Assembly (NCBI RefSeq): GCF_009749385.1
Contig: NZ_WBIN01000003.1
Span: forward strand, 1-64,000
Direction of reading: 5' to 3'
Length of the DNA stretch: 64,000 nucleotides
From: Agromyces allii
Lineage (GTDB): Bacteria; Actinomycetota; Actinomycetes; Actinomycetales; Microbacteriaceae
Shown here: positions 1 through 64,000 of the stretch, piece by piece
Layout: each line of letters opens with the position of its first letter
Numbering within the stretch: the first letter of the stretch is position 1
Notes under the pieces: generated by a model
Told to the model about the DNA's origin: nothing
What the model saw: the letters and a program-made list of their open reading frames with translations, nothing else
Databases searched by the model: none
Program-made: the position numbers and the translations under genes

Positions 1-180
1 AAAATGGTTCCCAACACCGAAGTGTCGAGGAGTTTGTTCACTGACAGAGAAACAACTGACTATAAAAATCAAATTGTCCATCAATCAAAGGAATCCCACC
101 CACTCCGAAAAGCAGGTTGGGGTTCAATAAATTGGCATTGAACATAGTGCACGCTGTTGAGTTCTCAAGAAACGGACGCA
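1..180 (-). promoter_or_regulatory. rRNA operon leader with boxA antitermination site
   Basis: This AT-rich stretch is unlike the rest of the window. Read on the minus strand, positions 172 to 149 contain TTTCTTGAGAACTCAACAGC, matching the boxA-type element of actinobacterial rRNA leaders, which recruits the Nus antitermination complex. Nearer the edge, 25-14 can form a short stem with a TTCG loop. The 16S gene itself should lie just left of position 1 on the minus strand; none of it is visible here. A 16S-23S spacer is the main alternative, but the promoter at 299-327 favours the operon leader. Confidence 0.75.
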
Positions 181-298
181 CCCGAACTCCCAACCCACAA
201 CCGTGAGCCACTCATTCAGGGCAACCTGTCAACCATACCACCACCCACCACAACCCAAACCGGAAACCAGCTGAGAAACAATGAGAAGAAGAAGTTCG

Positions 299-327
299 AT
301 TCTAGGCTTGAAATCACCGAGTCGCAA
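299..327 (-). promoter_or_regulatory. Predicted rrn promoter
   Basis: On the minus strand TTGCGA (327-322) is followed after exactly 17 bp by TAGAAT (304-299), a good sigma-70 type promoter about 130 bp upstream of the boxA element. A weaker second candidate lies further upstream: TTGTGT (435-430), 18 bp, TATGTT (411-406). An isolated TTGACA at 232-227 has no convincing -10. Multiple promoters are usual for rrn operons. The rest of 180-703 contains no gene I can support. Confidence 0.6.
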
Positions 328-703
328 ACGCGCCTACGAGGTTATTTGGCTAGAACCGCACCGACCGCCCGGCCCGAAGACCCGACCGCCGCGGCGACAT
401 GGATAAACATACGCAACCCCACCCCCACCACACAAATCCCACCAACACCCCGGGCGTGTCGCAACGCCGGCCAACCGAGCCGACCGGCGGGAGCGCCCAG
501 ATCAACGCCGATTTCCACGCGTGGCCACCCCATCCGCGCGTCGGCCTGCCCGCGCCGACCCCTCGCCCGTCCGACCTGTGAGCCGCATGTCGACATGTTT
601 CGCGTTCGCTGAGATTTCGGAATACCAGCAGCCTCCATGCGTTGGAATGGAACGGGTCGAAGGCGATCCGGCACGTGTTCCCCCACTTGAAAGCTGGTTC
701 GCC

Positions 704-1294
704 ATGACGCTCGTCACCGACCTCACCTCCCGCAAGGCCGACACCTCGGCCGCCCTCATCGACCCGCTGGTCGACCGCTGGAGCCCGCGCGCGTTCGATC
801 CGAACGCCGTCGTGGACCCCGAGGCCGTGCGCACCGTGCTCGAGGCCGCCCGCTGGGCGCCGTCGGCGAACAACTCCCAGCCGTGGCGCTTCATCGTGGC
901 GCACCGCGGCACCCCCGCCTTCACCACCGTGCACGAGGCACTGGCCGGCTTCAACCAGGCGTGGGCCGACTCGGCCGCCGTGCTCGTCGTGAACATCGCC
1001 GAGGTGGCGGATGCCGAGGGCAAGCCGCGTCCGTGGGCGCGCTACGACCTCGGCCAGGCCGTCGCCCACCTCACGGTGCAGGCGCAGCACGAAGGACTGC
1101 ACACGCACCAGATGGGCGGCTTCGACGCCGCTGCGCTCCATGACGCGTTCGGCCTCGCCGACAACCTCGAGGTCGTCTCGATCACGACGATCGGCGTGCT
1201 CGGCGACGTCGACTCGCTGCCCGACGTGCTCCGCGAGCGCGAGATCGCCCCGCGCCAGCGCAAGACGCTCGACGAGCTGGTGCTCGGCGCGTAG
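704..1294 (+). CDS. Nitroreductase family protein
   Basis: A 196-residue FMN-dependent nitroreductase-like protein. The N-terminal part reads PLVDRWSPRAFDP then ARWAPSANNSQPWRF, the typical signature in which the Arg and Ser/Asn residues contact FMN phosphate. The C-terminal half carries the GLHTHQMGGFD region common to the family. Members are soluble homodimers that reduce nitro groups, quinones or enones with NAD(P)H; the substrate here is unknown. ATG 704 was chosen because conservation begins right after it; an in-frame ATG at 647 would add a non-conserved extension. The gene is monocistronic and is followed by a strong hairpin. Confidence 0.85.
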   Translation: MTLVTDLTSRKADTSAALIDPLVDRWSPRAFDPNAVVDPEAVRTVLEAARWAPSANNSQPWRFIVAHRGTPAFTTVHEALAGFNQAWADSAAVLVVNIAEVADAEGKPRPWARYDLGQAVAHLTVQAQHEGLHTHQMGGFDAAALHDAFGLADNLEVVSITTIGVLGDVDSLPDVLREREIAPRQRKTLDELVLGA

Positions 1295-1317
1295 TCGCAC
1301 CGCGCCTCGCAACGCCG

Positions 1318-1345
1318 GATGCCCCGTGGTTCGCCACGGGGCATC
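1318..1345 (+). terminator. Hairpin terminator after the nitroreductase
   Basis: A perfect 12-bp stem, GATGCCCCGTGG paired with CCACGGGGCATC around a TTCG tetraloop, lies 24 bp after the stop codon. There is no long T-run, as is common in high-GC actinobacteria. It may also stop transcripts of the convergent MFS gene. Confidence 0.8.
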
Positions 1346-1395
1346 TTGCGTCCCCGAGGGAGATGGTGGCGGTACGGCGCTACTGCGTTACAGGG

Positions 1396-2889
1396 TTACG
1401 CGCGGACGAGGTCGACGGGGGTCGTCGGCGGTTCCTCGCGGGCCGGCACGGCGGAGGGCTCGACGGCGGCCGAACCCGGGCGTGCGCGATCCGGGGCGAC
1501 GTCGGGGGCGGCGTGCGTCGCGACATCCGCCACCTCGTCGGACACCACCGGGATCGGGGCCGCAGCGAGCGCCCGCTTGATGCGCCAGGCCGCGAACACC
1601 GCGATCAGGCTCACGAGGATGTGCATGCCGAGGAACACGTCGGTCAGGCCCGCGCCGAGCAGCACTCCGGCGACGAGCGGACCCGCCGCCGAGAACGCGG
1701 TCTGCAGGGCGGCCACGGTTCCGAGCGTCTGGCCGACCATGCCCTTCGGCGCGAGCTGCGCCGTGAGCGGGTTCAGCACCGGGCTGTAGATCGTCTCGCC
1801 CACAGCGAAGATGCCGTAGGTCGTGACGAACAGCGCGGTCGCGATGCCGGGCGAGAACTGCGCGGCCGAGAGGATCAGCCACGACACCACCCAGATGCTG
1901 CCGACGCCCATGAGCAGCGCCGGGGCGCCGCGCTTGGCCGTCACCTTCACCACGATCACCTGCAGGGCCACGATGACGATGCAGTTCACGGCGGCCGCGA
2001 TGCCGATCGCCGAGGGGTCGATGTCGAGCACGGTGAGCCCGTAGGCGGGCAGTCCGGACTCGAACTGAGCGTAGAAGCCGAGGGCGAGGGCGATCGTGAC
2101 GACGGCGGTCCAGCGCATCGCGGGCTGCGCGAAGATCACGCGGAGGGCGCCGCGGGTGCGGGTCGGGGCGCCGGGGCCGTCGGACGTGCCGTCGCCGGCA
2201 CGTGGCCCGTCGCGATCCGGGTCGATCACGGCGATCGCGCCGGTCGCGGCGTCGAGGGCCGCGAAGGCGCCGGTGCCGGTCGAGACGCCGTGGCCGGCCG
2301 CGCCCGCCCCACGTTCGAGTGGAGCACGGGCGCCGGCGCGCGACATCCGCCCGGCGAACGCGATGATCGCCGACGAGAGCACGAAGCCGCCCGCGGCCAT
2401 GAGGAATCCGATGTCGAGGCCGTCTGCGCGGTCGAGGTCGACGACGAGCCCGGCGAGGAACGCACCGGCCGCCATGCCGAGCGCCTCGCCCGTGAACTTG
2501 TAGGCGAAGATCTTGCGGCGATCGTCGAACGACGACCAGTTCAGGGCGAGCACCTGCTTCGCCGGCACCGCGGCCGACAGGCCGAGCCCGAAGACGAGCA
2601 TGCCCGCCAGGAAGAGGGCGGGGACATCGGCGAACACCAGCGAGGCGACGCCCGCCGCGCCGAGCAGCTGGGCGAGCACCGCGACGCGCACCGGGTCGAA
2701 GCGGTCGGCGAGCCGGCCTGCCAGCGGCGCGGCGACGAGCGCGCCGATCGAGAAGAGCGACGACGCCCCGGCGGCGACGAGGGCGCCCCACTCGCGGGTG
2801 TCGGCCGCGTAGGCGTACTGGTACGGCAGCACGGCTCCCCAGCCGAGCGAGCCGATGGCGCTCGCGAGCACGAGCAGTTTCGCGCGCAT
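1396..2889 (-). CDS. MFS transporter
   Basis: A 497-residue major facilitator superfamily membrane protein with about 12 hydrophobic segments. GRLADRFDPVRV sits in the loop 2-3 position (family G-x-L-a-D-R-x-G motif). A long hydrophilic central loop (about residues 190-250) separates the two six-helix halves, and the protein ends in a Pro/Ala/Glu-rich cytoplasmic tail of about 60 residues. GGAGG precedes the ATG. It is divergent from a MarR gene, the layout of a drug or metabolite exporter with its local repressor. It resembles the MFS protein at 7001-8269, including the V-G-E-T-x-x-x-P segment of the C-terminal half. The substrate cannot be read from sequence. Confidence 0.85.
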   Translation of the reverse strand: MRAKLLVLASAIGSLGWGAVLPYQYAYAADTREWGALVAAGASSLFSIGALVAAPLAGRLADRFDPVRVAVLAQLLGAAGVASLVFADVPALFLAGMLVFGLGLSAAVPAKQVLALNWSSFDDRRKIFAYKFTGEALGMAAGAFLAGLVVDLDRADGLDIGFLMAAGGFVLSSAIIAFAGRMSRAGARAPLERGAGAAGHGVSTGTGAFAALDAATGAIAVIDPDRDGPRAGDGTSDGPGAPTRTRGALRVIFAQPAMRWTAVVTIALALGFYAQFESGLPAYGLTVLDIDPSAIGIAAAVNCIVIVALQVIVVKVTAKRGAPALLMGVGSIWVVSWLILSAAQFSPGIATALFVTTYGIFAVGETIYSPVLNPLTAQLAPKGMVGQTLGTVAALQTAFSAAGPLVAGVLLGAGLTDVFLGMHILVSLIAVFAAWRIKRALAAAPIPVVSDEVADVATHAAPDVAPDRARPGSAAVEPSAVPAREEPPTTPVDLVRA

Positions 2890-2995
2890 GAAGGCGCCCT
2901 CCTCTCAGGGTTCGTTCGACGGGCGGCGGATGTCGCGACGGGGGTCGCGCGCCGGCGTCGGCCGCGGCATCCCCTCACCCTTCGATTGCGAAGTA

Positions 2996-3007
2996 TTCGA
3001 TATCGAA
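2996..3007. promoter_or_regulatory. Palindromic operator between MFS and marR genes
   Basis: TTCGATATCGAA is a perfect 12-bp palindrome inside a locally AT-rich patch between the divergent MFS (start 2889) and marR (start 3045) genes. Size and symmetry fit a MarR dimer site, so autoregulation and control of the exporter are inferred. Confidence 0.6.
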
Positions 3008-3044
3008 ATATTAGCAACCGAAGGATGCGTGCGAGAATTCCCGT

Positions 3045-3551
3045 ATGGCCAAACGGACTCCGAGCGCGCAGGAACTGCACCGTCGCGCCGTCGCGACCTA
3101 CGTGAAGGCCGGCGGCGAGGAGTCGGTGCAGCGCGTCATCACGGCCGTGCAGAGCCTCACGAAGAAGCTCGACCAGTGGTACGCGAGGCAACTCGTCGAC
3201 CTCGAGGTCACGGCCGGCGAGTGGGCCGTGCTCACCTCGCTCGCCAAGGCCGGCGAGGCCCTCACCCCCAGTCAGCTGGCCGAGCTCACGAACGTCGCGC
3301 CGTCGTCGATGACGCACCGCATCGACAAGCTCGTCGAGCGCGGACTCGTCGAACGCACGCCCGACTCCGAGAACCGCACGCGCATCTTCGTGAGCCTCAC
3401 GGATGCCGGTTGGCAGCTGTTCAGCGTCGCGATCCGCGGGTCGGACGTGGTCGAGTCCGACGTGCTCCAGGACCTGAGCGACGACGAGCGCGGCGAGCTC
3501 GCACGCCTGCTCGAGGTCGTCATCGCGCGGCTGGACGACATCGACGCGTAG
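3045..3551 (+). CDS. MarR family transcriptional regulator
   Basis: A 168-residue winged-helix regulator. The DNA-binding part (about 60-125) shows the MarR pattern: LTPSQLAELTNVAPSSMTHR recognition helices, then a wing with RTPDSENRTRIFVSLTDAG, the conserved D-x-R-x-x-x-V-x-L-T motif. Flanking helices form the dimer interface. MarR proteins are usually repressors released by small phenolic or drug-like ligands. The gene is divergent from an MFS exporter, with a palindromic candidate operator between them, so it most likely represses that exporter and itself. Confidence 0.9.
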   Translation: MAKRTPSAQELHRRAVATYVKAGGEESVQRVITAVQSLTKKLDQWYARQLVDLEVTAGEWAVLTSLAKAGEALTPSQLAELTNVAPSSMTHRIDKLVERGLVERTPDSENRTRIFVSLTDAGWQLFSVAIRGSDVVESDVLQDLSDDERGELARLLEVVIARLDDIDA

Positions 3552-3591
3552 GGGGCAGTGAGGCGTCGGCCTGATCGAGACCGATCGCGAC

Positions 3592-4080
3592 TCACCCGGC
3601 CGAGCGGACCACCTCGAGCGGCCCTTCCTCGGGCGTCGGCGGCTCGAACCTCTCGAAGTACTCAGTGGCCGTCTGCTCGGTGAGCGGCCAATCGTCCGCC
3701 GACCGGCCGTGTCGGTCGCCGACGCGGCTCACGATGGTCTCGAGACTCGTCGCGATGTACACGGTCTCGGGCACAATGCCCTGGGGTGCGAGCAACGCCC
3801 GGAACTCATCGCGTTGTCGCCGGAACCAGAATCCGAAATCGAGCACGACATCGCTCCCTGCTGCGACAAGGCGCAGCAAGCGCGCCTTCAGGTCTGCCGC
3901 CACCTCGGCGACCACGTCGGCGGAGGGCATCGTCGTGATTCCGCGATCCCAGAACTCCACCTCGAACGACAGACGCGTCCAACCCTCGCGTTCCAGGCGT
4001 TTGGCGTAGGTGGTCTTTCCTGCACCACCTGGCCCGCACATCATCACGACGCGGGGTCGGTGTTCCGTGTCCAGTGCCAC
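3592..4080 (-). CDS. P-loop kinase-like ATPase
   Basis: A 162-residue small P-loop protein of the AAA_33/zeta-toxin-like kinase superfamily. GPGGAGKTT near residue 16 is the Walker A motif. VVLDFGFWFRRQRDEFRALL is the typical middle segment with the acidic Walker B-like residue and LID-type arginines. Such proteins phosphorylate small molecules or act as uncharacterised ATPases. It is monocistronic, with no antitoxin-like gene beside it, so I do not call it a toxin. The substrate is unknown. Confidence 0.7.
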   Translation of the reverse strand: MALDTEHRPRVVMMCGPGGAGKTTYAKRLEREGWTRLSFEVEFWDRGITTMPSADVVAEVAADLKARLLRLVAAGSDVVLDFGFWFRRQRDEFRALLAPQGIVPETVYIATSLETIVSRVGDRHGRSADDWPLTEQTATEYFERFEPPTPEEGPLEVVRSAG

Positions 4081-4169
4081 GGGCCGAGGTTACGCTCCGC
4101 CACCGACGCCGAGATGTTCAACGCCCGCCCGTCGCCGACCTGGATCAGGACGGACGTGATCCGCACACC

Positions 4170-5219
4170 CTAGGGCTGCAGCATGACCTTGATCGCGCGG
4201 CGCTCGTCCATGGCGGCGTAAGCCTCGGCCGCCTCGGAGAGGGGCAGCTTCAGGTCGAAGACGCGCCCCGGCTCGATCGCACCCGAGATGACGTCGGGCA
4301 GCAGCTCCTCGATGTAGCCGCGCACGGGCGCGACGCCGCCGTTGACGCCGACGTTGCGATTGAAGAGCGGGCGCACGGGCAGCTCGGGCCCGCCGTTCGG
4401 AGCACCGACGTAGCCGACCATTCCGCCGGGGCGGGTGGAGCGGATCGCCTGGTCCATCGACTCCTTCGTGCCGACGCACTCGAGCACGCGGTCGGCGCCG
4501 ACGCCCTCGGTGAGCGCCTGCACCGCGGCCACGCCCTCGTCGCCGCGCTCTTCGACGATGTGAGTCGCTCCGAACGCGCGAGCGAGCTCCTGTCGATCGG
4601 CGTGCCGCGACATCGCGATGATCGTCGTGGCGCCGAGGCGCTTCGCAGCGATGATCGCGCAGAGTCCGACGGCGCCGTCGCCCACGACCGCGACCGAGTC
4701 GCCGGGCTGCACGCCGGCCGAGACGGCCGCGTGGTGGCCCGTGCCCATGACGTCGCTGAGGGTGAGGAGTCCGGGCACCATGTCGGCCGTGACCTCCTCG
4801 CGGACCGGAACGAGTGTGCCGTCGGCGAGCGGCACTCGCACGCGTTCGCCCTGACCGGCATCCGCGAACCCGCCGAGGCGGTCGTCGGTGCCCCACCACC
4901 CGCCGTTGAGGCACGAGGTGCTGACGCCGTTTCGGCAGTTCACGCACGTGTTGTCGCACACGTAGAACGGCGCGATGACGAAGTCTCCGACCTCGATGAG
5001 GTTCACGTCGTCGCCGACGGCCTCGACCACCCCGACGAACTCGTGGCCGATGCGATGCGGTTCATGCGTCGGCGTCACGCCGCGATAGGGCCACAGGTCG
5101 GACCCGCAGACGCACGCGGCCACGACGCGCACGATGGCGTCGCCGCCGGTCGAGAGCACCGGGTCGGGCACGGTCTCGACGCGGATGTCACGGGCAGCGT
5201 GGATCACGGTGGCGAGCAT
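4170..5219 (-). CDS. Zinc-dependent alcohol dehydrogenase family protein
   Basis: A 349-residue medium-chain dehydrogenase/reductase. The N-terminal GroES-like domain has the catalytic zinc ligands (CGSD near 38, GHEF near 58) and four cysteines in the structural-zinc lobe (C-x3-C-x2-C-x7-C, about 89-103). The Rossmann domain carries VVGDGAVGL for NAD(P) binding. Members oxidise alcohols or reduce aldehydes in the cytoplasm; the substrate is not evident. It lies downstream of a carboxylesterase on the same strand, separated by about 120 bp holding a repeat element. An esterase-alcohol dehydrogenase route is possible but unproven. Confidence 0.85.
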   Translation of the reverse strand: MLATVIHAARDIRVETVPDPVLSTGGDAIVRVVAACVCGSDLWPYRGVTPTHEPHRIGHEFVGVVEAVGDDVNLIEVGDFVIAPFYVCDNTCVNCRNGVSTSCLNGGWWGTDDRLGGFADAGQGERVRVPLADGTLVPVREEVTADMVPGLLTLSDVMGTGHHAAVSAGVQPGDSVAVVGDGAVGLCAIIAAKRLGATTIIAMSRHADRQELARAFGATHIVEERGDEGVAAVQALTEGVGADRVLECVGTKESMDQAIRSTRPGGMVGYVGAPNGGPELPVRPLFNRNVGVNGGVAPVRGYIEELLPDVISGAIEPGRVFDLKLPLSEAAEAYAAMDERRAIKVMLQP

Positions 5220-5268
5220 GAGTCGAGCCTACGCTCGGGGGCGCGCGCTGGGGAGGGATGAGCGGCGC

Positions 5269-5302
5269 TGGTCTCGATACGCGCCGGCCCGCCTCCTCGA
5301 CC
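5269..5302 (+). repeat. REP-like intergenic repeat, copy 1
   Basis: Positions 5269-5283 read TGGTCTCGATACGCG and 5293-5302 read CCTCCTCGAC, the two ends of a repeat seen again at 29359-29390 and as an inverted pair at 55989-56081. It lies in the gap between two minus-strand genes. Further downstream, GCCTC and GAGGC can pair, so it may also form a hairpin. Confidence 0.6.
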
Positions 5303-5341
5303 GACGGGCGGGCGAGGCGGAGCGCGGACCGCGGCGGCCGT

Positions 5342-6898
5342 TCAGACGTGCGGGACGAACTCCTGCCAGGCGAGGCGCTTCTCGCGCCGCGGGTCGGCCT
5401 CGACCCGGTCGACGGCGTCGAAGACGAGGGTGCGCCGCATCCGCTCGTCGTATCGGGGCCAGCCGTCGAGCGGGGCTCCGGATGCGGCGAACGCCGCCCA
5501 GTGCCCCTGCATGCGCCGCCCCGCGTCGCGGAACATGCGCCGCCCGCCGAGCAGCGTGAGCGCGGTGCCCACCGGCGTGTCGAACTTCTCGAAGAGCGCG
5601 AAGAGCTCGAGCCCGTGCGTCGCGTCGAGCCCGAGCAGCCGGGCCGTGCGCGGCGCGGCGTCGAATCGGTAGAACCAGGTCGGCGCGTACCGCGAGTGCC
5701 GCTCGCCCGCCTTCACGCTCGGGAACCAGAACGTGAAGTCCCCGCTGAAGTCGGCGGCGGGCCGACGCTCGGGCAGGTCGGGGTACTGCCGCTTGATCGC
5801 CTTGCGCGCCTTCTTGCGCGTGTTCGCGAAGATCGCCCTGATGCGCAGCTTCGTCGTCGGCAGGATGTCGATGCGGCCCTCGAACAGCGACCCCTCCCGG
5901 TCGTTCGTGCCGATGATGAGCGGCACCCGGTGCGCCGTGCCGTCGCGGAACGCGTCGAGCGGTCGCACGGGCAGGAAGTCCCCGTCGATCACGGGCGCGA
6001 GGCTGATCGTGCCGGGATCCTCGTCGGGCGTGCGCACCGTCAGCTCGGTCGTCGCCCGAGCCATCACCGCGGGGTCGGCCGCACGGAGCATCGCCGCGGC
6101 ATCCTCGACCCCCTCGCTCTCGAGGTCGTCGTCGTCGACCAGGCGGCTGAGGATCGACACGTACTCGCCCGCCCACTTCGCGGCCATCTCGGGGAGGTAC
6201 ACGGCGTTCGCCGGCGAGCTCTGCGCGATCGCGCGCGAGAACAGCCCCTCGGCGCTCGGCACCGCCATCAGCGTCGTGACCGAGTTCGCGCCAGCCGACT
6301 CGCCGAACAGCGTGACGCGGTCGGGGTCGCCGCCGAACGCGGCGATGTTGCGCCGCACCCACTCGAGCGCGGCGACCTGATCGCGCAGGCCGAGATTCAC
6401 GTCGAACGGATGCCGCGGGCCGGCGTAGGCGCGGAAGTCCAGCCAGCCGAGCGCCCCGAGCCGATAGTTCAGGCTCACGTAGATCACACCGTGCCGGCGC
6501 ACGAGCCGTTCACCCTGACGCGGGTACTCGTCGGAGGATCCGACGCTGTACGCCCCGCCGTGCACGAACACCATCACGGGGCGAAGATCGTCGCCCGCGG
6601 CATCCGGAGCCGTGATGTTGATGCGCAGGCAGTCCTCGCTGCGAGGGAGCCGCGGGTGCGCGCCGATGAACTGGCCGCGGCGGTTCTGCGGCGCGACCGG
6701 GCCGAACCGGGCGGCGTCGCGCACCCCGGCCCACGGCTCGGCCGGCACCGGCGCGAGGAACCGGCGCGGGCCGTCGGGGGCCGCCGCGTACGGGATGCCC
6801 CGCCAGGCGCGAATGCCGCGTTCGCGCACCCCGCGCACCGCGCCGAGGTCGGTCTCGACGATCAGGTCGTCGGCGCGGACGCCACCCCCCACGAGCAT
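5342..6898 (-). CDS. Carboxylesterase, type B family
   Basis: A 518-residue alpha/beta-hydrolase. The oxyanion-hole motif HGGAY is at 113-117, and the nucleophile elbow GESAGA places the catalytic serine at 201. A Cys in SEDCLRINI (about 90) matches the family's early signature SEDCLxLNI. The downstream Glu/Asp and His of the triad are expected in EGSLFEGR and ATHGLELF. The family hydrolyses carboxylic esters, including p-nitrobenzyl esters. No signal peptide is visible, so it is probably cytoplasmic. It is divergent from an MFS gene with about 100 bp between starts. Confidence 0.9.
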   Translation of the reverse strand: MLVGGGVRADDLIVETDLGAVRGVRERGIRAWRGIPYAAAPDGPRRFLAPVPAEPWAGVRDAARFGPVAPQNRRGQFIGAHPRLPRSEDCLRINITAPDAAGDDLRPVMVFVHGGAYSVGSSDEYPRQGERLVRRHGVIYVSLNYRLGALGWLDFRAYAGPRHPFDVNLGLRDQVAALEWVRRNIAAFGGDPDRVTLFGESAGANSVTTLMAVPSAEGLFSRAIAQSSPANAVYLPEMAAKWAGEYVSILSRLVDDDDLESEGVEDAAAMLRAADPAVMARATTELTVRTPDEDPGTISLAPVIDGDFLPVRPLDAFRDGTAHRVPLIIGTNDREGSLFEGRIDILPTTKLRIRAIFANTRKKARKAIKRQYPDLPERRPAADFSGDFTFWFPSVKAGERHSRYAPTWFYRFDAAPRTARLLGLDATHGLELFALFEKFDTPVGTALTLLGGRRMFRDAGRRMQGHWAAFAASGAPLDGWPRYDERMRRTLVFDAVDRVEADPRREKRLAWQEFVPHV

Positions 6899-7000
6899 GC
6901 GGGGAGCCTACCCGTCGAGGGTGAACACCGCCGGGCCTGCGGATGTCGGGGGCGAGTGCCCCGGCGTGCGGATGTCGGTGGCCTGCGACAGGATGCACGG

Positions 7001-8269
7001 GTGAACGGAATCCGCGGCTTCTGGCGCGCCCTGCCGACCGAGGGCCGATGGCTGCTCTCGACCGTCGCGATCCAGACGCTCGGGCGCGGACTCACGCTGC
7101 CGTTCACGATCATCTACCTGCACGAGGTGCGCGGGTTCGACCTCGCGCTCTCTGGCACGCTCATGGGGCTCATCGCCGTCGTCGGGCTCATCGTCACGGG
7201 GCCGGGCGGCAGCCTCATCGACCGCTACGGCGCCCGCCGCATCCTCATCGTCGGACTGATCGCGATGCTCCTCGGCAACGTGCTGCTCGCGTTCGCCACC
7301 CATCCCGCCGTGGCCGCGGTCGGGCTCGTGCTCATCGGCGTGAACTTCGGCGTCTCGTGGCCCGGGTTCAACGCGCTCATCGCGAGCGTCGTGACCGGCG
7401 ACCTGCGGCAGCAGTACTTCGGCATCAACTTCGCGCTCGTGAACCTCGGCATCGGGGTCGGCGGCATCGTCGGCGGCTTCTACGTGAACGTCGAGGCGCC
7501 CGAGACGTTCGTCACGATCTTCCTCGTCGACGCGGCGAGCGCGCTCATTCCCATGGCCCTGCTGCTCGGGCCGCTGCGGCACGTGCGCACGCAGGCCGAC
7601 GCACCGGCCGACGGGGAGTCCGAAGGCGCGGGCGGGTACCTGCAGATCATCCGCCGCCCGGCCGTGATCTGGGTGTCGCTGCTCACGTTCGTGGCGATGT
7701 TCGTCGGGTACGGGCAGATGGAGGCCGGCTTCCCCGCGTTCGCCCGACAGGTCGCCGAGGTGCCGACCAGCACGATCGGTTTCGCGTTCGCCGCGAACAC
7801 CCTCGTGATCGTGCTGCTGCAGTTCGCGGTGCTGAAGCGCATCGCGGGCAAGCGGCGCACGCGCGTCATGTGGGTCATGGCGCTCGTGTGGGCCGTCTCA
7901 TGGCTGCTGCTCGGTGCGACCGGGCTCGTGCCCGGCACCTTCGCCGCCGCGATCGGCGTCATCGCCTTCATGGGGGTCTTCGCGTTCGGCGAGACCCTGC
8001 TCCAGCCGACGGTTCCGGCCGTGTACAACGACCTCGCCTCCGACCACAACCGCGGGCGCTACAACGCCGTCAACTCCGCCGCGTTCCAGGGCGGCGCGAT
8101 CGCCGGACCGATCGCCGCGGGCTTCCTGCTCGACCACGGCCTGCATGCGGTGTTCATCGGCGTGATGGTCGTCTGCTGCCTCGGCATCGGCGTCATGGCG
8201 CTCGCGCTCGAACGCCGCATCACGCCGAGCGTGAACGGCGTCGTCGAGCCGCAGCCCGTCGTGGACTGA
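7001..8269 (+). CDS. MFS transporter
   Basis: A 422-residue major facilitator protein with about 12 membrane segments. GGSLIDRYGARRILIVG is the conserved loop 2-3 motif. A short hydrophilic stretch (about 195-215) links the halves, and VFAFGETLLQPTVPAVYNDL is the family motif at TM10-11. GTG 7001 follows an AGGA-containing sequence; the frame is open far upstream but that part opposes the esterase gene and is not protein-like. It is similar in layout and in the C-terminal half to the MFS protein at 1396-2889. The substrate is unknown, with an exporter role more likely than import. Confidence 0.85.
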   Translation: MNGIRGFWRALPTEGRWLLSTVAIQTLGRGLTLPFTIIYLHEVRGFDLALSGTLMGLIAVVGLIVTGPGGSLIDRYGARRILIVGLIAMLLGNVLLAFATHPAVAAVGLVLIGVNFGVSWPGFNALIASVVTGDLRQQYFGINFALVNLGIGVGGIVGGFYVNVEAPETFVTIFLVDAASALIPMALLLGPLRHVRTQADAPADGESEGAGGYLQIIRRPAVIWVSLLTFVAMFVGYGQMEAGFPAFARQVAEVPTSTIGFAFAANTLVIVLLQFAVLKRIAGKRRTRVMWVMALVWAVSWLLLGATGLVPGTFAAAIGVIAFMGVFAFGETLLQPTVPAVYNDLASDHNRGRYNAVNSAAFQGGAIAGPIAAGFLLDHGLHAVFIGVMVVCCLGIGVMALALERRITPSVNGVVEPQPVVD

Positions 8270-8275
8270 GGCTCC

Positions 8276-8317
8276 GGCACGCGGCACGGGGCACGCGGCA
8301 CGGGGCACGCGGCACGC
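8276..8317. repeat. Three 14-bp tandem repeats
   Basis: The unit GGCACGCGGCACGG is repeated three times, the third copy with one change, between the convergent MFS and membrane-protein genes. No coding role is evident; copy number may vary between strains. Confidence 0.85.
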
Positions 8318-8324
8318 GGCAGAG

Positions 8325-8798
8325 CTACGGTGTCGCGCCCTTCGGAAGCGGCGGGACGATGGTGCGGAGCGACCAGCCGAACAACAGGAACATGGCGCCG
8401 ACCGCGCCCGCGAACAGGGCGACGCCGAACGCGACGACCGACGTGAACAGCGACGCCCGCAGGAACGACGCGTTCATGACGGTGGAGCGCACCGGGTCGT
8501 CTTGATCGAGCTCGGCGTACGTCTTTCCGCCGCCGATCTCCTCGGCGTGCATGGCGATGACGCCCGCCTGCACGAACGCGTCGATCGGGCCGTTGACGGT
8601 CTGTCCGGCGAGGATCGGCGCGTCGTCGGGGATCACGATCTTCTCCGCAGCCAACTGGTTCGAGACCGAGGCCCACGCGACGATCGCGACGATGATGAGC
8701 AGGATGCCGCCGATGATGCCGGCCAATCCCGTCAGCCTGACCACGTTGACCTGCGTGCGGCTCAGTACAGCGCCACCGGTCTCGAAATTCTCCGTCAT
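8325..8798 (-). CDS. Two-TM membrane protein of unknown function
   Basis: A 157-residue protein with a hydrophobic helix near the N-terminus (LTGLAGIIGGILLIIVAIVA) and a longer hydrophobic region near the C-terminus (about 120-145). Between them is a segment of about 70 residues that would be extracytoplasmic if both helices span the membrane. I do not recognise the family. ATG 8798 was chosen because GGGGGGATGG precedes it; an upstream in-frame ATG gives a basic, non-conserved extension. It is transcribed alone. Confidence 0.7.
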   Translation of the reverse strand: MTENFETGGAVLSRTQVNVVRLTGLAGIIGGILLIIVAIVAWASVSNQLAAEKIVIPDDAPILAGQTVNGPIDAFVQAGVIAMHAEEIGGGKTYAELDQDDPVRSTVMNASFLRASLFTSVVAFGVALFAGAVGAMFLLFGWSLRTIVPPLPKGATP

Positions 8799-8900
8799 GT
8801 GCCATCCCCCCGAATGCCTGCGTCGGCTCCTAACGTAGCGGTCGACGCGGTGGGGATGGAAGAGCCTCGGCACGGCGCGTCGACCTGAACGACGCGGATC

Positions 8901-10229
8901 TCAGAGCCTCGCGGCCTTGGCGAGCAGGCTGTCGCGCTCGCGCTCGTTGCCGGTCATGCGGGCGGCCAGCTCGAGCTCGACGCGCGCCTCGTCGGTGCGC
9001 CCGAGCCGGGAGAGGAGCTCGCCCCGCACCGCGGGCAGGCCGGCGTACCCCGCAAGGCGTCCGGCCGCTGCGAGCTCGTCGACGACGAGCAGCGCCGAGG
9101 CCGGCCCGGTCGACATCGCGATCGCCACCGCACGGTTCAGGTCGACCACGGGCGACGGCGCGATGCGTCCGAGCGCCTCGTAGAGCACCACGATGTGCGC
9201 CCAGTCGGTCTCGTCGACCGACGGTGCGATCGCGTGCTGCTCGGCGATCGCCGCCTGGAGCCCGTAGGCGGCGCGACCGCGCCCGATGCCGTCGGCCTTG
9301 GCGAGTGCGGCGCGTCCACGGCCGAGCTGCGCGCGGTCCCAGCGCGTGCGGTCCTGCTCGTCGAGCGGGATCGCCGATCCGTCGGGCGCCGTGCGCGCCG
9401 GGAACCGCGCCGCCGTGAACTCCATCAGGGCCACGAGCGACCAGGCCTCGGGCTCGCGCGGCATGAGGCCCGCGACCACCCTGGCGAGGCGCAGGGCCTC
9501 GTTCGAGACATCCGCGCGCACCCATTCGCTGCCCGATGCGGGCAGATACCCCTCGTTGAACACGAGGTAGAGCACCTGCAGCACCGACGCGAGCCGCGCC
9601 GGGTACTCGTTCGGCTCGGGCACTTCGAACGGCACGTTCGCGGCGGCGAGGGTCTTCTTGGCCCGCACGATGCGCTGCTGAATCGTCGCGGTCGGCACGA
9701 GGAACGCCCGCGCGATCTCATCGCTCGAGAGGCCGCCCACGATGCGCAGCGTGAGCGCGATCTGCGCCTCTCGCGACAGCACCGGGTGGCACGACACGAA
9801 GATCAGGCGCAGCACGTCGTCGTCGATGGTGTCGGGGTCCCAGAAGACGTCGGATGCCGCGGCGCCGCCCTGCTCGAGGTCTCGCGCCATGGCCGCGTAC
9901 CGCTCGTCGAGCCGCTCGCGACGGCGCCACCCGTCGATCGCACGGCGCTTGGCGACCGCGGTGAGCCAGGCACCCGGATTGTTCGGAACCCCCTCGGCCG
10001 GCCATTGGCGCAGCGCCTCGACGAGCGCCTCCTGCGCCAGGTCCTCGGCCTGGCCGATGTCGCCGACGAAGCGCGTCAGGGTCGCGACGATGCGCGCGGA
10101 CTCGATGCGCCACACGGCGGCGACGGCCCGGCGGGCTCGCTCGGCGGCAGTGCGGCTCGCATCGACGCCCGCCGCCGGGCCGGCCTCACCGGCCGGCCCG
10201 GCCGCGCCCGCGGCATCCGTTGCTCCCAT
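8901..10229 (-). CDS. ECF sigma factor, ECF42 group
   Basis: A 442-residue protein whose first part (about 40-190) holds sigma-2 (FVGDIGQAEDLAQEALVEAL, then WLTAVAKRRAIDGWRR) and sigma-4 (IVGGLSSDEIARAFLV, TATIQQRIVRAKK). The remaining 250 residues form the long C-terminal helical extension typical of ECF42, starting with LYLVFNEGYLP. No anti-sigma gene is present. ECF42 proteins are instead linked to DGPF/YCII-domain proteins, and one lies 18 bp upstream in the same operon. The extension is known to be needed for activity in the group. The inducing signal is unknown. Confidence 0.9.
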   Translation of the reverse strand: MGATDAAGAAGPAGEAGPAAGVDASRTAAERARRAVAAVWRIESARIVATLTRFVGDIGQAEDLAQEALVEALRQWPAEGVPNNPGAWLTAVAKRRAIDGWRRRERLDERYAAMARDLEQGGAAASDVFWDPDTIDDDVLRLIFVSCHPVLSREAQIALTLRIVGGLSSDEIARAFLVPTATIQQRIVRAKKTLAAANVPFEVPEPNEYPARLASVLQVLYLVFNEGYLPASGSEWVRADVSNEALRLARVVAGLMPREPEAWSLVALMEFTAARFPARTAPDGSAIPLDEQDRTRWDRAQLGRGRAALAKADGIGRGRAAYGLQAAIAEQHAIAPSVDETDWAHIVVLYEALGRIAPSPVVDLNRAVAIAMSTGPASALLVVDELAAAGRLAGYAGLPAVRGELLSRLGRTDEARVELELAARMTGNERERDSLLAKAARL

Positions 10230-10247
10230 GGTGACGACCCGATGCCG

Positions 10248-10706
10248 TCAGTCGGCGCGACGCTCGGCGGCAGCCGCTGCCGATGCCTTGATGGCGGCGT
10301 CGGAGTCCTCGCGCCAGCCGGCCTCCTTCTGGATCCACTCGTTGTCCTGCGGGAAGTCCTCGAGCTCGGTCACGCGGCGCACCTCGAGCTTCGATCCGGG
10401 GCCCAGAGGGCAGCGCTTGGCCCACTCGGCGGCCTCTTCGGCGCTCGACGCCTGGATGATCCAGAAGCCGTTGAAGAGCTCCTTCGTCTCGCCGTAGGGG
10501 CCGTCGGTCACGACCGGGGGCGTGGTGTCGAAGTCGACGACGAAGCCCTCCTTGGCATCGGTCAGCCCCTCGCCGCCGAGCAGCACGCCCGCCTTGATGA
10601 GCGACTCGTTGTAGGCGCCCATGGCGGCGATGACCTCGTTGAAGTCGAGCTGCTCGTAGGCCTCGACGGCCGCATCGTTCGAGCGCATGATCAGCATGTA
10701 CTTCAC
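10248..10706 (-). CDS. YCII-related DGPF-domain protein
   Basis: A 152-residue protein beginning MKYMLIMRSND, with VTDGPYGETKELFNGFWII near residues 85-105. This is the DGPF motif that names the family, here DGPY. A charged C-terminal extension of about 40 residues follows the core. DGPF proteins are ferredoxin-like fold proteins of unclear activity, co-transcribed with ECF42 sigma factors and thought to belong to the same regulon. It is the first gene of the operon and has an ECF42-type promoter upstream. Confidence 0.9.
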   Translation of the reverse strand: MKYMLIMRSNDAAVEAYEQLDFNEVIAAMGAYNESLIKAGVLLGGEGLTDAKEGFVVDFDTTPPVVTDGPYGETKELFNGFWIIQASSAEEAAEWAKRCPLGPGSKLEVRRVTELEDFPQDNEWIQKEAGWREDSDAAIKASAAAAAERRAD

Positions 10707-10777
10707 GGTGTTCTCCTCGTGTCAGGTGGCCGGGTGGCCGGTTCGGGGTAGGGCCGAAGTGCCCGCCTCACTCATGC

Positions 10778-10804
10778 GTCGAACGAGCGGATGCCGGATC
10801 GACA
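10778..10804 (-). promoter_or_regulatory. Predicted ECF42-type autoregulated promoter
   Basis: On the minus strand TGTCGA (10804-10799) is followed after 17 bp by CGAC (10781-10778), about 70 bp before the DGPF gene. ECF42 promoters are described with TGTCGA at -35 and a CGA/TC-type -10 (from memory of that group). Position and spacing fit autoregulation. Confidence 0.6.
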
Positions 10805-10846
10805 GGAGTTCGAGAAAACTTCCGGGGATCCGACATCCGCTCGTTC
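10781..10846. terminator. Long inverted repeat between clpB and the ECF42 operon
   Basis: Two 20-nt arms (10781-10800 and 10827-10846) pair with one mismatch. The 26-nt loop has a smaller stem (GGAGTT with AACTTCC). It lies 19 bp after the clpB stop codon and probably terminates clpB, but the left arm also contains the -35/-10 region of the ECF42-type promoter. Confidence 0.65.
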
Positions 10847-10864
10847 ACGCCCTGCGTTCGGGCT

Positions 10865-13027
<2,163 letters not shown>

Positions 13028-13049
13028 TCATGACTCCCTTCGTTCCAAA

Positions 13050-13070
13050 CTTGAGTGTACTTAACTCAAC
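13050..13070. promoter_or_regulatory. HAIR element (HspR site) upstream of clpB
   Basis: CTTGAGT, 7 bp, ACTCAAC matches the HAIR consensus CTTGAGT-N7-ACTCAAG with one difference. It lies 22 bp before the clpB start. The repressor HspR is encoded at 32639-33061. Confidence 0.92.
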
Positions 13071-13172
13071 TTTGCGAAGTGGATCGGTATTCCGACCCGT
13101 GCCGGACTGGCCCCGATGCAGCACAGGCCTGGCCCCCTCATTCAAGGTAGACGGATGCCGCGGCAACCGCCA

Positions 13173-13676
13173 TCACTCAGCGGGTGCGGGGATCGAGTCG
13201 CCGAGCAGCACGACGAGCAGTCGGCGGAACTCCGCCCGCTCGGCGTCGTCGAGTCGAGCGAGCAGCGTGCGCTGCGCCGAGTCGACCGCGGCGTCGAGTT
13301 CGACGAGCCGTGCGCGGCCGGGCTCCGTGATGTCGACGCTGTTGCGGCGTCGATCGTGCACGTCAGGGGAGCGCTCGACGAGGCCGGACGCCTCGAGTTC
13401 GCCGAGCACGACGTGCAGGTCGCTGCGATCGAGCCCGAGCCGTCGCCCCAACTCCGCCTGGCTCACCGCCCCGCCCTCGGCGAGCGCGTGCAGCACCGAG
13501 AAGTGGTGCCTGCGCACGCCGTGCGCCGCGAGCGCCTCGCCGACGACGCCGGCACCGACGCCGGCCGCGCGACTGAGCAGCCAGCTCGGCAGTTCGGCGA
13601 GCCGACGGGGCGGCACCGGCTGGACGCCCATGCCGTCGGGTGTGGGCGCCGGGGTCGCAGGGGGCGCCGGGGTCAC
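13173..13676 (-). CDS. MarR family transcriptional regulator
   Basis: A 167-residue winged-helix regulator: VRRHHFSVLHALAEGGAVSQ, then AELGRRLGLDRSDLHVVLGE as the recognition helix, followed by RSPDVHDRRRNSVDITEPGR, the MarR wing D-x-R-R-x-x-V-x-I-T. GTG 13676 overlaps the stop of the upstream SnoaL-like gene as GTGA, implying translational coupling; an internal ATG at 13631 is the alternative. The 32-bp palindrome upstream of the operon is its likely site, which would also control the divergent oxidoreductase. Confidence 0.85.
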   Translation of the reverse strand: MTPAPPATPAPTPDGMGVQPVPPRRLAELPSWLLSRAAGVGAGVVGEALAAHGVRRHHFSVLHALAEGGAVSQAELGRRLGLDRSDLHVVLGELEASGLVERSPDVHDRRRNSVDITEPGRARLVELDAAVDSAQRTLLARLDDAERAEFRRLLVVLLGDSIPAPAE

Positions 13677-14173
13677 GCCGCGGCCGGCTGCGTCGCGGGC
13701 GAGGTGCGCCAGGTCGGCACGACCTGCAGTTCGGCGATGCGCCAACCCGCCTCGGTCTCGCGGACGCCGAAGCGGTAGACCGCGCCGATCACCTGCACGG
13801 GCACGCCGTCGGCGTGGGCGAAGTGCGCGGTGAGGTTGGCCCTGACCTTCGCGGTGCGCCCGGCGGGAGCACCGGTGTCGTGTTCGGTCTCGGGGTCGGG
13901 GTCCGGATCAGCCTGGTCGACGATCACATTCGTCATGACGTGGTGCAGGCGATCGAACCCCACGTGATTGCGCGTCGCCTGGGCGACGACGGCCTCGCGA
14001 CCCTCGGCAGTGCCGCCGGGCGTCGTCGCGGTCACGTCGTCGGTGAGGAGCTCATGCAGCACGTCGAATCGGTGCTCGTCGAGCGCGGCGCCCAGCCGCG
14101 AGACCATCTCGGCCAGCTGCACCCGGTCGTCGACGGTGATGGGGGCGATCGCCCCGGAGTCTCGTTCGTTCAT
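13673..14173 (-). CDS. SnoaL/NTF2-like domain protein
   Basis: A 166-residue protein with the cone-shaped NTF2-like fold pattern: N-terminal helices (VQLAEMVSRLGAALDEHRFD, LHELLTDDV), then beta strands with VRANLTAHFAHAD and GWRIAELQVVPTWR at the end. Such proteins are polyketide cyclases, dehydratases, or small-ligand-binding subunits; no activity can be assigned. ATG 14173 has AGGAGG upstream. It is the first gene of an operon with marR and is divergent from a luciferase-like oxidoreductase, suggesting shared metabolism of a small aromatic or polyketide-like compound (inference). Confidence 0.8.
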   Translation of the reverse strand: MNERDSGAIAPITVDDRVQLAEMVSRLGAALDEHRFDVLHELLTDDVTATTPGGTAEGREAVVAQATRNHVGFDRLHHVMTNVIVDQADPDPDPETEHDTGAPAGRTAKVRANLTAHFAHADGVPVQVIGAVYRFGVRETEAGWRIAELQVVPTWRTSPATQPAAA

Positions 14174-14190
14174 CGATTGCTCCTCCTGAT

Positions 14191-14222
14191 CGTTGGTGAC
14201 ACCAACGTTGGTGTCACCAACG
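14191..14222. promoter_or_regulatory. 32-bp perfect palindrome, likely MarR operator
   Basis: CGTTGGTGACACCAAC (14191-14206) is followed immediately by its exact reverse complement. Each half itself contains TTGGTG/CACCAA symmetry, so two nested sites are possible. It lies 18 bp upstream of the snoaL start and about 90 bp from the divergent oxidoreductase start. Confidence 0.85.
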
Positions 14223-14311
14223 TAACGCCGACTCGACGTCGAGCGCAAGAGCTCGGGCCAGTGACATCCATGCGATGGAATGGACCCCGCCCGGCGCGCG
14301 TTGGACCAGGC

Positions 14312-15340
14312 ATGCAACGCTTCGGAACCCTCTCGTTCGGCCACTACGGACACCTCGGCGGCGGGCGGGAGCTCTCAGCCGGCGACTCGCTGCTGCAGGC
14401 CATCGACCTCGCGCAGGGCATGGACGAGCTCGGCGTCAACGGCGCGTACTTCCGCGTGCACCACTTCGCACGCCAGCAGGCGTCGCCCATGCCGCTGCTC
14501 GCCGCGATCGCCGCACGCACGCAGACCATCGAGGTCGGCACGGGCGTCATCGACATGCGCTACGAGAACCCGCTGCACCTGGCCGAGGAGGCCGCCGCGG
14601 TCGACCTGATCTCGGGCGGTCGACTCGCGCTCGGCGTGAGCCGGGGATCACCCGAGTCGGTCGTGCGCGGCTACGAGGCCTTCGGCTACACGGGATCGCA
14701 GGACCCTCGCGGCGCCGACCTCGCTCGCGAGCACTTCGACCGATTCCTGCAGGCGATCGAAGGCCAGGGCCTGGCCGAGCGCGACCCCTCGTCGCCCTTC
14801 GGCGGCGGCCACGGCATGCAGCGCATCGAGCCGTACTCGCCAGGACTGCGCTCGCGCATCTGGTGGGGTGCCGGCAACCGCGACTCCGCCGAGTGGGCGG
14901 GCCGCGCGGGCGTCAACCTCATGTCGTCGACCCTGCTGACCGAGGACCGCGGCATCCCGTTCGACGAGCTGCAGGCCCAGCAGATCCAGGCGTTCCGCGA
15001 GGCGTGGCGCGAAGCCGGTCACCCCGGCGAGCCGCGCACCTCGGTGAGCCGCTCGATCTTCCCGATCACGACGGCCGAGGACGAGCTGTACTTCGGCGGT
15101 CGCCAGGACGGCGACGGGGTCGGCATGATCGACGGAATCCGGTCGACCTTCGGCAAGACCTACGCGGGCACGCCCGACAAGCTCGTCGAGCAGCTGCAGA
15201 AGGATGCCGCGATCCGCGAGGCGGACACGCTGATGCTCACGATCCCGAGCCAGCTCGGCGTCGAGTTCAACCTGCGGCTGATCGCGGCGTTCGCGAAGCA
15301 CGTGGCGCCGAGCCTCGGGTGGGAGCCGGCGAACCGCTGA
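14312..15340 (+). CDS. LLM class flavin-dependent oxidoreductase
   Basis: A 342-residue luciferase-like (TIM barrel) monooxygenase or reductase. It shows GVNGAYFRVHHF near the first strand, IEVGTGVIDMRYENPLHLAE (the family G-T-x-V segment) and GGRLALGVSRGSPE, the flavin-binding G-R-x-x-x-G-x-x-R/S-G pattern. Members use FMNH2 or F420. An F420-type enzyme family is also represented at 21743-22186, but the cofactor here cannot be decided. ATG 14312 starts the conserved part. It is divergent from snoaL-marR across the 32-bp palindrome and probably regulated with them. Confidence 0.88.
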   Translation: MQRFGTLSFGHYGHLGGGRELSAGDSLLQAIDLAQGMDELGVNGAYFRVHHFARQQASPMPLLAAIAARTQTIEVGTGVIDMRYENPLHLAEEAAAVDLISGGRLALGVSRGSPESVVRGYEAFGYTGSQDPRGADLAREHFDRFLQAIEGQGLAERDPSSPFGGGHGMQRIEPYSPGLRSRIWWGAGNRDSAEWAGRAGVNLMSSTLLTEDRGIPFDELQAQQIQAFREAWREAGHPGEPRTSVSRSIFPITTAEDELYFGGRQDGDGVGMIDGIRSTFGKTYAGTPDKLVEQLQKDAAIREADTLMLTIPSQLGVEFNLRLIAAFAKHVAPSLGWEPANR

Positions 15341-15419
15341 CGTCGTCGGCCGGCGATGCGCCGGTCGACCTCGGCACGCTCCTCTCGCCATTCTGCGTCG
15401 ACAGGAGCAGACTCGGAGC

Positions 15420-15839
15420 ATGGACGACGAACGCGACGAACGACCGCCGACCCGTCACCTGACGGAGGCCGAGTGCTGGCAGCGCATCAGCGATGCGCCC
15501 TACGGGCGCATCGCCGCGGCCGCCGGCGGCGACGTCGACATCTTCCCGGTGAACCACGCCGTCGCAGACGATCGCACGATCGTCTTCCGCACCTCTCCGG
15601 GCACGAAGCTGCTCGAGCTGACGATCCACCACCGCGTCGCCTTCGAGGTCGACGGCACCGACGACCGTGAGGCGTTCAGCGTCGTCGTGAAGGGCGACGC
15701 CGTCGAGTTCGACCGGCAGTCCGAGATCGTCGAGGCCGAACGGCTCGGCGTCGAGCCCTGGGCGCCCGAGACGAAGGACCGGTGGGTGCGCATCACGCCC
15801 ACCGAGGTGCACGGCCGGCAGTTCGAACGCCCGCTCTAG
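15420..15839 (+). CDS. Pyridoxamine 5'-phosphate oxidase-like flavin protein
   Basis: A 139-residue split-barrel protein: LTEAECWQRISDAPYGRIAA, then FPVNHAVADDRTIVFRTSPGTKL, the recurring pattern of the PNPOx-like/pyridoxamine oxidase-related family in actinobacteria that binds FMN or F420. These small proteins reduce or bind flavin or F420 substrates, mostly uncharacterised; this is not PdxH itself. It lies 79 bp after the LLM oxidoreductase on the same strand and may be co-transcribed. Confidence 0.85.
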   Translation: MDDERDERPPTRHLTEAECWQRISDAPYGRIAAAAGGDVDIFPVNHAVADDRTIVFRTSPGTKLLELTIHHRVAFEVDGTDDREAFSVVVKGDAVEFDRQSEIVEAERLGVEPWAPETKDRWVRITPTEVHGRQFERPL

Positions 15840-15918
15840 CGCGGGCCGTCCGCGACTAACAGTGCGGGCCGGTCCGCGACGGATCCGCCGGCAAGGGAGT
15901 ACTCACGCCGGAAATGGA

Positions 15919-15955
15919 CCGCGCCTCCCCGCCGGGTCACGGCGAAGAGGCGCGG
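15919..15955. terminator. Bidirectional hairpin
   Basis: CCGCGCCTC (15919-15927) pairs with GAGGCGCGG (15947-15955), with a smaller CCG/CGG stem in the loop. It sits between the convergent flavin-protein and permease genes. Confidence 0.65.
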
Positions 15956-16010
15956 CGTTCATGGAGTCGACGGCTGCGGGGCCGACGACCGGAGACCGGC
16001 GACCGGCGGC

Positions 16011-17459
16011 CTAGCCGACGCCCTCGAGCGCGTCGGTCTCGGTGTTGCCGATGTTCGCGAGCACCTCGGGGCGACGCTTGGCGAGGTGCAGGTACCAGGC
16101 GAGCGCGGCGATCATCGTGGCGAGGAACAGGTACGGGATGACGTTCAGCGGCCACGCCGGCACGGGCCAGACGTTCGCGAAGAACACGTAGGCCATCGAG
16201 ACGACCGCGACCACGGCGCAGACCCAGACGAGGCCGTTGCGCATGCCCTCGCGTCGCGTGTAGACGACGCAGGCGATCGCGACGAGCGCGTAGGCGACCA
16301 TGTAGCCGTAGGTGCCGTACGTGTCGACCCAGACGACGATCTCCATCGGGTCGGCACCCATCGCGAGCAGCACGAGGTCGAGCACGATCGCGGCCGGGCC
16401 GGCGACGAGCAGCACGCGGTGCGGCGTCAGGTGGCGGTCGTGGGTGCGGCCGAACCGCTCGGCGACGACGCCCTCCTTGCCCATCACGTAGATGATGCGG
16501 CCGACCACGTTGAGCGGGGCGACGACGACGGCGAAGAACGAGGCGCCGACGCCGAAGGTGAGGATCGGGGCGAACCACGTCGGCATGCCGATCTGCGTGG
16601 CGATCGCCTCGAGCGGGCTCGCGGCCGTCGCCAGGTCCTCACCGAGGATCGCGATCTGGGTGTACGCCGCGAAGACGTAGAGGATGCCGACGGTCACCGC
16701 GCTCCACATGATGGCGCGGGGGATGGCGGTGTACGGGTTCTTCGCCTCGCGTCCGAGCGCGTCGGCCGATGAGAAGCCGACGAACCCGAGGATGCCGAGC
16801 ACCATGCCCGCGGCGACGCCCTGGAACGGCACGCCCTCGAGCGAGAACTGCGCCGGGTCCCATGCGTTGGGGCCGGCCCAGACGAGCGCCAGCACGAGCA
16901 GGATCAGGATGATCGTCACCGAGACGAGCTCGAGCACGAGCGAGACCCGGGCCGACAGGCGGATGCCGCGGATCGTGAAGAGCGTCGCGAGGCCGCCGAG
17001 CACGATCGCCAGCGCCATCGACCAGCCGAGGCCCTCGGCGGGCACGCCCATGAGCACGAGGAACTGGTTCATGTACGAGACGGCGCCGCCGAGCGATCCG
17101 GCCGCGATGCCCCAGCAGCCCACGAGCAGGGCGATGCCCGCGAGGTACGCGCCGAACGGGCCGAGCCCCTTCGCGACGTAGGTGTAGAGCGAACCGGCCG
17201 AGGCGTGCCGCTTGGCGAACACGGCGACGCAGTAGCCGACCGAGAGGATCACGATCGTCGCGAGCACGAACGAGAGCATCGTGCCGTTGCCGGCCCCGAT
17301 GTAGATGCCGGCCGCGGTGAACGCGATGACCGCGCTCGGGGCGATGTTGGCGATGGCCTGGGCGGCGAGCTCTGGCCCGCTCATGACGCCGCGGCGCAGG
17401 CCGGCGTCGGTGGGGGCGCCGGCCCGGGAGGCCGGCGCCTGGGTGGTGGGGGTGGTCAT
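16011..17459 (-). CDS. APC family amino acid/polyamine permease
   Basis: A 482-residue membrane protein with about 12 hydrophobic helices. The first helix region reads GPELAAQAIANIAPSAVIAFTAAGIYIGAG, the unwound substrate-binding helix of APC transporters. GFVGFSSADALGREAKNPYTAIPRAI is the conserved family motif of the TM6-7 region. It imports an amino acid or amine with a proton; specificity is unknown. ATG 17459 has GGAGAG upstream. It follows the alcohol dehydrogenase gene by 74 bp on the same strand, and the divergent PucR regulator probably controls both. Confidence 0.9.
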   Translation of the reverse strand: MTTPTTQAPASRAGAPTDAGLRRGVMSGPELAAQAIANIAPSAVIAFTAAGIYIGAGNGTMLSFVLATIVILSVGYCVAVFAKRHASAGSLYTYVAKGLGPFGAYLAGIALLVGCWGIAAGSLGGAVSYMNQFLVLMGVPAEGLGWSMALAIVLGGLATLFTIRGIRLSARVSLVLELVSVTIILILLVLALVWAGPNAWDPAQFSLEGVPFQGVAAGMVLGILGFVGFSSADALGREAKNPYTAIPRAIMWSAVTVGILYVFAAYTQIAILGEDLATAASPLEAIATQIGMPTWFAPILTFGVGASFFAVVVAPLNVVGRIIYVMGKEGVVAERFGRTHDRHLTPHRVLLVAGPAAIVLDLVLLAMGADPMEIVVWVDTYGTYGYMVAYALVAIACVVYTRREGMRNGLVWVCAVVAVVSMAYVFFANVWPVPAWPLNVIPYLFLATMIAALAWYLHLAKRRPEVLANIGNTETDALEGVG

Positions 17460-17533
17460 GTGAACTCTCCAGTGAGTCGAGCGGGTCATGGGCGTCTGCC
17501 GGTGGGCATCGGCCGGTCGGGGGCGGCTGCCGG

Positions 17534-18631
17534 TCAGGGGATCAGCAGCGTGCGGAGCGCTTCGCCGGATTCGAGGTCCTCGAACGCCTCGGCGGCCTCG
17601 GCGAGCGGGCGTCGCGCCGAGATCAGCGGGTCGAGCTTGAGCTGGCCGTCCATGTAACGGTCGACGAGCGCGGGGATGTCGATGGACGGGCGCACCGAGC
17701 CGTAGTTCGAGCCGAGGATGCGCTGGTCGGCCTCGGCGAGCACGAGCGGCTCGAACGACGCCTTCGCACCCGTCGGCGGCAGTCCCACGATGACGGCAGC
17801 CCCGCCGAGGCCCAGCATGCGGATCGCCTGCTCGGTCGTCGACGTGCGCCCGATGGCGTCGAACGCGTAGTCGACGCCGTCGGGGATGAGGTCGAAGAGC
17901 GCCTCGACCGCGTCGACCTGCGACGCGTCGATCTGGTCGGTGGCGCCGAACTGCACGGCGAGCGCGGTCTTGTCGGCGCGCACGTCGATCGCGACGATGC
18001 GTTCGGCGCCGGCGAGGCGGGCGCCCTGCACGACGTTGAGGCCCACGCCGCCGCAGCCGATGACGACGACGGTGGAGCCGGGCTCGACGGCCGCGGTGTT
18101 CAGCACGGCGCCGACGCCGGTGGCGACCGCGCAGCCGACGACGGCGACGATGTCGAGCGGCGCGTCGTCGCGCACCTTGACCGCACCCGACGCGGGGACG
18201 ACGACCTCCTCGGCGAACGACGAGACGCCGAGGTAGTGGTGCAGCGACTCGTCGCCCTGCGACAGGCGCGAGGTGCCGTCGAAGAGCACGCCCTTCGGCG
18301 CCACGACCGTGGCGACCTTCTGGCAGCGGGCCTCGTGGCCCGAGCGGCAGTAGCGGCACTCGCCGCACGGCGGCACCCAGGAGAGCACCACGTGGTCGCC
18401 GACGGCGAGCGACGTGACGCCCTCGCCGAGTTCGACGACCACGCCGGAACCCTCATGACCCATGACGAGCGGAGCCGGGGCGTCCCATTCCCCTCGCTTC
18501 ACGTGCAGGTCGGAGTGGCAGACGCCCGCCGCCGCGATCTTGACGCGCACTTCGCCGGCCTTGGGGGCGGCGAGTTCGACGTCGGCGACCTCGATCGGCG
18601 TCTCCGGTGCGCGGAAGACGATGGCTTTCAT
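17534..18631 (-). CDS. Zinc-dependent alcohol dehydrogenase, class III-like
   Basis: A 365-residue medium-chain dehydrogenase. Catalytic zinc ligands are in AAGVCHSDLHV (Cys near 37) and MGHEGSG (His near 58). Structural zinc is bound by CGECRYCRSGHEARC (about 89-103). NAD binding is by VIGCGGVGLNVV. The layout matches class III and mycothiol-type formaldehyde or long-chain alcohol dehydrogenases. With an amine permease downstream and a PucR regulator divergent, a catabolic role in oxidising an alcohol or amino alcohol is plausible but inferred. Confidence 0.88.
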   Translation of the reverse strand: MKAIVFRAPETPIEVADVELAAPKAGEVRVKIAAAGVCHSDLHVKRGEWDAPAPLVMGHEGSGVVVELGEGVTSLAVGDHVVLSWVPPCGECRYCRSGHEARCQKVATVVAPKGVLFDGTSRLSQGDESLHHYLGVSSFAEEVVVPASGAVKVRDDAPLDIVAVVGCAVATGVGAVLNTAAVEPGSTVVVIGCGGVGLNVVQGARLAGAERIVAIDVRADKTALAVQFGATDQIDASQVDAVEALFDLIPDGVDYAFDAIGRTSTTEQAIRMLGLGGAAVIVGLPPTGAKASFEPLVLAEADQRILGSNYGSVRPSIDIPALVDRYMDGQLKLDPLISARRPLAEAAEAFEDLESGEALRTLLIP

Positions 18632-18703
18632 TGATGCTCCCTTGGATCTGGTGCTGGGGTACGCAAGATGCTAGGCAGACCAGCCCCGGCGCGTCACTGT
18701 GAA

Positions 18704-18737
18704 GAATGTCGAATCGAGAACGGATGCCGCGACATTC
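18704..18737. promoter_or_regulatory. Inverted repeat in the adh-pucR divergent region
   Basis: GAATGTCG (18704-18711) and CGACATTC (18730-18737) are perfect inverted arms 18 bp apart, ending 15 bp before the pucR start. The arrangement suits binding by a dimeric regulator, most simply the PucR protein itself. Confidence 0.5.
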
Positions 18738-18752
18738 CGTACACTCGATCGC

Positions 18753-20189
18753 ATGGCTCGTGACGTGCTCTCCATCGCCCGCGTGCTCGGCGGCGAGCTC
18801 ATCGGCTCGGGCCTCGACGCCGCGACCCCGGTCGACTCGGCGATCCGGCTCGAGGAGTTCAGCGTCGTCGGCCACCCGTCGTTCGCGACCCTCGTGGTGG
18901 CCGCCGCCGAGCCGCTCGCCGCCGCACTCTCGGCCGGCGGACCACGCGCGGAGGCGCTGCGCGGCACCGTGCTCGTGAGCCATGGATCGACCCGTGCACT
19001 CCGGCGCGCCGTCGACCTCGCCGGCGTCACCGCGATCGTCGGCGCCGACGCGGGCGACGCCGTGCTGCACCCGCTGCTCGTCGCCCTCCTCGCGACCGAC
19101 CAGGCCGCCGAGGACCGGCTCGTGACGACCGGCACCAAGGTGCTCACCCAGGTCGCGCGTCGTGGCGGGGTCGGCGCGGTGATCGCCGAGCTCGCGAGGC
19201 GCATCGACGGGTGGGCCGTGCTGCTCGACCCGCACGGCCAGGTGATCTCGACCGCCGGCGCGGGCGGACTGCATGTGCAGGACGCCGTCGCGGTGGCCTT
19301 CAGCAGGCCGGTCCGCGTGCGATATCCGGGCCTGCAGGTGCATCCGGTCGGCACCGGCGAGGACCTCAGCGCGTACCTCGTGATCTCGTCGCGCGAGGCG
19401 TCGATGAGCCGCGGCCGCGACCTCGCCTCCCAGGCGGCCGCACTGCTCGACCTCATGCTCCGCACACACGACCGGACCACGACCGAACGGCTCGGGCGGG
19501 AGCTCATGATCGGCACGCTCCTCGACGGCGGCCAGGCCGCCTCCTCGCTCCTTCGTCGGTGGGGCGTGCACGAGAGCTCGCTGACCGCGTTCGCGATCAC
19601 GGCCCGGTCGAAGTCGGTCGACCTCGAGCGCCTCGTCACGCGGTGGCTCGACGAGTTCGGCAGCGTTCACCTCATCACCGAGGAACCCGGCCGGCTGCTC
19701 GGCTTCCTGCGCGACGATCGCGTCGACGACCTGGTTCGGAGGGTCGAGGATGTCGCGGCCGACGCGCGCGTGCCCCTGCGACTGGGACTCGGCTCGCCCG
19801 CGGCATCCGACTCCCTCGCCCGCACCGCCGCCGAGGCGCGACAGGCCCTCGACCTCGCCGCGACCGACGGCCGCACGGTGTCGAGGTACCGGGCCATGCC
19901 GACGGTCGCCCTCGTGCTCGATCGACTCGACGCGGCCGACGGCGCCCGCCTCGCCGAGGTGCTCGACCCGCTGCGCGAGGCGTCCGGCGAGCACGGCGAG
20001 CTCACCCGCACCCTCCGCGTCTACCTCGCCGAACACGGGTCGTGGGGGGTCGCCGCCGAGACCCTCGGCGTGCACCGGCAGACGCTGGCGAACCGCATCC
20101 ACCGCATCGAGGCCACGACCGGTCTCTCGATGGGCAGCCCCGACGACCGCACGGCGGCGTGGCTCGCACTCAGGGCCCTCGAGCGCTGA
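18753..20189 (+). CDS. PucR family transcriptional regulator
   Basis: A 478-residue regulator. The N-terminal region (about 1-130) resembles the PucR sensor domain, the middle is GGDEF-like (CdaR), and the C-terminus has the PucR helix-turn-helix: TLRVYLAEHGSWGVAAETLG, then VHRQTLANRIHRIEATTGLS. Members activate purine, amine or amino-acid catabolic genes in response to the substrate. ATG 18753 begins conservation. It is divergent from adh-permease, and the inverted repeat between them is a candidate site. The ligand is unknown. Confidence 0.88.
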   Translation: MARDVLSIARVLGGELIGSGLDAATPVDSAIRLEEFSVVGHPSFATLVVAAAEPLAAALSAGGPRAEALRGTVLVSHGSTRALRRAVDLAGVTAIVGADAGDAVLHPLLVALLATDQAAEDRLVTTGTKVLTQVARRGGVGAVIAELARRIDGWAVLLDPHGQVISTAGAGGLHVQDAVAVAFSRPVRVRYPGLQVHPVGTGEDLSAYLVISSREASMSRGRDLASQAAALLDLMLRTHDRTTTERLGRELMIGTLLDGGQAASSLLRRWGVHESSLTAFAITARSKSVDLERLVTRWLDEFGSVHLITEEPGRLLGFLRDDRVDDLVRRVEDVAADARVPLRLGLGSPAASDSLARTAAEARQALDLAATDGRTVSRYRAMPTVALVLDRLDAADGARLAEVLDPLREASGEHGELTRTLRVYLAEHGSWGVAAETLGVHRQTLANRIHRIEATTGLSMGSPDDRTAAWLALRALER

Positions 20190-20226
20190 GGCGATCGAGC
20201 CCTCGAGCGCGACGCCTCCGGCGAGG

Positions 20227-20805
20227 TCAGCCGATCGGAGGCGGCGCCACGTCGACCGAGGCGACCGTGGTGCGCGCGACGCCCTCGGGCGTCGGGATCT
20301 CGTACCTCACCGGCATGCCCGGGTGATCGAGGGCGAACCAGAAGCGCGCCACCTCCGGATCGCCGCCGTCACCGTGCCCCTGGCGCACCTCGTAGAGCAG
20401 GCAGTCGAGCAGCGCGTCCTCGCCGCCGAGGACCAGGTCGAGCGACACGGACGACCTCGTCGCATGCTCGACGGGGAACGCCGCGTGCTCCTGCAGTTCG
20501 CGCCACGTCACGCGCTCGCTCGTCACCTCGCCGTCGACGTCGCCCGCCGCATCGAGTCGCCACTGCTCGAGCGTCGCGCCCTCGTCGTCGAGGTCGACGA
20601 AACGGTTGACCCGCTCGAAGCGCTCGCCGCCGGGCGTCTCGACCAGCAGCCGGATCGTCTTGCCGGATCCGCTCGCCGCGCGGATCTCGCCGGCCGTGAA
20701 CGGCGTCGGCAGCAGGCCCGGCCCGAGCAGGTGCGGGTCGGACGCAGGCTCGAGATCGGCGCCCGAGGGGGCGGCTTCTTCGCTCATGGCGCCAGTCTGC
20801 GACAT
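20227..20805 (-). CDS. Conserved-looking hypothetical protein
   Basis: A 192-residue soluble protein with alternating short strands: FTAGEIRAASGSGKTIRLLV, RFERVNRFVDLDDEGATLEQ, VTWRELQEHAAFPVEH, and a C-terminal FWFALDHPGMPVRYEI. No signal peptide or membrane helix is seen. GSGKTI resembles but is not a proper Walker A, lacking the flanking hydrophobic strand and second motif. I do not recognise a family. The start is uncertain: ATG 20805 or ATG 20787, neither with a clear ribosome site. It is convergent with pucR. Confidence 0.65.
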   Translation of the reverse strand: MSQTGAMSEEAAPSGADLEPASDPHLLGPGLLPTPFTAGEIRAASGSGKTIRLLVETPGGERFERVNRFVDLDDEGATLEQWRLDAAGDVDGEVTSERVTWRELQEHAAFPVEHATRSSVSLDLVLGGEDALLDCLLYEVRQGHGDGGDPEVARFWFALDHPGMPVRYEIPTPEGVARTTVASVDVAPPPIG

Positions 20806-20973
20806 CCGCCCGGATCTGGGAACCTCGGATTCGGCACGCGTTCTTACCGCATCGGCCCGCCCAGCGGAACAGCCTCCGGGACCTCATGGCGGATTCAATG
20901 CGTTCTCATACGAAAGCGCGTCATGCTCGAGATCCGACCACGACGAACCACGACGAACCCCCGGGGGCCCGCC

Positions 20974-21678
20974 ATGCAGAAGCGCACCAAGATCATCACC
21001 GCCTCGATCGTCGCGGGGGTGCTCGTGCTCGGCGCGACGGCCGCGATCGCCGGACCGATCGTCTATCGCGACTTCATCGTCGGGCCGGCCGCCGATGCGC
21101 CGACCGTCACGGTGACGCCGAACCCGAGTGCGGGAGCCGGCGAGGCCGAGGCATCCGACCTCACCGGTGCCTGGACCGTCGCGGGCGGCTCGTTCGCCGG
21201 CTACCGCGTCGACGAGGTGCTGAACGGCACGGATGTCACGGTCGTCGGCCGCACCGAGCAGGTCACCGGCACGCTCGCCGTCGCCGACACGACCCTCGAA
21301 TCGGCCGAGATCACCGTCGACGTCGCCTCGATCGCGACGGACAGCTCGAACCGCGACGACTACTTCCGCCAGAACGCGGTGCGCGTCGACGAGAACCCGA
21401 CGGCGACGTTCGTGCTGACCGACGCCGTCGTGAGCGACGGTGCACCGGCCGTCGGGGAGGTGCAGACGATCCAGGCGACCGGCGACCTGACGCTCGCCGG
21501 GGTCACCCGTTCGGTCACCGTCGAACTCGAGGCCGTGCTGAACGGCGAGACCGGGCAGGTCGCCGGCAGCATCCCGATCACGTTCGCCGACTTCGGCGTC
21601 GAGGCGCCGAACCTCGGCTTCGTGTCGGTCGAGCCCGACGGCTACGTCGAGTTCTCGCTGGAGCTCGCGCGGGCGTGA
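20974..21678 (+). CDS. Membrane-anchored YceI family protein
   Basis: A 234-residue protein. A basic N-terminus and one hydrophobic helix (about 7-28) act as signal anchor, followed by a Pro/Glu linker and a YceI lipocalin-like beta barrel (about 58-234). Family features include [44 protein letters not shown] and [11 protein letters not shown]. YceI proteins bind long isoprenoid lipids in the periplasm or outside the membrane. The product is probably extracytoplasmic and membrane-tethered. It is a monocistronic unit with a short gap to the next gene. Confidence 0.9.
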
Positions 21679-21742
21679 CCCGGCGGCCCCTCGTCCGATG
21701 GGCGTAGCCTCGAAGCGACCGATCGACCAGAAGGAGCACTCC

Positions 21743-22186
21743 ATGCCTCTCGAAGGCGAATACGCGCCGAGCACCGCGGGTTGGGCCCGCAAGCAGGCCG
21801 AGGCCTACGAGGCGAGCGGCGGAACCGAGGCCAACCTGCTTCGCGGCCGACCGGTCATCGTGCTCACGACGGTGGGAGCCAAGAGCGGCAAGCTGCGCAA
21901 GACGGCGCTCATGCGGGTCGAGCACGATGGCGAGTACGCCGTGGTCGCGTCGCTGGGCGGTGCCCCGAAGCATCCGGTCTGGTACTGGAACCTGCTCGCC
22001 CACCCCAAGGTCGAGCTCCAGGATGCCGCGGAGAAGCACGACTACCTCTCGCGCGAGCTCGAGGGCGCCGAGCGCGACGAGTGGTGGGCGCGCGCGGTCG
22101 AAGCGTGGCCCGACTACGCGAACTACCAGACGAAGACCGACCGGCTCATCCCGGTGTTCCTGCTCACGCGTGTCGACGTGCTCTGA
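21743..22186 (+). CDS. Ddn-like deazaflavin-dependent nitroreductase family protein
   Basis: A 147-residue small split-barrel protein of the F420-dependent Ddn/DUF385 family: [20 protein letters not shown], then [20 protein letters not shown], the conserved G-x-x-S-G-x-x-R-x-T/A-P/L motif, and [18 protein letters not shown]. It presumably binds F420H2 and reduces quinones or nitro compounds. ATG 21743 has AAGGAG 6-7 nt upstream. It lies beside the YceI gene and the type III polyketide operon; a role on quinone-type products is an attractive guess only. Confidence 0.9.
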
Positions 22187-22234
22187 CGCTCGCGGCGTCG
22201 GCGTTCACCACCTCGACATTCGGCGCGTCGGCGT

Positions 22235-23479
22235 TCACAGCCCGCGCATCGTGAAGGCGCGGGCGAGGAGTCCGCGCAGCGGGGGCAGGTCGAGCGTGCG
22301 CACGCCGGCGTTGCGGAGGCGCAACCGCAACCCCGAGGCCGGCGCACCGACGGCCATGTTGAACGCGGCCCGGCGCACGGCGCGACGAGCCGCCTGCCGC
22401 CGGACGCGATCGTAGACCTCGAACGCCTCGAACGGCGCGCCCACGGCGAGCGCGGCGGCGAGTTCGTGGTCGAGCCGCACGGCGTCGAGCCAACCGAGGT
22501 TCATGCCCTGCCCGCCGATGGGGCTGATCTCGTGCGCGGCATCGCCCGCGAGCGCGATGCGGCCGACGGCCATGCGGTCGGCGAGGTGCTGCCGCGCCTC
22601 GAACGCGCTCGGATCGCCCGCGTGGGCGACGTCGAACGCGCCGCCGACACGCGCATCCACGATGCCGGCGAGCGTGTCCGCGGTGAGCCGCGCCGGTGGG
22701 CGCCGCACCCTGGCCACCCAGCGCCGCCGCCCCTCCGGCATCGGGAACGACTCGACCACGCCCGCGGGCTCGAAGTGCAGCAGCGCGGTGCCGGGTTCGC
22801 CCGTGTCGTCGCGGGTGTCGCACATCACGTAGTGCGCCCGGCCGCGACGCGGTCGCCACCCGACCTCCATCGACGAGCGGATGCCGCTGCGCACGCCGTC
22901 GGCCGCGACCACGTAGCGCGCGGTCAGCGTGGTGGGCTGCCCGCCGGCGAGCCCGTCGACCTGCACGTCGGCGCCGCGGTCGTGCACGGCGCGCACGTCG
23001 ACCCCCCGACGGATGCTCCCGGGCCGCAGGGCGGCGAGGCGGCGTTCGAGGATCGCCTCGGTCTCGAGCTGCGGCAGCGAGAGCACGACGCCGCGACCAT
23101 CGACGTCGCGGACGCCGCCGCCTCGCCTGCCGCCGAAGGACATGGTGCCGAGCGTGCGCCCCTCGCAGGTCGCCCGTCCGTCGCGGATGGGCACCGCCGC
23201 GCCCGCGACCTCGGCCTCGACGCCCGCACGCGCGAGCGCTCGGAACCCAGGCGGATGGATGCCGATGGCGCGCGAACCGCCCGCGCCCCGAGACATCCGC
23301 CGCTCGAGCACGACCACGTCGACCCCGCGCTGCGCGAGCAGGCAGCCGAGCAGCAGGCCGACCGCGCCCGCGCCGACGACGACCACGTCGTGGCGGGACT
23401 CGCCGGCATCGGCCCGCTCGCCAGCGTCGGCCCGCTCACCGCCCACGGCGCGCTCGCCGCCCACGGCCCGCTCAGACAT
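22235..23479 (-). CDS. FAD-dependent monooxygenase of the type III PKS operon
   Basis: A 414-residue class A flavoprotein hydroxylase: VVVVGAGAVGLLLGCLLAQR (FAD Rossmann, about 31-50), AADGVRSGIRS (DG motif) and IALAGDAAHEISPIGGQGMN (GD motif). These enzymes hydroxylate phenolic rings using NAD(P)H and O2. The gene overlaps the methyltransferase by 8 bp as the last gene of an operon with a type III polyketide synthase, the same set as srsABC of Streptomyces phenolic-lipid quinone biosynthesis. The N-terminus carries four 6-residue repeats (RAVGGE twice, RADAGE twice) before the Rossmann fold. Confidence 0.9.
   Translation of the reverse strand: MSERAVGGERAVGGERADAGERADAGESRHDVVVVGAGAVGLLLGCLLAQRGVDVVVLERRMSRGAGGSRAIGIHPPGFRALARAGVEAEVAGAAVPIRDGRATCEGRTLGTMSFGGRRGGGVRDVDGRGVVLSLPQLETEAILERRLAALRPGSIRRGVDVRAVHDRGADVQVDGLAGGQPTTLTARYVVAADGVRSGIRSSMEVGWRPRRGRAHYVMCDTRDDTGEPGTALLHFEPAGVVESFPMPEGRRRWVARVRRPPARLTADTLAGIVDARVGGAFDVAHAGDPSAFEARQHLADRMAVGRIALAGDAAHEISPIGGQGMNLGWLDAVRLDHELAAALAVGAPFEAFEVYDRVRRQAARRAVRRAAFNMAVGAPASGLRLRLRNAGVRTLDLPPLRGLLARAFTMRGL
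23399..23470 (-). repeat. Four in-frame 18-bp repeats at the start of the hydroxylase gene
   Basis: The codons for residues 4-27 of the FAD monooxygenase are four tandem 18-bp units encoding R-A-V-G-G-E or R-A-D-A-G-E. The array begins 2 bp beyond the methyltransferase stop codon, so it lengthens the intergenic junction without breaking either frame. Confidence 0.85.
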
Positions 23480-24221
23480 CCGCGCCCCACAGCACTTCGA
23501 GTCGCCACGGGATGCCGCGCCGCACCCGCCACCCCGAGGGAAGCAGCGCGGAGAGCTCGCCTGCCGTGTGGCTGCGACGGATCGAGGTCAGCCCGTCGGG
23601 GCGGATGTACGACCCCGACAGCAGGTTCGGGGCGAACGGCAGGGTGCCGAGCGCGAACGCGGCGTACCCCAGCGTGCTGCGCTCGATGTCGCCGTGCACG
23701 ACGAGGCCCCCGTCGCGTGCGAGCCGCTCGGAGTCGGCGAGGAGCGCACCGAGCTGCACGCCGTCGAGGTGGTGCAGCACATGGTTCGACGTGACGACGG
23801 CGAACCGCTCGCCGGCGTCGGCGAGCTCGGCGCTCGTCGTGCGGCGGAGCACGAGCCCCGGCTCGCGCGGCCGGCTCGACGCCCACGCGAACGCGCGCTC
23901 GTCGGGGTCGATCGCGACCACCTCGAGCCGGAGGCCGTCGGCGCGGGCCCACCGCAGCATGGCCCGCGGCACGTCGGCGCCGCCCGAGCCGACGTCGAGC
24001 ACCCGGCGGGTGGAGTCGGCCGACAACCGCGGACGGATCCACCGGCGGTACACCGCACGCTGGTTCGAGACCACGGGGTTCAGGCGACTGAACTGCTCGT
24101 ACGTGCGAGCGAGCCGCTGCGGGTCGCAGTCGGGGTCGTCCATGAGCTCGGTCGACGCGTCGTCCCGCGTCGCCAGCGACCTCAACTCCGCCCCCTGCCC
24201 GGCGCGGAACGCCCGAAGCAC
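23472..24221 (-). CDS. Class I SAM-dependent methyltransferase
   Basis: A 249-residue methyltransferase. Motif I VLDVGSGGADVPRAML near 74, motif II VVAIDPDERAFAWA, and TSNHVLHHLDG in the motif IV region are all present. It lies between the type III polyketide synthase (4 bp upstream) and the FAD hydroxylase (8 bp overlap), so it most likely methylates the phenolic or quinol product of the synthase. Streptomyces SrsB does this job but is a membrane isoprenylcysteine-type methyltransferase; here a soluble Rossmann enzyme would replace it. Confidence 0.88.
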   Translation of the reverse strand: MLRAFRAGQGAELRSLATRDDASTELMDDPDCDPQRLARTYEQFSRLNPVVSNQRAVYRRWIRPRLSADSTRRVLDVGSGGADVPRAMLRWARADGLRLEVVAIDPDERAFAWASSRPREPGLVLRRTTSAELADAGERFAVVTSNHVLHHLDGVQLGALLADSERLARDGGLVVHGDIERSTLGYAAFALGTLPFAPNLLSGSYIRPDGLTSIRRSHTAGELSALLPSGWRVRRGIPWRLEVLWGADV

Positions 24222-24225
24222 ATGG

Positions 24226-25368
24226 TCAGGCGCGGATCGTCAGCAGCGCCGACTCGACGGTGAGCCCCGGGCCGAAGGCCATGGCCGCGACCCGGTCGCC
24301 GTCGGCCGCGTCACGGGACTCGAGGATGTTCGCGAGCACGAACAGCACGGTCGCGCTCGACATGTTGCCGAAGTCGCGCAGCGTCTCGCGGGCGGGCACG
24401 AGCTGCGCCTCGGTGAGGGCGAGCCTCGACTCGACCTTGTCGAGGATGCTGCGGCCGCCCGGATGGATCGCCCAGTGCTCGACGGCCTCGCTCGACGTGT
24501 CGGTGGCGAGCGCCTCGGCGAGCGCGGCGTCGTGCTCGAACAGCGGCTCGAGCGCGCCCGTGATGTGCGCGTCGATGATCGCCGGCACCGCGTTGGAGAG
24601 CACCATCTCGAACCCGTGGTCGCCGATGCTCCAAGCCATGTCGTCTTCGCCGACGGGCGTGATGCGCGTCGCGAAGCGGTCGAGCTCGAACGCGCGCTCG
24701 CCGGGCTCGGGGGCGCGGGTCGAGACGATGCCCGCACCGGCTCCGTCGGAGAACAGCGACGAGGCGACGATCGTGTCGGGGTCGTTCGACGAGCGCAGGT
24801 GGAGCGTGCAGAGCTCGACGCTGATGACGAGCACCACCGCCGCGGCATCCGCCTGGCAGAGCTGCCGGGCGAGGCGGAGCGCCGGAATCGAGGCGTAGCA
24901 GCCCATGAACCCCAGGTGGTAGCGCTCGACGCCGGGGTCGAGCCCGAGTTCGCGCGCGACCATGAAGTCGGGGCCGGGGGCGTAGAAGCCCGTGCACGAA
25001 ACCGTGATGACATGCGTGATCTCGGATGCCGCGACGCCCGGTGTGGCGTCGATCGCCGCCCGCCCCGCCTCGACGTAGAGGCCGGTGGCCTCGCGTGCGT
25101 AGATCGCATTGCGGGCCTTGGTGCCGGGCAGCAGCAGCTCGCCGGTCGCCTGGTCGAAGAAGACCGGGGTCTCGTCGCGCGGCTCGAGCGTGAGCTCCTC
25201 GAGCACGCTGTGCCGGCGCTCGATGCCCGAGACGTTGAACGACGTCGTGACGATGCGCTGCGCGAGGCGGTTCAGCCCCGGTTGCGCCGCGAACACGTCG
25301 CGCACCGCATCTTGCACGAGGACGGTGGCCGGAACCACCGTCGAGATCCCCCTCAGCGTGATGGTCAT
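24226..25368 (-). CDS. Type III polyketide synthase (chalcone/stilbene synthase family)
   Basis: A 380-residue thiolase-fold synthase. The catalytic triad is visible: Cys125 in VSCTGFYAPG, His302 in HWAIHPGGRS and Asn335 in GNMSSATV. GFMGCYASIPALRLA is the conserved Cys-containing segment lining the active site of bacterial members. It condenses malonyl-CoA units on an acyl-CoA starter to make pyrones or resorcinols. With a methyltransferase and an FAD hydroxylase downstream, alkylresorcinol-derived quinones are the likely product class. ATG 25368 begins the conserved part; an upstream in-frame extension lacks a family match. Confidence 0.93.
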   Translation of the reverse strand: MTITLRGISTVVPATVLVQDAVRDVFAAQPGLNRLAQRIVTTSFNVSGIERRHSVLEELTLEPRDETPVFFDQATGELLLPGTKARNAIYAREATGLYVEAGRAAIDATPGVAASEITHVITVSCTGFYAPGPDFMVARELGLDPGVERYHLGFMGCYASIPALRLARQLCQADAAAVVLVISVELCTLHLRSSNDPDTIVASSLFSDGAGAGIVSTRAPEPGERAFELDRFATRITPVGEDDMAWSIGDHGFEMVLSNAVPAIIDAHITGALEPLFEHDAALAEALATDTSSEAVEHWAIHPGGRSILDKVESRLALTEAQLVPARETLRDFGNMSSATVLFVLANILESRDAADGDRVAAMAFGPGLTVESALLTIRA

Positions 25369-25459
25369 GCCCCACCCTAGGCACGTGAGCGGATGCCGCG
25401 ACAGGGGTTGCGGCGAACTCCTCCGCGCACCTGCGAACTCTCCGCGCACAGACGACGAA

Positions 25460-25490
25460 GCGCCGGCGATCCGGAGAGGATCACCGGCGC
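25460..25490 (-). terminator. Hairpin after the SHOCT-domain gene
   Basis: GCGCCGGCGATCC (25460-25472) pairs with GGATCACCGGCGC (25478-25490) with one mismatch and a 5-nt loop, 23 bp past the SHOCT gene stop on the minus strand. It also separates this operon from the polyketide operon. Confidence 0.7.
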
Positions 25491-25512
25491 CAGGTGCGTC
25501 GCGGTCTGCGGA

Positions 25513-25881
25513 TCAGCCGAGCAGCCGGGCCTTCGCGGCCGCGAACTCCGCGTCGTCGAGGATGCCCTGCTCCTTGAGCGCAGCGAGCTTCTGCAGTTCG
25601 GCGACGATGTCGACGCTCGGGGCCGCAGCCGCGGGCGGCGGCGCTGCGGCCGCCTGCTGCTGCGCGAGGTACGCCTGCTGCTGCGCAGCCTGCTGCGCGG
25701 CGGCGTCGATCTGCGCCTGCTGCTGTTGCTGCTGGTAGGCGTCGGCCTGGGCCTGCTCCTGGTACTTCTCCTGCTGGTGGCGCTGCACGCTGCCGCTCAC
25801 CGCGGTGGCCGTGCCGGCGACGACCGCCGTGCGCGCCGCCATGCCGATGAGGCCCGGGCGCCCCATCCGTCGTCCCATCAT
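25513..25881 (-). CDS. SHOCT-domain protein with Gln-rich linker
   Basis: A 122-residue protein: a short glycine/arginine-rich hydrophobic N-terminus (MMGRRMGRPGLIGMAARTAV), a 60-residue Gln/Ala-rich stretch from CAG-type repeats, then a C-terminal SHOCT domain (VAELQKLAALKEQGILDDAE, ending KARLLG). SHOCT domains are short helical modules attached to many membrane-related proteins, with unknown biochemical role. ATG 25881 overlaps the DUF6325 stop as ATGA and has AAGGAG upstream. It is the last gene of the permease-DUF6325-SHOCT operon. Confidence 0.85.
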   Translation of the reverse strand: MMGRRMGRPGLIGMAARTAVVAGTATAVSGSVQRHQQEKYQEQAQADAYQQQQQQAQIDAAAQQAAQQQAYLAQQQAAAAPPPAAAAPSVDIVAELQKLAALKEQGILDDAEFAAAKARLLG

Positions 25882-26309
25882 GATTCGACTCCTTCGGTCT
25901 CGGCCAGCACCGCGTTGACGATCGGCGCGGGAATGCGCTCGGCCTGGATCACCTCGGCACCGGAGGCGGCGAACTTCGACGCGAGCCGCTTCGCCCACAC
26001 CAGTTCCATCGCGACCAGCGCCGCCGACGTGCCCTGCGGAATCAGCGCCGCGAGCTCCTCGACGTCTTCGTCGCCCACGAGCCCGGCTTCGAGCACCTCG
26101 ATGTCGATGTCGAGCTCGCCGCCGAGATCTTCGAACTCGACGATCGTGACCTCGTCGTCATGGCTGCGCGACACGAGCAGGAAGTCGAGGATTCGGATCT
26201 CTCCGCCCTCGACCAGCTCGCTGAGCGCGTCCATCGTTCCCTGATCGGGACTCTCGCCCGTGAACCCGACAAGGTACAGGTCGACCGGACCGTACTCGAA
26301 CTCCGCCAT
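25878..26309 (-). CDS. DUF6325-like protein
   Basis: A 143-residue acidic protein beginning MAEFEYGPVDLYLVGFTGES, with SELVEGGEIRILDFLLVSRS and LAALIPQGTSAALVAMELVW. This resembles the DUF6325/DUF1269-type family of putative membrane-associated proteins, usually found next to SHOCT genes. ATG 26309 has GGAGGGGG 6 nt upstream. It follows the AI-2E family permease by 31 bp and overlaps the SHOCT gene by 4 nt. The family name is from memory of the pattern; function is unknown. Confidence 0.72.
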   Translation of the reverse strand: MAEFEYGPVDLYLVGFTGESPDQGTMDALSELVEGGEIRILDFLLVSRSHDDEVTIVEFEDLGGELDIDIEVLEAGLVGDEDVEELAALIPQGTSAALVAMELVWAKRLASKFAASGAEVIQAERIPAPIVNAVLAETEGVES

Positions 26310-26340
26310 TGGTTCCCCCTCCATGGTTGTGAGCAGAACA

Positions 26341-27441
26341 CTAGTCCCGGGTACCGGCCGTTGTCACCGCCTCGTCCGGTGTATCTCCCGAGAGTCGCCT
26401 GAGCGTCGCCGAGCGTTCATCGGGCTCGAGGAAGAGCGCACGCACGAGCAGCGTGAGCGGGATCGAGAGGATCGCGCCGATCGGCCCGATCACGAGGGTC
26501 CAGAACACGACCGACACGAACGAGAGCGTGAGGCTCAGCGACACCGCATCGCTCACGAACTTCGGCTGGATCAGCACCTGCAGGGTCACGTTCACGACGC
26601 AGTACACGAGCACCACGACGAGGGCGAGCGGCCACCCGCCGATCACGAGCGCGAGCACCGCGGGCGGGATGAGCCCGATCACGAAGCCGATGTTCGGGAT
26701 GAAGTTCGTCACGAACGCGAGGATCGCCCAGACGAGCGGGATGGGGATGCCGAGGCCCCACAGCACGAGGCCGTCGATGATCGCCACGACGAGTCCGAAG
26801 CTCGCATTGACCACGTAGTAGCGCCGGACGCCCGAGAAGTAGCGGCCGCCGATCACGTCGCCGGCAGCCGTGCCGAAGACCGGGCGGGCCCGCGCGAAGC
26901 GCGCAGCATCCGCCGACATGAAGATCACGTACGCGAGCACGAAGAAGAACGCGGTCGCGAGGCCGAGCAGCGCGCTCGCGAGGCCGCCGGCGAAGCCGAC
27001 GAGCTGCGCGGGGTCGAGCACCGTCGAGAGGCTCGCCGTGGCATCCGTCGTCACACCGGTCGACTCGACCATGGAGATCAGCGACGCCGCGGTCTGCTCG
27101 AGCTCGTCGAGGTAGTCGGGCAGGATCGCCACGAACTGGGCGGATGCCACGACGAGCAGCACTGCGAGGGCTGCGAGGATCGCCCAGGCCACCGCGACGA
27201 CCGCACTCGTGGCCAGCCACTTCGGCCAGCCCCGACGCTCGAGCGGGAAGCGCACCGGGTGCGCGATGATCACCACGACGGCGGCGACCGCGATCGGCCC
27301 GAGCACCTCGCGCGCGAGCCACACCCCGCCCAACGCGATCACGGCGGCGGCGAGCACGATCACCCGCCGGTGCGCCAGCGTGAAGCCGGTCGACGCGATC
27401 CGGCGATCCTCGGGCACGTGCTCTACTGCGGCATCCGCCAT
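26341..27441 (-). CDS. AI-2E family (PerM-type) transporter
   Basis: A 366-residue membrane protein with about seven to eight helices: two near the N-terminus (30-70), a hydrophilic segment (about 105-150), then a conserved C-terminal bundle with LVWAILAFVTNFIPNIGFVI and GGWPLALVVVLVYCVVNVTL, ending QPKFVSDAVSLSLTLSF. This is the AI-2E transporter superfamily. Members export autoinducer-2 or act as Na+/H+ antiporters; most are unassigned. It is the first gene of an operon with DUF6325 and SHOCT proteins, so a cell-envelope or ion role is as likely as signalling. Confidence 0.87.
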   Translation of the reverse strand: MADAAVEHVPEDRRIASTGFTLAHRRVIVLAAAVIALGGVWLAREVLGPIAVAAVVVIIAHPVRFPLERRGWPKWLATSAVVAVAWAILAALAVLLVVASAQFVAILPDYLDELEQTAASLISMVESTGVTTDATASLSTVLDPAQLVGFAGGLASALLGLATAFFFVLAYVIFMSADAARFARARPVFGTAAGDVIGGRYFSGVRRYYVVNASFGLVVAIIDGLVLWGLGIPIPLVWAILAFVTNFIPNIGFVIGLIPPAVLALVIGGWPLALVVVLVYCVVNVTLQVLIQPKFVSDAVSLSLTLSFVSVVFWTLVIGPIGAILSIPLTLLVRALFLEPDERSATLRRLSGDTPDEAVTTAGTRD

Positions 27442-27592
27442 CTCGGCCTCCCACGAGTCACCCTACGATCACCGACGCGCAACCCGCAGACCGCCGCGCG
27501 TTCTCTGGACGAGATCCTCGGAACGACGCTACATTCGGCTCAGGCGCTCGATCCCTGGGGGGCGCGGAAAACTCGAGAACGGAACAACGAAT

Positions 27593-27994
27593 ATGGATTT
27601 CTGGTCAAACTTCTGGAGCATCATCTGGTGGTTCCTGTGGGCCTTCGTCTTCATCGCCTACCTGATGATCCTCTTCTCGATCGTGGGCGACCTGTTCCGC
27701 GATCACAAGCTGAGCGGCTGGTGGAAGGCCATCTGGATCATCTTCCTGATCTTCGTCCCGTTCCTGACGGCACTGATCTACCTCATCGCGCGTGGCCAGG
27801 GCATGGCGGAGCGCTCGCAGCGTGACGCCCGCCAGGCGCAGGCGGCGGCCGACGACTACATCCGCCAGACGGCGGGCACCGCGGCGAGCCCGTCCGATGA
27901 GATCGCCAAGGCGAAGGGCCTGCTCGACTCGGGCGCCATCACGGCCGAGGAGTTCGCGCACCTGAAGTCGAAGGCGCTGTCGCAGAGCGCGTAA
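27593..27994 (+). CDS. PLDc_N-type membrane protein with SHOCT domain
   Basis: A 133-residue protein: two N-terminal membrane helices (WSIIWWFLWAFVFIAYLMIL and GWWKAIWIIFLIFVPFLTAL) around the short loop SIVGDLFRDHKLS, the pattern of the phospholipase D N-terminal (PLDc_N) membrane module; then a charged helix (RSQRDARQAQAAADDYIRQT) and a C-terminal SHOCT domain (KAKGLLDSGAITAEEFAHLK). No PLD catalytic HKD motif is present. It is divergent from the AI-2E operon, which ends in another SHOCT protein. Confidence 0.85.
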   Translation: MDFWSNFWSIIWWFLWAFVFIAYLMILFSIVGDLFRDHKLSGWWKAIWIIFLIFVPFLTALIYLIARGQGMAERSQRDARQAQAAADDYIRQTAGTAASPSDEIAKAKGLLDSGAITAEEFAHLKSKALSQSA

Positions 27995-28021
27995 GCAGCA
28001 CCGTTCGTCGTCAGACGGACG

Positions 28022-28058
28022 AAGAGGGGGCCGGATGCCACGCATCCGGCCCCCTCTT
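28022..28058. terminator. Strong bidirectional terminator
   Basis: A perfect 17-bp stem (28022-28038 with 28042-28058) closes on a CAC loop: AAGAGGGGGCCGGATGC with its reverse complement. It begins 27 bp after the SHOCT gene and 12 bp from the convergent membrane-protein stop. A-rich and T-rich ends give termination in both directions. Confidence 0.92.
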
Positions 28059-28069
28059 GGCGTTCGTCC

Positions 28070-29242
28070 CTAGTCGCGTGGTGCCGCGGCGGCGGGCACC
28101 GCCTGCGCACCGGCATCCGCCACCGGCTCGCCCGAAGCGCCCGCGGTGCGGAGGAACACGATGATCCAGCTGAAGATCAGGCAGGCCGCCACGAGCTCGA
28201 CGGCCGTGAGGTTGTAGTACCCGATCGCGAAGAAGATCGCGACGACCGCGATCACGACGAGGTACGCGAAGCCGAGCAGCACGAACACGCGCGGGATCGT
28301 GCGGATCAGCCTCGGCAGCCGGATCACGATGATCGCGAAGCAGATCGCCATGCCCGTCGCGACCGAGTTGTGCACCCAGAAGAACTCGTCGACCTTGAAG
28401 ATGCCGACGCACGCGAGGAAGATGCCGACGAGGATCAGCAGCAGGCGCACGGTGTCGCGTCCCTTGCGGTCGGCGGGGTCGGATGCCGGCAGGGCCGCGG
28501 TGGCGTAGCGCGCCACGATCGTGACGATCGCACCCGCGACGATGAGCGTGACGTTGAACGCCATGGCCGAGATGTCGTCGGTCATGCCGAGCGCCGAGAG
28601 GTTCTCCTCCCACCAGTGCTTGTCGCCCGCCGAGAGCATGCTCGCGAGCACGCCCACCACGAGGAACACGGCGAGCACCAGCGACAGCAGCATGGGCGTC
28701 ATGCGCACCGACGACAGGAAGCTCACGTACGCCGACAGGGCGAGCGTGACCCCCGCGAGCGCCGCGGCGGGCAGCGGGAACACGACCGCGTCCTGGAAGC
28801 ACAGCTCCAGCACCGTCGAGAGCGCGAGCCAGCCGAGCAGGGCGATGACGCCGTGCGCGATCGCCAGCGCGGCGATGTCGAACCAGTGCAGCCTCGCGTC
28901 GGGCACGTTGAGGCCCTCGCCGATCTCGTTCCGGAGCGCAGGATTCGGGGTTCGGTCCGCGACGTACCGGCCGAACACGAACGCGGCGATCGCCGCGACC
29001 GCGCCGCCGATGGCCGCGAACGCGCCGAGCGAGCCCCGACCCGCGATCGGGAGGTCCTGACCCCAGAAGAGGAACAGTCCGACCACCCCGCCGAGCACGA
29101 AGAACACGCTGCCGACGAGCAGGGCCGCGGACTCCAGCGACTCCACGTTCGCGCCGGGTGTCTTGAGGATCTGCCTGATCGGCACCGCTTCGCGCTTCGA
29201 CCGCTGCTTCGTCGACGTTGCTCCCGACACGTGCTCTCCCAC
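28070..29242 (-). CDS. Multi-pass membrane protein, DUF998-like
   Basis: A 390-residue integral membrane protein with about ten hydrophobic helices and short loops. The central DKHWWEENLSALGMTDDISA, then MAFNVTLIVAGAIVTIVARY, resembles the DUF998 pattern of a WWxxxxSALG loop before a helix. The N-terminus (about 35 residues) is basic and cytoplasmic, and the C-terminus is an Ala-rich tail. No transport or enzymatic motif is visible. It is transcribed alone. The DUF998 link is by pattern only. Confidence 0.7.
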   Translation of the reverse strand: MGEHVSGATSTKQRSKREAVPIRQILKTPGANVESLESAALLVGSVFFVLGGVVGLFLFWGQDLPIAGRGSLGAFAAIGGAVAAIAAFVFGRYVADRTPNPALRNEIGEGLNVPDARLHWFDIAALAIAHGVIALLGWLALSTVLELCFQDAVVFPLPAAALAGVTLALSAYVSFLSSVRMTPMLLSLVLAVFLVVGVLASMLSAGDKHWWEENLSALGMTDDISAMAFNVTLIVAGAIVTIVARYATAALPASDPADRKGRDTVRLLLILVGIFLACVGIFKVDEFFWVHNSVATGMAICFAIIVIRLPRLIRTIPRVFVLLGFAYLVVIAVVAIFFAIGYYNLTAVELVAACLIFSWIIVFLRTAGASGEPVADAGAQAVPAAAAPRD

Positions 29243-29358
29243 CCCTAGGCCCGTGCCATCCGAGTCGGCACGGCGATTCGGAGATCAGCATGACACCGCG
29301 CGCGCCGACGAGTCCACAGGCTCGACGTGCGGATGCGGCATCCGCCCGACTGCGTCGA

Positions 29359-29390
29359 TGGTCTCGAGACGCTTCGCGCCTCGACCGGCG
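29359..29390 (+). repeat. REP-like intergenic repeat, copy 2
   Basis: Positions 29359-29390 read TGGTCTCGAGACGCTTCGCG, then CCTCGACCGG, the same ends as at 5269-5302 and 55989-56081. It lies in the 156-bp gap between the DUF998-like and DUF2017 genes. Confidence 0.65.
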
Positions 29391-29398
29391 ACCGCGGG

Positions 29399-29890
29399 TC
29401 AGGACGAGATCGGGTCGAGCACCTCGAGCATCGACCCCTGCACGAACCCCGCCCACTCGTAGGCCGCGCGCAGGTAGTCGTCGCGGGTCTCGTCGGACTC
29501 GGTGTCGCCCTCCTCGATGACGCCGACCCGCTCGGCGAGGATCAGCCGAAGATCGGTGAGGAAGGTGAGCCACCCCCACGCCTCGGACTCGTCGAGCTCG
29601 ATCTGCACGACGCCCTCGCCCTCGTGGGAGGCGGTCGCGTCGCGCACGCGCTGGGCCGCCTGGCGCTTGCCGTCGACGAGGCTGTCGCGCGTGTACCGCT
29701 CGAACTCCTGCGAGGCGGCATGGTCTTCGGGGTACGCGTTCGGCAGCAGTCTCCCGAGCGCCGGGTCGTCGACCTCGCCGAGCAGCAGCACCGAGTCGAC
29801 CTGGTCGGCGAGCTCGGACAGCAGCATCGCCTCTTCGGTCTCGAGCACGAGACGGACGCCCTCGCCGTCGCTGCGCCCGGCGACGATCAC
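29399..29890 (-). CDS. DUF2017 family protein
   Basis: A 163-residue soluble protein: GVRLVLETEEAMLLSELADQ, then LLPNAYPEDHAASQEFERYT and WLTFLTDLRLILAERVGV, the usual signature of DUF2017, which lies directly after clpS in most actinobacteria. GTG 29890 overlaps the clpS stop as GTGA. Function is unknown; the fixed pairing with the N-degron adaptor suggests a role in ClpS/ClpCP proteolysis (inference). Confidence 0.88.
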   Translation of the reverse strand: MIVAGRSDGEGVRLVLETEEAMLLSELADQVDSVLLLGEVDDPALGRLLPNAYPEDHAASQEFERYTRDSLVDGKRQAAQRVRDATASHEGEGVVQIELDESEAWGWLTFLTDLRLILAERVGVIEEGDTESDETRDDYLRAAYEWAGFVQGSMLEVLDPISS

Positions 29891-30177
29891 GGCTCGGCCC
29901 TCGACACGGTCGCCTGCAGGCCGTAGCCGTGCATGGCCTGCACGTGGCGTTCCATCGCCTCCCGGTTGCCGGTCGCGACGATCGCCCGCCCCTCGGTGTG
30001 CACGCAGAGCATGAGGCGCTCGGCCTCGTCGCGCGCGAAGCCGAAGTAGCTGCGGAACACGTAGCTCACGTACGTCATGAGGTTGACCGGGTCGTCCCAC
30101 ACGACGGTCTGCCACGGCACCTCGGCCGCGACACGCGTGGTGGTGTCGAGGTCGAGTTCTTCGAGCGTGGAGGTCAC
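29887..30177 (-). CDS. clpS: ClpS, adaptor for N-degron proteolysis
   Basis: A 96-residue adaptor: WQTVVWDDPVNLMTYVSYVF contains the conserved D-D-x-x-x-x-x-x-Y/F-V segment that forms the N-degron pocket, followed by HTEGRAIVATGNREAMERHV and GLQATV at the end. ClpS docks on the ClpC/ClpA N-domain and delivers proteins with bulky hydrophobic N-terminal residues to ClpP. It is translationally coupled to the DUF2017 gene. Note that ClpB in this window lacks the N domain ClpS would need, so ClpC elsewhere must be its partner. Confidence 0.93.
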   Translation of the reverse strand: MTSTLEELDLDTTTRVAAEVPWQTVVWDDPVNLMTYVSYVFRSYFGFARDEAERLMLCVHTEGRAIVATGNREAMERHVQAMHGYGLQATVSRAEP

Positions 30178-30232
30178 GCATCAAGACTGACACGACCGGG
30201 CGGATGACGCGAGTGGGCGTCGGTCGTGCGGC

Positions 30233-30613
30233 TCAGGTCGCGCTGCCCTCGTCGTCGGCGGCGCTCGCGGTCCGCGGCGTCATGAACCACTCGACGAACC
30301 GCTCCGCCCGGCCGTCGGGGGCGAAGTGCACCTCCCAGAGGTTCCAGTAGAACGCATGGCCCGGGTAGTCCACGTGCCCCTTGATCATGCCGAGGCGGTC
30401 GTCCTCGATCAGCACCTCGAGCTCGAAGACGGGCTCGGCGGGCTCGTCCTCGATCCACATCTCGACGATCGCGTCGATGCCGCGCACCGGGTCGGGGTCG
30501 TCGGGTCGGAACCAGTACTCGGCGTCGGCCGTGAAGAGCGCCCGCACGTCGTCGGGCGCCTTGGATCGCCATGCGCGGAGGTACCCGTCCAGCCATCGGC
30601 TCGCCTGCGTCAT
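30233..30613 (-). CDS. SnoaL/NTF2-like domain protein
   Basis: A 126-residue NTF2-like protein: WLDGYLRAWRSKAPDDVRAL, FTADAEYWFRPDDPDPVRGI, IVEMWIEDEP and a long C-terminal strand pair (HAFYWNLWEVHFAPDGRAER, FVEWFM). The pattern is that of a small ligand-binding or isomerase-like fold. No catalytic assignment is possible. It is monocistronic, between clpS and an RlmG-like methyltransferase. Confidence 0.82.
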   Translation of the reverse strand: MTQASRWLDGYLRAWRSKAPDDVRALFTADAEYWFRPDDPDPVRGIDAIVEMWIEDEPAEPVFELEVLIEDDRLGMIKGHVDYPGHAFYWNLWEVHFAPDGRAERFVEWFMTPRTASAADDEGSAT

Positions 30614-30694
30614 GCCCCGTGTCTACTCCACCGGCGGCGGCGCCGTCATGCGGTTGACAGCGGGCTCGGCCAAGTCCTGCTCGGAGCGCGGGCC

Positions 30695-31837
30695 TCAACC
30701 GGCGCGACGCGAGGCGGTGACCGTGAACTTCGGGTCGCGGGCGATCTGCCGCGTCGGGCCCACGATGCGCTCGAGCGCGGGCCGGTAGCGCAGGTGCGAG
30801 TTCCAGACGCACCACAGCTCGCCGCCCGGCGCGAGCACCCGGGCGGCATCGGCGAAGAGGTGCTCGGCTATGCCCGTGTGCAGTGCGGCGTCGGAGTGGA
30901 ACGGCGGGTTCAGCACGATCAGCCGCTGGCTCGCCGCGGGCAGCAGCTCGAGCCCGTCAGCCTGCGTCACGGTCACGCGGTCGGCCACGCCGTTCGCCTC
31001 TGCGGTCGCGCGAGCGGATGCCGCCGCCGCCGCCGAGCGGTCGGTCGCCGTCACCACGAGCCCCGGCCGGGCGCGCGCCAGCCAGGCGGCCACCACGCCC
31101 GTGCCGCACGCGAGGTCGACGGCCGTCGCGGCATCCGGAACCGCATCGCCGTCGTCGAGCGCCGCGAGCAGCAGACGCGTGCCGATGTCGACCGAGGTGC
31201 CCGCGAACACGCCGCCGTGCGCGGCGACCACGAGATCGAGATCGGCGTCGCGCTGCAGCCGCGGCCACGTCGTCGGCCGGGGCGCGTGCACGACCCGCCG
31301 CTCGCTCGCGATCAGCACGCGGGACTTCTGCCGGGCATGCGACACGTCGACCCGGTCGAACCACGTCCCGAGCACCTCGTTCATCGCGAGCGTCATGTGC
31401 TTGAGGCGCCCGCCGGCGACGATGCGGACGTCGGATGCCGCGTGCTCGGCCACGAGCCCCGCGAGCTCGTCGAGCCGGTCGAGCGAGCGCGGCAGCCGCA
31501 TGAGCACGACCCGCGCGCCCCCGAGGAGTTCGGGCGAGAGCGGGAGCGAGAGGGGCACGCGTTCACCCGCGAAGCCGAGCCGCACGGTGTTGCGCGCGAG
31601 CGCGCGCTCGCCCGTCGCGAGGTCCTGGTGCACCCGCACGCCGGACGCGCCGAGCGCCGTGGCGCCCAGTGCGAGCGCGCCGTAGGCGTCGTCGAGCACG
31701 ACCACCTCGCCCGGCCCCGCCGCCGCGATCGCCTCGGCCGCCTCGTCGAGGATCAACCGGTCGGCCGCATCGGACGCCTCGAGCCCGTGGCCCTCGACAT
31801 CGGGCTCGCGGCGCAGCAGTTCGAAGTCCAAGCTCAC
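30695..31837 (-). CDS. RlmG/RsmC-like class I methyltransferase
   Basis: A 380-residue two-domain methyltransferase. An inactive N-terminal Rossmann-like half (VVVLDDAYGALALGATALGA) is followed by an active half with motif I AVDLACGTGVVAAWLARARP, TATDRSAAAAASA, and NPPFHSDAALHTG. The NPPF motif is that of N2-guanine rRNA methyltransferases such as RsmC and RlmG. It probably methylates a guanine of rRNA; the exact site cannot be told. The E. coli homologue RlmG has the same two-domain layout and length. It is divergent from a secreted-protein gene. Confidence 0.85.
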   Translation of the reverse strand: MSLDFELLRREPDVEGHGLEASDAADRLILDEAAEAIAAAGPGEVVVLDDAYGALALGATALGASGVRVHQDLATGERALARNTVRLGFAGERVPLSLPLSPELLGGARVVLMRLPRSLDRLDELAGLVAEHAASDVRIVAGGRLKHMTLAMNEVLGTWFDRVDVSHARQKSRVLIASERRVVHAPRPTTWPRLQRDADLDLVVAAHGGVFAGTSVDIGTRLLLAALDDGDAVPDAATAVDLACGTGVVAAWLARARPGLVVTATDRSAAAAASARATAEANGVADRVTVTQADGLELLPAASQRLIVLNPPFHSDAALHTGIAEHLFADAARVLAPGGELWCVWNSHLRYRPALERIVGPTRQIARDPKFTVTASRRAG

Positions 31838-31905
31838 CCGCCAAGGCTACGCGGAGCGCCATCCTGAGTGCGGGACGCAGACTCGTTTGCTACTCTCGGG
31901 CCCGC

Positions 31906-32616
31906 ATGGGGAACGCACAGTCGACTGGGGAACGATCGGCGGCGCGGCAGAACGCCGGGTCGCGCGTCAGGCGAACCCAGAGGCGCCGACCCCGCGGCAT
32001 CCGCCCGCTCGCGACCTTCTCGGTCGTCGCCGTCATGGGCATCGTCGCGACGCTCTCGCTCGTGCCCGCAGCACCGGTCCCGACCGCGCTCGCGGGCGGC
32101 ACCGACACCGTCGACGGCGCGCAGACCGTCGAGATCGCCGACGGCGTCGAGGCGCAGAAGGTCTCGCAGGAGTCGTACACCGCGGCCACCGGGCCCCAGA
32201 CGCTCGTCGCGGGCGGCACCAACGTCGACTGGGCCAAGCTCGTGCTCATCGACGGAGACTGGCCCGTCACCGAAGAGAACATCACGTTCATGATGCGCTG
32301 GACCCGGCAGGAGAACGGCGCCGACAACTGGTGGAACCGCAACAACCCGCTGAACAACGGGCAGGGGTCCGGCGGCGGATCCGGTCTCGGCAGCTACGTC
32401 GACCTCGTCGAGGCGGCCTTCTACGCGGCGCAGAACATCAAGTCGGGTCGTTACCCCGCGGTCGACGCGGCGCTCCAGCGCGGCGATTCGGCGGATGCCA
32501 CGGCGCAGGCCATCTGGGCCTCCCCGTGGGCGTCGAGTCACTACGGCTACGGCACGCACTGGAGCTCGCGACCCTACGAGGTCATCGAGGCGCCCGCGGA
32601 GGCCTGGGGCCGCTGA
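31906..32616 (+). CDS. Secreted or membrane-anchored protein, possible muralytic-like domain
   Basis: A 236-residue protein. A basic N-terminus (RRTQRRRPRGIRP) precedes a hydrophobic segment (about 40-62) that ends in an Ala-rich possible signal-peptidase site. The mature part has a C-terminal domain of about 120 residues: FMMRWTRQENGADNWWNRNN, PLNNGQGSGGG, AAFYAAQNIKSGRYPAVDAA and WASSHYGYGTHW. NNPLN with an upstream Glu recalls lysozyme/glucosaminidase-like or peptidoglycan-related proteins, but no family is certain. It is convergent with hspR. ATG 31906 lacks a clear ribosome site. Confidence 0.72.
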   Translation: MGNAQSTGERSAARQNAGSRVRRTQRRRPRGIRPLATFSVVAVMGIVATLSLVPAAPVPTALAGGTDTVDGAQTVEIADGVEAQKVSQESYTAATGPQTLVAGGTNVDWAKLVLIDGDWPVTEENITFMMRWTRQENGADNWWNRNNPLNNGQGSGGGSGLGSYVDLVEAAFYAAQNIKSGRYPAVDAALQRGDSADATAQAIWASPWASSHYGYGTHWSSRPYEVIEAPAEAWGR

Positions 32617-32638
32617 GTCGCTCGCCCGGCTCGACCCG

Positions 32639-33061
32639 TCAGCCGCGGTCGAGCGGACGCCAGACGACCATGGCCGTCTCGCGTCGAACACGCGTGCCCG
32701 CGCGGAGCGTGACCACCTCGCCCTGCGACCCGGCCGCGAACACGCGACGGCCCGGACGGTTCAGCATCTCGTCGGCGAGCATGGCCTCGAGCTCGCGCAC
32801 ACGGGCGCGCAGCGTGGTCACCTCGTCTTCGAGGCCGAGCACGCGGCGGATGCCCTCGAGGCTGACGCCCTCGCTCGAGAGCTGGGCGATCTCGCGCAGC
32901 TGCACGACGTTGCGCATCGAGTAGCGGCGCGATCCGCCGGTGGTGCGCGTCGGCGAGACGAGGCCGAGCCGGTCGTACTGCCGCAGGGTCTGCGGGTGCA
33001 TGCCGGCCAGCTCCGCCGCCACCGAGATGACGAAGATGGGGCTGGACTCGTCGACGCTCAC
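32639..33061 (-). CDS. hspR: Heat-shock repressor HspR
   Basis: A 140-residue MerR-type regulator: IFVISVAAELAGMHPQTLRQ, then YDRLGLVSPTRTTGGSRRYS (winged HTH), VVQLREIAQLSSEGVSLEGI, and a coiled-coil (DEVTTLRARVRELEAMLADE). HspR binds HAIR elements together with DnaK and represses the heat-shock operon; release when DnaK is titrated gives feedback. It is the last gene of dnaK-grpE-dnaJ-hspR, 7 bp after dnaJ. Three HAIR sites are in the window: two upstream of dnaK and one upstream of clpB. Confidence 0.95.
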   Translation of the reverse strand: MSVDESSPIFVISVAAELAGMHPQTLRQYDRLGLVSPTRTTGGSRRYSMRNVVQLREIAQLSSEGVSLEGIRRVLGLEDEVTTLRARVRELEAMLADEMLNRPGRRVFAAGSQGEVVTLRAGTRVRRETAMVVWRPLDRG

Positions 33062-33068
33062 GGCCGGC

Positions 33069-34070
33069 TCAGCCCCTCGCCTTGGCGATCAGGTCGTCGC
33101 GCGGGTTCTCGGCGGGCAGTTCGGCCGCGAACTCCTCGAGCTTCTGCTGGGCGTCTTTCGAGAGGTGCGACGGCACGACGACCTGCACCACGGCGAGCAA
33201 GTCGCCCGTGGCCTTCTTCGTCTCGACGCCTCGGCCCTTGACCCGCAGCACGCGGCCGCTCGGGGTGCCGGGCGCGACGCGGAGCTTCACGGGGTCTCCG
33301 CCGAGGGTCGGCACCTGGATCGTGGCACCGAGCGCGGCCTCGGTGAACGTCACGGGAACGGTCACGCGCAGGTTCAGGCCGTCGCGCTCGAACACGGGGT
33401 GCTTGCGCACGGTCACCGTGAGCACGAGGTCGCCGGGCGCGCCGCCGTCGGGCGACGGCTGGCCCTTGCCCGCCACGCGGATCTTCTGGCCGTCGGCCAC
33501 GCCCGCCGGGATGCGCACCGTGATGTTGCGGCCCTCGCCGGTCTGCAGGGTGATCTGGTCGCCCTTGGTGGCGGTGACGAAGTCGAGCGTGGTCGTCGCC
33601 GTGACGTCGCGACCCTTGGTGGGGCCGCCCGCCCCGCGGAACCCGCCGGTCGACTGCCCGAACCGGCCGTTGCCGAAGAGTCCGCCGAGCAGGTCGTCGT
33701 AGTCGCCGCCCTGCTGGTAGTACTGCTGGCGTCCGCCGCGGCCGGCGCCTGCACCGCCGCCGAACATGCCGCCGAAGACGTCGTCGAAGCCGCCGTTGCC
33801 GCCGCCCGCGCCGGGCGCGGTGAAGCGCGCGCCGGAGCCCATGGCTCGAACCGCGTCGTACTCCTTGCGCTGCTCGGGGTCGGAGAGCACCGAGTGCGCC
33901 TCGCTGATCTCCTTGAACTTCGCCTCGGCCGCGGCATCACCCGCGTTCGAATCGGGGTGGTACTTGCGCGCGAGCTTGCGGTACGTCTTCTTGAGGTCGG
34001 CTTCGCTCACGTCTTTCGAGACGCCGAGCACCTTGTAGAAGTCCTTGTCGAACCAGTCCTGGCTGGCCAT
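33069..34070 (-). CDS. dnaJ: DnaJ-type co-chaperone without zinc finger
   Basis: A 333-residue J-domain protein. HPD is at residues 38-40 in RKLARKYHPDSNAG. A Gly/Phe-rich region (about 78-150) follows, then two C-terminal beta-sandwich domains (TTTLDFVTATKGDQITLQTG, VRKHPVFERDGLNLRVTVPV). It stimulates DnaK ATPase and delivers substrates. The four CXXCXGXG zinc-binding repeats of classical DnaJ are missing, so it is a type B (CbpA-like) J-protein. ATG 34070 with GAGGTG upstream was preferred to GTG 34076. The gap to grpE is 85 bp, and 7 bp to hspR. Confidence 0.93.
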   Translation of the reverse strand: MASQDWFDKDFYKVLGVSKDVSEADLKKTYRKLARKYHPDSNAGDAAAEAKFKEISEAHSVLSDPEQRKEYDAVRAMGSGARFTAPGAGGGNGGFDDVFGGMFGGGAGAGRGGRQQYYQQGGDYDDLLGGLFGNGRFGQSTGGFRGAGGPTKGRDVTATTTLDFVTATKGDQITLQTGEGRNITVRIPAGVADGQKIRVAGKGQPSPDGGAPGDLVLTVTVRKHPVFERDGLNLRVTVPVTFTEAALGATIQVPTLGGDPVKLRVAPGTPSGRVLRVKGRGVETKKATGDLLAVVQVVVPSHLSKDAQQKLEEFAAELPAENPRDDLIAKARG

Positions 34071-34155
34071 CGACACCTCATCTCTCGAAGTCTGGTGGAA
34101 AGGGTACGCCGGTCGAGGAGCTGTGCGCTCCCCGACCGGCTCCCGGAACGGATGG

Positions 34156-34740
34156 TTACGCGGGCGTCTTCACGACGACCTTCGCAGCGCGGAGCTGCGT
34201 GCCGCCGAGCGTGTAGCCCGTCTCGACGACGTCGGCGACCGTGTCGACCTCGACGTCGGGCGAGGGCTGCTGGAAGATCGCCTCGTGCTTCTGCGGGTCG
34301 AACACGTCGCCCGGCTCGCCGAACTTGGCGAGCCCGAGGCGCTCGACCGACGCGCGCAGCTTCGCCGCGATCGTGGCGAACGCCGACTCGCCCTCGAGGT
34401 CTCCGTGCTTCTCGGCACGGTCGAGGTCGTCGAGCACCGGCAGCAGCACCGAGACGGTCGCGCCGATGGCGCGCTCCTTCTCGAGCTCGCGGTTGGCCTC
34501 TGTGCGCCGACGGTAGTTGGCGTACTCGGCCGTGACCCGCTTGAGGTCTGCCAGGTGCTCGTCGCTCGGGTCTTCGACCTCGGCGTTCGCCGCGTTCAGG
34601 ATGTCTTCGACCGTGAGCTCGCGCTCGTCGGCCTCGACCCCGTCGATGAGCTCCTCGGGGGTGACGGATGCCTCGGCATCCGTCGCCCCGTCGGCGGCGT
34701 CGGGCTCGGGAACCTGGGGGTTCTCGTTCTCGTCAGCCAT
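34156..34740 (-). CDS. grpE: Nucleotide exchange factor GrpE
   Basis: A 194-residue GrpE. An acidic, probably disordered N-terminus (about 1-50) is followed by a long helix (HLADLKRVTAEYANYRRRTE), then the conserved LLPVLDDLDRAEKHG and ASVERLGLAKFGEPGDVFDP, KHEAIFQQP and a beta-wing ending GYTLGGTQLRAAKVVV. It releases ADP from DnaK. It lies 8 bp after dnaK in the HspR-controlled operon. No thermal-sensor deviation is evident. Confidence 0.95.
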   Translation of the reverse strand: MADENENPQVPEPDAADGATDAEASVTPEELIDGVEADERELTVEDILNAANAEVEDPSDEHLADLKRVTAEYANYRRRTEANRELEKERAIGATVSVLLPVLDDLDRAEKHGDLEGESAFATIAAKLRASVERLGLAKFGEPGDVFDPQKHEAIFQQPSPDVEVDTVADVVETGYTLGGTQLRAAKVVVKTPA

Positions 34741-34748
34741 GCTCGGGC

Positions 34749-36617
<1,869 letters not shown>

Positions 36618-36723
36618 GTGTGTCTCTCCTTCTGCCTGGGGCGGTTCGCGGGCGGATGCCGCGAGCACCCGTCGGCTGTCGATTCGGCCTTCATGGCCGG
36701 CAACCGAAGTTCATTCTGCGGAA

Positions 36724-36744
36724 CTTGAGTCCCGATGACTCAAG
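36724..36744. promoter_or_regulatory. HAIR element 1 upstream of dnaK
   Basis: CTTGAGT, 7 bp, ACTCAAG is a perfect match to the HAIR consensus, ending about 107 bp before the dnaK start. HspR is encoded by the last gene of the operon. Confidence 0.95.
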
Positions 36745-36786
36745 CCTTGCAGTGCTGTTTTGGCGTGTCAAGTCGAGGACTTCAAA

Positions 36787-36807
36787 CTTGAGCACACTTG
36801 ACTCAAC
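36787..36807. promoter_or_regulatory. HAIR element 2 upstream of dnaK
   Basis: CTTGAGC, 7 bp, ACTCAAC is a second HAIR site with two differences from consensus, 42 bp beyond the first. It lies between the divergent dnaK and alarmone-synthetase genes and might also affect the latter. Confidence 0.9.
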
Positions 36808-36884
36808 TCACAGCGCGCATTCAGTATTCCGGCTCGTCCGCACGGTGCGGTGCGCGGCCCCGTCGCAGCCACTAGCCTGCCGTT

Positions 36885-38099
36885 GTGGACGCGCAGGAGC
36901 AGGAGGAGCGCCTCGTCGCCGCGGAGCTCGACCGGTACGACCGCGAACTGCGGCGGTACCGCAAACTGCGAAGCGGCCTCGAGGCCGACGTCGCGCGACG
37001 GCTCGAGGCCGCCGGGTTCAAGTACTTCCACGTCACCGCGCGCGTGAAGTCGCGCGAGTCCTTCGAGCGCAAGGTGCGCCGGGCACCCGACCGCGAGGTG
37101 CGCGACATCCTCGGCGTGCGGGTGGTCGCCAACTTCGAGGGCGACCTGCCCGGCATGGAGCAGGTCGTGCGCGAGGCGCTCATCGTCGACGACGACTCCT
37201 GGGTCGACAAGTCGGCGCTGCTCCCGCTCGACGCGTTCGGGTACCGCTCGGTGCAGTTCGTCGGACGGGTGCCGGGCGACCGCGTCGGCAGCGGCAGCGG
37301 CAGCGGCAGCGCCAGCAGCAGCGGCGAGGCGGCGAGCGGCGACGACCGCGCCGCCGGCTCGGAGGTCGAGGTCGAGGTCCAGCTGCGAACGGCGCTGTCC
37401 GACACGTGGTCGGAGCTCGAGCACGACTTCCGCTACAAGTCCGCGCGACGCCTGCCCCGCGAGGTCGACCGACTGTTCGCCATCTCGGCGGCACTGCTCG
37501 AGCAGGCCGACGACAACCTCGACCTCATCCGCCGACTGGTCGAGGAGGCGCGCACCGCGACGCCGGTGGTCGGCGACCGCGGCGGCGAGCGCGGGTACAT
37601 CGGGCGGTTCATCCAGTACGACGGCGACTCCCGTTCGCTCGACCAGGTCGTCACGGCCGCGCTCGACGTGCCGTTCGGCACCGTGACCGGATCGGGGCGC
37701 GAGCTCCGCAGCGTCGTGCGCGCCGCCGGATGGCTGCACTACGACGCCCTCGCCGACGGCTTCGCCGAGTTCTCGGAGCACGGTCGCCGCCTCGCGATCG
37801 CGTGCGCCTCCACCACCAACGACATCCTGCTGACCGACGCGGAGCCGCAGCGGCCCGCCCGTTCGTTCCGCGGCATCGGGCTCTACTGGTCCGCACTGGC
37901 CGCGGCCCTCCTCGGCGGCGGGTCGCTCCGCGAGAGCCGAGTGCCCGGCGGGCGGCTCGCCGAGTACCGCACGGTGGCGACCTGGCTCGACGCGCATCCC
38001 GAGGCGTCCGCGCTCGGCGTGCGGAGCCGGTACCAGTCGCTGGCGGCTCCGTCCGGCACGCTCGACGACGCGGGCTACGGCCCGATCGCCCTCGACTGA
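36885..38099 (+). CDS. (p)ppGpp synthetase-like protein with novel C-terminal domain
   Basis: A 404-residue protein whose first half is a RelA/SpoT synthetase domain: TARVKSRESFERKVRR (K55, R58), DILGVRVV (74-81), GYRSVQ (119-124, usual H replaced by Q), EVQLRT (164-169), ELEHDFRYK (177-185). A Gly/Ser insert of about 24 residues from a GGCAGC repeat interrupts it at 135-158. No hydrolase, TGS or ACT domain is present. The C-terminal 215 residues are of unknown nature and make it about twice the size of usual small alarmone synthetases. It is divergent from dnaK with HAIR sites between. GTG 36885 is the start. Toxic alarmone synthetase or normal SAS cannot be distinguished. Confidence 0.8.
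   Translation: MDAQEQEERLVAAELDRYDRELRRYRKLRSGLEADVARRLEAAGFKYFHVTARVKSRESFERKVRRAPDREVRDILGVRVVANFEGDLPGMEQVVREALIVDDDSWVDKSALLPLDAFGYRSVQFVGRVPGDRVGSGSGSGSASSSGEAASGDDRAAGSEVEVEVQLRTALSDTWSELEHDFRYKSARRLPREVDRLFAISAALLEQADDNLDLIRRLVEEARTATPVVGDRGGERGYIGRFIQYDGDSRSLDQVVTAALDVPFGTVTGSGRELRSVVRAAGWLHYDALADGFAEFSEHGRRLAIACASTTNDILLTDAEPQRPARSFRGIGLYWSALAAALLGGGSLRESRVPGGRLAEYRTVATWLDAHPEASALGVRSRYQSLAAPSGTLDDAGYGPIALD
37285..37324 (+). repeat. GGCAGC microsatellite inside the alarmone-synthetase gene
   Basis: Four copies of GGCAGC followed by degenerate GCCAGC/AGCGGC units encode the Gly-Ser insert at residues 135-147. Hexamer changes would keep the frame and alter linker length. Confidence 0.85.
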
Positions 38100-38116
38100 A
38101 CGGGCGCTCGGCCTGA

Positions 38117-38170
38117 GCGGTCGGACCGATCGGGGCGGTCGCACCGATCCGGGCGGTCGCACGACCGTGG
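38117..38170. repeat. Three 18-bp tandem repeats
   Basis: Units starting GCGGTCG (38117, 38135, 38153) are 18 bp long and nearly identical in the first two, degenerate in the third. They fill the gap between the alarmone-synthetase and TSUP genes; no promoter is evident in them. Confidence 0.85.
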
Positions 38171-38248
38171 CGACCGTCATCGAGGGTCGCACGCGGCATC
38201 CGGCCCGTCCGTCGACTGATTGAATCGACGGATGCCCCACGCCGAACC

Positions 38249-39016
38249 GTGCACCACGTGAACCCCCTCGAGTTCGTGCTGCTCATGGCCGGCGGGGTCG
38301 TCGCTGGGTCGATCAACGCGGTCGTCGGATCGGGCTCGCTCGTGACCTTCCCGCTGCTCATCGCGTTCGGCTACCCGCCCGTGCTCGCGAACGTCACGAA
38401 CAACGTGGGCGTGCTGCCCGCCTCGCTCGCGGCGACCTACGCGAACCGGGCGCAGTTCCGCGGCGAGTGGCGGCGGCTCGGGTTCATCCTCTGCTTCTCG
38501 GCCGCAGGCGGCGTCGCCGGCGCCGTGCTGCTGCTGCAGCTGCCGAGCGAGGCGTTCGACGCGATCGTGCCGGCGCTCATCGTGCTCGCGCTCCTGCTCG
38601 TGGTGTTCGGCCCGTGGATCAAGCGGTGGACCACGCGCCTGCACGGCGGAGCCGAGCACCACGACCATCCGGTCGCCACGGTCGTCGTCGCGGGCCTCAC
38701 CGCGGTCTACGGCGGCTACTTCGGTGCGGCTCAGGGGGTGCTGCTGCTCGCCCTGCTCTCGATCACGATGACCGGCGCGCTCTCGCGGGCGAACGCGTAC
38801 AAGAACGCCATGGCCGCCGTCGCGAACCTCGCGGCAGCCGTCGTGTTCGTCGCGGCCACCGACGTCGCCTGGCCCGCTGCCGCGGCGATCGCGATCGGCT
38901 CGTTCATCGGCGGATCGCTCGGCGGACGCTACGGACGGCACATCCCGCAGACCGCCTACCGCGTCGTCATCGTCGTGGTCGGGCTCGCGGCGCTCGCGTA
39001 CTTCGTGCTCACCTGA
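38249..39016 (+). CDS. TSUP family permease (TauE/SafE-like)
   Basis: A 255-residue membrane protein with about eight helices. FVLLMAGGVVAGSINAVVGS and GSLVTFPLLIAFGYPPVLANVTN form the first conserved half, with the family signature of a G-G-x-G-S/T-x-x-P-like segment; GGYFGAAQGVLLLALLSI starts the second. TSUP members export or import sulfite, sulfonates or organic acids. A sulfur role is possible, but the gene is far from the cys operon and has no linked partner. GTG 38249 or GTG 38258 may be the start. Confidence 0.87.
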   Translation: MHHVNPLEFVLLMAGGVVAGSINAVVGSGSLVTFPLLIAFGYPPVLANVTNNVGVLPASLAATYANRAQFRGEWRRLGFILCFSAAGGVAGAVLLLQLPSEAFDAIVPALIVLALLLVVFGPWIKRWTTRLHGGAEHHDHPVATVVVAGLTAVYGGYFGAAQGVLLLALLSITMTGALSRANAYKNAMAAVANLAAAVVFVAATDVAWPAAAAIAIGSFIGGSLGGRYGRHIPQTAYRVVIVVVGLAALAYFVLT

Positions 39017-39040
39017 GCCTCGGACCCTCCGCGGTGGAGC

Positions 39041-39078
39041 GCGGAGCGCGGAACTGCGGAGCGCGGAACTGCGGAGCG
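39041..39078. repeat. 15-bp tandem repeats
   Basis: GCGGAGCGCGGAACT occurs twice (39041-39055, 39056-39070) and once truncated, between the convergent TSUP and MFS genes. They overlap no stop codon and can fold little. Confidence 0.85.
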
Positions 39079-39085
39079 GCGCAGC

Positions 39086-40687
39086 TCAGCCGAGCATCGA
39101 CCCCTCGGCCGACGCGTTCGGCGCGGGGTCGGGCAGCCTCCGCATCCGGAACCCGTTCAGGATGCCGAGCACGCCCGCGAGGATCGGCACGAGCAACGCG
39201 ACCTGCAGTGCGATGAAACGCGCGTCGGTGTTGATGCGCAGCACCTCGTCCTGCACCTCGGGCGTCTCGTCGGCGAGGAGCGCCTCGAGGCCGGTGTTCG
39301 TCATGATCTCGGCGTCCTCCTCGAGCACCGTCGAGACCTGCTGCTGCTGTTCGGTGCTGAGCACGGTGCTGGCCTCCGCGCTCGCGGTGAAGGTGTACGC
39401 GAGCGTCGCGAGCATGATCGCGCCCGCGAACGCGAGGCCGAACGACAGGCCGAACGACCCGGCGGCCGAGTTCACGCCGGCCGCCTCGCTCACCCGCTCG
39501 TCGGAGATCGGCGAGAGCGTGTAGTTGTTCAGCTGCGAGACGAGCAGCCCGAGCCCGCAGCCCGCGATGACGAGCGGCACCACGAGGAACCAGCCCGAGT
39601 CGGCGATGGGCACGATCGGCACGATCAGGCCCACGCCGACCACGACGAGCACGAAGCCCCAGAGGATGATGTTGGCCGGGCGTCGCTTGAGTCCGCGCCC
39701 GGCGAGGAGCGCCACGACGAACATGCTGAGCGACAGCGGCGCGATCGAGAGACCGGCCTGCAGCGCGTTGTACTCGAAGACCATCTGGAGGTAGATCGGC
39801 AGCACGATCATGGTGCCGCCGAGCGCGATCTGCTGGAGCAGCTGGCCGCTCGCACCCGCACGGAACGGCTTCGAGTCGAAGAGCGTCGGGTCGAGCAGCG
39901 TCGGCTTGCCGCGGCGTTTGCGGCTGCGCAGCCAGAACACGAGCAGGCCGAGCCCCAGCACGCCGATGCCGATGATGAGGCCGACGTAACCGCCGCCCTC
40001 CTGCCACACGAGGATGCCGGTCACGACACCGCCCATGCCGATGATCGAGAGCAGGGCGCCCACGAGGTCGATCGAACGTTCGCCGTGGTACGGCACGTCC
40101 TTCACGAGCCCGATGCCGATGAGCACGACGGCGATGATCGCCGCCTCGAGCGCGAAGCCGACCCGCCACGACAGGAACGTGGTGATGAAGCCGCCGAGGA
40201 GCGGTCCGACCGCCGCCGCGATCGCGGCGGACGCCCCGACGAGCGCGTAGACGCGCTTCTGGTGGTCGCCCTCGAAGTTGCCGTGGATGAGCGACTGCAT
40301 CGCGGGCAGCAGCAGCGAGGCGCCGATGCCGCCGATGACGGCCCAGAAGACGATGATCGCCGTCAGGTCCTGCGCGAAGACCATCGCGAGCGCGCCGACC
40401 GCGTACGCGAGCAGGCCGAGGATGTAGGCGAGCTTGCGGCCGATGAGGTCGCCCGTCTTGCCGCCGATGAGGATGAACGCGGCCGAGACGAGCGCCTCGA
40501 GCGCGATCGCGCCCTGCACCCCGCTCACCGTCGTGTCGAGGTCGTGGACCACCGCCGAGATCGACACGTTCATGAGCGACGTGTCGACCACCAGCACGAA
40601 CATCGCCATCGCGAGGAGCAACGCGAGACGGAAATTGAACGGCGCAGCGGCGCCCTGCCCACCACTCATACGCGCACTCAACCACAC
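39086..40687 (-). CDS. MFS exporter, EmrB/QacA (DHA2) type
   Basis: A 533-residue protein with 14 membrane segments in the DHA2 layout. LALLLAMAMFVLVVDTSLMN is the first helix with the family D-x-T/S-x-x-N motif; GGKTGDLIGRKLAYILGLLA is the loop motif; LLLPAMQSLIHGNF is the antiporter region. A Glu-rich extracytoplasmic loop (STVLSTEQQQQVSTVLEEDA) lies before the last helix. It exports drugs or metabolites by proton antiport; substrate unknown. GTG 40687 has GGAGGAGG 7 nt upstream and is preferred to ATG 40669. No adjacent regulator is seen. Confidence 0.88.
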   Translation of the reverse strand: MWLSARMSGGQGAAAPFNFRLALLLAMAMFVLVVDTSLMNVSISAVVHDLDTTVSGVQGAIALEALVSAAFILIGGKTGDLIGRKLAYILGLLAYAVGALAMVFAQDLTAIIVFWAVIGGIGASLLLPAMQSLIHGNFEGDHQKRVYALVGASAAIAAAVGPLLGGFITTFLSWRVGFALEAAIIAVVLIGIGLVKDVPYHGERSIDLVGALLSIIGMGGVVTGILVWQEGGGYVGLIIGIGVLGLGLLVFWLRSRKRRGKPTLLDPTLFDSKPFRAGASGQLLQQIALGGTMIVLPIYLQMVFEYNALQAGLSIAPLSLSMFVVALLAGRGLKRRPANIILWGFVLVVVGVGLIVPIVPIADSGWFLVVPLVIAGCGLGLLVSQLNNYTLSPISDERVSEAAGVNSAAGSFGLSFGLAFAGAIMLATLAYTFTASAEASTVLSTEQQQQVSTVLEEDAEIMTNTGLEALLADETPEVQDEVLRINTDARFIALQVALLVPILAGVLGILNGFRMRRLPDPAPNASAEGSMLG

Positions 40688-40798
40688 CCGCGCCCTCCTC
40701 CGATAGAGCCACCCCGGTGGACAGCCGCGCGCGGGGCGCGTATCGTGTCGCGAGCCGCACCACGCGGCATCCGCCTCACGGAGTGAAAGGAGCGAGTC

Positions 40799-40861
40799 AT
40801 GACCGACGCCTTCGTCGCGCGTTTCGCAGACCCCCTTTCCTGCGAGGCCTCCAGCCTGTAG
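40799..40861 (+). CDS. 20-residue leader peptide ORF upstream of the RIO-like kinase
   Basis: A short ORF, MTDAFVARFADPLSCEASSL, has an excellent ribosome site (AAAGGAG, 6 nt spacing) and lies 48 bp before the RIO-like kinase gene. Codons for EA (40844-40849, GAGGCC) can pair with GGCCTC at 40883-40888. A competing bulged hairpin is possible at 40868-40886. This suggests translation-sensitive regulation of the kinase, though no T-run terminator is present. Purely sequence-based. Confidence 0.5.
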   Translation: MTDAFVARFADPLSCEASSL

Positions 40862-40909
40862 CCGTTCGGCCGGGCACCCGGTGGCCTCCATCTCATTCGG
40901 AGAACCACC

Positions 40910-41788
40910 GTGACCTTCCTCTCGTCTCTCGACGACACCGCTTCGACGACTTCCGCCGAGGCATCCGCCCTCTCCTCGCTCGCGTTCCAGACCACGGAAC
41001 CCGGCGAGGGCCAACGCTGGTCGACCTGGCCGGCGACCACTCCCAGCGAGCGCGGCCCCATGCCCCGCCCCGACTGGCTCGTCACCTCCGCCGCGGCGAT
41101 CGACACCGAACTCGGCGTCGTGAAGACCGGCAAGGAGGGCGACGTGTTCCTCATCGAGCGCGCGATCCCGGATGCCCCGCCCGAGGTCGCGGGCAACCGC
41201 GTCGTGCTCGCCGCCAAGCGCTACCGCTCGAACGAGCACTCCGACTTCCACCGCTCGACCATCTACACCGAAGGACGTGGGCTGCGCCGCACGCGCGACG
41301 TCCGCGCCGTCGCCAAGGGCACGTCGTTCGGCCGCTCGGTCGCGCGCGTGCAGTGGGCGAGCGCCGAGTTCGAGGCCCTGTGCCGGCTCGCCGAGCTCGG
41401 CGCGGCCGTGCCGTACCCGGTGCAGGTGGCCGGCACCGAAGTGCTCATGGAGTTCATCGGCGACGGACGGGTCGCCGCCCCGCGGCTCGCGCAGGTTCGG
41501 GCGACCCCCGACGAACTCCGGGACCTGTTCCACCAGGTCGTCGAGTTCATGCACGTGCTCGCCGCCAACGGCCTCGCGCACGGCGACCTCTCGCCGTACA
41601 ACCTGCTCGTGCACCACGGGCGCGTCGTCGCGATCGACCTGCCTCAGATCGTCGACCTCGTGTCGAACCCGCAGGGGCTCGACCTGCTGCACCGCGACTG
41701 CGTCAACGTGTGCGACTGGTTCACGAGGCAGCGGCTCGAGTGCGACGCCGAGGCGCTGTTCGGCGAACTCGTCGCCGTGATCTGGTGA
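40910..41788 (+). CDS. RIO-like protein kinase
   Basis: A 292-residue atypical kinase. VVLAAKRYRS contains the ATP-binding lysine (K103). HGDLSPYNLLV is the catalytic loop with the conserved Asp (D226) and metal-ligand Asn. IDLPQIVD is the RIO form of the metal-binding motif (D243). The typical 18-to-27-residue insertion with a flexible loop appears near RSNEHSDFHRSTIYTEG, as in RIO1. Eukaryotic and archaeal RIO kinases act in small-subunit maturation; bacterial members are uncharacterised. The GTG start has GGAG 7 nt upstream. A leader ORF precedes it. Confidence 0.88.
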   Translation: MTFLSSLDDTASTTSAEASALSSLAFQTTEPGEGQRWSTWPATTPSERGPMPRPDWLVTSAAAIDTELGVVKTGKEGDVFLIERAIPDAPPEVAGNRVVLAAKRYRSNEHSDFHRSTIYTEGRGLRRTRDVRAVAKGTSFGRSVARVQWASAEFEALCRLAELGAAVPYPVQVAGTEVLMEFIGDGRVAAPRLAQVRATPDELRDLFHQVVEFMHVLAANGLAHGDLSPYNLLVHHGRVVAIDLPQIVDLVSNPQGLDLLHRDCVNVCDWFTRQRLECDAEALFGELVAVIW

Positions 41789-41818
41789 CGATGATCTGGT
41801 GACGGATGCCGCGGCGCA

Positions 41819-41844
41819 GCGCCTCGGGGTTGGCCCCGAGGCGC
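41819..41844 (+). terminator. Hairpin after the RIO-like kinase
   Basis: GCGCCTCGGGG (41819-41829) pairs with CCCCGAGGCGC (41834-41844) around TTGG, 31 bp after the stop codon and 29 bp before the lipoprotein start. Confidence 0.75.
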
Positions 41845-41873
41845 CGCGCCGGGCGCACGGGTACGCTCCGCGC

Positions 41874-42425
41874 ATGGAGACTCGACGGAACGGATACCTG
41901 CTCGCCCTCGCGCTCGTCGGCGCAGGCGCCCTGCTCACCGCCTGCACCAGCGGCTCGGCGCTCCCGAGCGACCCGCCGTCGAGCAGCAGCGCCCCGCCCG
42001 CGACGTCCGAGCCGAGCGCGGACGCGAGCCCGGATCCGGAGGCGAGCGGGACCGCGACGACGTGCGACACCGTGCTCACGCCTGCCGCGGCGGCGGACCT
42101 CGCCGCCGACGGCCTGGAGCCGGTCGAGGTGGCGCAGACCTCCTATCCTTTCGCCGACGAGCTCGCCGAGGCGGGTGCCCTCGTGTGCAAGTGGGGCAAG
42201 CCCTCGAGCGACGTCAGCATGCTCGTCGTGCAGCTCTCGGGCGTCGAGACCGACGACTGGACCGACGAGCTGACGGCAGCCGGCTACGTGGAGACGGGGG
42301 ATCCGGTCGAGGGGGCATGGACCGGCCCGATCGACGGCGGAACCGGGCTGCCCTCGGTCGTGCTCGTCGAGGGCGACCGGCTCACGTTCGTCAGCGCCCC
42401 CGACTTCGTCGACGACCTCGCCTGA
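41874..42425 (+). CDS. Lipoprotein of unknown function
   Basis: A 183-residue protein with a lipoprotein signal peptide: METRRNGYLLALALVGAGAL then LLTAC, a lipobox with the modified cysteine near 24. A low-complexity Ser/Pro/Ala linker (about 25-60) leads to a compact domain (TTCDTVLTPAAAADLAADGL, ADELAEAGALVCKWGKPSSD). Two Cys (about 63 and 102) may form a disulfide. Attached to the outer face of the membrane. The family is not recognised. Confidence 0.85.
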   Translation: METRRNGYLLALALVGAGALLTACTSGSALPSDPPSSSSAPPATSEPSADASPDPEASGTATTCDTVLTPAAAADLAADGLEPVEVAQTSYPFADELAEAGALVCKWGKPSSDVSMLVVQLSGVETDDWTDELTAAGYVETGDPVEGAWTGPIDGGTGLPSVVLVEGDRLTFVSAPDFVDDLA

Positions 42426-42447
42426 ACGCTGTCGCCGCCGACGCTGG

Positions 42448-44016
42448 TCAGCGGGCGCGGCGACGCGACCTGATGCCCGATGCCGCGAGCAGCAGTCCGG
42501 CAGCGGCGAGCATGCCGACGGCGAGGGCCGAACCGGATGCCGCGTCGACGCCGGTCGCGGGCAGGCACGTAGTCGAGCCGGGCGGGCACGGGGTCGGCGT
42601 CGGCGGTGCGGTGGTCGGTACCGGCGTGGTGGGCGTCGGAGTCGGCGTCGGCGTCGGAGGTGCGGGCGTGACCGTGAGGAGCATCGGGTCGCCGATCACC
42701 GGGTCGAAGAGCGCGCTGGTGGCGACGAGGCGCACGAGCAGGCCCGAGTTCGCGAGCGCGCCGTCGACGTCGAGCGACTCCCCGGTGGCGCCGGCGACGT
42801 CGGTCCAGGTCGCGCCGCCGTCGGTGCTCGACTGCCAGCGGATCTGCTGCCAGAAGTCGGCGGCGGTGGCCGTGAACGTCGCGGGCGTGCCCTCGTCGAC
42901 CGTCTGGTCGCCGCTGCCGGTGATCGTCGGCTTCGTGAAGACGAGCAGCTCGTCGGTGCCGCCGCTGGTCGCGTAGACACGGTCGGCGTCGGCACCGGTC
43001 GCGCTGTACGCATCGACCGACTCGACGTTCGCGCCGATGTCGACCCGCGACCCGTCGGGCGTGCCGGTCGAGTAGTCGATCGCGACGATGCCCCCGGTGA
43101 GGCAGGCGACGTAGACGCGGTCGCCGTTCGGGGTCGAGTCGAGCAGGCGCGGACCGCAGTCGACGGGGTCCGTCACGACGGGGTCGGCGGAGCCGGGCGT
43201 GAACGCGGAGATCGAGGTCGGCGTGCCGGAGTTCGAGCTCAGCACGCGGTCGACGTTCTCGACATAGGCGGAATCCCAGGGCAGGTCGCCCGTGGGGGTG
43301 AGGGTGCCGAGCGCGAGCGAACCGTCGCCGGCGACATCGACCGCCTGCACGCCGCCCGCCGGAGCGGCCGCGAACGAGGTGAAGTACGCCTGCGTTCCGT
43401 CGGTGCGCACCGAGACGCCTCGCGATCCGTTGGGCACGGTGACCGTGCGAGGAGCCGCCGTCGGATCCGCGGTCGTGAACTGGTACTGCGGATTGAACAG
43501 CGTCGCCGCGTAGATGTAGGTGCCCGCAGCGTCGGCCTCGAGGTCGACGAATCCACCGCCTGCCGTGATCACGGTCGGTGCGGGCATGCCGCCCGCCTCG
43601 AGGTCGGCGGCCGGGTAGACGAGGATCTGCCCCGGGTTGTAGAACGCGACCCACACCTGCGTGCCGTCGGGCGAGACCTGCACGGACGTGGGATTGAAGT
43701 CGGTGCCGGGCCCGAAGGTCACGGCGCCGACCTGGGCGAAGTCGGTGGTCTCGTACACCCGCAGGTCGGCGACGCCGCCGTCGCCGCGCGAGATGACGAA
43801 CACGTGGGCGCCGTTGGGCGTGGCGTCGACGTCGATCGGGTACCGCCCCGACGGCACGGCCAGGTAGGTCATCTCGGGGTCGGCGCTGGCGGGGGCCGCG
43901 GCGAGCAGCCCGGTCGCGGATCCGGCGAGGAGCATCAGCGCGGCCGTGGCGATCGCGAGGCCGCGACGGCGGCGACGCGACCGGGGCGGGGCCTGCCGGC
44001 GATCGGTGTCGAGCAT
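42448..44016 (-). CDS. Sortase-anchored beta-propeller surface protein
   Basis: A 522-residue secreted protein. An Arg-rich signal peptide (about 1-46) ends in an Ala-rich cleavage region. A YncE/lactonase-like propeller (about 50-370, with repeats such as YPIDVDATPNGAHVFVISRG and NPTSVQVSPDGTQVWVAFYN) is followed by an Ig-like domain (TITGSGDQTVDEGTPATFTA). A Thr/Pro stalk (about 450-485) leads to LPATG, a hydrophobic helix and RSRRRAR, the complete cell-wall sorting signal. Sortase should link it to peptidoglycan. It is convergent with the lipoprotein gene. Ligand unknown. Confidence 0.9.
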   Translation of the reverse strand: MLDTDRRQAPPRSRRRRRGLAIATAALMLLAGSATGLLAAAPASADPEMTYLAVPSGRYPIDVDATPNGAHVFVISRGDGGVADLRVYETTDFAQVGAVTFGPGTDFNPTSVQVSPDGTQVWVAFYNPGQILVYPAADLEAGGMPAPTVITAGGGFVDLEADAAGTYIYAATLFNPQYQFTTADPTAAPRTVTVPNGSRGVSVRTDGTQAYFTSFAAAPAGGVQAVDVAGDGSLALGTLTPTGDLPWDSAYVENVDRVLSSNSGTPTSISAFTPGSADPVVTDPVDCGPRLLDSTPNGDRVYVACLTGGIVAIDYSTGTPDGSRVDIGANVESVDAYSATGADADRVYATSGGTDELLVFTKPTITGSGDQTVDEGTPATFTATAADFWQQIRWQSSTDGGATWTDVAGATGESLDVDGALANSGLLVRLVATSALFDPVIGDPMLLTVTPAPPTPTPTPTPTTPVPTTAPPTPTPCPPGSTTCLPATGVDAASGSALAVGMLAAAGLLLAASGIRSRRRAR

Positions 44017-44192
44017 TCGTCGAGTCTTTCATCTGTCGCACGCCGGCACCAGACCACGGGGTGGCGCGCGGAGTAGTGTTCGTGCAGATCACCGACGATC
44101 CGACCGCCCGCCCGCCGTGCGGCGCCGGACGACGGGCGCCGCGCCGCGGCATCCGTCACCGGCCGTTCACCCGACCGAATGAGACTGCTCGC

Positions 44193-45596
44193 ATGACGCT
44201 TCCCCCCGAGCCCCCCGCCGACGCACCGCGCAACTTCCCGCCGTCGCACCTGACGCCCGCCGACGGCGCCGCGGCGACGATCGGCGTGACGACCGAGCAG
44301 GTGGAGGCCGTCTCCGACGCGGGCGCGCGCAAGGGCCGGATCCTCGCGTGGGGGCTCTGGGACTGGGGCTCTGCGGCCTTCAACGCCGTCGTGACCACGT
44401 TCGTGTTCACCGTGTACCTCACGGGCGAGTCGTTCGGGCCGAAGGGCACCGTCGAGGCGCAGCTCGGCTGGGCGCTCGCGATCGCGGGCCTGCTGATCGC
44501 GCTGCTCGCGCCCATCACGGGCCAGCGCTCGGACACGAGCGGGCGCCGCAAGCTCTGGCTCGCCGTGAACACCTACATCGTGGTGCTCATCACGCTCGCG
44601 ATGTTCTTCGTACTGCCGGCGCCCGAGTACCTGATGCTCGGCCTGTTCCTCGTGGCCGCGGGCAACGTGTTCTTCGAGTTCGCCGGCGTGAACTACAACG
44701 CCATGCTCGTGCAGGTGTCGACGCCGCGCTCGATCGGCAAGGTGTCGGGCTTCGGCTGGGGCATGGGCTACGTCGGCGGCATCGTGCTGCTGCTCGTCGT
44801 CTACTTCGGCTTCATCCAGCCCGAGGTCGGGCTCTTCGGCGTGACCGGTGACGACGGCCTCGACGTGCGCGTCACCATGCTCGTGTCGGCGATCTGGTTC
44901 GGGCTCTTCGCCCTGCCGGTGCTGCTCGCCGTGCCCGAGTACCGCAACCCGGCCGCCGTCGATCGCGGCAAGGTCGGCTTCTTCGCGTCCTACGCGCGTC
45001 TCGGCCGCGACATCAAGCGCCTCTGGAACGAGCAGCGCGACACCGTGTGGTTCCTGCTCGCGAGCGCCGTGTTCCGCGACGGACTCGCGGGCGTGTTCAC
45101 GTTCGGCGGCGTGCTCGCGGCATCCGTCTTCGGGTTCTCGGCCGGCGAGGTCATCATCTTCGCGATCGCGGCCAACGTCGTCGCGGGCGTCTCGACGATC
45201 GCCGTCGGCGCGCTCGACGACCGCCTCGGGGCGAAGCCCGTCATCATCACGGCCCTCATCGGCCTCGTGGTCAGCGGCCTCATCGTGTTCTTCCTGCACG
45301 ACGGCGGGCAGATCGTGTTCTGGACCGCGGGCCTCGCGCTCTGCCTCTTCGTGGGTCCGGCGCAGTCGGCGAGCCGCACGTTCCTCGCTCGGCTCATCCC
45401 GGCCGGGCGCGAGGGCGAGGTGTTCGGCCTGTACGCCACGACGGGCCGCGCCGTGAGCTTCCTGGCGCCGACGGCGTTCGCGCTGTTCGTCACGATCGGC
45501 GGGGCGCCGTACTTCGGCATCCTCGGCATCGTGCTGGTGATCGCGCTCGGGCTCGCGCTGCTCATTCCCGTGAAGGCGGTGCCGGTGCGGCGGTAG
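44193..45596 (+). CDS. MFS transporter, UMF1 (Atg22-like) family
   Basis: A 467-residue membrane protein with 12 helices. ILAWGLWDWGSAAFNAVVTT is the family signature (usually W-x-x-Y-D-W-A-x-S). Other conserved parts are LAPITGQRSDTSGRRK, FEFAGVNYNAMLVQVSTPRS and GKVSGFGWGMGYVGGIVLLL. UMF1 proteins are related to yeast vacuolar amino-acid effluxers; bacterial substrates are unknown. ATG 44193 follows a 150-bp non-conserved open stretch. The gene is convergent with the TetR regulator. Confidence 0.87.
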   Translation: MTLPPEPPADAPRNFPPSHLTPADGAAATIGVTTEQVEAVSDAGARKGRILAWGLWDWGSAAFNAVVTTFVFTVYLTGESFGPKGTVEAQLGWALAIAGLLIALLAPITGQRSDTSGRRKLWLAVNTYIVVLITLAMFFVLPAPEYLMLGLFLVAAGNVFFEFAGVNYNAMLVQVSTPRSIGKVSGFGWGMGYVGGIVLLLVVYFGFIQPEVGLFGVTGDDGLDVRVTMLVSAIWFGLFALPVLLAVPEYRNPAAVDRGKVGFFASYARLGRDIKRLWNEQRDTVWFLLASAVFRDGLAGVFTFGGVLAASVFGFSAGEVIIFAIAANVVAGVSTIAVGALDDRLGAKPVIITALIGLVVSGLIVFFLHDGGQIVFWTAGLALCLFVGPAQSASRTFLARLIPAGREGEVFGLYATTGRAVSFLAPTAFALFVTIGGAPYFGILGIVLVIALGLALLIPVKAVPVRR

Positions 45597-45618
45597 GGCC
45601 GGCGGCGCGGGGCCGGCC
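45597..45618. terminator. Hairpin between UMF1 and tetR genes
   Basis: GGCCGGC (45597-45603) pairs with GCCGGCC (45612-45618) immediately after the UMF1 stop and just before the convergent tetR stop. Short but very GC-rich. Confidence 0.5.
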
Positions 45619-45624
45619 GGGCGG

Positions 45625-46263
45625 TCAGGCCTCCGCGCGCAGGCGCTCGACGAGCTCGTCCATGGCGCGGCCGACGATGCGGGGCATGTCGACGGCGTCG
45701 GGGTCGAGGAGCCACTGCACCTGGAGGCCGTCCATGATCGCGATGAGGCTCGTCGCCGAGTCGCGCAGCTCCTGCGCGTCGGTGTTGCCCGACACCTCGC
45801 CGAGCACGCCGGCGATCTTGGTGCGCAGGCCCTCGGTGCGGGTCTGGAAGTAGTCGTGGGCCGGATGCCCGTCGGTCACCGATTCGCCCGAGAGCACCGA
45901 GTACGCCTGCACGACGCCTCGGCGGTGCGTGTTCTCCTCGACGGTGTCGACGAGGTGCTGGAGGAAGGCGGGGCCCTCGACCTGCGCGCGCTCGGGGATG
46001 CCGGCGACCTCCTCGCCGTCGCGGTACTTGAGCATCGCGACGAGCAGCCCCTCCTTCGACCCGAAGTGGTGCAGCACGCCCGCGTGGGTCATGCCGGCCT
46101 GCTCGGCCACCTCGACGAGGGCGCCCTTGTTGTAGCCGCGGGCGCCGAAGACGTTCAGTGCGGCCTTCAGCACCGCCTCGCGGCGTTCGGTCGTGCGCGC
46201 CTGAGGGCGCTGCACGCGCTCGGCCGCGGGCTTCGGGGCCCCGGCTCGCGTTGTGTCCACCAC
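45625..46263 (-). CDS. TetR family transcriptional regulator
   Basis: A 212-residue regulator. The N-terminal helix-turn-helix reads TTERREAVLKAALNVFGARG, YNKGALVEVAEQAGMTHAGV and LHHFGSKEGLLVAML; the C-terminal all-helical ligand domain follows. GTG 46263 (next codon also GTG) has GGAAGG 8 nt upstream and was chosen over an upstream ATG. It is divergent from the GH3/Opp operon with a matched palindrome between, so it is probably the operon's repressor, released by a sugar or a derivative. TetR control of a GH3 operon is less usual than LacI. Confidence 0.87.
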   Translation of the reverse strand: MVDTTRAGAPKPAAERVQRPQARTTERREAVLKAALNVFGARGYNKGALVEVAEQAGMTHAGVLHHFGSKEGLLVAMLKYRDGEEVAGIPERAQVEGPAFLQHLVDTVEENTHRRGVVQAYSVLSGESVTDGHPAHDYFQTRTEGLRTKIAGVLGEVSGNTDAQELRDSATSLIAIMDGLQVQWLLDPDAVDMPRIVGRAMDELVERLRAEA

Positions 46264-46408
46264 GGATGATTCCTTCCTCGTGCAGCGCCGACTCGCGGCA
46301 TCCGCTTCTGTGCAGGATGCCGCGTCGGGCGTCGCATGTCGAGTGCAGCACTCGATGTTCGGGTCTGTCGGGTGCCACCGTTCGCCGTTACCGAACCGTG
46401 ACATGATT

Positions 46409-46432
46409 CACTTACTTACTAGTCAGTAAGTG
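46409..46432. promoter_or_regulatory. Operator palindrome between tetR and the GH3 operon
   Basis: CACTTACT (46409-46416) and AGTAAGTG (46425-46432) flank an 8-bp centre TACTAGTC in an AT-rich spot, the style of a TetR dimer site. It ends 50 bp before the GH3 start. Confidence 0.75.
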
Positions 46433-46482
46433 TGTCACGATGTCCAACGTCACTCAACGACGAGCATGGATGGAGTTCAGGC

Positions 46483-49053
46483 GTGACCGCAACGACGACC
46501 GCCCTCGGGGCCCTCGACCCGAACGGGGCACCCGCAGCCGATACCCTCGGCGCACCGGCGATCGACCCGGCGACGCTCGCCGCCTCGCTCCCGCTCGACG
46601 AGAAGGTCGCCCTGCTCACGGGCGCCGCGACCTGGACGCTCCGGTCGATCCCCGAGATCGGCATGCGCACCATGACCGTCTCCGACGGGCCCATCGGCGT
46701 GCGCGGCACCGGCGAGGACGGCCTGCCCTCTGCGCAGCTGCCCGCCCCCTCGGCCACCGCCGCGACCTGGGACGTCGACCTGCAGGCCCGACTCGGCGCG
46801 CTCATGGCCGGCGAAGCCCGCCGCAAGGGCGTCGACGTGATCCTCGCCCCCGTCGTGAACCTCCAGCGCAGCCCCGTCGGCGGCCGCCACTTCGAGTGCC
46901 TCTCCGAGGACCCGCTGCTCACCGCCCGCCTCGCCGTCGCGTTCATCGACGCGATCCAGGCCGGCGGCATCGCCGCATGCGTCAAGCACTTCATCGGCAA
47001 CGAGACCGAGACCGACCGCACCTCCTACCTCTCGCGCATCGACGAGCAGACGCTCCGCGAGGTCTACCTCGCCCCGTTCGAGGCGGTCGTCGACGCCGGC
47101 GTCTGGACCATCATGGCCGCCTACAACGGCCTCACCCGCGACGGCGTCGAGGCGACCTCGACCGCCCACGAGCCCCTGCTCAGCGGCATCCTCAAGGGCG
47201 AATGGCAGTTCGACGGCGTCGTGATCAGCGACTGGCTCGCCACGAAGACCGCGGTCGAACCCGCCGTCGCCGGCCTCGACCTCGTGATGCCCGGCCCCGG
47301 CGGCCCCTGGGCCGACGGCCTCCTCGCGGCGGTCGAGTCGGGCCTCGTCCCCGAGTCGGTCATCGACGACAAGGTCGCCCGCATCATCCGCCTCGCCGAC
47401 CGCGTCGGCGCACTCAGCGGCATCGCCGGCGAGACCCTGCCGTTCGACGCGACCGGCGCCACCGACGACCCGGCGGGCGAGAACGTCGTCGCACTGCTGA
47501 CCGAGGCCGCCGCGCGCTCGACCGTCGTGCTGCGCAACGAAGGCGGACTCCTGCCCGTCGACCCCGCGCTGCGCGGCCGCATCGCCCTCATCGGCCACAA
47601 CGCCGTGCAGCCCTTCACGCAGGGCGGCGGCAGCGCGTTCGTCACCGCGCCGCACGTGAGCCAGCCGATCGACGCCCTCCGCGCCGCGTTCCCCGACGCC
47701 GCCGTCGACCTGCTCCGCGGCGGGGCGACCACGCTGCGCGCCCCACTCGCGCCCGCCGAACTGCTCACGACGCCGACCGGCGAACCCGGAATCCTCGTCG
47801 AGCTCCTCGACGCGAACGGCGAGACCGTCGGCACGGAGCTGCTGCCCGACGCCGAGGCGCTCTGGTTCCCGATCGACGACGACGCCGCGGCATCCGTCCG
47901 CGTGATCACCGACCTGCACCTCGCGCGCGCCGGGCGCCACCTCATCGACCTCGGTCCCGTCGGCGCGCACCGCGTCGTCGTCGACGGCGCCGAGCGCAGC
48001 ACCTCCCGGCACGTCGTCGGCGCCGAGGTGATCCTCGACTCGAGCTACGCGAACCCTGCGCACGTCGAGACCGCGATCGACGCCGAGGGGCCGCGCCACG
48101 TGCGCATCGAGGTCGACGCGCAGATCATCGACGGCGAGTCGTACGGCCGCTTCGTGCGCCTGCACTTCCGCCACCTCGAGCCCAGCCTCAGCATCGACGA
48201 GGAGATCGCACAGGCCGTCGCCGCCGCCGAGCAGGCCGACCTCGCGGTCGTCGTCGTCGGCACGAACTCCGAGACCGAGTCCGAGGGCTGGGACCGCCCC
48301 GACCTCGCGCTGCCCGGCCGCCAGAACGAGCTCGTGCGCCGCGTCGCCGCCGCGAACCCCGCCACCGTCGTCATCGTGAACGCCGGCGCTCCCGTGCTGC
48401 TGCCGTGGCTCGACGAGGTCGCCGCCGTGCTCTGGTGGTGGCTGCCAGGCCAGGAGGCCGGAGCCTCCCTCGCGGCCGCGCTCACCGGCGCCATCGAGCC
48501 GAGCGGCCGCCTGCCGTGGACCCTCCCCGCGAACGAGGCCGACGTGCCCGTTCCGCACGGCATCCCCGTCGACGGCGTCATCGAGTACGCCGAGGGCGTC
48601 GACGTCGGCCACCGCGGCTGGGATCGCCTCGAGCGCACGCCCGCCCGCGAGTTCGGCTTCGGACTCGGGTACGCCGCATGGGAGTACCGCACGCTCGAAC
48701 TCGTCGACGCGGCATCCGGGACCCCCGATGCCGACGCTTTCGCGACCGCCCGCGTGACGGTCGAGAACACGAGCGGGCGCGACGGCCGCGAGGTCGTCCA
48801 GGTCTACCTCTCGGCCGACCCGGCCGATGCGACCCGCCCCCTTCGCTGGCTCGCCGGCTTCGCCGTGGTCGACGTCGCCGCCGGCGGCAGCGCGACCGTC
48901 GACATCCCGATCGCACGCAGGTCGTTCGAGACCTGGGCGACGGATGCCGCATCATGGACCCTTCCGTCGGGCACCTACCGGGTGCACGCGGGCCGGTCCT
49001 CCCGAGATCTCCGCCTGGAGGCCGTGCACGCCGTGCACCCGGTCGCGGGCTGA
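46483..49053 (+). CDS. Glycoside hydrolase family 3 beta-glucosidase
   Basis: An 856-residue GH3 enzyme. The N-terminal TIM barrel has VKHFIGNETETDR (about 167-179) and the nucleophile Asp250 in VISDW. The alpha/beta domain carries an insertion resembling PA14 (about 430-570) before LAVVVVGTNSETESEGWDRP, with the probable acid/base region. A C-terminal fibronectin III-like domain ends it (GREVVQVYLSADP). No signal peptide, so cytoplasmic. GTG 46483 has GGAG 7 nt upstream. It heads an operon with a full Opp-type importer, so it probably hydrolyses imported cello-oligosaccharides or other beta-glucosides. Confidence 0.92.
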   Translation: MTATTTALGALDPNGAPAADTLGAPAIDPATLAASLPLDEKVALLTGAATWTLRSIPEIGMRTMTVSDGPIGVRGTGEDGLPSAQLPAPSATAATWDVDLQARLGALMAGEARRKGVDVILAPVVNLQRSPVGGRHFECLSEDPLLTARLAVAFIDAIQAGGIAACVKHFIGNETETDRTSYLSRIDEQTLREVYLAPFEAVVDAGVWTIMAAYNGLTRDGVEATSTAHEPLLSGILKGEWQFDGVVISDWLATKTAVEPAVAGLDLVMPGPGGPWADGLLAAVESGLVPESVIDDKVARIIRLADRVGALSGIAGETLPFDATGATDDPAGENVVALLTEAAARSTVVLRNEGGLLPVDPALRGRIALIGHNAVQPFTQGGGSAFVTAPHVSQPIDALRAAFPDAAVDLLRGGATTLRAPLAPAELLTTPTGEPGILVELLDANGETVGTELLPDAEALWFPIDDDAAASVRVITDLHLARAGRHLIDLGPVGAHRVVVDGAERSTSRHVVGAEVILDSSYANPAHVETAIDAEGPRHVRIEVDAQIIDGESYGRFVRLHFRHLEPSLSIDEEIAQAVAAAEQADLAVVVVGTNSETESEGWDRPDLALPGRQNELVRRVAAANPATVVIVNAGAPVLLPWLDEVAAVLWWWLPGQEAGASLAAALTGAIEPSGRLPWTLPANEADVPVPHGIPVDGVIEYAEGVDVGHRGWDRLERTPAREFGFGLGYAAWEYRTLELVDAASGTPDADAFATARVTVENTSGRDGREVVQVYLSADPADATRPLRWLAGFAVVDVAAGGSATVDIPIARRSFETWATDAASWTLPSGTYRVHAGRSSRDLRLEAVHAVHPVAG

Positions 49054-49109
49054 GCACCACCCAAGCACCACAACGCACCAACCCACACACAATGCAAGGA
49101 GGCATGGAA

Positions 49110-50771
49110 ATGCGAAAGAGCATCCTCGCCGCGGGCGCCGTACTGGTCGCCGCCGGCTTGGCTTTCACGGGGTGCAGCGCGGACACGAGCGGCGGAGGCG
49201 GTGGAACGAGCGCGAAGGTGCTCACCATCGGCATGCCGAACGGCCCGCAGCAGCCGAACCAGAACCCGCTCGCCACCGGATCGGCATCGCTGTCGCTCGG
49301 CTACGCGTTCGCGGTCTACGAGTCGCTCATGCAGGTCAACGAGATCGACCCGACCGCGGCCCCGACGCCGTGGCTCGCCGACTCGGTCGAGTGGAACGCG
49401 GACTCGACGCAGGCGATCATCACCGCTCGCGACGGCGTCAAGTGGTCCGACGGCGAAGACTTCACCGCTGAGGACATCGCCTTCTCGATCCAGCTCCGCA
49501 AGGACAACCCCGAGCTGAACATCGACTTCCCCGACCAGTACGGCGACATCACCGTCGACGGCAACAAGGTCACCGTGAACTTCACGACCGGCCAGTACGT
49601 CAACCAGGTGAAGCTGTACAAGCTGCTCATCGTTCCCGAGCACATCTGGAAGGGCGAGGACGCCGTCACGTTCAGCGACGACGACATGATCGGCACCGGC
49701 CCGTTCACCCTGAAGTCGTTCAGCGCCCAGGCCGTCACGCTCACCCCCAACGAGACGTACTGGGGCGGCAAGTCGAAGGTCGGCGAGCTCCGCTACGACG
49801 CCTACAACGACAACGCGGGCCTGACCACGGCGCTCACCACCGGTGAGGCGCAGTGGGGCTGGACCTTCATCCCCGACTACGAGTCGACCTACATCGCCAA
49901 GGACCCCGAGCACTTCAACCAGGTCGCCGGCGGCGGCTTCGGCGTCGACGTGCTCTACCTGAACAACGAGACGAAGCCGTTCAACAACGTCGCCTTCCGT
50001 CAGGCGCTGAACATGGTCGTCGACCACGCCGACATCACGAAGACGGCCGGCTACGGCGTCTGGCCCGAGATCACGAGCGTGACCGGCCTGCCCCAGCCCT
50101 CCGGCGACGCGTTCATCTCGGACGAGTACCAGGGCAAGGAGCTCTCGGTCGACGTCGACGGCGCCAAGAAGGTGCTGACCGACGCGGGCTACACCTACGA
50201 CGGCGACAAGCTCATCGACCCCGATGGCGAAGCGGTCTCGTTCAAGCTGACCAACCCCAGCGGTTGGACCGACTACCTCGACGCGCTCGGCATCATCGCC
50301 GAGGGTGCCAAGTCGCTCGGCGCCGAGGCCACGGTCGACGCGATCGTGCAGGACACCTGGTTCAACGACACCATCCCGTTCGGCAACTTCCAGGCCTCGC
50401 TGCACTGGACCGACGGCGGTTCGACCCCCTGGAACCTGTACTCGAACATCATGGACGGCGCCTCGTACGTGCCGCTCGGTGAGACCGCGAACTGGAACTT
50501 CGGCCGCTACAACGACGACGACGTCACGAAGGCCCTCGCGACCTTCAAGTCGACGACCGACGAGGGCGAGCGCCAGGCCGCGCTCGACGTCGTGCAGCAG
50601 CACTACGTCGAGGACGTTCCCGGCATCGTGATCTGGTCGCGTCCTGCCGTGGCGCAGTATTCCACGCAGAACTACACCGGATTCCCCACCTCCGAGGACC
50701 CCTACGCGAACCCGCAGCCGACGGGCCCGCAGGCGGCACTCATCCTGTCCAAGCTCACGCCGAGCGAGTGA
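49110..50771 (+). CDS. Family 5 solute-binding lipoprotein (Opp/Dpp type)
   Basis: A 553-residue lipoprotein: [20 protein letters not shown] then GC, the lipidated cysteine, then a long SBP_bac_5 domain with [40 protein letters not shown] (family signature W-S-D-G-x-x-F/x-T-A-x-D) and [15 protein letters not shown]. Family members bind oligopeptides, but cello-oligosaccharide-binding members (CbtA-like) are known. ATG 49110 is preferred to 49104 because AAGGAGG is 7 nt upstream. It lies 56 bp after the beta-glucosidase, arguing for a sugar ligand. Confidence 0.92.
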
Positions 50772-50836
50772 CCCCGACCGGGCGCAGGCCCGGAACAACC
50801 GGCACATCGGGAACCTCCCGCAACATGTGACGATGA

Positions 50837-50869
50837 GGTGCGGCGGATGCCTCGTGCATCCGCCGCACC
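50837..50869 (+). other. Intercistronic hairpin in the ABC operon
   Basis: A perfect 14-bp stem (GGTGCGGCGGATGC, 50837-50850, with 50856-50869) and CTCGT loop lies between the binding-protein and ATPase genes. Such elements often protect the upstream mRNA or attenuate the distal genes, giving excess binding protein. Confidence 0.8.
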
Positions 50870-50908
50870 ACCCACTCAACGTTGAGCTCCGACCCCGAGG
50901 TGACCCGA

Positions 50909-51948
<1,040 letters not shown>

Positions 51949-51952
<4 letters not shown>

Positions 51953-52926
51953 GGTTCTTCCTCCGCCGACTCGGCTTCTACCTGATCACCTTCTGGGCCG
52001 CGGTCACGATCAACTTCTTCATCCCCCGCATCATGCCCGGCGACCCGGTCAGCGCCCTCATCGCCAAGAACCAGGGCCGCATCAGCCCCGACGCCGCCGA
52101 AGCGCTGCGCACGCTGTTCGGCCTCGACGAGAACATGTCGCTCTGGGACCAGTACGTGCAGTACTGGAACCTGCTTCTGCACGGCGAGCTCGGCACCTCG
52201 TTCGCCTACTCCGCCCCGGTCGCCGACGTCATCGCCGGAGCCATCCCCTGGACCATCGGCCTGGTCGGCATCGCGACGATCATCAGCTTCACGCTCGGCA
52301 CGCTCATCGGCTCCGGCATCGGCTGGCGTCGCGGCACGTGGGCCGACTCGCTCCTCCCGATCTCGACGTTCTTCTCGGCCGTGCCGTACTTCTGGCTCGC
52401 GCTGATCGCGATCTCGGTCTTCTCGGTCACGCTCGGCTGGTTCCCGGCGAGCGGCAGCTACGACCGCTCGCTGGTTCCGTCGTTCTCGTGGGAGTTCATC
52501 TCCTCCGTCATCTACTACGGCACCCTGCCCGCCCTGACGATCGTGATCTCGTCGATCTCGGGGTGGATCCTCGGCATGCGCAACATGATGGTCACGGTCT
52601 CGTCCGAGGACTACGTGACGGTCGCGCAGGCGAAGGGCGTCTCGGAGCGCACCGCCCTGTTCGGCTACTCGGCGCGCAACGCGATCCTGCCGCAGGTGTC
52701 GAGCTTCGCGCTCTCGCTCGGCTTCATCGTCGGCGGCACCCTCGTCATGGAGATCGTCTTCTCCTACCAGGGCATCGGCTACTACCTCTTCACGGCGGTC
52801 GCCGCGAAGGACTACCCGCTCATGCAGGGCATCTTCCTCGTGATCACGGTCGCGGTGCTGTTCGCGAACATCGTGGCCGACTTCATCTACGGGGTGCTCG
52901 ACCCGCGCACCCGACAGGAGGGCTGA
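51949..52926 (+). CDS. ABC transporter permease, OppB-like
   Basis: A 325-residue permease with six helices: [40 protein letters not shown] (conserved N-terminal F-I-P/L-x-x-x-P-G-D-P), and the EAA loop [20 protein letters not shown] before [10 protein letters not shown]. It forms the channel with the OppC-like permease. Translation is coupled to the upstream ATPase by ATGA, with 1 bp to the next gene. Confidence 0.93.
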
Positions 52927-52927
52927 C

Positions 52928-53959
52928 ATGACGATCGACACCAGCATCGTCGAAGAGGGCCAGGAGCTCGAGAAGCCGTCGCAGGCGCCCATGACGGGCG
53001 TGGTCGCGGCGGCCGAGGGGCGCCGACGCGGCAAGCCGCGCAAGTTCCTCTTCCTCCGCAACTCGAAGGCCGTCGCCGGCATGGTGATCCTCGGGTTCTT
53101 CCTCCTCATCGCGATCATCGGGCCGTGGATCGCCCCGTACGATCCGAGCGCGCGCAGCGACGACATCCTGCAGCCGCCGTCGTGGGAGCACTGGTTCGGC
53201 ACGACCCACCTCGGCCAGGACGTGTTCTCGCAGATCCTGGTCGGCACGCGCGGCGTGATCGTCGTGGGCTTCGTCGCCGGCATCCTCGCGACCGCGATCG
53301 GCGTCATCGTCGGCGTCACCGCCGGGTACATCGGCGGCCTCGGCGACGAGACCCTCTCGGTGCTCGCGAACGTGTTCCTCGTGATCCCGCAGCTGCCGCT
53401 CATCATCATCATCGCCGGCCAGCTGCCGACGGTCGGCGGCGTGACGGTGGCCGTGGTCATCGCGATCACGGGCTGGGCGTGGGGTGCGCGCGTGCTCCGA
53501 GCCCAGACGCTCTCGTTGCGACGCCGCGACTTCGTCGAGGCGGCCCGCGCGAACGGCGAGCGCACGTGGCGCATCATCACGGCCGAGATCCTGCCGAACC
53601 TCACGGCGATCATCGCCTCGGGCTTCGTCGGCACCGTCGCATTCGCCGTGCTCTCGCTCATCACGCTGTCGTTCATCGGCATCGGCAACACGGGCGAGTG
53701 GAACTGGGGAACGGTGCTCTACCAGGCGCAGTCGCAGCTCGCACTGCAGCGCGGCGCGTGGTGGTGGTTCGTTCCGGCGGGCCTCTGCATCGCCCTGCTC
53801 GGCATGTCGCTGACCCTCATCAACTTCGGCATCGACGAGTTCGTCAACCCGCGCCTGCGATCGACGGGCCTGAACGCCAGGTCGCTGCGCAAGCGCGGCA
53901 TCCGCCCCCGTATCGGATTCACCCCTGTGGTGCGCGAGGCCGAGGAGACCCGAGCATGA
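52928..53959 (+). CDS. ABC transporter permease, OppC-like
   Basis: A 343-residue permease with a longer cytoplasmic N-terminus (about 1-45), OppC_N helix then IIGPWIAPYDPSARSDDILQ, WFGTTHLGQDVFSQILVGTR (the family G-T-D/x-x-L-G-R/x-D signature) and the EAA loop RRDFVEAARANGERTWRIIT before ILPNLTAIIASG. It pairs with the OppB-like protein. It overlaps the next ATPase by 4 nt. Confidence 0.93.
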   Translation: MTIDTSIVEEGQELEKPSQAPMTGVVAAAEGRRRGKPRKFLFLRNSKAVAGMVILGFFLLIAIIGPWIAPYDPSARSDDILQPPSWEHWFGTTHLGQDVFSQILVGTRGVIVVGFVAGILATAIGVIVGVTAGYIGGLGDETLSVLANVFLVIPQLPLIIIIAGQLPTVGGVTVAVVIAITGWAWGARVLRAQTLSLRRRDFVEAARANGERTWRIITAEILPNLTAIIASGFVGTVAFAVLSLITLSFIGIGNTGEWNWGTVLYQAQSQLALQRGAWWWFVPAGLCIALLGMSLTLINFGIDEFVNPRLRSTGLNARSLRKRGIRPRIGFTPVVREAEETRA

Positions 53960-55056
53960 CCATCGCCAGCCCCATCGGGCACCCCCAGCGACTCGCCCCG
54001 GCGAGCGACCCCGTGCTCGAGATCAAGAACCTGTCGGTCGACTACGGCTACGACGACGACCCGGTGCACGTGCTGCGCCAGGTCTCACTCACCCTGGGCC
54101 GCGGCGAGGTGCTCGGCCTCGCCGGCGAGTCGGGCTGCGGCAAGTCGACGCTCGCGTATGCGGCCACGCGACTGCTGCCGCCCCCCGGCCTCATCACGGG
54201 CGGCGAGGTGCTGTTCACCGACCGCTCGGGAGTGAAGACCGACCTGCTGCGACTGAACGACACGCAACTGCGCGCGTCGCGCTGGCAGGACATGGCGATC
54301 GTGTTCCAGGGCGCGATGAACTCGCTGAACCCGGTGTACCGCATCGGCCGGCAGATCGCCGACGGCATCCGCGCGCACGAGCCGAAGACCTCGCAGAAGG
54401 AGGCGCTCGAGCGCGCCGCCGAACTGCTCGACCTCGTCGGCATCTCGCCCGACCGCCTGCGCTCGTATCCGCACGAGCTCTCGGGCGGCATGCGCCAGCG
54501 CGTCATGATCGCCATGGCGCTCGCGCTCGACCCCCAGGTGCTGATCATGGACGAGCCCACCACGGCGCTCGACGTCGTGATGCAGCGCCAGATCGTCGAG
54601 CAGATCGCCGAGCTGCGCGATCGCCTCGGCTTCTCGGTCATCTTCATCACGCACGACGTGTCGCTGCTCATCGAGATCGCCGACCGCATCGCGATCATGT
54701 ACGCGGGCGAGATCGTCGAGGATGCCGCGGCGCTCGACGTCTACAACAAGCCCCGTCACCCGTACTCGTCGGCGCTGCTGCACTCGTTCCCGCCGCTGCG
54801 CGGGCCGCGGCGCGAGCTCATCGGCATCCCCGGATCACCGCCCGACCTCTCCCGCCTCGGCGGCGGGTGCCCGTTCGCCGACCGCTGCGCGTTCGCGTTC
54901 GACGCCTGCTCGAAGGTGAACCCCGAGCTCGTGTTCCCGAACGTGCCGGGCGACGACCCTCGCCGGTCGGTCGCGTGCCTGCGCCACGACCCCGCCGCCG
55001 TGCGGGCCGTCGGCGAGGTGCCGCTGCCCGTGCCGGCGGAGCTGTCGCTGAGCTGA
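53956..55056 (+). CDS. ABC transporter ATPase, OppD-like
   Basis: A 366-residue ATPase: Walker A GESGCGKST, Q-loop VFQGAMNSLNPVYRIGRQIA, signature LSGGMRQRVMIAMALALDPQ, Walker B VLIMDEPTTALDVVMQ, H-loop ITHD, then oligopeptide_HPY with GGCPFADRCAFAFDACSKVN. It completes the two-ATPase, two-permease importer. The transporter gene order is SBP-F-B-C-D. It is the last gene of the operon. Confidence 0.93.
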   Translation: MTIASPIGHPQRLAPASDPVLEIKNLSVDYGYDDDPVHVLRQVSLTLGRGEVLGLAGESGCGKSTLAYAATRLLPPPGLITGGEVLFTDRSGVKTDLLRLNDTQLRASRWQDMAIVFQGAMNSLNPVYRIGRQIADGIRAHEPKTSQKEALERAAELLDLVGISPDRLRSYPHELSGGMRQRVMIAMALALDPQVLIMDEPTTALDVVMQRQIVEQIAELRDRLGFSVIFITHDVSLLIEIADRIAIMYAGEIVEDAAALDVYNKPRHPYSSALLHSFPPLRGPRRELIGIPGSPPDLSRLGGGCPFADRCAFAFDACSKVNPELVFPNVPGDDPRRSVACLRHDPAAVRAVGEVPLPVPAELSLS

Positions 55057-55124
55057 GCGAGGGCGAACGGATGCCGCGGGCAGGCGTCTCGTCGTCGGAA
55101 CACGCGCTGTGCGAGCATGGGCGC

Positions 55125-56000
55125 ATGCCTGAACGCCTGCCCGCCCTCGTCGCCATCTCGCACGGAACGAGCTCCCCCGAGGGTCAGGCGGCGGTGCGCG
55201 GGCTGCGCGACGCGGTCGGCGAGGCGCTCGCGCGTCGTGCCGCCCGCGCCGGCACGGCAGACGCCCCGACGGCGTCGCTGCGACTCGGTCACGTCGACGT
55301 CGAGCAGCCCGACGTTCCCGCCACGCTCGCCTCGCTCGCCGAGGGCGAGCCGGCGGTCGTGGTGCCGCTTCTGCTCTCGGCCGGGTATCACGTGCACGTC
55401 GACCTCACCGAGGCCGTCGAGGCCGAGACGGCGCGCGACGTCGTGCTCGGCGGCGCGCTCGGCCCCGACGACCGGCTCGTGACCGTGCTGATCCGCCGCC
55501 TCGACGAGGCGGGCATCCGCGACGACGACGCCGTCGTGCTCGCGGTCGCGGGCTCGAGCGATCGGCGGGCCGTCGACGACTGCCTCGACATGACCGCGCG
55601 GCTCGCCGCGGCATCCGGGCGCGCCGTCTCGGTCGGGTTCCTGTCGGCCGCCGAGCCGTCGCTGCCCGACGCGGTCGCCGCGGCCCGTGCCGACGCCGCG
55701 ATCGCCCTCGCGCTCGACGCGCCCGGCAGGCCCGGTGCGCTGCTCGGCATCCCGGGCGTCTCCGACATCGCCGGCTTCCCGGGCGTGCCCGGCACCAATC
55801 GGGCGAAGGCGGCCGCGGCTCCCCGCGTGATCGTCGCGAACTACCTGCTCGCCCCGGGCTACTTCGACGACCTGGCCCGCTCCGCCGGTGCCGATGTGGT
55901 CGCGCAACCCCTGCTGCTTCCGGATGCCCCGGCCCCCGCCGAGCTCGTCGACCTCGTGCTCGAACGCTACGACGCAGCATCCGGGTCACCGGTCGAGTAG
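55125..56000 (+). CDS. CbiX/SirB-like sirohydrochlorin chelatase
   Basis: A 291-residue class II chelatase of the long two-domain form. ALVAISHGTSSPEGQAAVRG contains the metal-binding His13; VVVPLLLSAGYHVHVDLTEA is the second conserved site (HVHVD). The second half repeats the fold weakly (VIVANYLLAPGYFDDLARSA). It inserts Fe2+ (or Co2+) into sirohydrochlorin; next to a sulfite reductase operon, siroheme is the likely product. The last codons and TAG lie inside a REP-like repeat. Confidence 0.87.
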   Translation: MPERLPALVAISHGTSSPEGQAAVRGLRDAVGEALARRAARAGTADAPTASLRLGHVDVEQPDVPATLASLAEGEPAVVVPLLLSAGYHVHVDLTEAVEAETARDVVLGGALGPDDRLVTVLIRRLDEAGIRDDDAVVLAVAGSSDRRAVDDCLDMTARLAAASGRAVSVGFLSAAEPSLPDAVAAARADAAIALALDAPGRPGALLGIPGVSDIAGFPGVPGTNRAKAAAAPRVIVANYLLAPGYFDDLARSAGADVVAQPLLLPDAPAPAELVDLVLERYDAASGSPVE

Positions 56001-56081
56001 GCGCGCCGGCGCCGTATCGAGACCAGCGACCCGAGCCCGACCGGCTGGTCTCGTTACGCTCCTTCGTCGCTCCTCGACCGG
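55989..56081. repeat. Inverted pair of REP-like repeats, copies 3 and 4
   Basis: The first arm (55989-56026) contains CCGGTCGAGTAGG and ATCGAGACCAG; the second (56045-56081) contains CTGGTCTCG, TTACGCTCC and CTCCTCGACCGG, its near reverse complement. The pair can fold into a large cruciform or hairpin between cbiX-like and sulfite reductase genes, with the stop codon of the former (55998-56000) in the first arm. Related single copies are at 5269 and 29359. Confidence 0.75.
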
Positions 56082-56126
56082 CGGAGCACCCGGCGGAGTC
56101 CGCGAGCGCAAGGGTTCCCGCCCACT

Positions 56127-56143
56127 GTGACGCAATACGTCAC
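56127..56143. promoter_or_regulatory. Candidate operator upstream of the cys operon
   Basis: GTGACG, 5 bp, CGTCAC is a perfect inverted repeat; right after it ACGTGAC occurs twice (from 56145 and 56155), forming a cluster of related half-sites. It lies about 30 bp upstream of a possible -35. The regulator is unknown. Confidence 0.45.
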
Positions 56144-56169
56144 GACGTGACCGGACGTGACGCCATCGC

Positions 56170-56199
56170 CTGACGGCATCCGGCGGCCTCGCCTAGCTT
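56170..56199 (+). promoter_or_regulatory. Possible promoter of the cys operon
   Basis: CTGACG (56170-56175), 18 bp, TAGCTT (56194-56199) is the best sigma-70-like pair before the sulfite reductase start at 56250. Strength and use are unproven. Confidence 0.4.
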
Positions 56200-56249
56200 C
56201 GAGCGGAAGGCCTGAGCGCACCGTGCGCCGCCGACGGAAGGAGCAGCCT

Positions 56250-58058
56250 GTGACGACCCCGCCAACGGATGTCGCGACCGACGCGAGTGCGCTCGACGCG
56301 GCTGCGACCGAGACCGCCGCGGCCCCCGCTCGCCCGGAACGCCCCGAGCGCGCCGAGCGCCCTGCCCGTGCCGAGCGCCCCGCGCGCCCCGGCGCCAATC
56401 GTCCGAACGGCCAGTGGAAGGTCGACGGCACGGCCCCGCTCAACGGCAACGAGGAGTGGAAGCAGGTCGACAACGGCCTCGCCGTCCGCGGTCGCATCGA
56501 GGAGATCTACTCCAAGGGCGGCTTCGCGTCGATCGACCCGACCGACCTGCACGGCCGGTTCCGGGTCTGGGGCCTCTACACGCAGCGCAAGCCGGGCATC
56601 GACGGCGGGCGCACCGCGACCCTCGAACCGCACGAGCTCGAAGACGAGTACTTTATGCTGCGCGTCCGCATCGACGGAGGCCAGCTGACCACCGAGCAGC
56701 TGCGTGTCATCGGGCAGATCTCGGTCGACTTCGGCCGCGACACCGCCGACCTCACCGACCGCCAGAACGTGCAGCTGCACTGGATCCGCGTCGAGGACGT
56801 GCCCGAGATCTGGCGCCGCCTCGAGGCCGTCGGGCTCGGCACGACCGAGGCGTGCGGCGACGTGCCGCGCGTCGTGCTCGGCTCGCCCGTCGCGGGCATC
56901 GCGGCCGACGAGCTCATCGACCCGACCCCGCAGATCGACGCCATCACGAGCCGCTTCATCGGCGACGAGACGCTCGCCAACCTGCCGCGCAAGTTCAAGT
57001 CCGCGGTCACGGGCCACCCCAGCCAAGACGTCGTGCACGAGATCAACGACGTCGCGTTCGTCGCGGTCGAACACCCCGAGCTCGGCGTCGGCTACGACCT
57101 CTGGGTCGGCGGCGGACTCTCGACCGCCCCTCGGCTCGCCGAGCGCCTCGGCGTCTGGGTCTCGCCCGACCGCGTGGCCGAGGCCTGGCACGGCGTCGCG
57201 CAGATCTTCCGCGACTACGGCTACCGGCGCCTGCGCAACAAGGCGCGCCTGAAGTTCCTGCTCGCCGACTGGGGCACCGAGAAGTTCCGCCAGGTGCTCG
57301 AGACCGAGTACCTCGACTCCCCGCTGCCCGACGGCCCCGCGGCACCCAAGCCGCTCGCGCACGGCGACCACGTCGGCGTGCACCGCCAGAAGGACGGCCG
57401 CTTCTACGTGGGCGCCACGCCGATCGTCGGCCGCGTCTCGGGCCCGACGCTCGTGAAGCTCGCCGAGCTCGTCGAGGCTCACGGCTCGTCGCGGCTGCGC
57501 ACCACGCCGCACCAGAAGCTCGTCATCCTCGACATCCCCGAGACCCAAGTCGAGTCGCTCATCACCGGGCTCGACGAGCTCGGCCTCTCGGCGCGGCCGA
57601 GCCTCATCCGCCGCGGCACCATCGCGTGCACGGGCATCGAGTTCTGCAAGCTCGCGATCGTCGAGACGAAGGCCTTCGCGACCGCGGCCGTGCTCGACCT
57701 CGAGCGCACGCTCGACGGCTTCGACCTGCCGCACCCGATCAGCCTGCACGTCAACGGCTGCCCGAACTCGTGCGCCCGCATCCAGACGGCCGACATCGGC
57801 CTCAAGGGCCAGCTCGTCATGAACGACGCCGGCGAGCAGGTTCCCGGCTACCAGGTGCACCTCGGCGGCGGGCTCGCCACGGCCGACCGCGAAGAGGCCG
57901 GCCTCGGTCGCACCGTCCGCGGCCTCAAGGTCGAGGCCGACGGCATCGCCGAGTACGTCGAGCGGGTCGTGAAGCGCTTCCTCGACGACCGCGACGCCGT
58001 GGGCGACGAGACGTTCGCCGAGTGGGCGCACCGGGCCGACGAGGAGGTGCTGCGATGA
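56250..58058 (+). CDS. sirA: Ferredoxin-dependent assimilatory sulfite reductase
   Basis: A 602-residue siroheme/[4Fe-4S] enzyme that reduces sulfite to sulfide with six electrons. Cluster and siroheme ligands are seen as C460-x5-C466 (CTGIEFCK) and C504-x3-C508 (NGCPNSC), with two ferrite-like half domains (PHELEDEYFMLRVRIDGGQL, LRTTPHQKLVILDI). An N-terminal Pro/Arg/Glu-rich extension (about 25-60) is unusual. It could be called a nitrite reductase by homology, but the operon decides for sulfite. GTG 56250 has AAGGAG upstream. It overlaps cysH as ATGA. Electrons should come from FdxA and FprA encoded downstream. Confidence 0.92.
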   Translation: MTTPPTDVATDASALDAAATETAAAPARPERPERAERPARAERPARPGANRPNGQWKVDGTAPLNGNEEWKQVDNGLAVRGRIEEIYSKGGFASIDPTDLHGRFRVWGLYTQRKPGIDGGRTATLEPHELEDEYFMLRVRIDGGQLTTEQLRVIGQISVDFGRDTADLTDRQNVQLHWIRVEDVPEIWRRLEAVGLGTTEACGDVPRVVLGSPVAGIAADELIDPTPQIDAITSRFIGDETLANLPRKFKSAVTGHPSQDVVHEINDVAFVAVEHPELGVGYDLWVGGGLSTAPRLAERLGVWVSPDRVAEAWHGVAQIFRDYGYRRLRNKARLKFLLADWGTEKFRQVLETEYLDSPLPDGPAAPKPLAHGDHVGVHRQKDGRFYVGATPIVGRVSGPTLVKLAELVEAHGSSRLRTTPHQKLVILDIPETQVESLITGLDELGLSARPSLIRRGTIACTGIEFCKLAIVETKAFATAAVLDLERTLDGFDLPHPISLHVNGCPNSCARIQTADIGLKGQLVMNDAGEQVPGYQVHLGGGLATADREEAGLGRTVRGLKVEADGIAEYVERVVKRFLDDRDAVGDETFAEWAHRADEEVLR

Positions 58059-58798
58059 GCGTGTCGCTCGCCCCCCGCACCGCGACGCTGCGCAGCCACG
58101 ACGAGCTGCGGGCCCTCGCCGAGGCGGGCGACGCCGAACTCCGCAGCCTGGCCGACGACGAGGCATCCGCCTACGAGGTCATCGCCTGGGTCGCACGCAA
58201 CTTCGATGCGGATGCCGCGGCGGTCGCCTGCTCGATGGCCGACGCGGTGCTGCCGCACGTCGTCGCGCAGTCGCTGCCGGGCGTCGACGTGCTCTTCCTC
58301 GACACGGGCTACCACTTCGCGAAGACGTACGAGACGCGCGACCTCGTGGCCGACGCGCTCGACGTGCGCGTGGTCGACGTGCTGCCCGAGCTCACCGTCG
58401 CCGAGCAGAACGCGCAGTTCGGAACCGACCTGTTCGCGCGCGACGCGGCCGAGTGCTGCGCGATGCGCAAGGTCGCCCCGCTGCACGACGCGCTCGGCGG
58501 CTACGAGCTGTGGTTCACGGGCGTGCGGCGCGACGAGGCCCCCACGCGCACGAACACGCCCCTCGTCACCTGGGACGAGCGCAACGGACTGGTCAAGGTC
58601 AACCCGCTCGCGGCCTGGAGCTTCGACGAGCTGATCGACTACTCCAACGCGTTCGGCGTGCCCGTGAACGACCTGTTGACGCAGGGGTACCCGTCGATCG
58701 GCTGCGAGCCGTGCACGAAGAAGGTCGCCCCCGGCGAAGACCCGAGATCCGGCCGATGGGCCGGCCTCGACAAGACGGAATGCGGGTTGCACGTATGA
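58055..58798 (+). CDS. cysH: Adenylylsulfate (APS) reductase
   Basis: A 247-residue reductase of the PAPS/APS family. The PP-loop fold is expected in the first half (AVACSMADAVLPHVVAQSLP). C134-C135 (ECCAMRK) and C217-x2-C220 (GCEPC) ligate a [4Fe-4S] cluster, the mark of APS rather than PAPS reductases, and ECGLHV at the C-terminus carries the catalytic Cys. Thus sulfate need not pass through PAPS, consistent with the absence of cysC here. Starts and stops overlap both neighbours by 4 nt. Confidence 0.94.
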   Translation: MSVSLAPRTATLRSHDELRALAEAGDAELRSLADDEASAYEVIAWVARNFDADAAAVACSMADAVLPHVVAQSLPGVDVLFLDTGYHFAKTYETRDLVADALDVRVVDVLPELTVAEQNAQFGTDLFARDAAECCAMRKVAPLHDALGGYELWFTGVRRDEAPTRTNTPLVTWDERNGLVKVNPLAAWSFDELIDYSNAFGVPVNDLLTQGYPSIGCEPCTKKVAPGEDPRSGRWAGLDKTECGLHV

Positions 58799-59718
58799 GC
58801 GCCACCGAGACCGTGCCCGTCGCCGAGGGCATCGACACGCTCGACGCCCTCGAGGCCGAGGCGATCCACATCATCCGCGAGGTCGTCGCCGAGTTCGAGC
58901 GCCCCGTGCTGCTGTTCTCGGGCGGCAAGGACTCCGTGCTCGTGCTGCACCTGGCCGCGAAGGCGTTCTGGCCGGCCAAGGTGCCGTTCCCGGTGCTGCA
59001 CGTCGACACGGGCCACAACTTCCCCGAGGTCATCGAGTTCCGCGACCGCACGGTCGAACGGCTCGGGCTGCGGCTCGAGGTCGCCTCCGTGCAGGACTAC
59101 CTCGACGACGGTCGCCTGTCCGAGCGCGCCGACGGCACCCGCAACCCGCTGCAGACGCAGCCGCTGCTCGACGGCATCGCCGCGGGCCGGCACGACGCGG
59201 TCTTCGGCGGCGCCCGTCGTGATGAAGACAAGGCGCGCGCCAAGGAGCGCATCCTGAGCCTCCGCGACGAGTTCGGCCAGTGGGACCCCCGCAACCAGCG
59301 CCCCGAGCTCTGGGACCTCTACAACGGCCGCCACACGGTCGGCCAGCACGTGCGCGCGTTCCCCATCTCGAACTGGACCGAGCTCGACGTGTGGCGCTAC
59401 ATCGAGCGCGAGGGCATCGAGCTGCCGCCGCTCTACTACGCGCACGAGCGCGAGGTGTACCTCCGCGACGGCATGTGGCGCGCGATCTCCGACGTCTCCC
59501 CCGCGCGGGCCGACGAGACGGTCGAGCGCCGCATCGTGCGCTACCGCACGGTGGGCGACATGAGCTGCACGGGTGCGGTGGAGTCCGACGCGGCATCCGT
59601 CGGCGACGTCGTGCGCGAGATCGCCCTCTCGACGCTGACCGAACGCGGAGCCACGCGTGCCGACGACCGCATCTCGGAGGCCGCCATGGAGGACCGCAAG
59701 AAGGACGGGTACTTCTGA
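58795..59718 (+). CDS. cysD: Sulfate adenylyltransferase subunit 2
   Basis: A 307-residue ATP-sulfurylase small subunit: LFSGGKDSVLVLHLAAKAFW is the PP-loop SGGKDS; HVDTGHNFPEVIEFRDRTVE, FGGARRDEDKARAKERILS and the C-terminal ADERISEAAMEDRKKDGYF-type end fit the family. It makes APS from sulfate and ATP with CysN. Overlaps cysH by 4 nt and cysN by 1 nt (TGATG). Confidence 0.95.
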   Translation: MSATETVPVAEGIDTLDALEAEAIHIIREVVAEFERPVLLFSGGKDSVLVLHLAAKAFWPAKVPFPVLHVDTGHNFPEVIEFRDRTVERLGLRLEVASVQDYLDDGRLSERADGTRNPLQTQPLLDGIAAGRHDAVFGGARRDEDKARAKERILSLRDEFGQWDPRNQRPELWDLYNGRHTVGQHVRAFPISNWTELDVWRYIEREGIELPPLYYAHEREVYLRDGMWRAISDVSPARADETVERRIVRYRTVGDMSCTGAVESDAASVGDVVREIALSTLTERGATRADDRISEAAMEDRKKDGYF

Positions 59719-61070
59719 TGGGCGCACTGCTCCGCTTCGCCACCGCCGGGTCCGTCGACGACGGCAAGTCCACCCTCGTGGGCCGCCTGCTGCACGACTC
59801 CAAGGCGATCCTCGCCGACCAGCTCGAGTCGGTCACGCGCACGAGCGCCGAGCGCGGCTTCGGCGGCGAGCCCGGTGCGATCGACTTCGCACTGCTCACC
59901 GACGGCCTGCGCGCCGAGCGCGAGCAGGGCATCACGATCGACGTCGCCTACCGATACTTCTCGACGGGCCGCCGGTCGTTCATCCTCGCCGACTGCCCGG
60001 GGCACGTGCAGTACACGCGCAACATGGTCACGGGCGCGACCACGGCCGACGCGGTCGTCGTGCTCGTCGACGCGCGCAACGGCGTGCTCGAGCAGACCCG
60101 CCGCCACCTCGCCGTCGTCGCGCTGCTGCGCGTGCCGCACGTGATCATCGCGGTCAACAAGATCGACCTGCTCGACTACTCGCAGTCCGCCTACGACACG
60201 GTGGCCTCGGATGTCGCCGCGCTCGCGCGCGAGCTCGGCCTCGCCGACACGCACGTGATCCCGGTCTCGGCCCTCGCGGGCGACAACATCGTCGACCGGT
60301 CGGCGAACACGCCCTGGTTCGACGGCCCGAGCCTGCTCGAGCTCCTCGAGACGCTCCCGTCGCTCGACGAGCTCGAGACCGAGTTCGAGGCGCTGCGCAT
60401 GCCCGTGCAGCTCGTGATCCGGCCGCAGGGGTCGCTCGCGCACGACGTCGCCGACGCCGAGGCGTTCCGCGACTACCGGGCGTTCGCCGGGCGCATCGCC
60501 TCCGGGACCGTGCGCGTCGGAGACCGGGTGCAGGTGTTCCCGGGCGGCGCGACGACGACCGTCACGGGCATCGACGCCGGGTCGACGACGGTCGAGGCGG
60601 CATCCGCCCCCCGCTCGGTCTCGCTGCGACTGGCCGACCAGCTCGACGCCGCACGCGGTGCCGTCATCGTCGCCGAGGGCGCGCTGCCCACCCCGCGCCG
60701 CGAGCTCGACGCCTCGGTGTTCTGGCTCGGCGCGACGCCGCTGCGGCCCGGCGCCCGCGTGCTCGTGAAGTCGGGCACCAGCACGGTGCAGGCGCTCGTC
60801 ACCGACATCGTCGGACGCCGCGACCTCGACACGCTCGCCCTCGAACCGGCCGGCGCCCTCGAGATCAACGACATCGGCCAGGTGCGCGTGCGCCTCGCCG
60901 CCGAACTCCCCGTCGAGGAGTACTCGACGCACCGCCGAGCGGGCGCGTTCCTCGTGATCGACCCGCAGTCGGGCTACACGCTCGCGGCCGGCATCGTGAC
61001 CGAAGCTCCGCCCGCCTCCCCCGAGGCCGTGGCCGAAGCCGAAGCAGCCGCCGCGTGGGTCGCCGTATGA
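59718..61070 (+). CDS. cysN: Sulfate adenylyltransferase subunit 1 (GTPase)
   Basis: A 450-residue translation-factor-like GTPase: G1 GSVDDGKST (11-19), switch with EREQGITIDVAYRYF, G3 DCPGHVQY, G4 NKID, then beta-barrel domains (LRMPVQLVIRPQ, GTVRVGDRVQVFPGGATTTV). It drives APS formation by GTP hydrolysis. There is no fused or adjacent APS kinase (CysC). The C-terminus is Glu/Ala-rich. Overlaps cysD by 1 nt and the small membrane peptide gene by 4 nt. Confidence 0.95.
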   Translation: MGALLRFATAGSVDDGKSTLVGRLLHDSKAILADQLESVTRTSAERGFGGEPGAIDFALLTDGLRAEREQGITIDVAYRYFSTGRRSFILADCPGHVQYTRNMVTGATTADAVVVLVDARNGVLEQTRRHLAVVALLRVPHVIIAVNKIDLLDYSQSAYDTVASDVAALARELGLADTHVIPVSALAGDNIVDRSANTPWFDGPSLLELLETLPSLDELETEFEALRMPVQLVIRPQGSLAHDVADAEAFRDYRAFAGRIASGTVRVGDRVQVFPGGATTTVTGIDAGSTTVEAASAPRSVSLRLADQLDAARGAVIVAEGALPTPRRELDASVFWLGATPLRPGARVLVKSGTSTVQALVTDIVGRRDLDTLALEPAGALEINDIGQVRVRLAAELPVEEYSTHRRAGAFLVIDPQSGYTLAAGIVTEAPPASPEAVAEAEAAAAWVAV

Positions 61071-61183
61071 GCGGCACGAGCGGCAGCCGGGCCCGCACCC
61101 GCACGATCGCTGGCCTCGTCGGCGGGCTCCTGCTCGCAGCCGCGATCGTCGCCACCGCCGTGATCGCCGGGGGCCTCGCATGA
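61067..61183 (+). CDS. 38-residue single-TM peptide in the cys operon
   Basis: A tiny ORF with ATGA overlaps at both ends: its ATG overlaps the cysN TGA and its TGA overlaps the cobA ATG. The peptide has a basic Ser/Gly/Arg start (about 1-13, RARTRT) and one hydrophobic helix (about 14-37, IAGLVGGLLLAAAIVATAVI), i.e. N-in single membrane span. I know no family. The strict overlaps suggest real translation; a coupling-only role or an assembly/transport accessory are both possible. Confidence 0.65.
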   Translation: MSGTSGSRARTRTIAGLVGGLLLAAAIVATAVIAGGLA

Positions 61184-62058
61184 GCGCAGCCTCGAACACC
61201 GATGGAACCCTGACGGCGCACGTCGCCGCCGCCCGGCCGCGCCCCGCCGTCGGGCGCGTCACGCTCGTCGGCGCCGGCCCGGGCGACGCCGGACTGCTGA
61301 CGATCCGCGGCCTGCGCGCCCTCGAGGCCGCCGACGTCATCGTCGCCGACCGCCTCGGCGCCCGCTCGGTGCTCGACGGGCTCGCCGATGAGGGTGTCGA
61401 GCTCACGGCCGAGGTCGTCGACGTCGGCAAGCTGCCCGGCCACCACGCCGTGCCCCAGGACGCGATCAACGCGCTCCTCGTCGCGCTTGCACGCGACGGC
61501 AAGCAGGTCGTGCGCCTCAAGGGCGGCGACCCGTTCGTCTTCGGCCGCGGCGGCGAGGAGGTCGCCTTCTGCCAGGAGGCCGGCATCGCCGTCGAGGTCG
61601 TACCCGGCATCACGAGCGCGATCTCGGTTCCGGCGATCGCGGGCATCCCGCTCACGCACCGCGGGCTCGCGACGACCTTCACCGTCGTCACCGGGCACGA
61701 CCAGATCCAGTCCCTCGGCGGCGGCCGCGACCACACGGTCGTGCTGCTCATGGGCGTCGGCACGCTCGCGAACTCGGCCATCACGCTCTCCCGGGGCGAG
61801 CGCGGCCGTGAATGCCCTGTGGCCGTCATCGAAGACGGCTACGGCTCAGGTCAGCGTGTCACAGTGGGTACGCTCGACACGATCGCACTGCAGGCGGCCC
61901 GCCGCGGCATCCGCTCGCCCGCAGTCGTCGTCGTCGGCGACGTGGTGACCCTGAGCCCCTACGCACCAGAAGCCATCACGTCCGCGGCCGGCGCGCCTGC
62001 CGCGATCACCTCCCCCGAGGCCCCCGCCTCCGCAGACCGAAAGACCACGCAGCCATGA
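61180..62058 (+). CDS. cobA: Uroporphyrinogen-III C-methyltransferase
   Basis: A 292-residue [24 protein letters not shown] (glycine-rich motif 1), [70 protein letters not shown]. It adds two methyls to uroporphyrinogen III to give precorrin-2, the first step to siroheme. There is no fused CysG-type dehydrogenase/ferrochelatase domain; the CbiX-like chelatase is upstream, and precorrin-2 dehydrogenase is not in the window. Overlaps fprA by 4 nt. Confidence 0.94.
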
Positions 62059-63482
62059 CTCTCTCCCTCCGCGTCGCGATCATCGGCGCCGGCCCAGCCG
62101 GCATCTACGCCGGCAACATCCTGAACCGCCAGGTCACCGAGGCCGGCGGCGAGGTCGCGATCGACCTGTACGAGTCACTGCCCGCGCCCTACGGCCTGAT
62201 CCGGTACGGCGTGGCGCCCGACCACCCCCGCATCAAGGGCATCGTCAACTCGCTGCACGAGATGCTCGACGCGGGCACGATCCGCCTCATCGGCAACGTC
62301 GAGGTCGGCCGCGACGTCACGGTCGCCGAACTGCAGGAGCGCTACGACGCCGTCATCTTCGCCACGGGCGCCCTGCGCGACGCCCCCCTGAACATCCCCG
62401 GCATCGACCTGCCCGGCTCGTACGGCGCCGCCGACTTCGTGGCCTGGTACGACGGCCACCCCGACGTGCCCCGCACCTGGCCGCTCGAGGCCCAGTCGAT
62501 CGCCGTCATCGGCAACGGCAACGTCGCGCTCGACGTCGCCCGAGTGCTCGCGAAGCACCCGAAGGACCTGCTGTCGACGGATGTCCCGGCGAACGTCGTC
62601 GAGGGCCTCGAGGCCTCGCCCGTCACCGACGTGCACGTCTTCGGCCGCCGCGGCCCCGGCCACGTGAAGTTCACGCCCATCGAGCTGCGCGAGCTCGGCG
62701 AGGTGCCCGACGTCGACGTCATCGTCTACGACGCCGACTTCGAGCGCGCCGCGAACGACCCGCACGCCGAGCAGCTGTTCGCCTCGAACAACCAGGTCAA
62801 GGTCATGACCCGCACGCTCAACGGATGGCGCAAGCCCGCCGACCACGAGTACACCGCCTCGCGTCGCCTGCACCTGCACTTCCTGCACGCCCCCGTCGAG
62901 GTGCTCGGCACCGACGCCGTCGAGGCCGTGCGCTTCGAGCTCACCCGCCCCGTCGGCGACGGCTCGGTCGAGGGCACCGGCGAGTTCACCGACATCCCCG
63001 TGCAGGCGATCTACCGCGCCGTCGGCTACGCGAGCTCGCCCGTCGACGGCGTGCCGTTCGACGAGCGCAAGGCCGTGATCCCCAACGAGGGCGGCCGCGT
63101 GGTCGACGCGTCGGGCGCGCACCTGCCCGGCGTATACGCGACCGGCTGGATCAAGCGCGGCCCCGTCGGCCTCATCGGCCACACGAAGGGCGACGCGCTC
63201 GAGACCATCACGAACCTGGTGGCGGATGCCGCGGCGGGCTCGCTCCCGGCGGCCCTCGTCGACGCGGCCGACGGCGAAGAGATCTTCGCGCTGCTCGACT
63301 CGCGCGACGTCGCCTACACGACCTGGAACGGCTGGCTCGCGCTCGACGCCCACGAACGCGCGCTCGGCGAGGCGTTCGAGGCGCCCGAGCACTACGGCGA
63401 CGTCGTGCGCGAACGCGTCAAGGTCGTCGCCCGCGACGAGCAGGTCGGCATCTCCCGCGACGGGGCCCTGGTCGTCTCGTGA
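62055..63482 (+). CDS. fprA: Ferredoxin-NADP+ reductase, FprA type
   Basis: A 475-residue FAD enzyme of the adrenodoxin-reductase (GR-like) family: [20 protein letters not shown] (FAD), [37 protein letters not shown] (NADP), and [20 protein letters not shown] near the end. It passes electrons from NADPH to ferredoxin. Adjacent fdxA and the upstream sulfite reductase define the probable route NADPH-FprA-FdxA-SirA. Overlaps cobA and fdxA by 4 nt (GTGA). Confidence 0.93.
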
Positions 63483-63799
63483 CCTACGTCATCGCGCTGC
63501 CGTGCGTCGACGTCAAGGATCGCGCCTGCATCGACGAGTGCCCGGTCGACTGCATCTACGAGGGTGAGCGTTCGCTCTACATCCACCCCGACGAATGCGT
63601 CGACTGCGGGGCCTGCGAACCGGTCTGCCCCGTCGAGGCCATCTACTACGAAGACGACCTCCCCGACGAATGGGCCGACTACTACAAGGCCAACGTCGAG
63701 TTCTTCGACGACCTCGGCTCGCCCGGCGGCGCCGCCAAGGTCGGCGTCATCGCGAAGGACCACCCCGTCATCGCGGTGCTGCCCCCGCAGGCGCATTAG
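63479..63799 (+). CDS. fdxA: Seven-iron/bacterial-type ferredoxin
   Basis: A 106-residue ferredoxin with eight cysteines: C9, C17, C21, C25 (CIDECPVDC) and C40-x2-C43-x2-C46-x3-C50 ([11 protein letters not shown]), the pattern of FdxA carrying [3Fe-4S] and [4Fe-4S] clusters. It is the likely electron donor to the sulfite reductase of the same operon. GTG 63479 overlaps the fprA stop as GTGA. It is the last gene of the operon, with a terminator 10 bp on. Confidence 0.94.
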
Positions 63800-63808
63800 T
63801 CCGCGCGT

Positions 63809-63840
63809 CGCCCGACGGGTTCCTCAGAACCCGTCGGGCG
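63809..63840. terminator. Bidirectional terminator after fdxA
   Basis: A perfect 14-bp stem CGCCCGACGGGTTC with GAACCCGTCGGGCG around CTCA. It ends the cys operon, and its right arm includes the last codons of the convergent gene, whose TGA is at 63826-63824. Confidence 0.9.
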
Positions 63841-64000
63841 GCACCAGGGGCGGCAGGCCCGGTGTGCTCGTGACCGTCGCGGGGAGCCCTTCGGCGACGA
63901 ACGCGGCGGACACCGCGAGCACGACGTCCGAGGTCGCCCTCACCCCGACCGCCGGATCGTGCCAGTACTGGAGGCGGGCGATGACCCGGCCCGGCGAGAT
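63824..64000 (-). CDS. C-terminal end of an unidentified gene
   Basis: On the minus strand an uninterrupted frame of 58 codons enters from the right edge and stops with TGA at 63826-63824: ...ARLQYWHDPAVGVRATSDVV, LAVSAAFVAEGLPATVTSTP, then GLPPLVPPDGF. The codon pattern is that of a real gene and it ends within the shared terminator. The family cannot be told from this fragment. Confidence 0.65.
   Translation of the reverse strand: MSPGRVIARLQYWHDPAVGVRATSDVVLAVSAAFVAEGLPATVTSTPGLPPLVPPDGF

What the first reader, a model, noticed from the sequence alone, without database searches (positions are those of the whole stretch)
36885..38099. RelA-like alarmone synthetase with a second, unknown domain and repeat-coded linker
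The synthetase half has the expected catalytic elements, but the Y-R-S-V-H box reads YRSVQ, a Gly/Ser microsatellite insert splits the domain at 135-158, and about 215 C-terminal residues match nothing I know. Small alarmone synthetases are about 200-260 residues; fused forms such as CapRel carry an antitoxin-like phage-sensing domain. No separate antitoxin is beside it. It starts across from dnaK with HAIR sites between, which could tie it to heat shock.
Basis: partly seen in the sequence, partly recalled or inferred. Interest (0 to 1): 0.65.

Follow-up and report, generated by a model that had tools for sequence, protein, structure and literature searches.

The report
Long alarmone synthetase in Agromyces
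This is an intact, selectively maintained bacterial stress-signal (alarmone) enzyme with an extra helical tail domain, belonging to a small uncharacterised branch of a known enzyme family; the nearby heat-shock sites belong to the neighbouring dnaK gene, and it lacks the marks of the phage-sensing toxin CapRel.

Summary
The gene is real. Its ORF (36885-38099, 404 aa) has 14 orthologs among 60 Agromyces genomes, and both halves are under purifying selection (dN/dS 0.17 and 0.26). The N-terminal half is a small alarmone synthetase with every catalytic motif; its nearest solved structures are the (p)ppGpp synthetases RelQ, RelP and Rel. YRSVQ is not decay: Gln replaces His in 28/28 members of one clade (100/99 support) and in 0/38 other synthetases compared. 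The Gly/Ser insert is a near-neutral loop of variable length. The C-terminal domain matches no Pfam, NCBIfam or PDB entry. It is shared by distant Microbacteriaceae relatives and is faintly but significantly related (0/150 shuffles) to the C-terminal extension of other long synthetases. Twelve relatives consist of the synthetase alone, at about 200 aa. CapRel membership fails: no YXXY motif, and the synthetase resembles RelQ rather than a toxSAS. The two HAIR sites occur in all 30 Agromyces dnaK promoters examined, 18 from genomes without this gene, so they give no heat-shock link. Best reading: a long synthetase of (p)ppGpp or pGpp, with the C-terminal domain an oligomerisation or regulatory module; activity unassayed. 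A new variant of a known kind.

The parts
36885..38099 (+). Long small-alarmone-synthetase gene, 404 aa, GTG start
   Evidence: ORF; RelA_SpoT E=1.2e-10; orthologs in 15/60 Agromyces genomes, own included; dN/dS well below 1 in both domains
36873..36878 (+). Probable -10 element TAGCCT ending 6 nt before the GTG: leaderless transcript
   Evidence: TA(G/A)CCTGCC right before GTG/ATG kept in 9 of 10 carriers aligned, the tenth reading TACTCTGCC; promoter function inferred
36924..37550 (+). Synthetase domain, residues ~14-222
   Evidence: Pfam; AF2 model pLDDT ~80 over residues 1-110; best PDB matches RelQ 5dec E=5.7e-7 and Rel 8acu Z=14.4
37239..37256 (+). G-loop G-Y-R-S-V-Q124; Gln where other synthetases have His
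   Evidence: Q in 28/28 of clade A+B+M, H in 38/38 of the others compared
37374..37391 (+). Catalytic E-x-Q-x-R-T box, E164 the aligned catalytic Glu
   Evidence: Invariant in the Agromyces group; E, Q and R conserved through the clade
37286..37340 (+). CGGCAG microsatellite coding the Gly/Ser beta-hairpin loop
   Evidence: TRF 8.7 copies; loop dN/dS 1.14 and variable length in orthologs
37590..38096 (+). C-terminal domain, residues 236-404, predicted helical
   Evidence: dN/dS 0.26; shared with L040, L070, L156, L157; profile link to extensions of other long SAS, 0/150 shuffles; model pLDDT low
36724..36744 (.). HAIR (HspR) site 1, belongs to the dnaK promoter
   Evidence: Present in 30/30 Agromyces dnaK loci
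36787..36807 (.). HAIR site 2, 63 bp from site 1, belongs to the dnaK promoter
   Evidence: Present in 30/30 loci, 18 of them from genomes without this gene
36805..36830 (-). Possible SigH-type dnaK promoter (GGAAT-N18-GTT) overlapping HAIR site 2
   Evidence: Read from sequence, conserved in carriers and non-carriers; consensus recalled from memory
34749..36617 (-). dnaK, divergent neighbour

Best explanation
A chromosomal, long-form small alarmone synthetase of Microbacteriaceae, kept at a mostly fixed site in Agromyces. The N-terminal domain transfers pyrophosphate from ATP to the 3'-OH of a guanine nucleotide (GDP, GTP and perhaps GMP), giving (p)ppGpp or pGpp. The Gly/Ser stretch is a neutral surface loop. 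The C-terminal helical domain is a divergent form of the extension found in other long synthetases and most likely serves for oligomerisation or for regulating the synthetase, perhaps in place of RelQ's pppGpp-driven allostery, whose relay residues are missing here. Shown: synthetase domain with catalytic motifs, selection on both domains, clade-wide H-to-Q change, shared C-terminal domain. Inferred: the nucleotide product and the regulatory role.
For: RelA_SpoT match. Closest structures by sequence profile are RelQ/RelP at 1e-14 to 1e-10 against CapRel at 0.17; by fold, RelQ 5.7e-7 and Rel Z 14.4 against CapRel 2.8e-4 and Z 9.8 and FaRel2 Z 7.5. RxKxxxSxxxK, DxxGxR and ExQxR are conserved in the clade. 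dN/dS 0.17 and 0.26. The C-terminal domain is shared across Microbacteriaceae and linked to the extensions of other long SAS with 0/150 shuffles as good. Bare 200-aa relatives inside the same clade sit at a largely shared chromosomal site, next to a penicillin-binding protein and a metallophosphoesterase in the one read. RelQ's N148 and E178 relay is absent (D173, A203; residue roles from PMC5794853).
Against: No activity has been assayed, and the G-loop His that every other synthetase compared carries is Gln here, which could change the acceptor. The C-terminal fold could not be predicted with confidence. Two of four distant full-length relatives lie in mobile or defence-like surroundings, which a housekeeping role does not explain.
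Confidence: 0.62

Rival explanations
1. A CapRel-like fused toxin-antitoxin reached by convergence: the C-terminal domain holds a toxic synthetase in check and lets go on sensing a phage protein.
For: Two-domain layout; patchy presence, 15/60 genomes; one distant relative lies about 2 kb from an AbiU/AIPR gene in an island with an excisionase-like HTH, another about 2.5 kb from a phage integrase; weak PADLOC candidate hit PDC-S33.
Against: No YXXY motif; synthetase closer to RelQ/Rel than to CapRel or FaRel2; bare synthetase relatives with no antitoxin-like neighbour found; C-terminal domain conserved, not hypervariable; 12 of 15 Agromyces copies sit at one fixed chromosomal site beside dnaK.
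Confidence: 0.13
2. A heat-shock alarmone synthetase: HspR represses it through the HAIR sites shared with dnaK, so protein damage raises (p)ppGpp.
For: Divergent position in 12 of 15 carriers; HAIR site 2 ends as little as 38 bp before the start codon in two carriers.
Against: The same two sites with the same 63-bp spacing precede dnaK in 18 genomes lacking the gene, and the carriers' gene has its own -10 next to the start.
Confidence: 0.1
3. A catalytically dead or altered synthetase (His to Gln in the G-loop) whose C-terminal domain does the work, or which uses a different acceptor nucleotide.
For: Q124 is fixed in the whole clade.
Against: All other catalytic residues are conserved and the synthetase is the most constrained part (dN/dS 0.17); relatives that kept only the synthetase also carry Gln.
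Confidence: 0.12

Closest known systems
actRel / RelS (C. glutamicum cg2324, 38.9 kDa) and RelZ (MS_RHII-RSD, M. smegmatis)
   Same: Actinobacterial synthetases longer than RelQ/RelP, with an extension after the synthetase; the RelZ-type DUF429-synthetase fusions found here and their kin are strong profile relatives of ours (E to 1e-32).
   Different: Ours falls outside their clade (group D, 97/85) in its own clade (100/99), has Gln instead of His in the G-loop, and its extension is longer with only marginal direct similarity to theirs (2/150 shuffles).
RelQ (SAS1/YjbM) and RelP (SAS2/YwaC)
   Same: Same synthetase fold and catalytic motifs; best PDB matches.
   Different: 404 aa with a second domain; YRSVQ; the pppGpp relay residues N148 and E178 of RelQ are D173 and A203. 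The genome carries a separate RelQ-type gene and a long Rel.
CapRel (SJ46) fused toxin-antitoxin
   Same: N-terminal synthetase fold followed by a C-terminal domain.
   Different: No YXXY, C-terminal part predicted helical with no pseudo-zinc-finger seen, G-loop Gln, synthetase only remotely similar.
Group C long SAS (L168-L170, L094, L083; Klebsiella plasmid pZZW20-3.5K protein)
   Same: Synthetase plus C-terminal domain; that of the group C loci is colinear with ours, profile score above all 150 shuffles. The Klebsiella protein joins group C on the synthetase tree.
   Different: H in the G-loop, separate branch of the tree, no known function.

Membership tests
RelA/SpoT synthetase superfamily (small alarmone synthetases) | RelA_SpoT domain with RxKxxxSxxxK, DxxGxR, GYxS and ExQxRT motifs | tested here: met
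RelA/SpoT synthetase superfamily (small alarmone synthetases) | His in the Y-x-S-x-H G-loop motif | tested here: not met
   Q124 in all clade members, H in 38/38 others compared; a common feature, not known to be essential for membership
RelA/SpoT synthetase superfamily (small alarmone synthetases) | Synthesis of (p)ppGpp or pGpp | not testable with these tools
   needs a nucleotide assay
CapRel fused toxin-antitoxin | YXXY motif in the C-terminal antitoxin that blocks the ATP site (PMC9712102) | tested here: not met
   no Y..Y anywhere in the protein
CapRel fused toxin-antitoxin | toxSYNTH domain related to translation-targeting toxSAS | tested here: not met
   RelQ 8e-15 against CapRel 0.17 by profile; RelQ 5.7e-7 against CapRel 2.8e-4 by fold
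CapRel fused toxin-antitoxin | Pseudo-zinc-finger beta-sheet antitoxin domain | tested here: inconclusive
   C-terminal model helical but pLDDT mostly under 50
CapRel fused toxin-antitoxin | tRNA pyrophosphorylation triggered by a phage protein | not testable with these tools
   needs experiment
actRel / RelS-RelZ subgroup | Falls in the clade of RelZ-type and related actinobacterial long synthetases | tested here: not met
   A+B+M is its own clade (100/99) and group D another (97/85); group D stands in for actRel through its DUF429-fused members
actRel / RelS-RelZ subgroup | Extension after the synthetase homologous to theirs | tested here: inconclusive
   direct A-D score matched or beaten by 2/150 shuffles; indirect through group C 0/150
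RelQ / RelP | Single-domain protein of 200-260 aa | tested here: not met
   404 aa with a conserved second domain
RelQ / RelP | pppGpp allosteric relay (N148, E178 in BsRelQ, PMC5794853) | tested here: not met
   D173 and A203
HspR (heat-shock) regulon | HAIR sites attributable to this gene | tested here: not met
   same sites in 18 genomes without the gene

The most novel reading that the evidence does not exclude
The A+B+M clade is a separate alarmone synthetase lineage whose G-loop Gln marks a changed acceptor specificity (for example GMP to pGpp, or a non-guanine acceptor), and whose C-terminal helical domain is a sensor for a signal not known to act on alarmone synthetases, possibly a phage or envelope signal, and was discarded in the 200-aa branch.
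Probability: 0.15. Interest if true: 0.6.

Novelty: new variant of a known kind. Interest (0 to 1): 0.33.

Why it matters
Extensions after the synthetase domain are common in actinobacterial alarmone synthetases (RelS, RelZ and relatives), and I found no description of what they do in the papers read. This clade is a natural experiment: near relatives with and without the domain, all with the same unusual G-loop residue. That makes the role of the extension, and of the G-loop His/Gln position, directly testable. If it proves ordinary, the lesson is that a two-domain synthetase beside dnaK need be neither a toxin-antitoxin nor a heat-shock gene.

Tried and rejected
CapRel membership: rejected. 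Heat-shock regulation inferred from HAIR sites: rejected as evidence, not excluded as fact. Pseudogene or decaying enzyme: rejected. Search for a downstream split-off C-terminal gene in two 200-aa relatives: none. Search of viral contigs with the C-terminal domain: no relative; with the whole protein: only remote synthetases sharing residues ~5-185. Phage and plasmid collections: only synthetase-level similarity, E 1e-16 to 3e-10. AlphaFold of the whole protein and of residues 185-404: C-terminal part too uncertain for a fold search; deeper alignments were not possible because the predictor takes only window, the search for related loci and the DNA search sequences. In the Foldseek and VIA lists for the full model no known fold was matched by the C-terminal domain, which is not evidence of a new fold. 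Direct profile link between our C-terminal domain and group D or E: weak; group C is the bridge. One search held an error (groups C and E were not built), repeated correctly. AU test does not reject A+B without M as one clade (p 0.09), so loss of the domain in the 200-aa branch is favoured, not proven.

Full report
What is there. The ORF at 36885-38099 is real and complete. The window is Agromyces: close orthologs were found only in named Agromyces records and in 15 of 60 genomes of the genus, own included. In 12 of the 15 the gene lies directly across from dnaK, in one about 2 kb away behind an inserted M1 peptidase gene, and in two elsewhere. The start codon, GTG or ATG, is preceded in the 10 carriers aligned by a motif TA(G/A)CCTGCC (TACTCTGCC in one) that ends just before it, as in leaderless actinobacterial transcripts (the promoter reading is inference).

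Selection. Over 11 Agromyces copies dN/dS is 0.17 for the synthetase, 0.26 for the C-terminal domain and 1.14 for the Gly/Ser loop. The hexamer repeat is therefore a neutral spacer in a beta-hairpin, with length differing between species, not a functional element.

The synthetase. Pfam RelA_SpoT E=1.2e-10. A clade profile prefers RelQ and RelP (8e-15 to 1e-10) over CapRel (0.17) in the PDB sequences. The AlphaFold model of this half (pLDDT about 80 over residues 1-110) matches RelQ at 5.7e-7 and Rel at Z 14.4, CapRel at 2.8e-4 and Z 9.8, FaRel2 at Z 7.5. R53, K55, S59, K63, D74, G77, R79, Y120, S122, E164, Q166 and R168 are conserved through the clade. The only departure is Q124 where His is usual: Gln in 28/28 clade members, His in 38/38 others including CapRel. 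This is an old, fixed change. RelQ's allosteric relay residues N148 and E178 (roles from PMC5794853) are D173 and A203 here, so RelQ-type activation by pppGpp is not expected.

The relatives. Searches of 1,578 genome slots (and others; many genomes recur) gave: A, the Agromyces group; B, four full-length relatives at 34-41% identity (L040, L070, L156, L157); M, twelve 200-aa synthetases at 39-49% without the second domain; C, D and E, other long synthetases with H in the G-loop. A+B+M forms one clade (100/99), and M groups with A and one B row (98/95), although a tree with A+B together is not rejected (p-AU 0.09). Group D includes DUF429-synthetase fusions of RelZ type. In nine of the 12 M loci the downstream flank is the same; in the one read it holds a convergent metallophosphoesterase and a penicillin-binding protein, with no antitoxin-like partner (gene names read from the sequence).

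The C-terminal domain. It has no match in Pfam, NCBIfam or the PDB sequences. Within the clade it is unmistakable: a B-only HMM finds the A members at 1e-38 to 1e-43. Against the extensions of group C the profile score is 26.8, with the best of 150 column shuffles at 19.3 and colinear alignment over 111 columns; against group D it is marginal (2/150); C, D and E are linked to each other with 0/150. So it is a divergent version of a widespread but unnamed extension of long alarmone synthetases. A review describes RelS only as having an extended synthetase domain (PMC7591505). The model suggests helices but confidence is too low to name a fold.

CapRel. Its defining YXXY motif (PMC9712102) is absent, the synthetase is of the RelQ/Rel type, relatives exist as bare synthetases, and the second domain is conserved rather than hypervariable. 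The one pointer the other way is that two of the four B relatives lie in mobile or defence-like surroundings: L070 about 2 kb from an AbiU/AIPR gene (1.4e-27) with an excisionase-like HTH upstream, and L040 about 2.5 kb from a phage integrase; L156 sits among ordinary genes.

Heat shock. Both HAIR sites, with an exact 63-bp spacing, are found upstream of dnaK in 30 of 30 Agromyces genomes examined; 18 of these lack the synthetase anywhere. They belong to dnaK. Shared control is possible but nothing here points to it.

Other alarmone enzymes. The genome has two further RelA_SpoT matches, one in a 758-aa frame (C14, taken as the long Rel) and one of RelQ size (C16), so this is a third, accessory source.

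Verdict. Ordinary in kind, with a clade-specific active-site substitution and a conserved unnamed domain. Product and regulation remain to be measured.

Noticed in passing
window 38117-38162: Short 18-bp tandem repeat (2.6 copies, GCGGTCGCACCGATCCGG) just after the stop codon, before a TauE-like permease gene at 38249.
   Followed up: no
L155 4025-5608: In G028 an M1-family peptidase gene is inserted between dnaK and the synthetase, the only such break in the pair seen.
   Followed up: partly
L152 13313-14812: AIPR/AbiU gene (PADLOC 1.4e-27) in a small island with an excisionase-like HTH gene, an ion channel gene and the full-length synthetase relative L070.
   Followed up: partly
L106 436-1572: A 3.5-kb ColRNAI-type Klebsiella plasmid carries a 378-aa long alarmone synthetase as its largest gene, annotated hypothetical.
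   Followed up: no
L104 3902-4921: A Mycobacterium abscessus prophage (prophi68-1) carries a long alarmone synthetase next to its holin gene.
   Followed up: no
L018 and L019: Alarmone synthetases fused to an N-terminal DUF429 domain, the layout reported for RelZ as RNase HII plus synthetase; Pfam calls the N-terminal part of L018 DUF429 (5e-28).
   Followed up: partly
window 36724-36830: Paired HAIR sites with invariant 63-bp spacing plus a SigH-like GGAAT-N18-GTT precede dnaK across Agromyces.
   Followed up: yes

Follow-up and report, generated by a model that had tools for sequence, protein, structure and literature searches.

A short leader frame precedes the RIO-type kinase gene of this Agromyces allii stretch and, by comparative analysis, its RNA contains two mutually exclusive helices, one of which is predicted to hide the kinase ribosome site. 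We consider it probable, at roughly 70%, that the leader is a translational attenuator acting in cis and driven by the ribosome translating the leader frame, and the evidence favors translational over transcriptional attenuation. Comparison of related sequences establishes the frame, the position of its stop codon and three pairings, and from these we infer that the frame is translated, in which direction control runs, and that lowered or paused translation is the signal. The comparative data argue strongly for the RNA switch and moderately for the direction of control.

Within the 64,000-nucleotide stretch of DNA that was analyzed (the window), the leader frame (MTDAFVARFADPLSCEASSL, 20 codons) occupies positions 40799..40861 of the forward strand, on which all features described here are read; it begins with the ATG at 40799, its stop codon ends at 40861, and its ribosome site, AAAGGAG, lies at 40786-40792. 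The kinase GTG at 40910 starts 48 bp past the stop, all of which agrees with the leader described in the initial annotation. Upstream are a predicted promoter, TGGACA-N17-TATCGT (40718..40746), and a small hairpin, GCCGC-ACCAC-GCGGC (40754..40768), near the presumed mRNA 5′ end; similar small hairpins were spotted by eye in relatives. In 35 of 103 leaders the motif TKGAYA-N16..19-TANNNT precedes the leader frame, whereas 200 shuffles averaged 0.0 such leaders and never gave more than 2. Further away, the predicted protein at 36885-38099 may, judging by its motifs, have a RelA/SpoT-type alarmone synthetase domain. No Rfam family matches in the window above its gathering score, with two weak sub-threshold matches (M23 and epsC) near the leader, and a search of the leader DNA against its own genome gave just short chance matches elsewhere.

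The gene downstream (40910..41788, GTG start) codes for a 292-aa protein matching the RIO1 domain (PF01163, E = 1.6e-34, 119.6 bits against a cut-off of 22), as expected from its earlier description as a RIO-like kinase, and its closest NCBIfam models score below cut-off. Relatives of the kinase in Agromyces are 73-89% identical to it. The neighboring genes are not conserved, with the upstream MFS gene present in 10 of 70 kinase loci and the TauE gene in none of the 70.

Segment 0 (GAAAGG, 40785..40790) lies within the leader frame's ribosome site and pairs with its complement, segment 1 (CCTTTC, 40834..40839), in leader codons 12-14, a pairing assessed by permutation; segment 2 (GAGGCCTCC, 40844..40852) forms the end of the leader frame; segment 3 (CGGTGG-C-CTCC, 40879..40889) lies between the two genes; and segment 4 (GGAG-AA-CCACCG, 40899..40910) takes in the kinase ribosome site and extends one base into the start codon. 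Segment 3 can pair with either segment 2 or segment 4. The 2:3 helix includes the GAGGCC at 40844-40849 and the complementary GGCCTC at 40883-40888 that the initial annotation had picked out, and this pairing recurs in 106 distinct leaders with compensatory changes. The attenuation-like geometry of mutually exclusive pairings suggested there is supported by the comparative analysis, as is its expectation that both the short frame and the GAGGCC:GGCCTC pairing are conserved upstream of orthologous kinases. Two parts of that interpretation have to be replaced. The competitor it named, a bulged hairpin at 40868-40886, was dropped because the spacer between stop and segment 3 is not conserved (it varies from -1 to 34 nt and is missing in many relatives); that hairpin is probably incidental, and the conserved competitor is the hairpin at 40879-40910. 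It had also held that neither structure hides the kinase ribosome site, which CGGTGG-C-CTCC/GGAG-AA-CCACCG does, and this helix is kept by compensatory change.

The leader closely follows the kinase through the Microbacteriaceae. A kinase search gave 70 loci, and these together with genus relatives provided 71 distinct leaders for alignment, leaving out 12 distant loci (non-family or overlap-type, described below) and two partial matches; the frame and the GAGGCC/GGCCTC pair are present throughout Agromyces and Microbacterium in this set. We built a covariance model (R1) from 21 Agromyces-type leaders and ran it on 249 Microbacteriaceae genomes, where all 22 matches with E ≤ 1.3e-4 directly precede a RIO kinase, as do 26 of the best 30 matches, the other four being unrelated. 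The kinase itself is present in 43 of the 249 genomes and the leader in 42 of those 43 (28 by R1 match, and 14 of the remaining 15 by inspection), and the element therefore appears tied to the RIO kinase gene; the one kinase-bearing genome lacking it has a truncated kinase. Among two loci with truncated RIO kinases, in which the matches begin near query residue 144-153, one (L123) keeps the full leader and the other (L184) has lost it. Running R1 on 149 order-level genomes added one more Microbacteriaceae leader and gave weak matches only elsewhere.

Most leader frames start with ATG (88 of 90, the other two with GTG), and in all 90 the stop lies between -4 and +18 relative to the start of segment 2. 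Start codon and segment 2 lie a multiple of 3 nt apart in 91 of 103 leaders, and the other 12 have a stop codon at segment 2; in these, a 1- or 2-nt frame offset removes the peptide C-terminus and leaves GAGGCC in place with the stop on it. The offset in Microbacterium leaders is a 2-nt deletion, and in eleven leaders such a deletion yields a 14-codon peptide (MNTVFVAPLADILP and similar) whose TGA stop overlaps segment 2 (TGAGGCC), with the RNA pairing kept. Frame and stop position fit selection for a ribosome that would reach segment 2 and not pass beyond segment 3.

Helix 2:3 is paired in 298 of 324 cells with 36 distinct combinations, a result that none of 5,000 permutations reaches, and shifted registers are 0.34-0.59 paired as against 0.92 in the true register; within Agromyces alone, the permutation test is weak (119 of 2,000). 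For helix 3:4, an average of 9.04 of 10 pairs form across 106 leaders, and their own total of 958 exceeds the maximum of 925 among 1,000 permutations, with stems fitted for linker length and permuted partners fitted likewise. The duplexes of helix 0:1 beat all 5,000 permutations in 89 distinct leaders (0 of 2,000 in an earlier set of 77), compared with 47 of 1,000 and 998 of 1,000 permutations for control windows further upstream. Permutations of this kind retain relatedness, and the tree test, which handles kinship by parsimony only, is our central result because segment 3 is the strand common to two exclusive helices. Both sides of a 2:3 pair change on the same branch on 15 branches of the kinase tree, and 12 of these keep the pair, where 5.1 coincidences are expected; with registers shifted by -2, -1, 1, and 2, the double changes keeping a pair number 1, 0, 0, and 0. 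For 3:4, 19 same-branch double changes keep pairing versus 0, 2, 3, and 0 in the shifted registers. One leader (L114) has both helices altered in step (GAGGCTGC:GTAGCCTC and AAGTAG:CTACTT). An untargeted mutual-information scan with average-product correction did not rank the 2:3 and 3:4 pairs first, since it is dominated by relatedness.

Segments in the leader set were assigned partly by hand. The kinase tree has 105 of the 106 leaders as tips, one having dropped out for its short kinase fragment, and includes several short fragments (56-141 residues). The 106-leader set is without two leaders from species already represented, the L184 locus with no leader, and one leader too diverged to place by rule, whose fold shows both helices; an earlier 3:4 test used 91 leaders without two in which the segment lies outside the model match, and both of these are in the 106-leader test.

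In the off state of the proposed attenuator, a ribosome moving from codon 12 to the stop would cover segments 1 and 2, and segment 3, freed in this way, would pair with segment 4 and hide the kinase ribosome site. In the on state, with the leader untranslated or a ribosome stopped at about codon 10 or earlier, segments 2 and 3 would pair, releasing segment 4 for translation of the kinase. The 0:1 hairpin would sequester the leader's own ribosome site and can coexist with the on state; translation would accordingly be expected to alternate between leader and kinase. When the ribosome footprint is masked in folding models with the P-site at codon 14 or later, helix 2:3 is abolished (mean ≤ 0.01) and helix 3:4 rises to 0.59 at codon 14 and 0.77 at codon 19. 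When the frame is empty or the ribosome sits no further than codon 10, 2:3 dominates on average (0.55-0.63), and in the empty frame it exceeds 0.5 in 57 of 90 leaders. On these results, translation through the leader should shut off the kinase, and no translation or an early pause should open it. We used helix probabilities for this purpose; masking with Shine-Dalgarno accessibility as the readout yielded low numbers, the site being covered by other local pairs, and the kinase site is predicted to open modestly (on average no more than 0.31 unpaired).

In six leaders compared, the energies of the 2:3 and 3:4 folds are nearly the same (-48.7 and -50.6 kcal/mol in the window). In the window, 3:4 stands at 0.99 with an empty frame and only a ribosome at codon 10 puts 2:3 ahead (0.63), and in its relative L082 3:4 prevails throughout; the switch in this clade may thus need a pause and not absent translation. 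Behavior in the window's clade is mixed in these models and seems closer to the erm scheme, and it is in view of this mixture and the modest opening of the kinase site that we infer, and do not assert, the direction of control.

The same RNA switch would serve an erm-like arrest-peptide sensor, in which a drug or metabolite stalls the ribosome on the nascent peptide before segment 2 and turns the kinase on, and which adds a specific inducer and a peptide that matters (TV-F/V-V-V/A, codons 3-7). Many leaders do share M-x-T-V-[FVIL]-V-[VA] at codons 3-7, which we take to resemble two stall motifs, IFVI of ErmCL and IAVV of ErmAL1. Helix 2:3 can still form with a ribosome at codons 5-10, and the best stall position in the window is codon 10. 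However, the motif is absent from several genera (MTATSVKTPHTPSPEAAV, MTASNESAMNPSFPEVAAF, MADVIAIANPPHTRVVV) and from a group outside the family, f22 (MAAHSRRRAVVCAPYGPHFAVPTA), no resistance gene lies downstream, and pN/pS is no lower in the leader reading frame (0.94) than in the other two (0.64 and 0.92). That comparison, on 59 of the 71 leaders after leaving out 12 with internal indels or another start region, does not show purifying selection on the leader peptide. The peptide is not clearly conserved, no conserved stall peptide of the drug-inducible erm type was found among the leaders, and we regard such a sensor as doubtful. Some codons are nearly invariant among the 59 Agromyces and Microbacterium leaders: codon 6 is GTC in all 59, codon 11 is GAC in 58, and codon 13 is the leucine codon CTT in 54. 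The CTT lies in segment 1, and the GTC and GAC may fold into a small hairpin within the frame.

Transcripts rich in G+C are often targeted by Rho when untranslated, and lost kinase translation could for that reason lead to termination. Such an outcome is reported for topAI in PMC12121999, and a switch that decides whether RNA polymerase enters the kinase gene, by transcription attenuation or Rho-dependent termination, has to be weighed. We think it improbable: direct reading of the sequence finds no T-run after the 3:4 hairpin, as the initial annotation had said of this region, and the GC-rich hairpin and T-run of an intrinsic terminator are not found before the gene; the hairpin instead holds the kinase ribosome site and reaches the start codon, which is where a translational attenuator acts. 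Even less probable in our judgment is re-initiation, by which the leader frame would deliver ribosomes to the kinase start and raise expression, as proposed for short leader genes near start codons in Actinobacteria in PMC4833913. Overlap-type leaders, whose frame runs past or overlaps the kinase start, would suit it, but in Microbacteriaceae the stop lies mostly 31-59 nt from the kinase start as against the 10-11 bp enriched in that study, and a conserved hairpin sits between the leader stop and the kinase start. As for a functionless coincidence of a short frame and complementary GC-rich words, the 146-nt window fold taken singly is unremarkable (z = -1.38, with 15 of 200 shuffles folding equally well) and not strongly above chance; it is conservation of the frame, 2:3, and 3:4 in 106 leaders that lifts it above chance, and coincidence is refuted by compensatory changes in three helices together with the near-universal presence of the leader in kinase-bearing genomes.

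Beyond the Microbacteriaceae, the kinase is present in 22 of 148 class-level genomes, 18 of these outside the family. All 8 kinases of the f22 genomes are preceded by a leader frame of 23-30 codons ending in CCCACCGCCTGA or a variant, and in the copies that were folded the leader end pairs with GCGGTGGGGA, which otherwise pairs with CCACCGC next to the kinase ribosome site; this design is built from sequence unrelated to the Microbacteriaceae leaders. In one f22 leader (L150), a short local hairpin persists at the kinase site even with 2:3 formed, and the fold of another leader, L149, follows the same plan as f22. In 15 overlap-type leaders (Nocardioides and others), in which the leader extends beyond the kinase start or overlaps it, the leader ribosome site pairs with a tract adjoining the kinase site (0 of 5,000 permutations). 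The logic common to these arrangements would be that translation of the leader and of the kinase exclude each other, a view that extends to the overlap type by way of one helix. In twelve overlap-type leaders from different genera, most of the peptides have TVLGLPAD or something close to it in common, and the peptide itself may be under selection in this type. In Nonomuraea gerenzanensis, a relative of the kinase sits in a stretch without annotated features.

Among known types, the leader probably belongs with translational attenuators. In erm/cat-type attenuators such as that of ermC, a short frame is accompanied by alternative pairings, and an early ribosome stop frees the ribosome site. The RIO leader resembles these in its short frame, here presumed to be translated, its alternative pairings, and the hiding of the main gene's ribosome site in one of them. 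It differs in that segment 1 pairs with the leader's ribosome site and not with segment 2 (perhaps excepting the window's clade), so that an untranslated leader should leave the kinase on, and also in its poorly conserved peptide and in its target, which is a RIO kinase gene in place of a resistance gene. In Actinobacteria, attenuators of the amino-acid leader type likewise combine a leader peptide with alternative helices; unlike them, the RIO leader has no run of codons for one amino acid, and its target is a kinase. The whiB7 leader, described as transcription attenuation of a regulator gene, is also an actinobacterial leader frame, whereas the RIO leader lacks a terminator. According to PMC12121999, the whiB7 leader responds to many translation stresses. 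The closest mechanism found in the literature searched, toiL/topAI of Escherichia coli, is described in the same paper: the leader frame senses the translation state, and normal leader translation hides the downstream ribosome site. There the leader frame itself is the pairing partner of the hidden site, which stalled ribosomes open, whereas in the RIO leader a separate segment 3 chooses between the leader and the kinase site, in another gene and lineage. In the literature searched, we found no account of any leader preceding a bacterial RIO kinase gene; neither RIO nor kinase is mentioned in the main text of PMC7157823 (WblC/WhiB7, Streptomyces) or in the portion of PMC4833913 available.

A more specific proposal, which we rate as unlikely, is that the leader is a ribosome-supply gauge, whose structured and self-hiding frame would be read solely under an abundance of initiating small subunits, the RIO kinase being made when these are short. 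RIO kinases of archaea and eukaryotes take part in maturation of the small subunit, and a gauge of this kind would therefore form a feedback loop; if it were true, the mRNA of a ribosome-related kinase would be where bacteria sense their capacity for translation. Rio and Bud32 are called universal in eukaryotes and archaea in PMC1821047, and the literature searched gave no functional role for bacterial RIO kinases.

As a translational attenuator, the leader would provide a first handle on when a bacterial RIO kinase is made, and it predicts a response to the state of translation. The leader's own ribosome site is covered by an additional helix, for which standard attenuators have no need. The predicted switch logic, in which the kinase site is hidden when the leader is translated, appears to be held while the sequence turns over almost entirely between families.
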